From contig DUBF01000025.1 of the NCBI GenBank assembly GCA_012960465.1, positions 1 to 40,998 of the forward strand: 40,998 bases of DNA, read 5' to 3'. Positions 1 to 40,998 of the stretch are shown one piece after another (the first letter of the stretch is position 1; each line of letters starts with the position of its first letter). Origin of the DNA: Rhodospirillales bacterium. GTDB taxonomy: Bacteria > Pseudomonadota > Alphaproteobacteria > Rhodospirillales > UBA2165. The position numbers and the translations under genes were made by a program. The notes under the pieces were generated by a model, which was not told the DNA's origin, made no database searches, and saw nothing but the letters and a program-made list of their open reading frames with translations.

Positions 1-1
1 T

Positions 2-256
2 TACCAAAAGAGAGATATTTATTATTTCTCACGCCGTGTTCCAAAAGACTTGGAAGATCATTACAGATCATCAAAAATAACTTTATCTCTTCGAACAAAG
101 TCACTAAAGGTTGCTAAAACTAAATCAGCTTCTCTGGCTTCTCAGCTAGATGAAGAGTGGTTGACGCTACACTGGAGAACAAACTATTTTCACAATGCTA
201 AACTATCAATAAGACAAGTCCGGTTATTAATAAAAGAAAATTCACACAGCGATTAA
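2..256 (+). pseudogene. Tyrosine recombinase, N-terminal fragment (DUF6538-type)
   Basis: The frame is open from the window edge at base 2 to a stop at 254-256. It reads like the start of phage-type integrases with the DUF6538 N-terminal domain: a KRDIYYFSRRVPKDL segment, then TLSLRTKSLKVAKTKSASLA, then a DEEW segment. In the family this is followed by a SAM-like core-binding domain and a catalytic domain with the R-H-R-Y residues, about 400 residues in all. Here the frame ends after about 85 residues and no catalytic domain follows before the drug exporter at 527. It is therefore a truncated, inactive remnant. The first few codons lie outside the window. The DNA at 6-30 resembles the tail of the 152-bp repeat at 1896-1925, which suggests that both derive from the same integrase start. 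Confidence 0.75.
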
Positions 257-410
257 ACACGGGGTTTGTGCCGTCGCATTTAAATCTCTTTAGTCCACTC
301 CCGTCGAAACTACCTAACACTTGGCAAGGCATTTTACCCAGACTAGGTTAGGACTATGCAAATAAAAAGATGTTAAGATATAGGCATTCTTCCAATGGGA
401 ACGTGGGGTG

Positions 411-527
411 ATGTCAATTGATCCCTCTATTGCCCTCTCTATAATGCAGAAATTTAGGATTACGATGGATTATATTTATCGTGGGATAGAAATAGGTTTA
501 CCAGAAGACATAAGGAAGAACATTTAA
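411..527 (+). CDS. Possible 38-aa small ORF coupled to the exporter
   Basis: An ATG at 411 follows a GGGG-rich stretch and opens 38 codons. The stop codon shares its last base with the exporter ATG (TAATG), an arrangement typical of translational coupling. The peptide is mixed polar and hydrophobic, ends in EIGLPEDIRKNI, and has no clear membrane segment or signal. I do not recognise it. It may be a leader peptide for the exporter, or chance in a degraded stretch. Bases 257-410 hold nothing I can identify. Confidence 0.3.
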   Translation: MSIDPSIALSIMQKFRITMDYIYRGIEIGLPEDIRKNI

Positions 528-1723
528 TGCCACATCCAATGAAAAGTAAAATCTGTGTTTTAACGCTTTTGTTAGGCTGCTTACTTATGTTTAATCCCGT
601 CGGCATGGATATGTTTTTACCTGCTGTGCCAAATATAGCCCGAGGTCTTGATACTACCTCAAATCAAATTATGAATTCGATGTCGGCACTTTTTCTTGGT
701 AATGCTTTAGGCCGGCTGATCTTAGGACCTCTAGCCGATCGTTACGGTCGAAAGCCGGTAATTTTATTAACTTTGATTATTTTTACTAGTTCAGCTTTCG
801 CATCCGGTTTGGCTTCTTCAATCGAGTTTTTTATTTTTTGGCGGTTTATTCAGGGATTCGCAATTTCAGGGGGTCATGTTTTATCCCTCTCAGTCGCGAG
901 AGATTTATTTGAAAAAGAACAATTTGGTAAAATAATTGCAAATGCTACGGCGATTATGGGTCTAGCCGGCATAGTTTTCCCAATTCTTGGAGGAAAAATT
1001 GTTCAGCTTATGCCATGGCAATCAATATTCTGGGTAATGAGCATTTTTGGTCTGACGGTTTTTTCATTTGTGATATTTTCTTATAAAGAAACAATTAAAC
1101 GAAAGAATCCTCGAGCCGTTAATCCTCCGTTTCTATTGAACAACTGGTTTAAGATCATTACCAACCCGGTATTCTTGCGCCATGCTTTATGTAGTAGTTT
1201 TGCGACGGCAGGCTTTTATGCTTATGTTACGGTATCGCCGACAGTACTGCGCGAAATATTCGGTATAAGTTCTTTGGGTTACGGACTTTCTTTTGCTCTT
1301 TTGGCTCTTTTTTTTGTGATAAGCAACCTAATCGCTGGTCAGTTAGTTACACGCATTGGGCAATTTCGCCTTCTCGCGATCGGTAGCGTCATCGTTGTTT
1401 GGGGAGGGGTGATGATGTTGGGATTTTCAATAATGGAAATTGACAGGCCTTTTGCTATAATCATACCAACAGCAATCTATTTTTTTGGAATTGGCTGGGT
1501 TGTTCCACAGTCAAATGCTCTCGCTCTCCAACCATTTGAAAACTCAGCGGGAACAGCATCCGCTTTATTAGGATTTATCTCAATGATCGCGTCTGCATTT
1601 ATGGGGTTTTTACTTAGTTTTGCAGTCCATGATGATGCCACTTATCTAGCGCTCGCAATGTTAATAAGTGGTTTATCATCTTTTTTAATTTATTTCCTCC
1701 TGATTCAAAAAATACTAAAATAA
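527..1723 (+). CDS. Bcr/CflA-type multidrug efflux MFS transporter
   Basis: This 398-residue inner-membrane protein has about twelve hydrophobic segments. It carries the MFS motif A between helices 2 and 3 (GPLADRYGRKPVIL, about residue 66), a motif-B-like RFIQG near residue 107 and the PVGMDMFLPAVPNIA first-helix signature of the Bcr/CflA drug:H+ antiporters (DHA1). Family members export chloramphenicol, bicyclomycin, sulfonamides or small metabolites; the substrate cannot be read from sequence. The length is normal for the family and the frame is intact. The ATG at 527 is used because it overlaps the upstream stop; an ATG four codons later is possible. It sits between two recombinase remnants, so it is best seen as island cargo. 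No regulator gene is adjacent. Confidence 0.88.
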   Translation: MPHPMKSKICVLTLLLGCLLMFNPVGMDMFLPAVPNIARGLDTTSNQIMNSMSALFLGNALGRLILGPLADRYGRKPVILLTLIIFTSSAFASGLASSIEFFIFWRFIQGFAISGGHVLSLSVARDLFEKEQFGKIIANATAIMGLAGIVFPILGGKIVQLMPWQSIFWVMSIFGLTVFSFVIFSYKETIKRKNPRAVNPPFLLNNWFKIITNPVFLRHALCSSFATAGFYAYVTVSPTVLREIFGISSLGYGLSFALLALFFVISNLIAGQLVTRIGQFRLLAIGSVIVVWGGVMMLGFSIMEIDRPFAIIIPTAIYFFGIGWVVPQSNALALQPFENSAGTASALLGFISMIASAFMGFLLSFAVHDDATYLALAMLISGLSSFLIYFLLIQKILK

Positions 1724-1779
1724 TTTTCCCTTACTAAAGCCTTTTTTGTACATTCCCCTTCGCTGCATTTAACTCTCTC

Positions 1780-1931
1780 AGGGGTCACCATCTTCTCAAG
1801 AACTTCACATGTAACACATTGGTATCCATGCAGTTTTATTTTACGCCTGTATGGGGGTAGTACAAGTGGAAGTACAATTCAGTCCCTTATGTTTATAAAA
1901 AGAGAGATATGATTATTTTTATTTAGGGTCG
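1780..1931 (+). repeat. 152-bp repeat, plus-strand copy (att-like, tRNA-Glu 3' end plus int start)
   Basis: This segment begins with AGGGGTCACCA, the last 11 bases of the tRNA-Glu gene at 4352-4429, and runs to AGGGTCG. Its reverse complement occurs at 4211-4362 with only a few substitutions and one single-base indel, roughly 95% identity by eye. Homology stops sharply at both ends. Near its end lies ATGTTTATAAAAAGAGAGAT, which looks like the start of a DUF6538-type integrase. I read it as an attachment junction: tRNA 3' end, spacer, then the start of int. Confidence 0.85.
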
Positions 1932-2066
1932 GGGATACTTGAGACGAGGTTTGAGAAAGACCTAAATGTGATGGAAGTAGCAACAATCACAGGACACAAA
2001 GATCTTAGAATGCTACAAAGATATACACATTTAAGAGCAGAAGATTTAGCTAAGAAGCTTGGATAG
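1889..2066 (+). pseudogene. Tyrosine recombinase with internal deletion (start joined to C-terminus)
   Basis: An integrase-like start at 1889 (ATGTTTATAAAAAGAGAG) runs into sequence encoding the extreme C-terminus of a tyrosine recombinase. The clear part, about 1950-2066, reads [19 protein letters not shown] followed by [15 protein letters not shown] and a stop. [14 protein letters not shown] contains the family's GH motif and the catalytic tyrosine. Just before it, a frameshifted HDLR-like trace is visible around 1934-1946. The catalytic middle, several hundred codons, is missing. The copy is too short and too broken to be a full ORF, but the conserved tail identifies it firmly. It is inactive. 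Confidence 0.8.
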
Positions 2067-2115
2067 ACCTCTCTGCTTTCCCCTAATTGCTAGGGATTGA
2101 CCTGGATAATTAACA

Positions 2116-2493
2116 ATGAACCTTAATGAATTTAATATGTTGTGCACATCACTTTTTTCTACAACTTACAGTATTCAGTGGCGTGGTTCGCACGTTTGGA
2201 AGGTTGGAGGTAAGGTTTTTGCAATTGGTCGTTGGGACAATAAAAAAAACTCCGGTATAACTTTTAAAGTGTCCAAGATCACTTTTGAATGTTTGAAGCA
2301 CGAACCGGGAATACGACCCGCTCCTTACCTGGCATCAAGGGGGATGAGCTGGTTGCAATATTATAACGAAGAGAGAATTTCGCACAAAGACTTAAGATCG
2401 TATCTCACCGAATCCTACAGTATAGTTTCTCATAGTCTGACCAAGAAAAAACAGAAGGAACTGAACCTTAATGTCCAAAGGAGCAAATGGTGA
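2116..2493 (+). CDS. MmcQ/YjbR family protein
   Basis: This 125-residue protein matches the MmcQ/YjbR (DUF419) fold. Its landmarks are VWKVGGKVFAIGRW near residue 27, a GITFKVS strand near 48, GIRPAPYLASRGMSWLQ near 65 (the family's RPAPYL..-W motif), and a C-terminal SYSIVSHSLTKKKQKEL helix. Members are small, often DNA-binding-like proteins of poorly defined role found singly across bacteria. The length is typical and the frame intact. It follows the broken recombinase by about 50 bp and precedes a broken exonuclease gene, so it is probably an accessory gene of the island. The basic C-terminal tail is compatible with nucleic-acid contact, but that is inference. Confidence 0.8.
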   Translation: MNLNEFNMLCTSLFSTTYSIQWRGSHVWKVGGKVFAIGRWDNKKNSGITFKVSKITFECLKHEPGIRPAPYLASRGMSWLQYYNEERISHKDLRSYLTESYSIVSHSLTKKKQKELNLNVQRSKW

Positions 2494-2584
2494 ACTATGT
2501 CTGTAGGTTATAATCAGAAAATCCCCTATCCGACGGGACTATAATTCAACTGACCCTGTACCTTATTACTAGTTTCCTTTGCAT

Positions 2585-2770
2585 ATGATCAGAACATCAG
2601 TAAACGCGACTGAGAACAAATTGGACTTTTGTGCTTTAGACGTTGAAACTACCAACTTTAATATTTCAAGTATATGTCAAATAGGTATTTCAAATTTCGA
2701 TCCAGGTGAATCGCCTTGGATTAAGCACAGACCGATTTGGTCAGAATCTGCACTATTGAGTTGGTCATAA
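2585..2770 (+). pseudogene. DnaQ-like 3'-5' exonuclease, N-terminal fragment
   Basis: About 25 residues in, the frame reads FCALDVETTNFNISSICQIG, the Exo I motif (D-x-E) and following strand of DnaQ/RNase T-fold exonucleases that usually process DNA ends. After roughly 45 residues the similarity ends and the frame closes with SPWIKHRPIWSESALLSWS. The Exo II and Exo III motifs (a further Asp and H-x-x-x-D) are absent, so the product cannot be active. A TTG two codons before the ATG at 2585 could also be a start. I see no continuation of the gene in 2771-2841. It is one more truncated gene in the island. Confidence 0.6.
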
Positions 2771-2841
2771 AACTCCATTGGTGGTCCGTAAGCTGTATAA
2801 CTCATGGCTTTCCATAGACCCATATTATCCAGTTCAATTAT

Positions 2842-3498
2842 CTACAGAAGTTTCCAACCATAGACTGCTGTCACACCAAGGGTATAAGCCGCGAGAAGAA
2901 CAACATTAATTGGGTTTCCAGAAAGCTTAGGTGTTTTGATTTGTGACACATTCAATGCCGCGAGCCCCAGCCCGCTGGAATAAAGAATTACAGAAAATAT
3001 TTCTGAACTAAACAGGCCCTCAAATAGAAATATAAAAACGATTACTATGTTGTTGTTATCGATGGCCAGTCCAATATATTTGCCTCCATCAGCAAGGCCG
3101 AAAGTACTAAAATAACTCAAGCGTATCGCTGCGGCTGCAAGCATTAAAAATGCACCCGGTAGGAATATAGGCTCGAATTTTCCATAACTTAAAAGAAATA
3201 TTGCAGGCGTAATTCCATAGCTGACAATATCGATCAACACATCCAACTGACCGCCAAACAATCGGTCTGAGCCGGTTCGTCCCTTCATCCTACGTGCAAC
3301 CAGCCCATCGGCCCAGTCAAAAGCAACGGCCCATATCATTCCTATCATTGCTGCAGAGAAGACGCCTAAAATAATGAAATATATAGCAAGAAGGGTGCAA
3401 CCAAGTCCGGCAAGAGAACATACATTGGGAAGATCCCATACATAAGAAAGAATAGATTTGGGTTGCTGCTCATGCGGATTAGAGTTTTCAGCTGTCAT
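2842..3498 (-). CDS. CDP-alcohol phosphatidyltransferase (PssA-like)
   Basis: This integral membrane enzyme of 218 residues and about six helices should transfer an alcohol headgroup with release of CMP. The signature D-x-x-D-G-x-x-A-R ... G-x-x-x-D-x-x-x-D is complete: D61, D64, G65, A68, R69, G82, D86 and D90. The spacer between AR and G is 12 residues, where the common pattern has 8. The following IVSYGITPAIF resembles phosphatidylserine synthases, which read DLISFG..PA. The substrate is not determined by sequence alone. The gene is divergent from a nucleotidyltransferase gene across 183 bp, and the pair suggests a CDP-activated headgroup made by one and used by the other. It lies within the tRNA-Glu island. 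Confidence 0.8.
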   Translation of the reverse strand: MTAENSNPHEQQPKSILSYVWDLPNVCSLAGLGCTLLAIYFIILGVFSAAMIGMIWAVAFDWADGLVARRMKGRTGSDRLFGGQLDVLIDIVSYGITPAIFLLSYGKFEPIFLPGAFLMLAAAAIRLSYFSTFGLADGGKYIGLAIDNNNIVIVFIFLFEGLFSSEIFSVILYSSGLGLAALNVSQIKTPKLSGNPINVVLLAAYTLGVTAVYGWKLL

Positions 3499-3648
3499 GG
3501 CTGCTCCTACAAATAGAGGGGGGTTTCAATACTAATAAATTTCGACTATAACTAGTGTTTGGCGGTATAGGTGATTAGATGGACAAATATCCATTCCCAG
3601 TGCAGCTCGCAAGTTCGATCATTACCACACCGATTTAGCATACCATAA

Positions 3649-3660
3649 ATGATCGATCAT
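3649..3660. promoter_or_regulatory. 12-bp palindrome in the divergent promoter region
   Basis: ATGATCGATCAT is a perfect 12-bp palindrome 21 bp upstream of the cytidylyltransferase ATG, inside the 183-bp region shared with the divergent phosphatidyltransferase gene. A related CGATCATT lies at 3616-3623. The position fits an operator controlling one or both genes, but no regulator is adjacent and short palindromes occur by chance. Confidence 0.25.
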
Positions 3661-3681
3661 ACCTAAAGGTCTAAACCAATA

Positions 3682-4095
3682 ATGATTGTCTATACCGTAG
3701 GCACTTTCGATCTATTGCATGTGGGACACTTAGCTTTGCTAAGCTACTGTAAGACTTTGGGTGATGTCGTTGCAGTTGGAGTTGCGTCTGATGAGGTAGT
3801 CAACCTTTATAAGCCACATGTACCTGTTATTCCACTCAATCAACGTATGGAAATGTTGAAAGCATTGCAGTGTGTCGATATTGTGCGTCCTTACCACCAA
3901 CTTGAATATGTATCAGGTTGTAGGGAGTTGAAGGCCGATATCTTTGTGATCGGTGGAGATTGGGGCCGCGAATTGCCCAATCTGGACGTAGAAGCCTATT
4001 TAAAGGCAGAAGGAAAGCAGATTATTCAAATTCGGTATAATCCTCGAACTTCATCGACGGAAATTAAGCAAACAGTGATTGATCAGATTCACTAG
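3682..4095 (+). CDS. Glycerol-3-phosphate cytidylyltransferase-like nucleotidyltransferase
   Basis: This 137-residue soluble enzyme belongs to the TagD/cytidylyltransferase superfamily. It starts with YTVGTFDLLHVGHLALL, which contains the HxGH motif (H13-V-G-H16) that binds the nucleotide triphosphate. It ends with RTSSTEIK near residue 123, the counterpart of the RTxGISTT-type motif. IFVIGGDWG near residue 92 is also typical. The family joins CTP to an alcohol phosphate such as glycerol-3-phosphate or ethanolamine phosphate, giving CDP-alcohols. The divergent neighbour is a CDP-alcohol phosphatidyltransferase, the enzyme class that consumes such products, so an activation-transfer pair for a lipid headgroup is a reasonable inference. 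ADP- or CDP-sugar synthesis is an alternative. Confidence 0.78.
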   Translation: MIVYTVGTFDLLHVGHLALLSYCKTLGDVVAVGVASDEVVNLYKPHVPVIPLNQRMEMLKALQCVDIVRPYHQLEYVSGCRELKADIFVIGGDWGRELPNLDVEAYLKAEGKQIIQIRYNPRTSSTEIKQTVIDQIH

Positions 4096-4210
4096 ACTAG
4101 CATGTTGCATAGCTTTGAGATTGCCAAAAATTTTTCGACTTCACTATCTCCATTAAATTATCGCTGATTGTCCATCGTCAGACATCTCAAGACCCCCTCA
4201 GAAATACAAA

Positions 4211-4362
4211 CGACCCTAAATAAAATAATCATATCTCTCTTTTTATAAACATAAGGGACTGAATTGTACTTCCACATGTACTACTTTCCATACAGGCGTA
4301 AATTAAAACTGCATGGATACCAATGTGTTACATGTGAAGTTCTTGAAAAGGTGGTGACCCCT
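4211..4362 (-). repeat. 152-bp repeat, minus-strand copy next to tRNA-Glu
   Basis: This is the inverted partner of 1780-1931. Read on the minus strand it starts inside the tRNA-Glu 3' end (AGGGGTCACCA), continues through a shared spacer of about 100 bp and ends in the same integrase-start remnant (ATGTTTATAAAAAGAGAGAT, then AGGGTCG). Beyond 4211 there is no recombinase coding sequence; 4096-4210 shows nothing recognisable. It represents an element junction at the native attachment site. Confidence 0.85.
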
Positions 4363-4429
4363 ACGGGATTCGAACCCGTGTTACCAGAATGAAAATCTGG
4401 CGTCCTAGACCTAACTAGACGAAGGGGTC
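4352..4429 (-). tRNA. tRNA-Glu (anticodon TTC)
   Basis: The minus strand folds into a full cloverleaf. The acceptor GACCCCT pairs with AGGGGTC. The anticodon arm is CCAGA-TTTTCAT-TCTGG with anticodon TTC. The T arm is ACGGG-TTCGAAT-CCCGT, followed by discriminator A and an encoded CCA (4352-4354). It decodes GAA/GAG. The gene appears intact because the integrated sequence preserves its 3' end. It is the likely attB of the decayed elements to its left. Confidence 0.96.
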
Positions 4430-4523
4430 ACTAATTGAAGTTTTCAAGCGACGGTTTATACGCCTCACCAAATGAAATCAAGATTATTTTGACATGATAA
4501 GTTAAATAATTTTAAGAAAATTC

Positions 4524-5741
4524 TTAGTTTGCTTGAGATTTTGAATGCCCACGCAACTTCCACAAAGCAATTGGACCTAAAAAAGCAACAAAACCCATCG
4601 AGGCAAATGCTAGACCCCAGGAGATCGTAGTTATACCACCACCAGAAATATCCAATACCATACCAACAATCAACGGCCCTATTGCACCGCCACCAAAGCC
4701 GATAAGGGCATGGAGACCTAGGGTGGACCCACGACGCCCTTTTTCAGCAGCCAATAGTGTGCCAGCCGTCAACGCCGCTGAATCGAGCTGGATTAATCCA
4801 GCATAAAGAATAACAAAAAATACAATAATCCAATAAGGTAACGCAGCCAAAAATCCAATAAAGAGCGCTAGTATACCGGCAGAAAAAAGAAAAACCATAA
4901 CTACACGGCGACGATCATAGCGATCAGCAATTTCATTGCCGCCAATACTAGCAATCGCAGCAACACAAGCCGTCAACGTTGCTACTGTAGTAGGTATAAG
5001 TTGAATTTCACCCAAATCATGCACAGATAAGCAATAGACTAAAAAAGCGACCAACCATGAGCGCATAGCGAATAACTCCCAACTATGGACGCCATAAGCT
5101 AAAATGTAACCCATAGCCTCTCGATTACGGATTATTGGCCTAAAATCTAATAGTCTCGTTTTAGAATCAGGTTTTTGCGGTACGGTTTTATTCATAAGAC
5201 ATAAAACCAAAAAAGCTGAGGCTAATGCAGAAAATCCAGCTATTTTATGAACATTAACCCAGCCGAGTATAGTATTAACCTCCCCAGAAAAATAAAAAGA
5301 AATTGCGGTGCCAAGACTAAAACTCGCCGTATAAAAAGCTATCGCTCGAGCTGGTTTCCCCCCACTATAACGGTCCGCCAAAATCCTCAAACCAGGCATA
5401 TATGTTGCAGCCAGACCGACCCCTGCAAGCGTACGGAGTAATAATGCACCCCAAAATCCAGAGGCAAAATACGCAAATCCGAACAAGGCGGTCGCAGTAA
5501 GAGTAGCTCCACTTAAGTAAATTAATCGAGCATCAATTCGATCGGTTAAACTAACTAAAACCGGAACACTAATGGCATAACCGCCCAACAAAATTCCAGC
5601 GATCCATCCTGCTTCAGTATTTGAAAGCTGCCATATCTCAATAAATTCAGGCATAAGAGCCGGAAAAGTAAACACGCCAAGCATAGTAAGCACTTCCGCT
5701 AAACACATAATAAAAACGATATAAAATGGAGATTGGCGCAT
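4524..5741 (-). CDS. MFS transporter, CynX/NimT-like
   Basis: This 405-residue protein has about twelve hydrophobic helices. A motif-A-like SLTDRIDARLIYLSG follows helix 2 near residue 63, and a second DRYDRRRVVM loop lies near residue 273. The general organisation resembles the cyanate/nitroimidazole-type transporters, but no substrate can be assigned. It starts 9 bp after the recJ stop on the same strand, so it is probably the last gene of the alaC-hom-glpX-recJ transcript. It shows no truncation. It is not closely similar by eye to the two other MFS proteins in the window, at 527-1723 and 22803-24035. Confidence 0.82.
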   Translation of the reverse strand: MRQSPFYIVFIMCLAEVLTMLGVFTFPALMPEFIEIWQLSNTEAGWIAGILLGGYAISVPVLVSLTDRIDARLIYLSGATLTATALFGFAYFASGFWGALLLRTLAGVGLAATYMPGLRILADRYSGGKPARAIAFYTASFSLGTAISFYFSGEVNTILGWVNVHKIAGFSALASAFLVLCLMNKTVPQKPDSKTRLLDFRPIIRNREAMGYILAYGVHSWELFAMRSWLVAFLVYCLSVHDLGEIQLIPTTVATLTACVAAIASIGGNEIADRYDRRRVVMVFLFSAGILALFIGFLAALPYWIIVFFVILYAGLIQLDSAALTAGTLLAAEKGRRGSTLGLHALIGFGGGAIGPLIVGMVLDISGGGITTISWGLAFASMGFVAFLGPIALWKLRGHSKSQAN

Positions 5742-5750
5742 TTAACAGAT

Positions 5751-7559
5751 CTAATGGCTAGAGACTGGCGCAGCATCGTCAATTAAAAGCTGAGCCGAGG
5801 ATCTACCCTGCCAATTATTTTCCCTAAGCCGACCGACAACATGAAGCGGCAAGCCATTGTGATTGAGTAAAGCTTGGCCAAGGTCCGTATCTACACAACG
5901 AAACGCGATCGCTGATAACTGTTTTTTACTATCGATTCCAGTTATGAAACAACGAACATGATTAAACCCGACAATATCAGCTTTAGCTATCCTAATACCA
6001 GAAAAAGCAAGCCTCGGTTCTGCATTACCAGTCCCGAAAGGAGCCATTTTATTTAGGATCTCAACTAAGTCCATTGAAGCCCCTTCGATTGTGATTAATC
6101 CATCAACACTGAGTGTTGGCATAATTCCTTCTTCAAAAATTTGTTTACCTATCCGCTCAGAAAGAAATTTTTCAAAGACATCCAACTTTTCAGCCTCCAA
6201 AGAAAATCCAGCTGCCATGGCATGTCCACCTCCATTAGTGAGGATACCTGCTTGGCGGGCAGATATTACGCAAGCACCAAGGTCAACACCTGTAATTGAA
6301 CGACCTGAACCTGTCGCCACACCGTCCTGAACAGTCAAAATACACGCCGGCAGACCATAGCGCTCTTTCAAGCGGCTAGCGATAATACCAATAACTCCCG
6401 GGTGCCAGTTTTCACCCGCCACAAAAACAAGCGATTGAGAAATTTTCTTTTCAGCTTTTAGTTCGGCCAGTGCAAGTACTTCTTTTAAAACAATATCCTC
6501 GATTTCCCGGCGTTCTGCATTATAATTATTTAGCTTTTGAGCTATATTGATAGCTTCCTCTGAACTTTCGGTAGAAAGCAACTTAGCACCTAGATTGGAT
6601 TCGCCTACTCGTCCACCAGCGTTAACGCGCGGACCCATTAAAAATCCCAAATGATAAGTTGATGGCGCTTCATCCATGCCAGCAACATCGGCTAAAGCCG
6701 ACAATCCTTTATTCCGTCGCTTGGCCATCACTTTCAAACCTTGGACAACTAAGGCTCTGTTGACCCCAGTTAACGGCACCATATCGGCAACAGTGCCAAG
6801 CGCAACAATATCCAATAAGTTCATCAAATTTGGTTCTTGAAAAGATAAATTTTTTAAGAAGAATCCATCTTTTCGCAAGGCCCTATTTATTGCAACAATT
6901 AGCAGAAAAGAAACACCTACGGCTGCTAATTGAGTATGTCTACTTTCTTCGTCAAGTCGGTTGGGATTAATCACCGCCACGGCATGCGGGAGGATTACCT
7001 CCGCAATATGGTGATCAACGATAATAACATCTAACCCAATATCCTCCGCAAAAGACAAGGGCTCAAAAGCAGTTGTACCGCAGTCAACAGTAATAATGAC
7101 TGATGCGCCATCACTCTTTAATTTCTCAAAAGCGGCTATATTAGGTCCATACCCTTCTGCAATCCTATCAGGTATATATATTTGGTAGTTTACTCCAATG
7201 GATCCGAAAAACCGTGCGAGCAATGCCGATGAGGTCGCGCCGTCCACATCGTAATCACCAAATATAGCTATTTTCTCATTTCCAGTAATCGCCTTGATGA
7301 TACGAACAACACCGACATCCATATCCAGCAAATGTGCGGGGTCAGGCAACAATGAACTTAGCTTTGGGTCAAGGAAATCGTCTACGAGCTCTGCAGATAC
7401 GCCCCTCGCACTTAAAAAACGTCCAATTATATCTGGGATCTGAAATTGCTGAGATATTGCAAGCGCTTGCCGATCATTAACTTGTCTTTCAAGCCATCGT
7501 TTTCCGCTAAAAGACCGCTCGACATCAAGAAAATTTTTATCCGATAAAGTCTTTGTCAT
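5751..7559 (-). CDS. recJ: Single-stranded-DNA-specific exonuclease RecJ
   Basis: RecJ degrades single-stranded DNA 5' to 3' in recombinational and mismatch repair. The 602-residue protein has the DHH-superfamily motifs: IFGDYDVDGATSSALLARF near residue 98 (DxD), IITVDCGTTA near 155, and IIVDHHIAE near 178 (DHH). A DHHA1 part follows with GPRVNAGGRVGESNLGAKLL and, near residue 433, TNGGGHAMAAGFSLE, then a C-terminal OB-fold-like region. The length is usual for alphaproteobacterial RecJ. It starts 22 bp after glpX in the minus-strand operon. No key residue appears to be missing. It acts in the cytoplasm on Mn2+/Mg2+. Confidence 0.96.
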   Translation of the reverse strand: MTKTLSDKNFLDVERSFSGKRWLERQVNDRQALAISQQFQIPDIIGRFLSARGVSAELVDDFLDPKLSSLLPDPAHLLDMDVGVVRIIKAITGNEKIAIFGDYDVDGATSSALLARFFGSIGVNYQIYIPDRIAEGYGPNIAAFEKLKSDGASVIITVDCGTTAFEPLSFAEDIGLDVIIVDHHIAEVILPHAVAVINPNRLDEESRHTQLAAVGVSFLLIVAINRALRKDGFFLKNLSFQEPNLMNLLDIVALGTVADMVPLTGVNRALVVQGLKVMAKRRNKGLSALADVAGMDEAPSTYHLGFLMGPRVNAGGRVGESNLGAKLLSTESSEEAINIAQKLNNYNAERREIEDIVLKEVLALAELKAEKKISQSLVFVAGENWHPGVIGIIASRLKERYGLPACILTVQDGVATGSGRSITGVDLGACVISARQAGILTNGGGHAMAAGFSLEAEKLDVFEKFLSERIGKQIFEEGIMPTLSVDGLITIEGASMDLVEILNKMAPFGTGNAEPRLAFSGIRIAKADIVGFNHVRCFITGIDSKKQLSAIAFRCVDTDLGQALLNHNGLPLHVVGRLRENNWQGRSSAQLLIDDAAPVSSH

Positions 7560-7581
7560 TTATTTATATATCTGCGGGTTT

Positions 7582-8556
7582 TCATCCAGTCTCACGGCTA
7601 AAATTATGCTCAGCTTCAATATATCTAACGGTTCCGGATTTAGATCGCATAATGAGAGAATGTGTCATCGCACCACCTTTAAAACGACGCACTCCTTTCA
7701 ACATAGATCCCATAGTAACCCCTGTGGCCGCAAACATCGTCTCACCACCAGCGAGTTCCATAAGGTTGTATTTTTTATCGAACTCCGTAATACCAAGACG
7801 CGAAGCTCTCCCGCGTTCATCGTCATTACGAAAAACCAAGCGACCTTGCATTTGACCGCCAATACATCGGAGTGCGGCAGCTGCCAGCACACCCTCAGGC
7901 GCTCCGCCCGTACCCATATAAATATCAACTCCAGCTTCTTCGGTAGACGTTGCTATAACACCGCTAACATCACCATCCCCAATTAGCATAATTCGGGCTC
8001 CACTCTCCCGACTTTTAGCTATAATTTCTTCATGCCGAGGACGATCAAGCACACAACTAACCAAATCACCAATTTCAACATCCTTGGCTTTAGCTAAATT
8101 TTTAAGATTATTCGCGACAGTTTCATCAAGGTCAACAACACCTTCTGGCAGTCCATTACCAACCGCTATTTTATCCATATAAGTATCAGGCGCATTCAAA
8201 AAACCGCCTTCCTCAGCCATCGCTATAACTGCCAAAGCATTTGGACCGCCTTTCGCAGTGATTGTTGTCCCTTCAAGCGGGTCCAAGGCAATGTCGATCT
8301 TCGGTCCATTTCCAGTGCCAACTTCTTCACCGATATATAACATTGGTGCTTCGTCACGCTCGCCCTCGCCGATACGTACAGTGCCCTGTATATGAAGGCT
8401 ATTTAGGGCGCTCCGCATTGCATCAACTGCAGCCTGGTCCGCAGCTTTTTCATCACCTCGCCCCATCAAGCGTGAAGCAGCGATTGCGGCTGCTTCTGTC
8501 ACACGTACTGCCTCAAGTGCTAAATTTCGATCCATTTTAGAAGTGTACTCACCCAT
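7582..8556 (-). CDS. glpX: Class II fructose-1,6-bisphosphatase GlpX
   Basis: GlpX hydrolyses fructose-1,6-bisphosphate to fructose-6-phosphate in gluconeogenesis. The 324-residue sequence has the class II hallmarks: GRGDEKAADQAAVDAMR near residue 33, GTVRIGEGERDEAPMLYIGE near 58, and IALDPLEGTTITAKG near 89 (the DPLEGT metal site). IYMGTGGAPEGVLAAAALRC lies near residue 192. The length matches the family. Between hom (36 bp upstream) and recJ (22 bp downstream), it occupies the position commonly seen in Rhodospirillales genomes. An AAAAAAGGTAAAAATT-like sequence just before the ATG is a plausible ribosome-binding site. Confidence 0.96.
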   Translation of the reverse strand: MGEYTSKMDRNLALEAVRVTEAAAIAASRLMGRGDEKAADQAAVDAMRSALNSLHIQGTVRIGEGERDEAPMLYIGEEVGTGNGPKIDIALDPLEGTTITAKGGPNALAVIAMAEEGGFLNAPDTYMDKIAVGNGLPEGVVDLDETVANNLKNLAKAKDVEIGDLVSCVLDRPRHEEIIAKSRESGARIMLIGDGDVSGVIATSTEEAGVDIYMGTGGAPEGVLAAAALRCIGGQMQGRLVFRNDDERGRASRLGITEFDKKYNLMELAGGETMFAATGVTMGSMLKGVRRFKGGAMTHSLIMRSKSGTVRYIEAEHNFSRETG

Positions 8557-8592
8557 AATTTTTACCTTTTTTAATTTATATTTCTTTAGCCA

Positions 8593-9888
8593 TTAAAAGG
8601 ACTCTATTCGGATCATGCACGGTGGTTCCACCACAGCCTCATTTTTTTCTATCAAACCTAACGTCGCCAACATCGAATATTCGGCCGTTGAGTGAGTTGT
8701 TAAAACCACCGGAACGGCCTCGTTCTGAGATCTCCCACGTTGCAATACTGCCTCCATAGAGACATTATTATCCTTAAGAGCACTAGCGATGGTAGCAAAA
8801 ACGCCAGGCTTATCTAACACCATAAAACGAACATAGTAGGACCCAACATGCTCGGAGATCGGCACATTTTTTAATTTCTTTAACTTTATCGCTGGTATTG
8901 TAAATGTGTTTAACTTTTTATCCCTTGCGATATCAATTATGTCCGCGACCACGGCAGAAGCTGTCGGCCCTTCACCCGCCCCACGTCCTTCATACATGGT
9001 TGTGCCTACAAAATCACCTTCTACGATCACTGCATTAAAAACATCTTCAATGTGAGCAATAGGGGCATCAATCGGGACCATGCAGGGGTGGACGCGTTGT
9101 TCAATACCAAATTCAGTCTGGCGCGAAATACCAAGCAATTTAATTCGGTAGCCAAGCTCATCTGCAAATTCTATATCAAGCGGCGAAATCCGACTAATAC
9201 CCTCAATATGCACAGCTTTAAAATTCACTTCACAACCAAAAGCTAGACTAGTTAGAATTGCCAGCTTGTGAGCGGTATCCACACCATCGATATCAAGAGC
9301 AGGGTCTGCTTCAGCGTAGCCCAGATCTTGTGCTTCTTTGAGCATCAAACCGAATTCTTTACGAGTTCGGCGCATTTCACTAAGTATATAATTGCAGGTA
9401 CCATTCAAAATACCAAAAATACGCAATACTTTATTACCAACCAAACCCTCCCTAAGAGCTTTTACGATCGGAACGCCACCCGCAACAGCAGCTTCAAAGG
9501 CAATGATAACGTTAGCAATCTCTGCGGACCGAGCAAGTTCAGTACCATGGTGAGCGATTAGGGCTTTATTCGCTGTAACCACATGCTTACCATTAGCTAT
9601 TGCCGTTTCTACCAATTCTTTTGCTATACCATCTTCGCCGCCGATTAGTTCCACAACCACGTCAACGTTTTTATCAATAGCAAGCTCGAGCGGATCAGGG
9701 CTCCATTTTAAATCAGCTAGATTAAAGCCACGGTCTTTAGACGGATCACGTGCAGAAACAGCTGTTATAGCTATATCACGACCACTTCTTAACGAAACTA
9801 GACTAGCTTGCTGCCTAAGTAGTTTAACCACACCTGCGCCAACAGTTCCGAGACCAGCCACACCAATTTTTAAAGGCGAATTACTCAA
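8593..9888 (-). CDS. hom: Homoserine dehydrogenase
   Basis: The enzyme reduces aspartate semialdehyde to homoserine, the branch to threonine and methionine. The N-terminal Rossmann segment IGVAGLGTVGAGVVKLL (about residue 8) binds NAD(P)H. The catalytic region includes VTANKALIAHHG near 104, GGVPIVKALREGL near 137 and ILNGTCNYILSEM near 159. AEADPALDIDGVDTAHKLAI near 193 is the substrate-site signature. The last 80 or so residues (YYVRFMVLDKPGVFATIASA onward) form an ACT domain, as expected for threonine feedback. It overlaps the alaC stop by 4 bp, so the two are translationally coupled. Confidence 0.97.
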   Translation of the reverse strand: MSNSPLKIGVAGLGTVGAGVVKLLRQQASLVSLRSGRDIAITAVSARDPSKDRGFNLADLKWSPDPLELAIDKNVDVVVELIGGEDGIAKELVETAIANGKHVVTANKALIAHHGTELARSAEIANVIIAFEAAVAGGVPIVKALREGLVGNKVLRIFGILNGTCNYILSEMRRTRKEFGLMLKEAQDLGYAEADPALDIDGVDTAHKLAILTSLAFGCEVNFKAVHIEGISRISPLDIEFADELGYRIKLLGISRQTEFGIEQRVHPCMVPIDAPIAHIEDVFNAVIVEGDFVGTTMYEGRGAGEGPTASAVVADIIDIARDKKLNTFTIPAIKLKKLKNVPISEHVGSYYVRFMVLDKPGVFATIASALKDNNVSMEAVLQRGRSQNEAVPVVLTTHSTAEYSMLATLGLIEKNEAVVEPPCMIRIESF

Positions 9889-11108
9889 GATACTACTACT
9901 CGTTCCTTATTTAGTTCTTCGACCAGTCTATTTTGATTTCCCAGAAACGCTTTCAAATTACGAGCTGCTTGTCGAATTCTATGGCGATTTTCCACCAGCG
10001 ACACTCGAACGTGATCATCACCGTGTTCTCCAAATGCAACACCCGGTGATACAGCAATTTGAGCTTCGCTTAGTAAAAGTTTAGAAAATTCAACAGACCC
10101 AAATTGTTTAAAAGGATTGGGGATGGGCGCCCAAGCAAACATTGTTGCAGATGGTCTAGGAATATTCCAACCTGCTGCGCTAAAGCTATCAATTAAAACG
10201 TCACATCGTTCTTTATAGATTAAACGCATGTCATCAACACACCCCTGAGGACCGTTCAAAGCCGCCGTCGCCGCGACTTGAATCGGCGTAAAAGCCCCAT
10301 AGTCTAAATATGATTTAATGCGCGCCAAAGCAGCAATTAGTTTTTTGTTTCCAGCCGCAAAGCCAATACGCCAACCCGGCATAGAATACGTTTTACTCAT
10401 GGAAGTAAATTCAACCGAAATGTCACGAGCACCCGGTATTTCTAATATCGAAGGTGGGGGTTTACCATTAAAATAGACTTCTGAGTATGCCAGATCAGAT
10501 AAAATATAGATACCGTGAAATTTACAAAAATCGACAATGCGACCATAAAAGTCCAAATCTGTAGTAATCGCCGTTGGGTTATTTGGGTAATTTAATACAA
10601 GTGCCGTCGGTTTTGGAACACTATGGATTACAGCCACTTCTAAGGCCTTCAAATAGTCATCGTCTGGCACAACTGGAACATTCCGAAGAGCAGCACCAGC
10701 AATTATAAATCCGAACATATGTATAGGATAGCTTGGATTTGGAACTAGTATCACGTCACCTGGGCTGGTAATAGCCGAAGCGAGATTAGCCAAACCTTCT
10801 TTGGAACCCAGCGTAACTATAGCTTCTGTATCGGGATCAATATTAACATTAAACCGACGTGAATAATAAGCAGCGAAAGCCTTTCGTAGACCCGGGATAC
10901 CACGAGAAGCAGAATAGCGGTGGGTTCTAGGGTCTTCAACAGCCTCAATCATTTTATCAACGATATGACGAGGCGTTGGTTGATCTGGGTTACCCATACC
11001 AAAGTCGATAATATCCTCGCCCGCCGCGCGCGCGCGCGCTTTCATCTCATTTACTTCATTAAATACATAAGGAGGTAGTCGTTTTATTCTATGGAATTCT
11101 TGTTCCAT
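9885..11108 (-). CDS. alaC: Class I/II aminotransferase, AlaC / LL-diaminopimelate aminotransferase-like
   Basis: This PLP-dependent aminotransferase of 407 residues has GMGNPDQPTPRHIVDKM near residue 38, NYPNNPTA near 174 (the conserved Asn contacting PLP), SDLAYSEVYF near 205, and the lysine loop SMSKTYSMPGWRIGFAAG near 236. Close relatives are annotated as alanine-synthesising AlaC or LL-diaminopimelate aminotransferase; sequence alone does not separate them. Placed immediately before hom with a 4-bp overlap, it fits aspartate-family amino-acid metabolism. On the minus strand, codons for KARARAAGED contain a 15-bp alternating CG run (11025-11039), unusual in this AT-rich DNA. Confidence 0.9.
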   Translation of the reverse strand: MEQEFHRIKRLPPYVFNEVNEMKARARAAGEDIIDFGMGNPDQPTPRHIVDKMIEAVEDPRTHRYSASRGIPGLRKAFAAYYSRRFNVNIDPDTEAIVTLGSKEGLANLASAITSPGDVILVPNPSYPIHMFGFIIAGAALRNVPVVPDDDYLKALEVAVIHSVPKPTALVLNYPNNPTAITTDLDFYGRIVDFCKFHGIYILSDLAYSEVYFNGKPPPSILEIPGARDISVEFTSMSKTYSMPGWRIGFAAGNKKLIAALARIKSYLDYGAFTPIQVAATAALNGPQGCVDDMRLIYKERCDVLIDSFSAAGWNIPRPSATMFAWAPIPNPFKQFGSVEFSKLLLSEAQIAVSPGVAFGEHGDDHVRVSLVENRHRIRQAARNLKAFLGNQNRLVEELNKERVVVS

Positions 11109-11254
11109 TACTCAAACTGCCAGTCTAAATTATAGGTTAACAACTAATAAAAGCTTACAAATGATCCGAGGACTAATCTGTCTTCGAGTAACCCGTGCTG
11201 ACAGGTCCAAACGCTAAATGCTCTCCAAATTTCCTCTAGATAATCAAAAGCATT

Positions 11255-12457
11255 TTATAAAAAGTCTATAAAAATTTCTGCACGGCGGTTCCCAGCTTCG
11301 CCCGAAGGCATATACTCATAATAGCGTGGCACATGGTCAGATACTGATCCAACGAATAATTTATTTGCATTCACTCCCATTTTCACCAATTCATTTGCTA
11401 CCCGCTCAGCCCTTGCAGCAGAAACCTGAAAATTAGTCATTTTGTGAAGGATTGGATCATTAGTCACCGTCCGTCGACTGGCGTGACCTACAATCCGAAG
11501 TCTACCACCCACTTTCCTATACTGAGCGATCACTTGGCGTAGGACACGACGGTCGCGTTTTCCAACTCTTGAAGAACCATTAGGAAATAGGATCGTGGCA
11601 ACTTGATACGAATTTTGAAGATTATGCTTATTGAATTGTCCCGAAAAATTCAAACCAGAAACACCTGAACTTGAGGGAGGTTGTCTATAGGTTGATCGTC
11701 CAACAGCACCAGAATTACTCATTCTCTCAACACCGGATCCAGAAATGATAATAGTTTGAGTTTGATCCAAACTTCCGCCTAAGCCAGGAACAACACCAAT
11801 TCTTGGGGGATTTGGATTAATGGCGGGTAATTTCTTCATTTTAGATGGTACGGATATCGGTAATTTTGGGGGAATTAGCGGTTTCTTTGTTTTAAATTTC
11901 AATTTAGCCTTATTCTGTAAGAAGCTTAACTCAACAGGCTTTGGCGGCACTAAATACGCTGTCGCTGCTTTAGGTTTTGGCTTAGATAACGGCATAGGCT
12001 CAATCTGCGTTATTGGCTTTGAAAATTCCTGCGCTGACGAGGATGCCCTCAATGGCTCAACTTTCTTTTCTGAGCGTACGAACAAATTTGAAGTCTTACC
12101 TTGACGACGAACAATTTTGTTTGAATATTTTCGTGACGCATCATTATCTGAAACTAATCCGCGAGATATACTTTTACGTTCCTCGTTGCTCAAGACCTTT
12201 GGTCGCGGAGGCACTGAAGACAATTTTAAAAAACCATTATTTGATCGAGAAGAGGTTACCTCTTTAGAAGATTTTCCAAGTTTCTCTTTTTTTTCAGCGC
12301 CATCACCGATAATAGCATCACGGGCACCTTTATACCATTCAACGGGATTAAATGCATCTGGCACTGTTGAACAACCTGTTACCAAAGCAGTTATAAAGAA
12401 TATTGCAAAAATTTTACGCAACAAAAAACCATTAAATAAATTAATAGAATCCTTCAT
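11255..12457 (-). CDS. OmpA-family lipoprotein
   Basis: The 400-residue product starts with a basic, hydrophobic signal segment ending in the lipobox ALVTGC (Cys29), so it should be lipidated and anchored in a membrane. Residues 30-275 are a low-complexity, Pro/Lys/Ser-rich linker. The C-terminal 120 residues are an OmpA-like peptidoglycan-binding domain: VATILFPNGSSRV, LRIVGHASRRT, VSAARAERVANELVKMGV and a final NRRAEIFIDF. It probably links the outer membrane to the cell wall across the periplasm. It lies upstream of alaC in the same direction, 146 bp away, but may have its own transcript. Confidence 0.85.
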   Translation of the reverse strand: MKDSINLFNGFLLRKIFAIFFITALVTGCSTVPDAFNPVEWYKGARDAIIGDGAEKKEKLGKSSKEVTSSRSNNGFLKLSSVPPRPKVLSNEERKSISRGLVSDNDASRKYSNKIVRRQGKTSNLFVRSEKKVEPLRASSSAQEFSKPITQIEPMPLSKPKPKAATAYLVPPKPVELSFLQNKAKLKFKTKKPLIPPKLPISVPSKMKKLPAINPNPPRIGVVPGLGGSLDQTQTIIISGSGVERMSNSGAVGRSTYRQPPSSSGVSGLNFSGQFNKHNLQNSYQVATILFPNGSSRVGKRDRRVLRQVIAQYRKVGGRLRIVGHASRRTVTNDPILHKMTNFQVSAARAERVANELVKMGVNANKLFVGSVSDHVPRYYEYMPSGEAGNRRAEIFIDFL

Positions 12458-12926
12458 ACTCTCAACTCCCTATAAACAATCGCTATCTGTTACTATTCTA
12501 TATACTTGATAACGCAAACTCTTTAATAGCGTCCAAAGGTTACTCATTTCGGATAAATTTAATTAACTAAATTTAAAGTTTTTATTCAGTATATACACTT
12601 TCCCTCAAATAACAGATAATATTTCTGGTGTAAAACGCTCTGATCGTGACTAAATAGAATCAACATTAACATTTATCCCACCTTTATCATAAAAAAGTGA
12701 CTTGTTAAGGCCTTTAGCGCACATATTGAAATACTATCCAGCTAGTTTTAGAGAATATTAAAAATTCTTATATTAATATTCGTTAACAAAAAAGTATCTG
12801 ATAGCTTAATATTTAATAATTACTTGCATTGACATTTACATTAAATTCACTTATGCCGCCCAGCATCTTAAATATTATGAGTAGTAAACTTCTGTCCATT
12901 TATTTAGTTTTTCTAGATTATCGCCC
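12458..12926. other. 469-bp AT-rich divergent intergenic region
   Basis: This region separates the OmpA-like lipoprotein gene (minus) from the DEAD-box helicase (plus). It is strongly AT-rich with no ORF or RNA gene I can support. It should hold both promoters. The clearest candidate is listed at 12829-12857. Confidence 0.5.
12829..12857 (+). promoter_or_regulatory. Candidate promoter of the DEAD-box helicase gene
   Basis: A perfect -35 hexamer TTGACA (12829-12834) is followed after 17 bases by TATGCC (12852-12857), a weak -10. It lies about 70 bp upstream of the helicase ATG. The -35 match and spacing are good, but AT-rich DNA gives many chance matches. Confidence 0.35.
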
Positions 12927-14309
12927 ATGAACTTCGCTGACCTAGGTCTTAGTAAAGAAGTTCTTGATGCTGTATTCGACGCGGGATACTCGGACCCAAC
13001 TCCCATCCAAGAGAAAGCCATACCAGTTGTGCTAATGGGACGTGATATCCTTGGCTGCGCTCAGACAGGAACTGGAAAAACAGCATCATTTACTCTCCCA
13101 ATGATCGATATCCTAGCAAATGGGCGTGGGCGATCACGAATGCCGCGCACACTCATTTTGGAACCAACACGGGAACTTGCAGCGCAAGTTGCCGAAAACT
13201 TTGATACCTACGGAAAATATAATAAACTCAACAAAGCCCTCATTATTGGAGGGTCTTCAATGAGCGAACAAAGTAAACTACTAGACCGTGGTGTCGACGT
13301 TCTTATTGCTACACCAGGACGCTTACTTGATCTCTATGAACGGGGAGGTCTATTGCTTAGCGATGTAAAAATATTAGTGATTGATGAAGCTGATCGAATG
13401 CTTGACATGGGCTTTATTCCAGATGTTGAAAAAATTGTTTCTGTCATACCTAAAATTCGCCAAACTTTATTTTTCTCGGCCACCATGCCTGCAGAGATTA
13501 AGCGCTTAGCTGATATTTTCTTGATTAATCCAAAAGAAATTACAATTTCCCCACCTGCAACCTTGGTCAATACAATCACCCAAGGCCTTTTAATGATAAC
13601 CCATAATACTAAACGAGATCTCGCTGGTTTACAAAAGAAAAAACGCGCGCAACTTCGCAAACTTATAAAACAAGAAAGTGTCAAAAATGCGCTGGTATTC
13701 TGTAATCGAAAAAAGGATGTTGATATCCTCAATAAGTCTTTTAAAAAACATGGTTTCAATTCTGCTACTTTGCATGGCGACATGGTGCAGTCAGCCCGCA
13801 TGGAAACAATGGGGAAATTTAAAGCCCATGAATATGATTTTTTGATTTGCAGTGATGTTGCAGCTCGCGGCCTCGACATCGATGAACTAAGCCATGTCTT
13901 TAACTTTGATATACCTATCCACCCTGAAGATTATGTTCATCGGATTGGCCGCACAGGGCGGGCCGGGAAACATGGTCGGGCACTGTCACTCGCTTGGAAA
14001 GAAGATCAAAAATACATTAAGGCAATTGAAATTTTAACGGGCAAACCAATCCCTCAAGTTGAGATTTACAGTCAAGAGACGTTCACTCAATCGAAAGAAA
14101 ATTCTGGCGACACTGCTAAAAAACAAAATCAGGTTAAAAAGGAAACAAAAGGTGAGCCGATAGAAAAAGCGAAAAAAAATCATCAGAGCCCAAAAAAAGT
14201 AGACAGACTAACACCAAAATCACCGGAAACTACTAACAGTGAAAACCAAATCGACGATGATGGTTGGGATGGTCACATGCCAGCTTTTTTGTTGCGTCCC
14301 CTGAAGTAA
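12927..14309 (+). CDS. DEAD-box RNA helicase, RhlE-like
   Basis: This ATP-dependent RNA helicase of 460 residues remodels RNA structure in ribosome assembly, decay or cold adaptation. All motifs are present in order: the Q motif (F..LGL...TPIQ), AQTGTGKTASF (I, about residue 48), PTRELAAQV (Ia), TPGRLLD (Ib), DEADRMLDMGF (II, about 153), SAT (III), ALVFCNRKKD (IV), SDVAARGLDID (V) and HRIGRTGRAGK (VI, about 340). Residues after 385 form a Lys/Glu/Asn-rich tail, usual for RNA tethering. The tail ends with an acidic DDDGWDGHMPAFLLRP. It has its own upstream region and is followed by a 136-bp gap. Confidence 0.93.
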   Translation: MNFADLGLSKEVLDAVFDAGYSDPTPIQEKAIPVVLMGRDILGCAQTGTGKTASFTLPMIDILANGRGRSRMPRTLILEPTRELAAQVAENFDTYGKYNKLNKALIIGGSSMSEQSKLLDRGVDVLIATPGRLLDLYERGGLLLSDVKILVIDEADRMLDMGFIPDVEKIVSVIPKIRQTLFFSATMPAEIKRLADIFLINPKEITISPPATLVNTITQGLLMITHNTKRDLAGLQKKKRAQLRKLIKQESVKNALVFCNRKKDVDILNKSFKKHGFNSATLHGDMVQSARMETMGKFKAHEYDFLICSDVAARGLDIDELSHVFNFDIPIHPEDYVHRIGRTGRAGKHGRALSLAWKEDQKYIKAIEILTGKPIPQVEIYSQETFTQSKENSGDTAKKQNQVKKETKGEPIEKAKKNHQSPKKVDRLTPKSPETTNSENQIDDDGWDGHMPAFLLRPLK

Positions 14310-14445
14310 TTTATTTTTTGTGGCTTTTCAGCTCAATCAAAAAAAATTTCAGTTTTGCTCCCCGCAAAAGATAGTTATATACACTATACTGATTTAGAAT
14401 AGAATTTTATAGCCTGGTTCCTGAATTTTGCTCTGGAGTAAATCA

Positions 14446-14688
14446 ATGCAAACTGTTTTTGTCCAAGTCAAGTGTGAACTCGGCAACGTGTACAGCGTTG
14501 CTGAAAAAGCCATCGAATCGGTAGAAAAGATCTCTGAAATTCATTCAACATCTGGGCAATTTGACCTTTTAATAAAATGTTATTTGGATGAAGGCGAAGA
14601 CGTCGGCCACTTCATTAATGATAAGATTCAAACGCTACCGGGCGTAAAAGATACGTATACACTTATCACGTTTAAAGCGTTCTCTTAA
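14446..14688 (+). CDS. Solo Lrp/AsnC ligand-binding (RAM) domain protein
   Basis: This 80-residue protein equals only the C-terminal effector-binding and oligomerisation domain of Lrp/AsnC regulators. It has QTVFVQVKCELGNVYSVAEK at the start, SGQFDLLIKCYLDEGEDVG in the middle and LPGVKDTYTLITFKAF at the end. No helix-turn-helix is present. Such stand-alone RAM domains are known in bacteria and archaea and are thought to bind amino acids or to partner with full-length regulators. I chose the ATG at 14446 because CTGGAG lies 5 bp upstream; a TTG at 14428 would add six unconvincing residues. It precedes the glycosyltransferase gene by 30 bp. Confidence 0.85.
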   Translation: MQTVFVQVKCELGNVYSVAEKAIESVEKISEIHSTSGQFDLLIKCYLDEGEDVGHFINDKIQTLPGVKDTYTLITFKAFS

Positions 14689-14718
14689 ACTTCTTACGGC
14701 TAGAGTATATACGGCCAA

Positions 14719-16371
14719 ATGGTAACAGCAATAAATTTTGATGGCGAGCAGGGCGACAATAGCCGCCCTTTAGGGATTGATATAGCAACACGGGAATTTA
14801 TGCGTGCTTTTTTCCGATTTAGTGCGCAAAAAACATTTCCTTGCGTTTGTCCAAATGAAACCTCGCTAAAACAATTCAAACTCTACGCTGAGATGGAACG
14901 AATTAGTCCAGAAAGTTGCTTTGGAGTGAACCAAAATGATCCTGTTCTACTTGAACAAGCAGGCCATTTATTCCGTTATGACCCAGGTATTTTAAAACAC
15001 ATTTGGTCACGTCGCCAATTTGGCCAGCGGCGCTACAGTATAAGTGGATTAATGCACACTAGCTCGACTGACAGCGTAATGGAAGTTATCGGCCAATACC
15101 TAATGGCACCCACGCAAAGCTGGGATGCATTGGTATGTCCGTCCAACTCCATCAAATCTGCAATATTAAACATTATTGATCATTGGCAACAATATTTAAA
15201 ACAACGGACGGATAGTAGCTTTAAATGCCCGGTCCAATTCCCCGTTATACCGCTAGGCATAGATACTAATCACTTTGATACCATCACGGGAGAACAAAAG
15301 CGTATTAAACAACGTAATGCGCTTGCGCTAGAAAAAGAAGAAATTGCGATTTTATTTACTGGGCGACTTAATTATATTGCCAAGGCAAACCCATTACCTT
15401 TGATGCTTGGTGTCGAAAAAGCAGCTGTAGATACAAAAACGCCATTAAGACTCATTTTCTGTGGCTACTTCAATGATGAATTCAACGAAATAGCTTTCAA
15501 AGAATCTGCCGCAAAAGTTTGCAATAAAGCCCGTGTTTCATTTGTTCGCCATGGAGATACAAAATATCCGGATGGATTTTGGGCCGGGGCAGATATTTTT
15601 TGTTCGCTAATAGATAATGTACAGGAGAGTTTCGGGCTTACCCCTATTGAAGCCATGGCATCTGGGTTGCCGGTTATTGTATCGGATTGGGATGGCTATC
15701 GAGATACCGTCCGAGATGGGGTTGAGGGTTATACAATTCCAACGTTAACACCACGAAAAGGTCTTGGAAGCGAATTGGCCTACAAATATTTTTCTGGTCA
15801 AAATAGTTACGGCGACTATCTAGGCGCAGTTCAACAATCAACTTCGGTCGATTTTAAAGCGTTGTCTATTGCGTTTAAACGGTTAATTGAAAACCCTAGT
15901 TTGCGGCTTAAGATGGGCGCTGCTGGAAAAGAAAGAGCTAATTCAACTTATAATTGGCCAATAATTATTTCAGCGTATGAAGATTTATGGTCGGAGCTTG
16001 CAAAACGTAGGGAATTAGACCAAGAACTAAACCCACTAGCAATTGGTTCTCCATTTCACCCTTCTCGACCTGATCCATTCGATATGTTCGCAAGTTTTCC
16101 ATCTAGGCAATTCTCGGAAAAGGGAAGAATTGATCTAGTTATTTCTAATTGGTCCGAAGCAATAAAGATAATATCTCTTAAAACCGGATATGTTTACCCT
16201 GAATCACTGATCAAACTCGAAGAAATGCCTGTTCTATTCGATAATTTAAAGCGGGGCTCACCTATCCTGATTGAATCCTTAATTAATCTTCTACCAACCA
16301 TCAATTCCACGGATCTGATCCTAACTCTAGCCTGGTTGGTAAAACTTGGTATCTGTCGTTATTATCCTTAA
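14719..16371 (+). CDS. Glycosyltransferase family 4 (group 1) protein
   Basis: This 550-residue cytoplasmic or peripheral protein has a GT-B fold. The C-terminal donor domain is clear: VIPLGIDTNHF near residue 177, AILFTGRLNY near 210, and FGLTPIEAMASGLPVIVSDW near 303, the E-x(7)-E region that binds the nucleotide sugar. DGVEGYTIPT follows near 335. Residues 1-170 form the acceptor domain and are less conserved. After about residue 430 there is a C-terminal extension of roughly 120 residues that I do not recognise. Donor and acceptor are unknown. It is co-directional with the RAM-domain gene and with the Nfu unit that starts 115 bp downstream; a shared role is not shown. Confidence 0.8.
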   Translation: MVTAINFDGEQGDNSRPLGIDIATREFMRAFFRFSAQKTFPCVCPNETSLKQFKLYAEMERISPESCFGVNQNDPVLLEQAGHLFRYDPGILKHIWSRRQFGQRRYSISGLMHTSSTDSVMEVIGQYLMAPTQSWDALVCPSNSIKSAILNIIDHWQQYLKQRTDSSFKCPVQFPVIPLGIDTNHFDTITGEQKRIKQRNALALEKEEIAILFTGRLNYIAKANPLPLMLGVEKAAVDTKTPLRLIFCGYFNDEFNEIAFKESAAKVCNKARVSFVRHGDTKYPDGFWAGADIFCSLIDNVQESFGLTPIEAMASGLPVIVSDWDGYRDTVRDGVEGYTIPTLTPRKGLGSELAYKYFSGQNSYGDYLGAVQQSTSVDFKALSIAFKRLIENPSLRLKMGAAGKERANSTYNWPIIISAYEDLWSELAKRRELDQELNPLAIGSPFHPSRPDPFDMFASFPSRQFSEKGRIDLVISNWSEAIKIISLKTGYVYPESLIKLEEMPVLFDNLKRGSPILIESLINLLPTINSTDLILTLAWLVKLGICRYYP

Positions 16372-16486
16372 AATATAAATTCATGAAATACAGAACTAAA
16401 ACAATTAACTAGCAATGATCTTCTGCTTGTCCTAAATTAAAGACAAAGTCACTAAAGATAGTTAGTAATAGTTTCGGAGTTAAAAA

Positions 16487-17368
16487 ATGTTTATTCAAAC
16501 TGAAGCAATGCCTGATCAATCCCGCATGAAATTTTTCCCAGGTGAGACTGTTCTAACAGCAGGGTCTGCTGAATTTCTTAATGGAGAATCTGCAAAACGC
16601 TCTCCATTAGCAACACGCCTCTTTGAAATTGAGGGTGTTAATACCGTAATGATGTATACCGATTTTATAGCCGTCACCAAAGAAGAGGAATTTGACTGGC
16701 AACTAATGAAGCCATTGATTTTAGGCGCTATAATGGATCATTATACTGCTGGTGATGCAATGATCATTAACGTGGAAGAATCTGAAGCCGACACTGAATT
16801 GGAATCAGCACTCGACGCTCTCTTTGAGCCGCGCGAAGAAGATACAGAATCCGTTAATAAAATCAAAGAGTTAATGGCAGACCGCGTTACGCCAGCTGCA
16901 GAACAAATGGGCGGTGACGTTGTGTACAAAGGTTTTGTTGACGGAATAATTTATGTCGAGTTTGTTGGCCCGACAGAAGGCTTAACTGGTGGCATGACAA
17001 ATATTTTTAGTCATTACATTCCGGAAGTCCGTGCGGTTAAAGACTATCACGATGCAATACCTAAACCAGGTCTTGATACTCCCGACGGCCGCGCCATTCT
17101 CCAGGTCCTTGACGAGCGTATCAATCCATCGATCGCCAGTCATGGAGGTCATATTTCCCTAATAGATGTTAAAGATGACAGGGCTTATGTTCGGCTTGAA
17201 GGTGGATGCCAGGGATGTGGCATGGCAGATGTTACTTTAAAACAAGGTGTTGAAGTTGAGATTAAAAATGTTGTTCCAAATATTATTGCCGTACTTGATG
17301 TAACGGACCACGCTGAAGGATCAAACCCGTACTATTCACCAGGTAAGGGCGGAGCACCAGCTAAATAA
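16487..17368 (+). CDS. Three-domain Nfu-type iron-sulfur carrier
   Basis: Residues 1-95 match the Nfu_N domain of alphaproteobacterial NifU-like proteins (MFIQTEAMPDQ start, LATRLFEIEGVNTVMMYTDF). Residues 120-185 look like the NifU domain that normally follows, but its Cys-x-x-Cys is gone: the site reads FVGPTEGLTGGMTN. A third part, residues 200-280, is a second NifU domain with an intact C241-x-x-C244 (GGCQGCGMADVTLKQG). It ends in EGSNPYY, more like the C-terminal domain of gammaproteobacterial NfuA. Alphaproteobacterial Nfu proteins are usually about 185 residues; this one has 293. Nfu proteins deliver Fe-S clusters to target enzymes. The next gene, 4 bp away, is a radical SAM protein, so a dedicated supply role is plausible. 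Confidence 0.88.
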   Translation: MFIQTEAMPDQSRMKFFPGETVLTAGSAEFLNGESAKRSPLATRLFEIEGVNTVMMYTDFIAVTKEEEFDWQLMKPLILGAIMDHYTAGDAMIINVEESEADTELESALDALFEPREEDTESVNKIKELMADRVTPAAEQMGGDVVYKGFVDGIIYVEFVGPTEGLTGGMTNIFSHYIPEVRAVKDYHDAIPKPGLDTPDGRAILQVLDERINPSIASHGGHISLIDVKDDRAYVRLEGGCQGCGMADVTLKQGVEVEIKNVVPNIIAVLDVTDHAEGSNPYYSPGKGGAPAK

Positions 17369-17372
17369 ATCA

Positions 17373-18764
17373 ATGCAGGTTCTTCTTATTTCGACCTACG
17401 ACCTTGGTCATCAGCCGTTTAGCTTAGCTTCACCCGCAGCAAAACTCACCGCGGTTGGTGCAACAGTCACTTGCAATGATCTAGCAGTAGAAAGTATCAA
17501 GGAAGGTGCTGTTGAGAAAGCAGATATAATTGGACTTTATTTACAAATGCATACAGCAACTAGATTATCGGTTGCCCTACTACCCCGTCTGAAAGAACTA
17601 AATCCAGTTGCTCATATAGTATTCTATGGATTATACGCGCCATTAAACGCCGAGTATTTAAAAACGATTGGCGGAGATAGCTTTATAGGCGGTGAATTTG
17701 AAGATGGGTTAGTTCAAATTTATAATAATTTAATCGATGGAAAAGCGCCCATACTTCTTAATCTAACTTCAACAGAAAATCAAAAATTTAATCAACCCTT
17801 GCGCGATGGGTTACCCAATTTGAGTAATTATGCTCATTTAAACGTTGGTGATGGATCAACAAAAATAGTCGGCTATACGGAAGCTAGCCGTGGTTGTAAA
17901 CATAAATGCCGTCATTGCCCCGTCGTACCAGTTTATCAGGGGCGTTTTCGGGTTATAAGTAGCAATTTGGTTATAGCAGACATTCGCCAGCAAATTGCGC
18001 AGGGTGCTGAACATATCAGCTTTGGTGATCCTGATTTTCTAAACGGGCCTACTCATGCCATAAAAATCATTTCAGCATTACATAATGAATTTCCCCAAAT
18101 TAGTTACGATGCAACCATAAAAGTTGAACATCTTCTAAAACATAAAAAACTCCTTCCAAAACTAAAAGAAACAGGGTGCTTATTCATTACGACAGCGGTA
18201 GAATCTGTTGAGGAAGATATTCTGCAGATTTTAGATAAAGGTCATACCCATGATGACTTCATACAAGTAGCTAAAAATAATAAAGAAATTGGTATTCCGC
18301 TTTCGCCAACATTTGTACCGTTTACACCTTGGACAACTAAACGAGGGTTTCTTCGATTACTGGATACAATTGCAGAACTTGGATTAATTGAGAACGTCGC
18401 TCCCATCCAACTCGCAATCCGATTGCTTATTCCGAACAAATCCTATCTGCTAGATATTCCAGACATTCAGCCTCATCTATTAGGTTATGATCAGGAGGCC
18501 TTAAGTCACCGTTGGCGTAACCTTGATGAAAGCGTTGAAGATCTGTGCAGGGAAATACAAAAAATTGTCGAAACTGGAGCTGCAGATGGTATTTTGCGAG
18601 TTGAAACTTTCAAAACCATTTACGCTACAACGCGCAGAGCCTGTGGGCTAAATGACGATACCTTTCCATATCAACTTCCATTAACAAATATCACCGTACC
18701 CAGCATGAGTGAACCTTGGTTTTGCTGCGCAGAACCAACCCAAGAACAACTTTCACGTCTATAA
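17373..18764 (+). CDS. CCAEP-tail radical SAM protein
   Basis: This 463-residue protein has an N-terminal B12-binding-like Rossmann region (1-120) that lacks the canonical DxHxxG motif. A radical SAM domain follows with C175-x3-C179-x2-C182 (GCKHKCRHC), which binds the [4Fe-4S] cluster that cleaves SAM. SFGDPDFLN near 215 and FITTAVESVEEDIL near 273 are typical core strands. The C-terminus reads PWFCCAEPTQEQLSRL; C451-C452-A-E-P is the tail that, from memory, defines the CUAEP/CCAEP-tail radical SAM family, some members of which carry selenocysteine at the second position. Here both are Cys codons (TGC TGC). Its reaction is unknown to me. It lies between an Nfu carrier (4 bp) and an ATP-grasp gene (1-bp overlap). 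Confidence 0.88.
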   Translation: MQVLLISTYDLGHQPFSLASPAAKLTAVGATVTCNDLAVESIKEGAVEKADIIGLYLQMHTATRLSVALLPRLKELNPVAHIVFYGLYAPLNAEYLKTIGGDSFIGGEFEDGLVQIYNNLIDGKAPILLNLTSTENQKFNQPLRDGLPNLSNYAHLNVGDGSTKIVGYTEASRGCKHKCRHCPVVPVYQGRFRVISSNLVIADIRQQIAQGAEHISFGDPDFLNGPTHAIKIISALHNEFPQISYDATIKVEHLLKHKKLLPKLKETGCLFITTAVESVEEDILQILDKGHTHDDFIQVAKNNKEIGIPLSPTFVPFTPWTTKRGFLRLLDTIAELGLIENVAPIQLAIRLLIPNKSYLLDIPDIQPHLLGYDQEALSHRWRNLDESVEDLCREIQKIVETGAADGILRVETFKTIYATTRRACGLNDDTFPYQLPLTNITVPSMSEPWFCCAEPTQEQLSRL

Positions 18765-20011
18765 TGACGCGTCTCTTACTATTAATACCATCGACGTCCT
18801 ATCGAGTAAGTGATTTTGTTACAGCAGCACATCGATTAGGTATTGACGTAACTGTTGGCTCTAACCAACGTCAAGTCTTAGAACCCCTTAATGAAGCCGG
18901 TTCGATAACCATTGAATTTTCCAATCCAGATGTTGCTGTAGAAGAAATTAAAAAGTTTCATAATTCTTTTCCCATAATAGCAATCGTTGCAGTTGACGAT
19001 GAAACAGGAACCATCGCTTCCAAAGCATCACAAAAATTAGGTTTCAAATGCAATAGTCCTGAAGCCGTTATGGCAACAGGTAACAAGCTTTTATTGCGCC
19101 AGGCACTGAGTAAAGCTGACCTCTCTTTAACAAAATATAACACCCTTAGATTAGATGACGATCCCATCCGAATAGCTAGGAAAATAGATTTTCCATGTGT
19201 CCTCAAGCCCCTTAACCTCGCAGCCAGTCAAGGCGTAATCCGTGCCAACACACGACAAGAGTTTGTTAGAGCATTTGAACGGATTAAATTACTTTTATTA
19301 AATATTGAGAAAAACACTCAAAAAGTAATTCTACCAAAAATTTTAATTGAGGATTATATTGAAGGTGAGGAAGTCGCGCTCGAGGGATTAATGATTGACG
19401 GCAAACTGACAGTGTTAGCGCTTTTTGACAAACCCGATCCATTAGAAGGTCCATACTTCGAAGAAACGATTTATATCACACCCTCTCAAAAACCCCTTGA
19501 GACTCAGGAATCAATTAAGCGTATGGCCGAACAAGCAGCCAGCGCAATCGGACTTGTAGAAGGTCCTGTACATATAGAACTTCGAGTACAACCGAGCGGG
19601 CAATCAAATAATAAAACGGGGCCATGGGTAATTGATATGGCTGCACGCTCAATTGGAGGTCTATGTTCCCGCAGTTTGCAATTTGATGAAGATTTAACGC
19701 TTGAAGATATAATTTTACGTCATGCGATAAATGAGCCAATAGAAGTAAATCGGGAGGCTAAAGCATCTGGGGTAATGATGATCCCTATTCCAAAAGCTGG
19801 CACCCTAGAACGTATTGATGGCACCCTGGAAGCACAAGCTGTTAACGGAATTACCAATATTACGATTAGTATGACGATAGGTGAAAAATTAATACCCTTA
19901 CCTGATGGAAACAAATATTTAGGTTTCATTTTCGCAAAAGCTGATCAACCAGAAGACGTCGAGACAGCTCTTCGTTCAGCGCACTCGAAACTTAGTTTTA
20001 GGATCAGCTAA
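18764..20011 (+). CDS. ATP-grasp domain protein
   Basis: The 415-residue protein has a carbamoyl-phosphate-synthase-like ATP-grasp fold. It starts with a PreATP-grasp Rossmann part ([19 protein letters not shown]). [20 protein letters not shown] near residue 144 is the ATP-binding strand-loop. [20 protein letters not shown] near 191 and [20 protein letters not shown] near 289 supply the Mg-binding region. Family members ligate a carboxylate to an amine or thiol through an acyl-phosphate. The ATG is chosen because TAATG overlaps the radical SAM stop; a longer frame from 18716 would run inside that gene. The substrate is unknown. Coupling to the radical SAM gene implies one pathway. Its 3' end overlaps the convergent ltaE stop by 4 bp. 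Confidence 0.86.
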
Positions 20012-21045
20012 CTGCAGATTTTTGCGAATATATCTGCAGCCCGATTAATACCGGCTTCATCCACATCTAAGTGCGTAACTGCTCGCATACTATCAGGACC
20101 CATGGCACCAATTCGTACACCATTCAATAATAATTGCTCCGAAATCTCAGACGCCGATACCTTTAAATTAGCAACATTAATTATCAAAATGTTAGTTTCC
20201 ACCGTCATTGGATCAATTTTTATACCAGGAATTTGGGCCAATCTATTAGCTAAATTTTTAGCATTTAAGTGGTCTACCTCCAAACGTTCCACATTATGAT
20301 CAAGCGCGTATAATCCAGCTGCCGCTAAAATTCCCGATTGCCTCATTGATCCGCCAAGACGTTGTTTCCAAGGCCATGCCTGGTCAATAAAACCCTTGCT
20401 ACCCGCAATCACACCACCAACCGGGCACCCCAGTCCTTTTGAAAGATCAATCCACACGGTATCGACGGTCGCCGCATAGTCCGCCGCCGACACTCCACTA
20501 GCGACCACCGCATTCAGTAACCGGGCACCATCCATATGCGTGACAAGATTATGTTCAACGGATAGTGCCTGAAATGATTTCAAAACGTCCAGAGGCCATA
20601 TGCTGCCGCCGCCAAGATTAGCAGTTTGCTCAACAGAAATCATCTTCGATGACGGCGCATGCCTAAAACCAGCGCGTATCGCATCTCTTGCCTGATCAAG
20701 ACTAAATTGCCCCCTCAGACCCTCCAATGGCCTAATCATCGCACGGGCAATAACTGCGGCTCCACCAGCTTCAAAATTAATAATATGAGCAGTTTTATCA
20801 GCAATTATCTCATCGCCCGGTTGACACTGAACGGCAATGGCTATTTGGTTACACATAGTGCCTGATGGAACGAATAATGCGGCCTCCTTTCCAAGGAGGC
20901 TTGCAACACGTTCCTGAAGTTCAATAGTCGTAGGATCCTCGCCTGCCTGCTCATCTCCCATTTCAGCAGCAATCATTGCATTAAGCATTGGCTTGCTAGG
21001 TCTCGTTTTCGTATCGCTGAATAAGTCTATAGTTGGAATGCTCAT
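20008..21045 (-). CDS. ltaE: Low-specificity L-threonine aldolase
   Basis: This PLP enzyme of 345 residues cleaves L-threonine or L-allo-threonine to glycine and acetaldehyde. The signature parts are [19 protein letters not shown] at the start, [19 protein letters not shown] near residue 31, [12 protein letters not shown] near 58, [11 protein letters not shown] near 168 and the lysine loop [14 protein letters not shown] near 197. Length and motifs are typical. It runs tail-to-tail into the ATP-grasp gene with a 4-bp overlap of coding ends. It might supply glycine, but a role with that operon is not indicated by orientation. Upstream (21046-21247) is an AT-rich gap with nothing recognised. Confidence 0.93.
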
Positions 21046-21247
21046 ATTTTTTCCGAATAAATTATATGTTATCTGGTTTCGTCTGATTTAGATACTACGT
21101 CCATGAATTAAAATATTGGATTTAATTTAAATGACGTTCTAATTTCTGATCTTCAAAATTTTAAGAATATAAAATATAACTGTCTCTTATTCAAAGTTTT
21201 GCGGTAGTAATTTATATTATACTTTATGCAAGATGTTACAAATAGCC

Positions 21248-21877
21248 TTAACCTTTGCGTTCGACCCAATTTATATAATGCCATAGTAAACGTGCTGCAA
21301 CGCTGCGCCACGGCCTCCAGGCCTCGCCAATTTTCATCAACTTTTTGCGATTAGGATACTCGTTCAAACCTTTTAAGTGCGTATAACCTTTAACTATACC
21401 TAGATCATCAACGGGCCATAAATCAGGCCGACGTAGTGCAAATAGCAAATATACTTCAGCAGACCACCGTCCAATTCCCTTTAGTTTAATCATTTCTTCA
21501 ATCGCCGCTTCATCAACCATGCAGGCAATCCTTCGAAAACTAAATTCACCACTCTCAATTGCCCTAGCAATGCCAAGTGCATATCCCACTTTAGGTGTAC
21601 TCAAACCTGCAGATCGCAATCTATCGGCACCTATTTTAAGCGCAGTTTTATGTGTCATTGGGCTCTCAATTGCCGCCAGACGTTCACTAATGGCATGCGC
21701 AGCTGAAGTTGAAATTTGCTGACCGCATATAATTTTAAGGATAGCATTATAACCTGGAGTTCGTGATCTCAGGCCCGGCAAGCCAATTTCATCAACAATA
21801 CGCGCTAAATCCTTATCGCGCTTGCAAAGCTCTCGTGCTCCTTCAGACAAAGTCGATTTTGTAATTTTTACTGGCAT
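21248..21877 (-). CDS. DNA-3-methyladenine glycosylase II (AlkA-like)
   Basis: This 209-residue base-excision repair enzyme has the HhH-GPD fold. The helix-hairpin-helix is LKGIGRWSAEVYLLFALRRP near residue 133. The catalytic aspartate lies in WPVDDLGIVKGY near 154, and KIICGQQISTSAAHAISERL near 47 is the usual N-terminal signature of the short AlkA-like proteins. It removes alkylated purines. There is no AraC/Ada fusion, and the length is that of the single-domain bacterial form. It is divergent from gloB across 118 bp. Confidence 0.9.
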   Translation of the reverse strand: MPVKITKSTLSEGARELCKRDKDLARIVDEIGLPGLRSRTPGYNAILKIICGQQISTSAAHAISERLAAIESPMTHKTALKIGADRLRSAGLSTPKVGYALGIARAIESGEFSFRRIACMVDEAAIEEMIKLKGIGRWSAEVYLLFALRRPDLWPVDDLGIVKGYTHLKGLNEYPNRKKLMKIGEAWRPWRSVAARLLWHYINWVERKG

Positions 21878-21995
21878 AGAATGAGAATAAACTTAGAGAA
21901 TAAATAGAACAACGCTTAAAAATAGATTACAATAATAATTAATTCGTTATAACACGATATTTTAAATTTTAATTATTTCTGATCTGGAGATTGCC

Positions 21996-22787
21996 GTGCT
22001 TGTCGAACAAATATGGACCGCAAACAACTATCGCAATTTCAATTATCTCATCGCTTGCCCTGAAACGGGCGAAGCATTGGCTATCGACCCCTTGGACTCT
22101 GAGAAATGTTTAAATACAGCTAGAGCAAAAGGATGGGAGATTACACAAATACTCAATACACACCATCACCATGATCATATTGATGGTAACCAAGCCGTTG
22201 TTAATGCAACGGGTGCAAAGGTTATTGCTCACGCTCAAGCAAATGATCAAATTCCAGGGATGGATATTGGGCTCAAGGCCGGCGATATCGTTAAAGTTGG
22301 GAAATCAGTAGAACTTGAAGCATTGGATACGCCCGGCCACACTATGAGCCATATTTGTCTTCTTTCTCAAACAGAAATTCCCGCCCTTTTTGCCGGTGAC
22401 ACAATGTTTAATGCAGGTGCTGGTAATTGCAAAGGTGGGGGCCATCCCGATGCACTCTATTCAACCTTCAGCGCACAACTTGCTCGATTGCCAGATCATA
22501 CCTCAATTTATCCCGGTCACGATTATCTAGTTAATAATCTCGAATTCACGTTGGATCGAGAACCTGATAATGAAAAAGCAAAGGAGCTTCTATCAAGCCT
22601 AGAAGGCTATGATCCTAACCAACCAATGGTAACCAACCTCGGCTTGGAAAAAGAAGTGAACACCTTTTTTCGTTTAGATAGCGAAAGTATTATTTCTCAA
22701 CTTAGAAATAAATTTTCGGACTTACCAGAAAATTTAGATGAAAAAACGATATTTATAAAACTACGCGAACTTAGAAATGACTGGTAA
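21996..22787 (+). CDS. gloB: Hydroxyacylglutathione hydrolase (glyoxalase II)
   Basis: This metallo-beta-lactamase-fold enzyme hydrolyses S-lactoylglutathione to lactate and glutathione, the second step of methylglyoxal detoxification. The metal motif THHHHDH occupies residues 55-61. LDTPGHTMSHICLL near 110, FAGDTMFNAGAGNCKGG near 131 and YPGHDYLVNNLEFTL near 172 complete the binuclear site and substrate region. The 263-residue length is normal. The start is a GTG with TGGAG 8 bp upstream. The expected glyoxalase I is not adjacent; a VOC protein of possibly related type lies at 36201. Confidence 0.94.
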   Translation: MLVEQIWTANNYRNFNYLIACPETGEALAIDPLDSEKCLNTARAKGWEITQILNTHHHHDHIDGNQAVVNATGAKVIAHAQANDQIPGMDIGLKAGDIVKVGKSVELEALDTPGHTMSHICLLSQTEIPALFAGDTMFNAGAGNCKGGGHPDALYSTFSAQLARLPDHTSIYPGHDYLVNNLEFTLDREPDNEKAKELLSSLEGYDPNQPMVTNLGLEKEVNTFFRLDSESIISQLRNKFSDLPENLDEKTIFIKLRELRNDW

Positions 22788-22802
22788 AACTTATTCCGCA
22801 GG

Positions 22803-24035
22803 TTAGTAAATTATCTTACCCCTTGCAAAACGTCCAGCAGCCAAGGCTGTTATAATTGTTAAACCCATAAATATTGCTGCACCATAATATATCCAAGTAA
22901 TCTGTCCAGAATCCATAATTCTACCAAAAATTAGCGGGCCTATTATACCTGCAAATCCAAAACCAGAATTAACAAAACCAAAAGCCTTACCTGCATTGCC
23001 TTTAGGGGTAACAGCACGAACCAGAACATCTCTAGAAGGCATAACTATACCCATCATAAATCCTGCTATAGCTAATGCGGCGGCTGCAAATATAAAAGGT
23101 AAAGCTTTCAGTGCCACAACACATATCATAATAATACCTATCAAGTAACCAACTGTCGCAACCATGTCGAGCCGGGTTACTTTATCTGCGATATATCCGC
23201 CAGCTAAGATACCTATGGATATGGTTACCATATAGACAAATAAAACCTGGTTCGCAGCCGAAACGTCCGCCTCATACATTACCGGTAAAGCCGAGGGTGA
23301 AAACTGTTGAATCCCGGACCCAGCAAGGGCTACTGCGACATAAAAGAAAAATAATATTAAAATAGGTGGAAATTTTATAAATTCCAATACACCCATAACT
23401 TGAGCTGGTTTTCCTGAAGGCGCTAGAACTTGGTCTAAATGAGATCTTTTTTTCTCACCAATCAACAGATCTTTATTGGATATCAGAACTAAAGTCATAA
23501 TCACCCCCAAGCATCCAACAGAAATCAACGCGAAATGCCAATTCCAAAATACTCGAAATGCATCAACCACAATAGGTGCTGCGGCAAATCCAGCAAACCC
23601 TGCAAACGCATGAAAAGCATAGGCACGCCCCGATCTTTCTGGAGCTACAGAGGCCGTTAGAACAACAAAGTTTGCTGGATGAAAAACACTATCCCCTAAA
23701 CCGGCCATTAAAGCTAATCCAACCATAACCCAGTAAACCGGCATCAAGCCCATGAGTACGAAAGCTACCGATACTGTCAAGATACCGCAAATCAAGATCC
23801 ATCTTGGACCATATTTATCGGCGAACACTCCCATTGGATATTGACCAACAAAAGATCCAACTGCATATACTGAGACCATCATGCCAAGTTGGGTGAAGGT
23901 GATGTTTAGATCTTCTTTGATTGTTAAAAACAAAGGAGGCAGGGTCAGTATAAAAAAATGCGAGAAAAAATGAGCAGCTGAAACTAAATTAATAACTTTG
24001 CGTTCTTTGCGCAATATGCCCACTTGGTTTTCCAT
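22803..24035 (-). CDS. MFS transporter, Fsr-like
   Basis: The 410-residue protein has about twelve membrane segments. SAAHFFSHFFILTLPPLFL at residues 19-37, VFADKYGPRWILICG near 75 (motif A) and GLGDSVFHPANFVVL near 114 resemble the fosmidomycin-resistance (Fsr) branch of the MFS. The substrate cannot be fixed from sequence. It converges on gloB with a 15-bp gap between stops. Upstream on the same strand is the remnant of another gene (24053-24241), so its promoter may have been rearranged. Confidence 0.82.
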   Translation of the reverse strand: MENQVGILRKERKVINLVSAAHFFSHFFILTLPPLFLTIKEDLNITFTQLGMMVSVYAVGSFVGQYPMGVFADKYGPRWILICGILTVSVAFVLMGLMPVYWVMVGLALMAGLGDSVFHPANFVVLTASVAPERSGRAYAFHAFAGFAGFAAAPIVVDAFRVFWNWHFALISVGCLGVIMTLVLISNKDLLIGEKKRSHLDQVLAPSGKPAQVMGVLEFIKFPPILILFFFYVAVALAGSGIQQFSPSALPVMYEADVSAANQVLFVYMVTISIGILAGGYIADKVTRLDMVATVGYLIGIIMICVVALKALPFIFAAAALAIAGFMMGIVMPSRDVLVRAVTPKGNAGKAFGFVNSGFGFAGIIGPLIFGRIMDSGQITWIYYGAAIFMGLTIITALAAGRFARGKIIY

Positions 24036-24052
24036 AGATAGTATATTTCCGA

Positions 24053-24241
24053 TTAACTAGTAAGTTCTAAAATATCTAATCCTCTATCACGATCAAGTAA
24101 ATATAGAATACCCCTATCGTCAACCTCTACATCATTACTTTGCGGCGCTGTATTACCGTTGCGTAGTTTGAGTATAAAATGCTCCATCTCTTCTGGTTGT
24201 GCAGGATTGGCAAACTCAACAACACGAAGGCCGCCAGCAAA
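24053..24241 (-). pseudogene. C-terminal stump of an LVIVD-repeat-like protein
   Basis: The minus strand codes 62 residues and a stop with no start codon. They include GGLRVVEFANPAQPEEMEHF and, further on, QSNDVEVDDRGILYLLDRDR and GLDILEL. This matches, from memory, the C-terminus of large secreted LVIVD-repeat (beta-propeller-like) proteins, where a phrase like NDVFVDDRGLIY.TDR..GLDILE is conserved. The frame is cut off 5 bp after the stop of the TPR/GT41 gene, so the 5' part was lost, probably when that gene arrived. The sequence is well preserved, so the truncation may be recent, or this end may still be translated. Confidence 0.65.
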
Positions 24242-24246
24242 CTATA

Positions 24247-26241
24247 CTATTTTCTAACAGATTTAAAAAACAACTCAAATTCTTCAATTACGCTAGAGTT
24301 TTCAAAAAGCACCTTGTTTGATGACTTTATACGCCGGGACACCTCATCGCGATGCCCCTTATTCAATCCAAGTTTTAAGGCAATTTTTACATACTGTTCG
24401 AGATTGTTAGCAATACATGTATCAATACCCATCATCCTGTACATACCGGCAGTGACCCTTCCACGCATAAATTCTCCATCATGAGTGACTACCGGTTTAG
24501 CAAGCGCGAAAGCCTCAAATGACGTATTACCTCCACTAAAATGCGGCGTATCCAAAATAATGTCTGCAGCATTCTGAAGTGCAATAAAATTCTCAGGGGT
24601 TTGACGAGTAATAACTTTTATCCTAGAGCACACCTCTGGGATACTTTTTCCCCAACGCTGTTGAACATGCTCGGTCCAATCGCTAACGGCTCCCTCGACA
24701 ACCATAATCATCGCATTTTTATCAGCCCTTAATATTTCACCAAATATAAAATCCAAGTCTGGGTGATGTTTAAGTGGACTTTGTGGGCAGAGATATAAAG
24801 TTATATCTGACGGGCATCCAAATTCACTTTTAGTTTTACCATCACTTGAAATATCAATCGGATAATAATATGTGGGTAAAACGTTTAATTTATAAAGTGT
24901 TTCGCTATAATGTTTTTCAGCTCCGTCAGCCTCAATCAAATCACTAGAAATAAAATAATCCATATTTGGAATTCCGGTTGTATCTGGGTGCCCCCATGTT
25001 ACGCATTGCACCGGCGCAAGTCGGGCAAAAGCAAGAAAATAAGTTCGAATATCCATCCCAAGATCAGCATAGAACAAAATATCGAGTTTTTCTGCTGCTA
25101 TGGTTTTCTGAGCCTCGAAAATATCATCGGGAAAAACAATAACTTTATCGGCAATACCTTGGATGCTGCGTGCAATTGGATCGTCATGTTCGCGCGGTGT
25201 CAAAACAGTTACTTCAAATTCATCTTTCGGAATATTCTGTATCAATCCCCACATTAAACGCCCAATTGAATGGCGTCGAAAATAAGCTGATATAAAACCA
25301 ATTTTTATCTTTCCATCTCGGTCTGCAGAAAACTCACAATGCGGCGCGATGAAATCTAACGCTGGACAGGCTCTTAACATTATCTTCGCAGTTTTTTCTT
25401 GTAAGGCCCTATTTGACATAGCTTGGTAGGCTAAAAAAAAATTTGTAGTAGCAATCTCTAATGCAGGATCTACAACCACCAACCTTTTTTCCAATATTAA
25501 CGCTAATTCTCTCTCAAATCTTTGACGAACATCTTTGATATGAAATTGATCACGGTAAACCACAGGCAAAGTTATTGCTTGTTTTATCCGCAGGCCAGAG
25601 AAATGTTGGTTATCTAAAACCTGCTTGTAGGTCTCAATAGCCTTAAGATCTTCTCCTTGTCTGCGATAAGTATTAGCCAAATTAATAAATGCCTGATCAG
25701 TCAGTTGCTTATTTTTAGAACTGACCGTAGATGCTGTTCGAAAACAAATTATGGATTTTTCAAGTGAACCTTTATCAAAATAGATATTACCCATATTAAC
25801 CAAGGCATCTTGACGCCCCGGATTGAGTGACAACAAGTGCTCATATGTTTTTAGCGCCACATCTGGTTTTCCTATTTGTTTGTAAAGTTTCGCAAGATTG
25901 TAGTAAGCCTCACCGAACGTGTCATCGATTCTGATCGAATGTTTATAACATTCTTCTGCCTGGCCATTCCTTCCTAAATCTTGCAGAATCACTCCCAAAT
26001 TAACTCTATATGGCGCTAGATCAGGGCGAAGATCTATCGCTCGTTGCAAATACTTAACAGCTTCTTCAGGCTCACCACTTTGAGCCAAAGCTGTTCCTAA
26101 CAAATTGAGTGCATCTGGATGATCAGGATTTACCGTTAAAATTTCGACATATATCTTTTTAGCTTCCGCAAACCGCCTGGCATTATGATGCTCCTGTGCT
26201 TGGGAAAAAAATATATCAATATGTTTTTTAGGTTTACTCAT
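24247..26241 (-). CDS. TPR repeat protein with O-GlcNAc transferase-like (GT41) domain
   Basis: The 664-residue protein begins with about six tetratricopeptide repeats (residues 10-220), for example PDHPDALNLLGTALAQSGEP and DTFGEAYYNLAKLYKQIGKP. The C-terminal half is a GT41/SPINDLY-type GT-B domain: IKIGFISAYFRRHSIGRLMW near residue 313, APVQCVTWGHPDTTGIPNMD near 409, LYLCPQSPLKHHPDLDFIFG near 480 and LDTPHFSGGNTSFEAFALAK near 565. Bacterial members O-glycosylate proteins or act on sugars; targets are unknown. It begins 31 bp after the thiSG stop in the same direction. The gene appears intact. Confidence 0.88.
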   Translation of the reverse strand: MSKPKKHIDIFFSQAQEHHNARRFAEAKKIYVEILTVNPDHPDALNLLGTALAQSGEPEEAVKYLQRAIDLRPDLAPYRVNLGVILQDLGRNGQAEECYKHSIRIDDTFGEAYYNLAKLYKQIGKPDVALKTYEHLLSLNPGRQDALVNMGNIYFDKGSLEKSIICFRTASTVSSKNKQLTDQAFINLANTYRRQGEDLKAIETYKQVLDNQHFSGLRIKQAITLPVVYRDQFHIKDVRQRFERELALILEKRLVVVDPALEIATTNFFLAYQAMSNRALQEKTAKIMLRACPALDFIAPHCEFSADRDGKIKIGFISAYFRRHSIGRLMWGLIQNIPKDEFEVTVLTPREHDDPIARSIQGIADKVIVFPDDIFEAQKTIAAEKLDILFYADLGMDIRTYFLAFARLAPVQCVTWGHPDTTGIPNMDYFISSDLIEADGAEKHYSETLYKLNVLPTYYYPIDISSDGKTKSEFGCPSDITLYLCPQSPLKHHPDLDFIFGEILRADKNAMIMVVEGAVSDWTEHVQQRWGKSIPEVCSRIKVITRQTPENFIALQNAADIILDTPHFSGGNTSFEAFALAKPVVTHDGEFMRGRVTAGMYRMMGIDTCIANNLEQYVKIALKLGLNKGHRDEVSRRIKSSNKVLFENSSVIEEFELFFKSVRK

Positions 26242-26272
26242 AAACTATTCGGTAAACCAACCGAAGACACGA

Positions 26273-27352
26273 CTATATTAGACCCGCAAGAGGCGAAGAT
26301 GGATCGGCATATTTTTTTCTCGGCATACGGCCAGCTAAATAAGCTAAGCGTCCTGCATCGACACCAGCTTTCATCGCGCGCGCCATTTTGATTGGATCTT
26401 TAGCCCCAGCGATTGCCGTATTCATTAAAACTCCATCACAACCCAGCTCCATGGCTATCGCTGCATCTGACGCCGTCCCTACTCCAGCATCAATTAAAAC
26501 TGGTACTGCAGATTGCTCTTTAATCAAACGGATAGTAACAGGATTTTGAACGCCTAAACCCGACCCTATAGGTGCTGCCAATGGCATAATAGCATGGCAA
26601 CCCAAATCCTCTAAACGTTTAGCCATGATTGGATCATCACTACAATAAACCATCACCTTAAAATCTTCTCTAAGAAGAATTTCTGCCGCCTCAAGCGTCT
26701 CAATCATTTTAGGATAAAGCGTTTTTTCATCACCTAAAACTTCAAGTTTTACTAAATCCCAGCCGCCGGCCTCTCGGGCGAGACGTAGTGTTCTGACTGC
26801 ATCATCAGCAGTGAAACAGCCTGCGGTATTTGGTAAATATGTATATTTTTTAGGATCAACAAAATCAACTAACATAGGCTGACCAGGGTCCGTAATATTT
26901 ACGCGACGAACGGCCACCGTAACAATCTCAGCTCCAGAGGCTTCGATCGCTGCTGCGGTTTCATCAAAGTCTTTATATTTTCCAGTCCCGACCAGCAACC
27001 GAGAGCAAAACGTGCGGCCCGCGACTTCGAAAGTATCCTCATTTTCTTTTTCAACTAAACTATTTTTCATTCTATTTTCTTCACTGTCGCGAGATCCTCC
27101 ACCAATGAAATGTACTATTTCAAATTTATCCCCTTCTACCAGTAAAACATCATTATATTGAGATTTTGGGACAATCTCCATATTTCTTTCCACTGCTACT
27201 TTACGGCCATCAAGGCCTAAATTGCCTAAGAGTTGCTCAACGGTCTTTAATCCGTCCACACTCAGTTGTTCACCATTTATAATTACATTCATAGATTTTC
27301 CATTACTCAAATATTTTGAAATACATATATTATTATGTGTTGCCATTTCCAA
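26273..27352 (-). CDS. thiG: ThiS-ThiG fusion, sulfur carrier plus thiazole synthase
   Basis: Residues 21-88 ([20 protein letters not shown] to IVHFIGGGS) are ThiS, the ubiquitin-like sulfur carrier. Residues 105-355 are ThiG, the thiazole-phosphate synthase of thiamine biosynthesis: [63 protein letters not shown] and [20 protein letters not shown]. The start may be the ATG at 27292 (residue 21), which has GGAAAA upstream, rather than 27352. Free ThiS needs a C-terminal Gly-Gly to be adenylated and thiocarboxylated; here GGG is internal. Fusions of this kind are annotated in other genomes. No other thi gene is in the window and no TPP riboswitch is visible upstream. Confidence 0.92.
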
Positions 27353-27476
27353 GCTTTCAACCGGATTTAAATACTAGATCTACAATAATACATAAATTAA
27401 TGGGTTATTCATTGGTCTCGTTTAATTTTGTTTTTAATCTATACCATGCTAAAAATGCGGTATCTCTAGGGTACAA

Positions 27477-27917
27477 ATGATGAAGAAATGCATATTAATT
27501 TTAAATGGTCCTAATCTAAATATGTTAGGATCTCGTGAACCGGAGTTCTATGGCGATCAGACCCTTGGCGATATTGAAAAAATTTGTGCCGACCAGGCAT
27601 CAAAACTTGGCCTTTCAATTGATTTTCGTAACAGTAATTCTGAGGGTGAATTGGTCGATTGGATCCAACAATCAAAAAATAACCATGTCGCAATTATTTT
27701 AAATGCAGGGGCCTATACTCATACCTCCATCGCGATTTTAGATGCCCTACGAACAACAAATCTCCCGATCGTTGAAGTACACCTGTCTAATATTTTCCAA
27801 AGGGAAGAGTACAGGCACGTTTCATTTGTTTCCCAAGTGGCCGACGGCGTTATTTGTGGTTTTGGTAGCCAAGGCTATAAACTTGCAATAGATGCTACAG
27901 CCAAACTAATATCTTAG
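27477..27917 (+). CDS. aroQ: 3-dehydroquinate dehydratase, type II
   Basis: This enzyme of the shikimate pathway dehydrates 3-dehydroquinate to 3-dehydroshikimate. The 146-residue sequence has LILNGPNLNMLGSREPEFYG at the N-terminus (catalytic Tyr in EFYG), NSNSEGELVDWIQ near residue 53, ILNAGAYTHTSIAILDAL near 76 and VEVHLSNIFQREEYRHVSF near 100 (catalytic His). It is a dodecameric cytosolic enzyme in the family. It is divergent from thiSG. In most alphaproteobacteria it is followed by accB-accC and then aat; here aat comes directly after 78 bp. Confidence 0.97.
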   Translation: MMKKCILILNGPNLNMLGSREPEFYGDQTLGDIEKICADQASKLGLSIDFRNSNSEGELVDWIQQSKNNHVAIILNAGAYTHTSIAILDALRTTNLPIVEVHLSNIFQREEYRHVSFVSQVADGVICGFGSQGYKLAIDATAKLIS

Positions 27918-27995
27918 ATCAAAGTTTTTGAACTAATTTCTGGGCTTTAATTACTTGTTTATCGACAATCATCAAAATAAATTAAGACTGTCACG

Positions 27996-28682
27996 ATGAC
28001 AAATCCAAAAAATGTATCTCCGAAACAAATTAAACTAACACCGGAAATTATCTTGCAAGCCTATTCCGTGGGCATATTTCCAATGGCAAAAAGCCGTCAT
28101 GATAATGAATTATTTTGGGTTGATCCGGAGCTGCGAGGTGTCATCCCCCTTGATGGGCTGCTTGTTTCACGGAGTTTAAAAAAACAGGTGCGCCATAATA
28201 AATTTAATATCCGCTATAACACTGATTTCAAAGGCATTATAATGAGATGTGCCGAACAAACCAAAGGCCGACATGAGACATGGATCAACGACAAAATCAT
28301 AGCTCTATATACCCAGTTATTTAAGGAAGGTTATGTTCAAACAGTGGAATGCTGGCAAGACGAGGAACTCGTTGGTGGTCTGTATGGCATATCACTTAAA
28401 GGGGCTTTCTTTGGTGAAAGTATGTTTTCTCATGAATCGAACGCGAGCAAAATTGCTTTGATTCACTTAATCGCCCGCCTCAATGAAGATGGATTTGCCT
28501 TACTCGACACGCAGTTTACTACAGATCATTTAATTAGTCTCGGAGCCATTGAAATTTCTCGTAGCAACTACCTGGATCAACTTGATAAGGCTTTGTTGAT
28601 AAACACAAAATTCAATACTCACGGCTCCGAACTTTCTCACCAAATTTACATTGAGAAACTTTTAAGTAACAAGCTTAGGTAG
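27996..28682 (+). CDS. aat: Leucyl/phenylalanyl-tRNA-protein transferase
   Basis: Aat adds Leu or Phe from tRNA to proteins with N-terminal Arg or Lys, marking them for ClpS/ClpAP degradation. The 228 residues include AYSVGIFPMAKSRHDNELFW near 22, DPELRGVIPLDGL near 43, GLYGISLKGAFFGESMFSHE near 128, ASKIALIHLI near 151 and DTQFTTDHLISLGA near 171. The length is standard for alphaproteobacteria. It converges with the DUF2155 gene, with 5 bp between stops. Confidence 0.96.
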   Translation: MTNPKNVSPKQIKLTPEIILQAYSVGIFPMAKSRHDNELFWVDPELRGVIPLDGLLVSRSLKKQVRHNKFNIRYNTDFKGIIMRCAEQTKGRHETWINDKIIALYTQLFKEGYVQTVECWQDEELVGGLYGISLKGAFFGESMFSHESNASKIALIHLIARLNEDGFALLDTQFTTDHLISLGAIEISRSNYLDQLDKALLINTKFNTHGSELSHQIYIEKLLSNKLR

Positions 28683-28687
28683 CGAGT

Positions 28688-29080
28688 TTATTTTTTTAAA
28701 CCACGCCGACTATCCTTACAGTCCAAGACCCAAACATCATAAACAGGATGCTCCATTGCGGCCAAGGCGGGGCTCGAGGCAAACATCCAACCGCGGTAAA
28801 CACTCATTGTCAATTCTCCGGGACGTACTTCCCAAACGTCTATGAATGCCGCACTTTCTGGAGTTTCTTCTGGAGGACGTTTATCACATTTCCTAACAAT
28901 AATCTCGAGTGTACCAAATTTTACAGTGGCATCTATGGGAGCATTAAACGTGGAAACTCTCGCTGTAACTTTATCCAAGCCTTGCAATACTGCTATATCA
29001 AATTGGACCGCTCCAGCCACGGGTACATTACCAGTCACCAAAACAACGACAAATATAGCTAGAATCAATAAATTTTTCAT
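28688..29080 (-). CDS. DUF2155 family periplasmic protein
   Basis: This 130-residue product has a clear Sec signal peptide (MKNLLILAIFVVVLVTG..., cleavage probably after VAGA near residue 24). The mature part carries the DUF2155 pattern: AVLQGLDKVTARVSTFNAPI, FGTLEIIVRKCDKRPPEE, FIDVWE and YRGWMFASSPALAAMEHPVY, then DVWVLDC. Two cysteines (near residues 64 and 122) could form a disulfide. The family's function is unknown. It commonly lies between aat and the NDUFA12-like gene in alphaproteobacteria, as here, 66 bp downstream of the latter. Confidence 0.9.
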   Translation of the reverse strand: MKNLLILAIFVVVLVTGNVPVAGAVQFDIAVLQGLDKVTARVSTFNAPIDATVKFGTLEIIVRKCDKRPPEETPESAAFIDVWEVRPGELTMSVYRGWMFASSPALAAMEHPVYDVWVLDCKDSRRGLKK

Positions 29081-29146
29081 AAAAGATAATTCCTTTTAAA
29101 AGAAAACATACAGGAAACACCTTCTTCCATAAAATCCACTCTTGTA

Positions 29147-29506
29147 TTATTTCTCTGGCGCCCACGCTTCATAATCGCCGGCAACCTTATTGCGCTGGCC
29201 ACCCTTATACTCATGTCCGGCTGGTAGATAGGCGTCAGACGTTCCAGTTAAGTTAGGCATATGAGTTTGTTGCCAAGAGCGCGATTTAGCTGCAGCTTCA
29301 GTCAATGGTTCTTCAACGGTATGGTGCAACCATATATGCCATTCAGCTGGAACTTTGGAAGCTTCAGCAAGACCGTAGTAAACTACCCAACGGCGCTCGC
29401 GTTTATTTAGCTTCCTGCCTCTACCCCGATAATAACGGTTGCCAAATTGGTCTACGCCAACAAGTATACCATTAAATAAAGTATATAACCAAGTTCCCAA
29501 ATTCAT
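29147..29506 (-). CDS. NDUFA12-like complex I accessory subunit
   Basis: This 119-residue protein is homologous to the mitochondrial 17.2-kDa NDUFA12 subunit, an alphaproteobacterial supernumerary subunit of respiratory complex I. Recognisable parts are VGVDQFGNRYYRGRGRKLNK near residue 17, RERRWVVYYGLAEASKVPAE near 36 and WHIWLHHTVEEPLTEA near 56, then a basic tail with HEYKGGQRNKVAGDYEAWAP. It has no membrane segment and should sit on the cytoplasmic arm. Upstream, 29507-29701 holds the divergent promoter region with the TPR gene. Confidence 0.93.
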   Translation of the reverse strand: MNLGTWLYTLFNGILVGVDQFGNRYYRGRGRKLNKRERRWVVYYGLAEASKVPAEWHIWLHHTVEEPLTEAAAKSRSWQQTHMPNLTGTSDAYLPAGHEYKGGQRNKVAGDYEAWAPEK

Positions 29507-29701
29507 ATATTCTTCGCTTCCATGCCAATCAGCTAAATTTATCTTAATTCGCTATAACTTACTCACTTGAATACATCCCACCCTTTATCAAATGAAACTA
29601 ACGACGGCCTAAGTCAACAAGAATGCGAAAACTTTAATAAATTTCAGTTAATATACTAAACAACTGGTTCTTGCCTAGTCTTAAGCTTACCGTTACAAAA
29701 T

Positions 29702-31288
29702 TTGATGACCAAGAAAATAATCCAAGCTTCAGAACGCCTAGTTTCGAAGGCTCGACAATGCGAAAAACAAAGCGACTGGCAATCAGCCATAACTTTTTAT
29801 AGATCCGCTTTAAAGCTTAGACCAAATTACGTTGAAGTCCACCATAATTTAGCAATTGCCCTTCGCCATGATGGGCAGGGGGAAAGAGCCTTAACCTCTG
29901 CCCGAGTCGCAGCAAAAATAGCTCCTGAACATCCAACAGTACATTTTTCACTTGGCGTTTCTTTAGAACAAATGGGAAGAACTACCGATGCTATAGACGC
30001 GTATGAAAAGTCAGTCAAACTCCGCCCCGATTATATCGCTGCATTAAGCAATTTAGGGCGATTATTAGAACTTCAAGGTAAAACGATAGAAGCAATAAGC
30101 GTTTTAGAACGAGCTTTAGCGATAGCACCAAGCTCTACAGAAGCCATTGTAAATCTGTCAAACACCTACCTTTCGGCTGGTAAACCACAGAAGACAATAG
30201 ATCTACTTCAATCACTCATTACAGGCGATACAGAAAAATCTGACGCTTCCTTGGCTTTAGCCTTCAATAGCCTTGGGGTCGCCAATCATATTCTCGACAA
30301 CAAAAATCACGCTATAAGGTATTTCAGAAAAGCTATAGAAAAGATACCGCATTTTGCCGAAGCTCATGAAAATTTAGCCCAAACATTGCTTTTCCAAGGC
30401 GAGTATAAAAAGGCTTGGGTTGAATATGAATGGCGTTGGCAAAACCAAAGTAATGCACAGTCTAAACGACGGTTCAATGGTGTCTCTTGGAACGGCGAGA
30501 AACTCCTTAACAAGACTTTACTGGTCCATGCCGAACAAGGATCCGGCGATGTTATCCAGTTTGCACGGTTTCTTTCCATGATTGATATTCAAGACGGAAA
30601 ACTGATTTTAGCCTGTGATACCCCTCTGATTGATCTACTGTCAACACTATCGTCTGTTGACAAAGTAATAAACATAAATGAAAAACTACCGGCCTATGAC
30701 AGACACGTTCCGTTACTTAGTCTTCCGCGCATTTTAAGTATTTCAGGAACTAATATTCCAAGTTCACCTTATCTATCGGCTAAACCTAGCCATGTGATAG
30801 ATGACACAGATAAAATTAAGATTGGTATTACTTGGGCGGGAAAGCCTCGACACCAATCTGATCCTTATCGCAACAGGTCTTGTTCAATAGATGCGTTTAA
30901 ACCCCTACTGAGGATTTCTGGGATTGAATTGTATAGCCTTCAAACAGGGCCAAATAAGACTGAGCTGAAAAAAATAAATGAGGCAAATTCAATTAAAGAC
31001 CTTAGTAACAATATCCGATCATTCGAGGACACAGCTGCACTAATTTATAACCTTGATCTGGTGATTACAATTGATACGGCAATGGCTCATTTAGCGGGTT
31101 CACTTGGCAAAACGGTATGGATTTTACTCGCAAAAAGCTCAGATTGGCGATGGAATGTGAAGCACGAAAAGAAAAATATTTGGTATCCAACCGCCCGGAT
31201 ATTCAAACAAAAATCCGAAGGAAATTGGTTTGAACCATTAGATGATTTGACTAGGGAAATAAAAAAATTGATTCCCTCAATTCGATAA
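29702..31288 (+). CDS. TPR repeat protein with GT9-like glycosyltransferase domain
   Basis: Of 528 residues, the first 240 or so are TPR repeats (YRSALKLRPNYVEVHHNLAI and IDAYEKSVKLRPDYIAALSN, among others). A linker QTLLFQGEYKKAWVEYEWRW leads to a GT-B half-domain: KTLLVHAEQGSGDVIQFARF near 273, KIGITWAGKPRHQSDPYRNR near 374 and VITIDTAMAHLAGSLGKTVW near 456. The last resembles the DT.MAHLA motif of heptosyltransferases (GT9). Such TPR-glycosyltransferase proteins are common in Rhodospirillales and may modify flagellin or surface glycans, but no target is indicated here. It is not closely related to the TPR/GT41 protein at 24247-26241. Confidence 0.83.
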   Translation: MMTKKIIQASERLVSKARQCEKQSDWQSAITFYRSALKLRPNYVEVHHNLAIALRHDGQGERALTSARVAAKIAPEHPTVHFSLGVSLEQMGRTTDAIDAYEKSVKLRPDYIAALSNLGRLLELQGKTIEAISVLERALAIAPSSTEAIVNLSNTYLSAGKPQKTIDLLQSLITGDTEKSDASLALAFNSLGVANHILDNKNHAIRYFRKAIEKIPHFAEAHENLAQTLLFQGEYKKAWVEYEWRWQNQSNAQSKRRFNGVSWNGEKLLNKTLLVHAEQGSGDVIQFARFLSMIDIQDGKLILACDTPLIDLLSTLSSVDKVININEKLPAYDRHVPLLSLPRILSISGTNIPSSPYLSAKPSHVIDDTDKIKIGITWAGKPRHQSDPYRNRSCSIDAFKPLLRISGIELYSLQTGPNKTELKKINEANSIKDLSNNIRSFEDTAALIYNLDLVITIDTAMAHLAGSLGKTVWILLAKSSDWRWNVKHEKKNIWYPTARIFKQKSEGNWFEPLDDLTREIKKLIPSIR

Positions 31289-31486
31289 ATTTAGTCCGAA
31301 TAATATAATCCACCTAGCCCTTTAATTATAAACTAAAATATGTATTTATGCTGATAAGATACTGTTAAATATCAATAAAGTTGTCCACAATTAGTGGTTG
31401 TGTTAATTAAATAATTCTAACTCATTGATTCATATATATTTTTGTTTGCTATAATCTCAATATGGAAATTTATTACACCTAAATAA

Positions 31487-31496
31487 CAATATATTG
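31487..31496. promoter_or_regulatory. Candidate NrdR box upstream of nrdJ
   Basis: CAATATATTG is a perfect 10-bp palindrome that fits the NrdR-box core (C-W-A-T-A-T-A-T-W-G) as I know it. It lies 165 bp before the nrdJ ATG and about 30 bp after a TATAAT hexamer (31450-31455). NrdR represses ribonucleotide reductase operons. NrdR sites usually occur in pairs about three helical turns apart, and I do not see a clear second box. Confidence 0.4.
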
Positions 31497-31508
31497 ATAT
31501 TTCTCCTT

Positions 31509-31541
31509 GCACCAAAAATTCAGCAGGTCTAGATTTGGTGC
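31509..31541 (+). other. Leader hairpin upstream of nrdJ
   Basis: GCACCAAA (31509-31516) pairs perfectly with TTTGGTGC (31534-31541) around a 17-base loop containing AGCAGGTCTAGA. It lies in the likely nrdJ 5' leader, downstream of the candidate NrdR box. There is no T run, so it is not a terminator. The rest of 31289-31660 shows no gene and no cobalamin riboswitch that I can recognise. Confidence 0.4.
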
Positions 31542-31660
31542 TTCAACAAAAACACTTATACTCAATGTTGTGCCTGTTGATAGTTATGCTAACAGTACTG
31601 AAGTTGAAGACTATTTAAGATTTATATAGTTTATTATACCAGATAGGCCTCGGGGAATAC

Positions 31661-34600
31661 ATGCAAATACCACGTAATTTTACTACAAAAAAATCGGGAC
31701 CATACGCAGAGATAGAATTCCGTAAAACCAGCAGTGAGATCCGTAATCCAGACGGAACTATAGTATTTTCTCACGAAAATATCGAAGTGCCGGCTGATTG
31801 GTCGCAAGTCGCGTGTGATGTTTTAGCACAAAAATATTTCAGAAAAGCAGGTATCCCCAACTTCTCAATAAAAGTAGAAGAAAATGATGTGCCATCTTGG
31901 TTGTGGCGCAGTATCCCAAATGAAAAAAAACTTGCCAAACTACCAAAAAAAGAACAATTCAGAGGCGAAAACAGCGCTCAAGAAGTTTTCCACCGCCTAG
32001 CTGGCACTTGGACATATTGGGGATGGAAGGCTGGTTATTTCGATAGCGAAGAGGATGCTCTAGCATATTATGAAGAGATGCTGCACATGCTTTGTAAACA
32101 AATGTGCGCTCCGAATTCTCCTCAGTTTTTTAATACCGGGTTAAACTGGGCCTATGGGATTGATGGTCCATCTCAAGGGCATCACTATGTTGATTTTAAA
32201 TCAGGAGAACTCGTCCGCTCCAAATCATCTTATGAACACCCTCAGCCACACGCCTGCTTCATTCAAAGTATCGATGATGATCTAGTTAATAATGGCGGTA
32301 TTATGGACCTTTGGGTCCGCGAGGCCCGTCTATTTAAGTATGGTTCTGGGACTGGCACTAACTTTTCAAATCTACGCGGCGAAAATGAACCGTTGTCTGG
32401 GGGAGGCAAATCGTCGGGGGTAATGAGTTTTCTTAAAATTGGCGACCGTGCCGCCGGTGCGATTAAATCTGGCGGCACAACAAGACGAGCTGCAAAAATG
32501 GTAATCTTGGATGCAGATCACCCGGATATCGAGAACTTCATAAACTGGAAAGTTAAAGAAGAACAGAAAGTTGCCGCATTGGTTGCTGGATCGAAAGCTG
32601 CTCACATAAATCTTAATGCCGTTTTGGCAGCCTGCCAAGAAGGTGATACCGAGGAACGTTTTGATCCTCGTAAAAATAGTTCTTTAAAAAAAGCAGTGAT
32701 TTCTGCTCGTAAAGCCATGCTTCCAAATAATTATATTCAAAGGACCATTGACTACGCCAAACAAGGCTTCACAGAGATAGAATTCGATTCCTACGATACG
32801 GATTGGGACTCCGAGGCTTATTTAACCGTCGCCGGACAGAACTCGAACAATACTGTTCGTGTGACAGATGAATTTTTACGGGCTGTTGAAGAAGGAGAAA
32901 ATTGGAACCTTATTCAACGAAAAGATGGTAAAATTGCTCGAACTATCAACGCACGTGATTTATGGGGTAAGATTGGTGCGGCTGCATGGTCATGCGCTGA
33001 TCCAGGGCTCCAGTATGATACAACGATCAATGATTGGCATACTTGCTCTAATACGGACCGAATCTATGCCTCAAACCCCTGTTCAGAATATATGTTCCTA
33101 GATAATACAGCGTGCAATCTTGCCTCTCTAAACCTAAAAGCTTTTCAAGATAAAGACGGTGTTTTTGATGGCGTGGCATTTTCCTATGCCACACGACTGT
33201 GGACTATAAATCTAGAAATAGCAGTTTTGATGGCACAATACCCTTCTCCTGAAATTGCCCAATTATCATATGAATATAGAACCTTAGGTCTTGGTTTTGC
33301 CAATATTGGCGGCCTTTTGATGTCAATGGGTATTGCCTATGACAGCAAAAAAGGTCGTACATTATGCGCCGCAATTACAGCATTAATGACGGGAATATCT
33401 TATAAAACATCTGCTGAAATGGCTTCTCAATTAGGGCCATTCCCAGGTTACAGTTCTAATGAAGAACCCATGCTAAGGGTTATCCGAAATCATCGCCGAG
33501 CAGCCATGGGCGAAACTAGAAAATACGAGGACCTAGCTGTTTTGCCCGTTCCACTGAAAGACAGTGAACACGTGCCAACGCAAAGCCTAATAAAAATGGC
33601 CCGCCAATCCTGGGACGATGCTCTAAAGTTGGGAGAAAACCATGGTTATAGAAACGCTCAGGTGACCGTTATTGCCCCAACCGGAACAATTGGTTTGGTG
33701 ATGGATTGTGATACTACGGGTATTGAACCCGACTTTGCATTAGTGAAATTTAAGAAACTTGCTGGCGGTGGATATTTTAAAATTATCAATCATACCGTGC
33801 CTGTCGCGTTAAAGAAGCTTGGCTACACAAAAGGACAAATTGAAGAGATTATTCAATACGCCGTTGGACATGGAACACTAAGTGGCGCTCCTTCTATCAG
33901 CCATGAAGCATTGCTAGAGAAAGGTTTCTCCGACGAAGCAATAACGCTATTAGAAAAAGCTCTTGGCGATGCATTTGATATTAAATTTGTGTTCAATAAA
34001 TGGACGCTAGGCTCTGATTTTTGCGAGAAATTGCTTGGCTTTACACCAGAACAACTCGATGGCATAGCCTTTGATATGCTATCAGAGCTTGGCTTCTCCA
34101 GAGAGGATATCGCAACAGCGAATAACTTTGTTTGCGGTGCCATGACGTTAGAGGGGGCACCAGGGCTAGAGAAAGCACATCTGGCAGTCTTCGACTGTGC
34201 CAACCCCTGTGGGCGAATGGGTAAGCGCTATTTATCTATAGAAAGCCACATTCGAATGTTAGCTGCTTCCCAACCATTCATTTCAGGAAGTATTTCTAAA
34301 ACAATAAATATGTCAAATTCAGCTACGATTGAGGATTGCAAAGATGCCTATATGTTATCCTGGAAGCTTGGATTAAAGGCGAACGCATTATACCGAGATG
34401 GATCAAAACTCTCTCAACCGTTAAATGCTCAGTTCCTTGAAGATGACGATATAATAGAAAATATTTCAGAACAGCCCGCCACAGTTAAAGCTGAAAGAAT
34501 AGCTGAGCGGGTTATTAAACAATACATGGCTAAACGCCTTCGTTTGCCGGATCGTCGCAAGGGCTACACACAAAAAGCAACAGTCGGCGGCCATAAGGTA

Positions 34601-35320
34601 TATTTGAGAACCGGTGAGTATGAAGATGGTCGTGTTGGTGAAATTTTTATCGATATGCACAAAGAAGGCGCCGCATTTAGAAGTCTTATGAATAACTTTG
34701 CAATCGCCGTGTCGATCGCATTGCAATATGGCGTGCCAATGGAAGAATTCGTTGAGGCCTTCACTTTTACTCGTTTTGAACCGTCTGGTATGGTTGAGGG
34801 CAATGATTCAATCAAGATGTCAACCTCAATTTTAGATTATCTCTTTCGCGAATTGGCCGTTTCATACCTTGGACGCAACGATCTAGCTCATGTTCAGCCA
34901 GATGACCTTATGCCTGATAGCATCGGTCGTGGAGAAGGAGAGGAAGACATCCTAAGTTCAGCTACACAAAAAGTTATGGAACGCCTTACCAGTCAAGGCT
35001 TTATCCGTTCAAGTTCAGTTGCGGCAAATATTAAGGCTCGCCCGAACGGCCCCACAATGGAAGCCACACCAAATAAAGAATCGCTGATGGTAACCGATAA
35101 TAATCTTGCTGTCGCACTGCGCAGTCCCAACACAGTTCAAGAAGATTCTATCTCAACTAAACCAACCAAAACGCCTAACACACAAACGGATCAAGTAAAA
35201 GAAGCACGCATGAAAGGGTATGAGGGTGATGCTTGCGGTGACTGCGGTAATTTTACCCTTGTTAGAAATGGTACGTGTCTAAAATGTAACACCTGTGGGG
35301 CAACCAGTGGATGCTCGTAA
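31661..35320 (+). CDS. nrdJ: Adenosylcobalamin-dependent (class II) ribonucleotide reductase
   Basis: This 1,219-residue enzyme reduces ribonucleotides to deoxyribonucleotides using adenosylcobalamin. Active-site residues are visible: C199 in [11 protein letters not shown], then N472-P-C474-S-E476 (the N-x-C-x-E triad) and [10 protein letters not shown] just after (partner cysteine). [20 protein letters not shown] near residue 670 is the phosphate-binding region. Residues 950-1100 form a C-terminal accessory domain. The end, [20 protein letters not shown] then [10 protein letters not shown], is the cysteine-rich tail that in this family re-reduces the active site and may bind zinc. GGGGA lies 6 bp before the ATG. 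No class I RNR is in the window, so this may be the main RNR and would make the cell dependent on B12. Confidence 0.96.
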
Positions 35321-35438
35321 ATAACTTAAAGTCAATATAGTTAAAATTAATTTTAAAATAGTAGTAATTTATTAATAGAAACTAGTTTAAAAAGGAAATT
35401 AAATTTTTATGAACTGATAAGCTAACCAGAAAAATTAA

Positions 35439-35550
35439 GACTTTCCTGCTAAAATTTCCCTGGAAAGTTCAGAGTTCCTCCCTGGTGAACTAGGGGTGCA
35501 AGGGCGCATAGGCCTGCCAGCCATACTATGTCATTGCACCCCATTTTTTT
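35439..35550 (+). ncRNA. Candidate structured small RNA with terminator
   Basis: Three hairpins follow one another. The first is GACTTTCC/GGAAAGTT (35439-35446 with 35462-35469, one G-U). The second is AGTTC/GAACT (35473-35477 with 35487-35491) with loop CTCCCTGGT. The third is GGGGTGCAA/TTGCACCCC (35493-35501 with 35534-35542), extended inside by GCATAG/CTATGT and GGC/GCC and ending in seven Ts (35544-35550). The last is a convincing intrinsic terminator. The C-rich loop containing CCTCC could pair with Shine-Dalgarno sequences, as in alphaproteobacterial anti-SD sRNAs. It could simply be the nrdJ 3' end. SRP-RNA and tmRNA signatures are absent. The rest of 35321-35733 shows nothing else. 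Confidence 0.5.
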
Positions 35551-35733
35551 GTCTAAGTATAGTTAACAATTAATTTATTCACCTGCCAAGGTTTAACTCT
35601 GCTTTAGTTTTAAACTTGGCGTTCTAAACAACAATATCCTAAAAGAAATATCTGTAATGGTGTTAAAGCATTTACTCTAGAGGTATGCATGTTACTCTTT
35701 ACTTTAAATAGTTGATCGAGAGAGAAATACGGA

Positions 35734-36201
35734 ATGTCTAACAAAATCAATGCGCGCCTTCAGAAACTTGGGATAGAACTGCCAGAGGCACCCGCCCCCG
35801 TCGCAAACTATGTCCCCTACATAACAACAGACAACCTTGTTTTTATATCCGGGCAAATCCCATTCCTTGAGGGAGAGTTAAAATATCCGGGAAAATTAGG
35901 CGAGAACATCTCTGTTGCAGATGCCCAAAAAGCAGCACAACTATGCGGAATAAATCTACTCGCACAGTTGAAAAATGCCTGCGGTGGTGACCTTGACCGG
36001 GTAATTCAAGTCATCAAGCTGAATGGGTTTGTTAATGGAACACCAGACTTTACCGATCAAGCCTTAGTAATCAATGGCACTTCTGATCTCATGTTTGAGG
36101 TCTTTCAGGAAAATGGTAAGCATGCTCGGGCTGCCGTTGGGTGTATTGCCTTACCCTTAGGTGCTGCCGTTGAAGTTGATGCTATTTTTGAGATATCATA
36201 A
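35734..36201 (+). CDS. RidA family protein (YjgF/YER057c/UK114)
   Basis: This 155-residue protein resembles the longer RidA-like branch: LGIELPEAPAPVANYVPYIT near residue 12, FISGQIPFLEGELKYPGKLG near 35, AAQLCGINLLAQLKNACGGD near 70 and HARAAVGCIALPLGAAVEVD near 130. Classical RidA hydrolyses reactive enamine/imine intermediates of amino-acid metabolism using a conserved Arg, which aligns with R132 in KHARAAVG; longer members often have unknown substrates. It overlaps the following VOC gene (TAATG), so the two are co-translated. It begins about 180 bp after the candidate sRNA terminator. Confidence 0.9.
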   Translation: MSNKINARLQKLGIELPEAPAPVANYVPYITTDNLVFISGQIPFLEGELKYPGKLGENISVADAQKAAQLCGINLLAQLKNACGGDLDRVIQVIKLNGFVNGTPDFTDQALVINGTSDLMFEVFQENGKHARAAVGCIALPLGAAVEVDAIFEIS

Positions 36202-36575
36202 TGGCTATTTTTAAACGGATTGATCATATCGCGCTTCACGTAAAAGATTTAGCCGCGTCAACAAAGTTTTATAAATACCATTTCGGCTTCAAAGACTTCT
36301 ATGAACAAGTCACCCCCTCTGGCATTCAAATTTCTTATCTCAAATTGGGAGACACCATATTAGAGTTGGTCGGGCGCCAGGATCCAACTATTGGCGGATT
36401 TCATTGGTGCATGGAAACAGATGATTTTGATGGTGCCGTCTCCCAATTAAAACAAAATCAAGTCGACTTATTTCAACCGCCTCACCCTACGGATGCGAGA
36501 GAACCGAGAGAAAAAGGATGGCGTCGGGTTGTATTTTTAGGGCCAGATGGCGAGCAAATTGAACTCAGAGGCTAA
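36201..36575 (+). CDS. VOC (glyoxalase/bleomycin-resistance) family protein
   Basis: This 124-residue protein has one vicinal-oxygen-chelate fold: RIDHIALHVKDLAASTKFYK near residue 6, HFGFKDFYEQV near 28, a metal-ligand-like LGDTILELVG near 48 and VVFLGPDGEQIELRG at the end. H9, H70 and E121 are candidate metal ligands. Members include glyoxalase I, methylmalonyl-CoA epimerase and dioxygenases, and sequence alone does not decide. It is translationally coupled to the RidA gene (1-bp overlap). A glyoxalase I role would complement gloB at 21996, but this is inference. Confidence 0.85.
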   Translation: MAIFKRIDHIALHVKDLAASTKFYKYHFGFKDFYEQVTPSGIQISYLKLGDTILELVGRQDPTIGGFHWCMETDDFDGAVSQLKQNQVDLFQPPHPTDAREPREKGWRRVVFLGPDGEQIELRG

Positions 36576-36625
36576 AACTAAATCTTGTGACTTGCTCTCA
36601 CTTAATTTGAGATTTATCAATAAGC

Positions 36626-37789
36626 ATGCCTGATGGAAGAGAAGAAGTATCTATAAAAATTTTGGATAAAATCAGCAACATCCCATCCGAGGATTGGGAT
36701 GCCTGTGCTGGACAGAGTAATCCATTTGTATCTCACGCCTTTCTCTATGCTTTAGAAGAAAGTGGCTCCGTGACGAGCAAAACTGGATGGCTACCCCAAC
36801 ATCTGTTAGTGCATGATGAAGATGAGAAAATAGTTGCATGCATGCCAATGTATTTAAAAAACCATTCATACGGTGAATATATCTTCGACTGGGGATGGGC
36901 CGAGGCCTATAACCGTGCTGGGGGGAGCTATTACCCAAAACTTCAAGCTGCAATACCTTTTACTCCCGCAACCGGGCCTCGTATGCTGGTTAAAGATGGC
37001 TCCTCCGATCGTTATTACCAAGTTTTAATGAGTGGAATGATTCAGCTTGCCGAGAAACATAAAGTATCTTCTCTTCACATAACATTCCCACCAAAAGGCC
37101 AGTGGGATAGATTGGGTGCTTCTGGATTTATAAAAAGAACAAGTAAACAATTCCACTGGGAAAATAGAGGCTACACTGACTTCGATGATTTCTTAAGTGA
37201 ACTCACATCGCGTAAACGAAAAGCAATAAAGAAAGAACGACGTCAGGTCCAGGAACAAGGAATACAATTAGAACGCCTAACGGGTGAAAAATTAACAGAA
37301 GATTACTGGGATGTATTTTATCAATATTATTTGAACACTATTGATCGAAAATGGGGACATTCATACTTAACGCGTGAATTTTTTTCAATTCTTGGTGAAA
37401 CTATGTCTGACCTTGCGATGTTAGTCATCGCCCAACACAATGGAAAACGGGTGGCCGGAGCCTTAAACCTTATCGGGTCGGACACCATATTTGGCCGAAA
37501 TTGGGGCTGTTCAGAGGATTTCAAATTTCTTCATTTTGAAGCTTGTTATTATCAAGCAATTGATTTTGCTATTGAAAATAAATTACGATGGGTTGAAGCC
37601 GGTGCTCAAGGCCCACACAAAATCCAGCGGGGCTATTTACCTCGTGAGGTCTATAGTGCACACTGGATTGCTGACCCTAAATTCCGTGAAGCAGTGGAGC
37701 AATTTATTGATCAAGAACGGAGAGAAATAAATTATGAAATTAACGGATTGATGGAATATTCACCTTATCGCAAAGCAGAAACCAGCTAA
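36626..37789 (+). CDS. DUF482/FemAB-like GNAT-fold acyltransferase
   Basis: This 387-residue protein matches the DUF482 (peptidoglycan-biosynthesis FemAB-like) family: IPSEDWDACAGQSNPFVSHA near residue 18, FLYALEESGSV near 38, YIFDWGWAEAYNRAGGSYYP near 88, and AAIPFTPATGPRMLV near 111. RKRKAIKKERRQVQEQGIQL lies near 193 and EAGAQGPHKIQRGYLPREVY near 326. The double GNAT fold suggests transfer of an aminoacyl or acyl group, but no reaction is established. It is 50 bp downstream of the VOC gene in the same direction. The frame and length are normal. Confidence 0.87.
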   Translation: MPDGREEVSIKILDKISNIPSEDWDACAGQSNPFVSHAFLYALEESGSVTSKTGWLPQHLLVHDEDEKIVACMPMYLKNHSYGEYIFDWGWAEAYNRAGGSYYPKLQAAIPFTPATGPRMLVKDGSSDRYYQVLMSGMIQLAEKHKVSSLHITFPPKGQWDRLGASGFIKRTSKQFHWENRGYTDFDDFLSELTSRKRKAIKKERRQVQEQGIQLERLTGEKLTEDYWDVFYQYYLNTIDRKWGHSYLTREFFSILGETMSDLAMLVIAQHNGKRVAGALNLIGSDTIFGRNWGCSEDFKFLHFEACYYQAIDFAIENKLRWVEAGAQGPHKIQRGYLPREVYSAHWIADPKFREAVEQFIDQERREINYEINGLMEYSPYRKAETS

Positions 37790-37898
37790 TAACCATTAAT
37801 GCAGGACTACCAAAGTCGTATTTCCACACTATTAAGCCGTCTACTTGCAAAGTTTGTACAATACAGACAATAACTAAGAATTACAGGAGCTTTTAAAT

Positions 37899-38375
37899 AT
37901 GGAACTAGAATTTTTCTTAATGGCGGTATTTGCAGGGTTCATGGGGTCCTATGGATTAGTAGCAATGTCACTTTGGTCCGATAGCCTTGGTCTGCCGCGG
38001 TTAGATTTTAGCCGGGCGATGTCAAAATTAACCTACGCGCGCACTTTTGAAGAAGAAGTCTCCCCAGGAGCTGGCGTTGAAGCACCAAATACGCCGTACT
38101 GGCCCGGCATGATCATCCTATTTATGAACGGTATTTTCTTTGCGCTACTTTATTCTTCAGTCGTCGCGCAGTTTATTCCAATTGAAAATCTTGTTTTTAA
38201 AGGTGCGGCATGGGGTGTCATACTTTGGTTTGTCTCTGGTATTTTCTTTGTACCCTTCTACCTCAAAGAAGGGTTTATGCTATCTCATATTCACCCCTTA
38301 GCTTGGCTAACCAGCCTTAAAGTGCATATTGTTTATGGCTTGATGGTTGGCTGGATCGCACCAATTTCAGTATAG
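37899..38375 (+). CDS. Small four-helix membrane protein, unknown function
   Basis: The 158-residue protein has an N-terminal hydrophobic segment (about 4-25), a soluble loop containing WSDSLGLPRLDFSRAMSKL and a Thr/Glu-rich stretch, then three more segments (about 68-88, 100-122, 134-155). The loop phrase SLGLPRLDF is a recurrent feature of small inner-membrane proteins without known role. ACAGGAGC sits 10 bp before the ATG, a good ribosome-binding site. I do not assign a function. Neighbours (the GNAT gene upstream, the tRNA-like element downstream) give no clue. Confidence 0.7.
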   Translation: MELEFFLMAVFAGFMGSYGLVAMSLWSDSLGLPRLDFSRAMSKLTYARTFEEEVSPGAGVEAPNTPYWPGMIILFMNGIFFALLYSSVVAQFIPIENLVFKGAAWGVILWFVSGIFFVPFYLKEGFMLSHIHPLAWLTSLKVHIVYGLMVGWIAPISV

Positions 38376-38418
38376 TTTAAGCTTAAACATTAACTAAAAC
38401 TGAAAAGGAGGGTGCAAA

Positions 38419-38547
38419 TTGTTTAAAATAAATGATGGTAGCCACTTTGATACCGTTTTAAGGCCGTTAGAAACCGCTCGAGACAGAAAAACATGGCTAC
38501 TACACTTTTTGACCATTTTAACTCCTTTAAAAACATTGGAGTTCTAG
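38419..38547 (+). CDS. Possible 42-aa small ORF with strong ribosome-binding site
   Basis: AAGGAGGG lies 6 bp upstream of a TTG at 38419, which opens 42 codons ending in TAG at 38545. The peptide is basic and mildly hydrophobic (RKTWLLHFLTILTPLKTLEF at its end) and resembles nothing I know. The Shine-Dalgarno match is the only real support; the TTG start and short length make it doubtful. Confidence 0.22.
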   Translation: MFKINDGSHFDTVLRPLETARDRKTWLLHFLTILTPLKTLEF

Positions 38548-38554
38548 GGAGAAA

Positions 38555-38632
38555 TGGTAGAAACGACAGGATCCGAACATGTGACCATCCGCTTAAAAGG
38601 CAGTACCTCATAAAATGCAGAAGATAGTCCCT
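38555..38632 (-). tRNA. Divergent tRNA-Lys-like cloverleaf (anticodon TTT), possibly pseudo-tRNA
   Basis: The minus strand fits all cloverleaf lengths. Acceptor AGGGACT pairs with CGTTTCT (6 of 7, two G-U). The D arm is CTTC/GAGG with a 10-base loop lacking GG. The anticodon arm is ACTGC/GCGGA with loop CTTTTAA, giving TTT. The variable loop is TGGTC. The T arm is ACATG/CCTGT with loop TTCGGAT and one mismatch. Discriminator A and an encoded CCA follow (38555-38557). The missing G18-G19 and G instead of A at position 58 argue for a decayed or phage-type tRNA rather than the housekeeping tRNA-Lys. Confidence 0.5.
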
Positions 38633-38657
38633 TTTTTAATCCCCGTTCAAACTTCAA

Positions 38658-39884
38658 TTACATGAGCCCAAATTGCAGCAGATAGGTGCTTAGAGCCGGA
38701 TATTTAATCAATACAACCAAAGTCAATAACATTGTAACCGCAAAAGGGAATGCACCAGAAAATATATCAAATAAGGAAATATTTGGATCATTAATCGTAC
38801 TTTTAATCACGAAACAGGATATCCCAAGCGGTGGCGTCAGAAGACCTATTTCTGCTCCTACTACTGTCACTATTCCAAACCAAACTAAATCAATTCCGAA
38901 GGCATCAAGAGCAGTTAGAAACAGTGGCACAATAATTAATATTATCGAAGCGGTGTCCAAAATTGTTCCCAACAAAAGCAACAACACTACATATAGTGTC
39001 ATAATTTGGCCGATCGTAAAGTCCATACCCGTTAGCCACTCACCAAATTGAGTTGGTAAGCCAGCTACACCCAGCATCCGATTATACATAGTAGCAGTAA
39101 TTATTAAAAATAAGATCGTCGCTGCAATGTACCCCGTTTCAACTAGAACCTCCCACAAATCATCAAGACTAATAGCCCGCTTTAAAATAGCTATTATCAA
39201 GGCAGCTAGTGCCCCAGCTGCACCCGCTTCAACGGGCGTTACTATGCCTCCATATATTCCACCCACCCACTTCGGGGCTGCATATGCCATTATTAGAATA
39301 AGTATAGCGAATGCTATCGACAATAAGATCCCAGGTATGATACCGGCAACAAACATTTGTCCTATAGATTGTTCTGTTACAATTGCGTAAATTATAAGCA
39401 TCGCGCTAGGTGGAATTAACATTCCCAGGACAGAACTTCCAGCAACGACCCCCACTGTAAAACGCGGTTTGTAACCGAACCGCTGCATTTCGGGTACAGC
39501 AACGCGGGTAAATACCGACGCTGAAGCAATAGAAGATCCGGTAACCGATGCAAAAATTGCATTTGCGGCTACGGTGGCTATCCCTAATCCACCCCGAACA
39601 CGATAAAAAAGAAAATTTGCGACTTCATAAACATCTTTTCCTATCCCAGCCTTACTAACTATTAGTCCCATCAAGGCAAACAACGGTACAGATGCATAAA
39701 CATATTCAGATACAGTATCGGCTATTGCCTCAGTTAGGAGTGCAACAGCAATGTCAAAATTACCTTTAATAACAAAAACACCAACAAACGAAACCAATCC
39801 CAAAGCAATAGGGATGTACATACCCAAATAAATAAGGATTACGATTAAAATAACTGAAATTACACCAACATCAAGACCTGTCAT
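38658..39884 (-). CDS. dctM: TRAP transporter large permease (DctM)
   Basis: DctM is the large membrane subunit of a tripartite ATP-independent periplasmic transporter, a Na+-driven importer of organic acids and similar solutes. The 408 residues form about 11-12 helices. Signatures are YVYASVPLFALMGLIVSKAG near residue 62, FASVTGSSIASASVFTRVAVPEM near 111, VAGSSVLGMLIPPSAMLIIYAI near 146, IVTPVEAGAAGALAALI near 215 and LLLGTILDTASIILIIVPLF near 302. It is slightly shorter than the usual 425-430 residues at the N-terminus but has no obvious gap. It follows DctQ after 33 bp. Confidence 0.94.
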   Translation of the reverse strand: MTGLDVGVISVILIVILIYLGMYIPIALGLVSFVGVFVIKGNFDIAVALLTEAIADTVSEYVYASVPLFALMGLIVSKAGIGKDVYEVANFLFYRVRGGLGIATVAANAIFASVTGSSIASASVFTRVAVPEMQRFGYKPRFTVGVVAGSSVLGMLIPPSAMLIIYAIVTEQSIGQMFVAGIIPGILLSIAFAILILIMAYAAPKWVGGIYGGIVTPVEAGAAGALAALIIAILKRAISLDDLWEVLVETGYIAATILFLIITATMYNRMLGVAGLPTQFGEWLTGMDFTIGQIMTLYVVLLLLLGTILDTASIILIIVPLFLTALDAFGIDLVWFGIVTVVGAEIGLLTPPLGISCFVIKSTINDPNISLFDIFSGAFPFAVTMLLTLVVLIKYPALSTYLLQFGLM

Positions 39885-39917
39885 TCAGAGTTACTCTTTA
39901 TCAAAACAATATGTTTG

Positions 39918-40475
39918 TTATGATCTCGAACGAGATCCAATATAGTAAATACTCATCCGAAGGAAATGGAGTAATGTAACAACACAGCCAAGTACGATCA
40001 CAACCTTAATTGGCCACTTCGGAGCCGTAAAAAGCCCTTCCTCTCCAACAAAGTAATCATTTACCCACGCATCATATAAATCCGGCACAGCTCCCCAGAG
40101 AACAATACAAAAAAACATAACACTTAAAAAATCAAATACAGCTGCCATATTTTTACCAATAGTAGGCCTACGCGCATGCATCAAATTGAAAAAACCATCC
40201 GACCTTGTCAAACGGCCTCGACGTGTTGCATCCCCTAGTTGAAGAAAAACAATTCCAATTATGGAAAATTCAACAAGCTCTGTTACACCATGGAATGGAT
40301 GATTAAAGAATGACCTAGCAATGGCATCGGTACAAATTAATAGCATCAACACGAAGACCCATAATGAGCCTAACGTATTCATTATGGTTAAACTTTTATC
40401 CAGCGTTTTGTTAAAGGCGCTACCCCCCGGCAGCGCCTTATTATCGTTTTGCGACATATTTAGCTCGCCATTCAA
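39918..40475 (-). CDS. dctQ: TRAP transporter small permease (DctQ)
   Basis: This 185-residue four-helix membrane protein pairs with DctM. Typical elements are MLLICTDAIARSFFNHPFHG near residue 40, VTELVEFSIIGIVFLQLGDA near 60 and TRRGRLTRSDGFFNL near 82. It lies between the partial DctP gene (12 bp upstream) and DctM (33 bp downstream) on the minus strand, the standard DctP-Q-M order. The first six residues precede a second ATG (MSQNDNK) that may be the real start. Confidence 0.92.
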   Translation of the reverse strand: MNGELNMSQNDNKALPGGSAFNKTLDKSLTIMNTLGSLWVFVLMLLICTDAIARSFFNHPFHGVTELVEFSIIGIVFLQLGDATRRGRLTRSDGFFNLMHARRPTIGKNMAAVFDFLSVMFFCIVLWGAVPDLYDAWVNDYFVGEEGLFTAPKWPIKVVIVLGCVVTLLHFLRMSIYYIGSRSRS

Positions 40476-40487
40476 AACAGCAGCAAA

Positions 40488-40998
40488 CTATTCCTTGTCC
40501 CACTGCCGGAGAATCGGCTGGTTAGCAGAGCGCATTGCATTCATATAATCGGTCAAAATAGCTTTACCAGGAATTCCTTTTTTTTCTAACCGCCCTGCCC
40601 AAGCTGTTGCAGTATTAGGCATGGTCATTGCCCACTTCGCTCTTTCAGTTTGGCTTAAAATATTGATAGTGCCACCTTTTTCAGTAAATTGCTTACGCTT
40701 TATTTTAGCTACTTCTACTGCTGTACGGGACAGTTGCTCACGATAGGCTATTGATGCCACACTTATTACCTTTTTAACCTCACCTGGAAGTTTCGCCCAC
40801 GATTTAGCGTTCATAGTTATCGCTTTTGAGTTAGCTGTACCCAAATCAGATTTTAGCATAAAGGGCGCTACCTCGTACATTTTACGATTCACAACAGATT
40901 CTGTCCATAGCATTATTCCACCTACAACACCGCGCCCTAGCCAATTATGATACTTAACTAGACTTCCTTTTACAGCAACAGATCCAGTATTTTTTAAC
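40488..40998 (-). CDS. dctP: TRAP transporter substrate-binding protein DctP, C-terminal part (cut by window edge)
   Basis: The frame is open from the right window edge to the stop at 40488, giving about 169 codons of the C-terminal half of a periplasmic DctP receptor. VKYHNWLGRGVVGGIMLWTE and the following APFMLKSDLGTANSKAITMN resemble the DctP stretch around lobe II, and the helix-rich end with KLPGEVKKVISVASIAYREQ is typical. The signal peptide and most ligand-binding residues, including the conserved Arg, are outside the window, so the substrate cannot be guessed. An ATG at 40913 is internal and not the start. It heads the dctPQM operon. Confidence 0.88.
   Translation of the reverse strand, partial: LKNTGSVAVKGSLVKYHNWLGRGVVGGIMLWTESVVNRKMYEVAPFMLKSDLGTANSKAITMNAKSWAKLPGEVKKVISVASIAYREQLSRTAVEVAKIKRKQFTEKGGTINILSQTERAKWAMTMPNTATAWAGRLEKKGIPGKAILTDYMNAMRSANQPILRQWDKE

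Follow-up and report, generated by a model that had tools for sequence, protein, structure and literature searches.

The locus described here raises the question of what a radical SAM protein that ends in a cysteine pair and an ATP-grasp ligase encoded immediately downstream could make together. Both genes belong to a marine bacterium and lie in the window, by which we mean the whole stretch of 40,998 nucleotides that was analysed (contig DUBF01000025.1, from a Rhodospirillales bacterium). Their almost constant co-occurrence in genomes suggests that they carry out two successive steps, so far undescribed, in the making of an unusual amino-acid compound. The argument involves the following features.

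16487..17368, forward strand: Nfu-type Fe-S carrier gene, 293 aa
17373..18764, forward strand: CCAEP-tail radical SAM gene, 463 aa
17895..17918, forward strand: codons of the CX3CX2C [4Fe-4S] ligand motif, C175/C179/C182, invariant in alignments A1 and A2
18723..18737, forward strand: C451-C452-A-E-P tail codons, the motif being unchanged in all 53 rows of A2 (Sec as Cys)
18762..18766, forward strand: TAATG, where the stop of the radical SAM gene and the start of the ATP-grasp gene share 1 bp, read from the sequence
18764..20011, forward strand: L-amino-acid-ligase-type ATP-grasp gene, 415 aa
19778..20005, forward strand: LAL_C2 domain (PF18603), ATP-grasp residues 339-414, 61.1 bits against a cut-off of 29.4

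Alignment A2 has 53 rows, one for the window and the others for 52 of the 80 compared loci of the radical SAM gene, with Sec entered as Cys. The Nfu and radical SAM genes are separated by 4 bp (TAA-ATCA-ATG in the sequence), and the open reading frames and junction sequences bear out the gene layout and the 4-bp and 1-bp junctions given in a preliminary description of this DNA. The Fe-S carrier that it placed within 17373-20011 is likewise a real gene, which sits outside that interval, at 16487-17368.

The radical SAM protein consists of an N-terminal Rossmann-type domain of the kind found in cobalamin-type radical SAM enzymes, a radical SAM barrel (PF04055, 51.5 bits against a cut-off of 29.5) and a C-terminal tail (...SEPWFCCAEPTQEQLSRL). 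With 581.2 bits over its full length, above the cut-off of 500, it is a member of the NCBIfam family NF040546 (rSAM_CUAEP), for which the library lists no reaction, in agreement with what the preliminary description says of the family marked by the CCAEP tail. The only other high-scoring family is ArsL (NF040542), which gives 278.7 bits for the window protein, below the cut-off of 450, and 315 bits for the CUAEP member of T. roseum, the next families scoring below 60. ArsL is the sister family of NF040546. This kinship, which the preliminary description did not notice, is the chief guide to what the radical SAM enzyme does chemically. It extends over about 400 residues at about 29-33% identity, with the CX3CX2C motif common to five ArsL-type proteins, C451 and C452 aligned with the CC of the ArsL RCCLKC tail, and many polar residues shared. 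The RCCLKC tail itself is absent, however, the window protein having A-E-P where ArsL has L-K-C, and three histidines that never vary in A2 (H60, H181 and H291 in all 53 rows) show no such conservation among the five ArsL-type proteins, so that the substrate differs, at least in part. In the portion of PMC8552651 drawn on here, ArsL is described as converting As(III) to hydroxyarsinothricin (AST-OH) in E. coli, and the group transfer involved is given as the authors' prediction.

The radical SAM and ATP-grasp genes are near-obligate partners, with few exceptions. A first survey covered 199 genomes, that of the window and those of 198 relatives; the ATP-grasp gene occurs in all 23 that carry the radical SAM gene and in 3 of the 176 that do not (Fisher 3e-27, a value which ignores relatedness). 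The corresponding counts in a second-phylum survey of 149 genomes are 24 of 25 and 2 of 124 (Fisher 2.5e-24), and an even sample of 397 further genomes from the window's phylum yielded neither gene. The ATP-grasp gene lies within 7 kb of the radical SAM gene at 48 of the 80 loci, directly downstream at 38. Rhodovibrio sodomensis DSM 9895 is a cultured member with both genes. The preliminary description had asked, as a test of its own proposal, whether homologues rarely adjoin an ATP-grasp gene; the pairing is general, and the proposal has thus come through this test. In 27 of the other 32 genomes a single copy is located elsewhere in the assembly, and for five of the 80 loci no ATP-grasp gene of this kind was found in the genome. 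In four of these 32 the contig ended shortly past the radical SAM gene. Among the ten unlinked pairs of the second-phylum survey, two (G693, G767) have a gene at a contig end, so some unlinked partners may be split neighbours. The annotated neighbourhood of the T. roseum gene has no ATP-grasp gene within about 9 kb.

The ATP-grasp protein exceeds the Pfam cut-offs for ATP-grasp_4 (110 bits), LAL_C2 (61 bits) and ATPgrasp_N (42 bits), and phmmer relates it to BL00235 (3vot) with an E-value of 3.5e-34. Its structural model (pLDDT 90.5), which also matches 3vot best (Z 40.6, rmsd 3.0, 394 aligned), has the L-amino-acid-ligase fold. BL00235 and BacD/YwfE share the ATP-grasp fold and LAL_C2 with the window protein, at 25% and about 20% identity, respectively, in structural alignments. 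In a quick tree, 39 rows from CUAEP clusters (the window and 38 of the 42 other full-length matches) form one clade with an SH-aLRT of 99, and the 38 aligned homologues are a single lineage tied to the radical SAM gene. The ATP-grasp protein of the Catenulispora locus L078 falls outside this clade. An ATP-grasp gene is also present in four of the five ArsL-type clusters examined; these four rows stand apart (SH-aLRT 99), with other ATP-grasp genes in between, in a tree that carries a long-branch warning and has only nine plasmid genes as outgroup. A single origin for the ATP-grasp genes of the two kinds of cluster is unsupported by this topology, which suggests instead that the pairing arose twice.

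The tail of the radical SAM protein offers a further line of evidence. Since C451-C452-A-E-P is invariant across A2, the CCAEP tail is not a chance feature, and the preliminary description's concern that the motif might be missing from a conserved alignment did not materialize. The window's codons are TGC TGC, hence Cys-Cys. Over the 80 loci the pair occurs as CC, CU, UC and UU with A-E-P fixed, so that Cys and Sec are exchanged at both positions; 43 loci have an in-frame UGA in the tail and 37 have CC, which agrees with the earlier statement that some members use selenocysteine. The predicted Sec-Sec pair is represented by the Anaerolineae members L099 and L121. A SECIS-like loop, CAG[GT]T on a stem of at least 4, was found at 38 of the 43 UGA loci and at 3 of the 37 CC loci under rules drawn up after the folds had been seen, and an earlier, first pattern had given 30 of 43 and 4 of 37. 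Folding energy was uninformative: z lay between -2.4 and +1.0 at eight UGA loci, and the stretch that folded best was the window's own CC stretch (z -3.1), with a different hairpin. The motif comparison, unlike folding energy, separates UGA from CC loci. Furthermore, tRNA-Sec was searched for in 43 genomes (L109 was left out), and the threshold was a gap between 59.9 and 55.0 bits picked by eye, because the Rfam cut-off, passed by 38 of the 43, failed to discriminate. Matches above 59 bits were present in 20 of the 22 UGA-tail genomes searched, the other two (L097, L126) having no match above the gap, and in 9 of the 21 CC-tail genomes. The window's own genome has a match of 77.5 bits, and a Cys tail therefore does not imply loss of Sec.

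These observations can be joined in a two-enzyme pathway, which we favour tentatively and with somewhat less than even confidence. The radical SAM enzyme would cleave SAM and, as in the reaction predicted for ArsL, transfer the 3-amino-3-carboxypropyl group of SAM to a soft atom, the acceptor, which the vicinal thiols or selenols of the C-terminal tail would hold. The product would be a 2-amino-4-(X)-butanoate amino acid, in which X could stand for arsenic or for some other soft element; the neighbouring genes give arsenic no support. The ATP-grasp enzyme would then activate a carboxylate as an acyl phosphate and join the radical SAM product to another amine, yielding a dipeptide-like compound. 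The occurrence of CC, CU, UC and UU beside a fixed A-E-P is what a ligand pair for a soft atom would allow. A small amino acid as substrate is likewise consistent with the relation to ArsL and with the L-amino-acid-ligase fold of the partner, and the preference for a small molecule over a peptide in the preliminary description is to that extent upheld.

The most serious competitor holds that the tail serves as an arm for redox chemistry or hydrogen-atom donation, such as thioredoxin reductase has in its C-terminal Cys-Sec tail and ribonucleotide reductase in its Cys pairs, and that ordinary 5'-deoxyadenosyl radical chemistry on an amino acid precedes the ATP-grasp ligation. The AlphaFold model of the radical SAM protein (pLDDT 91.0, pTM 0.90) speaks for it: the best PDB match is AprD4 (6fd2; Z 26.8, rmsd 3.8, 403 aligned), and the nearest solved folds, namely AprD4 (a diol dehydratase), OxsB, MgmA, MiaB and their kin, are not 3-amino-3-carboxypropyl transferases and differ in chemistry. 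A PDB sequence search at E 0.001 returned AprD4 alone, with no match for ArsL. Cys/Sec exchange at both tail positions would also suit redox use. In sequence, however, the protein is much nearer to ArsL (279 bits) than to the fold neighbours (below 50 bits), and the CC pair of the tail is common to ArsL. We consider the redox arm rather unlikely, if still a substantial alternative to group transfer.

A narrower proposal has As(III) as the acceptor and, as products of the two enzymes, an arsinothricin-type arsenic amino acid and the dipeptide formed from it. This proposal draws on the sister relation to ArsL and on the ATP-grasp genes of the ArsL-type clusters. The genomic context speaks against it, as the arsenic operon setting of ArsL is nearly missing at the 80 loci: BLAST with the ars proteins of ArsL clusters gave arsR-like genes at two and one weak arsM-like match, and no match to arsN1 or arsQ near the loci, some of whose contigs are short. 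Together with the missing RCCLKC tail and the three invariant histidines that differ in ArsL, this makes As(III) an improbable acceptor.

Still less probable is a separate function for the ATP-grasp enzyme, for example together with Nfu or with a common amino acid, with the radical SAM enzyme working on its product or being optional. Three genomes do carry Nfu and ATP-grasp genes with no detected radical SAM gene (G438, G476 and G497; 87, 95 and 67% complete), and the ATP-grasp gene stands alone in the two second-phylum genomes counted above. Pooled over both surveys, these five compare with 47 genomes that have both genes; of the five, G438 and G497 are incomplete and G696, at 1.2 Mb, is small.

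The position of the Nfu gene had led to the preliminary claim that the radical SAM enzyme is fed by its own Nfu. The protein contains an Nfu_N domain, a degenerate middle NifU-like copy (a weak second PF01106 match within the same reading frame) and a C-terminal NifU domain, with PF08712 and PF01106 over their cut-offs; against TIGR03341, the NfuA equivalog, it scores 92 bits, below the cut-off of 269. It adjoins the radical SAM gene at 18 of the 80 loci and is near it at one more (19/80), or at 21 under looser clustering. An extended Nfu of about 275-300 aa is present in 39 of the 199 genomes, including all 23 with the radical SAM gene, and is over-represented with the pair. The same protein, however, is the sole PF01106 (NifU-domain) protein found in the window genome, and 16 of the 39 genomes, eight of them in the window's own family, have the extended Nfu without the radical SAM gene; in close relatives it keeps its place where the pair is missing. 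A three-gene pathway with Nfu dedicated to cluster supply is therefore highly improbable, and we rejected it. The best explanation is that the adjacent Nfu is the general Fe-S carrier of the cell, and the pathway we favour involves two enzymes only.

For NF040546, the near-obligate ATP-grasp partner and the UC and UU tails are newly added by this analysis. In the open-licence PMC literature, no paper names CUAEP or NF040546, with description in print elsewhere possible, none contains both ATP-grasp and arsinothricin, and the five listed for CCAEP are off-topic. A further parallel for the tail is found among the SAO and UXX-star type selenoproteins of Haft and co-workers, which, in the part of PMC13188914 considered, have CU or double-Sec motifs with a metal-ligand role suggested for some. 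None is named there as the NF040546 radical SAM family, and the main text of this 2026 review contains neither NF040546 nor CUAEP as a term. The present analysis gives the family a reaction hypothesis and a defined partner, so that two proteins are enough to put its function to a direct test. Should the parallel with ArsL hold, the pair would represent a second natural system for bonding carbon to a soft element, far outside arsenic operons, in which Cys, Sec and Sec-Sec could be compared at one tail site. A wider extrapolation, which we regard as speculative and rather doubtful, is that of a widespread undescribed route spanning Acidobacteriota, Pseudomonadota, Chloroflexota and others, in which an organo-element amino acid is built on the thiol/selenol tail, Sec-Sec included, and a dedicated ATP-grasp ligase caps it to give a dipeptide; the element would be either a soft one different from arsenic or arsenic handled independently of ars operons.

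Other neighbours of the pair were left out of the pathway. A threonine-aldolase-like gene lies beside Nfu in five of the eight family members without the pair, and a glycosyltransferase gene lies upstream of Nfu in three of these eight; their placement by Nfu where the pair is missing is the reason for excluding them, and an Lrp-type neighbour was left out as well. Among 18 further neighbour proteins scanned with Pfam, those other than the cases below had no recurring theme. At L078 a MerB-like protein adjoins the radical SAM member, and the ATP-grasp protein is fused to a GNAT domain that is only weakly ArsN1-like (best E 6e-4), for which reason no resistance role is claimed. Catenulispora rubra DSM 44948 has the radical SAM gene together with such an ATP-grasp-GNAT fusion. 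A DUF169 cluster neighbours the gene at 8 of the 80 loci and was Pfam-checked in four. A long reading frame, which from its appearance we take to be an aconitase, occurs near the radical SAM gene at 11 of the 80 loci, and at L070 the upstream reading frame is an aconitase by Pfam.

The preliminary description placed an Nfu gene, a CCAEP-tail radical SAM gene and an ATP-grasp gene in a tightly joined row, and this arrangement was recovered, with a 4-bp gap between the first two genes and a TAATG overlap between the last two. The coordinates then assigned to the row, 17373-20011, hold the radical SAM and ATP-grasp genes (hereafter the pair), and Nfu lies outside them. The genes of the region are:

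16487-17368, plus strand: Nfu, 293 aa; Pfam Nfu_N and NifU, both over cut-off
17373-18764, plus strand: radical SAM protein, 463 aa; Pfam Radical_SAM over cut-off
18764-20011, plus strand: ATP-grasp protein, 415 aa; Pfam ATPgrasp_N, ATP-grasp_4 and LAL_C2, all over cut-off
20008-21045, minus strand: GntG-type PLP-dependent aldolase (347 bits, cut-off 230), convergent with the ATP-grasp gene

The radical SAM protein belongs to the CUAEP/CCAEP-tail family NF040546 of NCBIfam (581 bits against a cut-off of 500); the runner-up was ArsL (NF040542), the radical SAM enzyme of arsinothricin biosynthesis, at 279 bits and thus below its cut-off of 450, and all remaining NCBIfam families listed scored below 50 bits. 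NCBIfam already names NF040546 and its selenocysteine (Sec). No paper containing CUAEP or NF040546 was found in the open-licence PMC literature, and neither string turned up in term searches of a 2026 review of the selenoproteome (PMC13188914, main text). The family is rare in the phylum of the window, where one of 398 evenly drawn genomes, the window's own, carries it, and neither gene of the pair was found elsewhere in that sample. Among the window's genome and 198 relatives it is present in 23 of 199, including 9/9 of the genus; a second phylum, sampled around an acidobacterial member, has it in 25 of 149 genomes. Named genome contigs, when scanned, yielded at least 582 relatives. The best 80 of these were analyzed, so they are the closest ones rather than an even sample; they stem from Acidobacteriota, Pseudomonadota, Chloroflexota, Methylomirabilota, Latescibacterota, Calditrichota, Actinomycetota and others.

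The tail motif is conserved, and the use of Sec by some members, as given in the preliminary description, is supported by UGA in the tail at 43 of the 80 loci. Cys-Cys (CC) forms the tail pair at 37 loci, Cys-UGA at 38, UGA-Cys at two (L069, L082) and UGA-UGA at three (L075, L099, L121), and A-E-P follows directly in 80/80. These UGA codons are probably read as Sec, judging from a downstream loop and stem and from tRNA-Sec. Downstream of the motif, the loop CAG[GT]T is present at 43/43 UGA loci versus 9/37 CC loci, and loop plus a stem of at least four pairs at 38/43 versus 3/37, a contrast partly confounded by codons because the stretch also encodes protein; folding energy alone gave no SECIS signal at the eight UGA loci folded. 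Of the genomes searched for tRNA-Sec, 20 of 22 with a UGA tail and 9 of 21 with a CC tail have a match above 59 bits, a threshold chosen by eye (Fisher 0.001). The window's genome also has one (77.5 bits, G000:C123:6803-6893), though its tail reads TGC TGC. On a tree built without the tail, at least 12 switches between Sec-containing and Cys tails are required. The three CC loci that show both elements (L089, L107, L115) belong to a clade with a UGA-bearing nearest relative and look like recent Sec-to-Cys changes. The UGA-UGA and UGA-Cys tails are all from Chloroflexota; the former carry two consecutive in-frame UGA (Sec-Sec, UUAEP) with the loop motif 3' of them (L075 7544-7613, L099 9351-9420, L121 9366-9435).

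The ATP-grasp gene is a real companion of the radical SAM gene, and its proposed recurrence beside CUAEP/CCAEP homologues was confirmed. It lies within 7 kb at 48 of the 80 loci (38 directly downstream, one directly upstream, nine elsewhere nearby), and a profile search found one copy elsewhere in 27 of the remaining 32 genomes, hence in 75/80 overall; no such gene was found in the other five genomes as assembled. A few of the 32 may be split neighbours, since in four of them the contig stops shortly past the radical SAM gene. In counts that ignore kinship among genomes, ATP-grasp accompanies the radical SAM gene in 23/23 of the 199-genome set versus 3/176 genomes without it, and in the second phylum in 24/25 versus 2/124, the one miss (G738) having a partial radical SAM match. 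Ten of these 24 second-phylum pairs lie on different contigs, and in two of the ten (G693, G767) a gene borders a contig end. Hitch-hiking is unlikely, because the association holds in two phyla and for unlinked pairs. ATP-grasp occurs alone in five of 300 genomes lacking the radical SAM gene, three times beside Nfu; at these loci (L131, L132 and L133, in G438, G476 and G497) the two genes adjoin and no NF040546 radical SAM was found in the genome.

Nfu had been described as the pair's own. It is the sole NifU-domain protein found in the window's 98.8%-complete genome, and the extended form is present in 39 of 199 genomes (the G456 match is partial), 23/23 with the radical SAM gene and 16 without. 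A dedicated Nfu is thus not supported, though the extended form is still over-represented alongside the pair. Eight family members lack the pair, and their Nfu has the same chromosomal setting: a threonine-aldolase-like or glycosylase gene follows directly in five, a glycosylase gene lies about 0.7 kb or less away in the other three, and a GntG-type aldolase is beside Nfu in five of the eight, four by direct contact. Because Nfu keeps its setting in these relatives, the pair resembles an optional module beside a housekeeping gene. The middle NifU-like copy of the window's Nfu is degenerate and has no CxxC.

ArsL converts As(III) to hydroxyarsinothricin in E. coli, and the authors predict that it transfers the 3-amino-3-carboxypropyl moiety from SAM (PMC8552651). 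The window's radical SAM protein aligns along some 400 residues with five ArsL-type proteins at 29-33% identity, sharing CX3CX2C, many polar invariants and an aligned tail CC. Three His residues (60, 181 and 291) that never vary across the 53 rows of our alignment (window plus 52 of the 80 loci, Sec written as Cys) are not conserved in those five, so the acceptor, or its neighbourhood, is predicted to differ from that of ArsL. The predicted model (pLDDT 91.0; tail 81-84) folds like cobalamin-type radical SAM enzymes and related proteins, with AprD4, OxsB, MgmA and MiaB as its nearest matches, and the ATP-grasp model is closest to the L-amino-acid ligase BL00235 (Z 40.6, next 33.0).

From these resemblances, the radical SAM enzyme would be expected to make an amino acid and the adjoining ATP-grasp to act as a ligase for amino acids; an amino-acid ligase beside a putative amino-acid-making enzyme is the simplest fit. 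Further support comes from ArsL-type plasmid clusters, where four of five inspected, of 16 such records, also hold an ATP-grasp gene (Alicyclobacillus, Priestia, Pantoea and Klebsiella; P. amygdali is without), which may there yield arsinothricin-type dipeptides. A ligase masking a toxic glutamate-like amino acid within a peptide would have parallels in bialaphos and bacilysin. In a quick tree the ArsL-cluster ATP-grasps fall in a different clade from those of CUAEP clusters, which suggests that each of the sister radical SAM families acquired such a partner independently. The RCCLKC-tail clusters with ATP-grasp are L130 (2436-3668), L151 (2686-3909), L152 (7461-8777) and L153 (7709-8773), three of which also have an MFS transporter and arsM; ars genes are almost absent near the 80 loci.

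Other neighbours were noted. A MerB-like gene adjoins the Catenulispora radical SAM gene, in one case only: in Catenulispora rubra (L078 1334-9724), MerB-like, CCAEP radical SAM, DUF169, ATP-grasp-GNAT fusion and PLP decarboxylase genes stand in a row that may be a small biosynthetic cluster. DUF169 (COG2043) recurs beside the radical SAM gene at L078, L084, L102 and L118 (four members of a cluster of eight loci); L084 and L118 are from two of the five genomes in which no ATP-grasp partner was found, and at L102 the DUF169 gene lies between the radical SAM and ATP-grasp genes.
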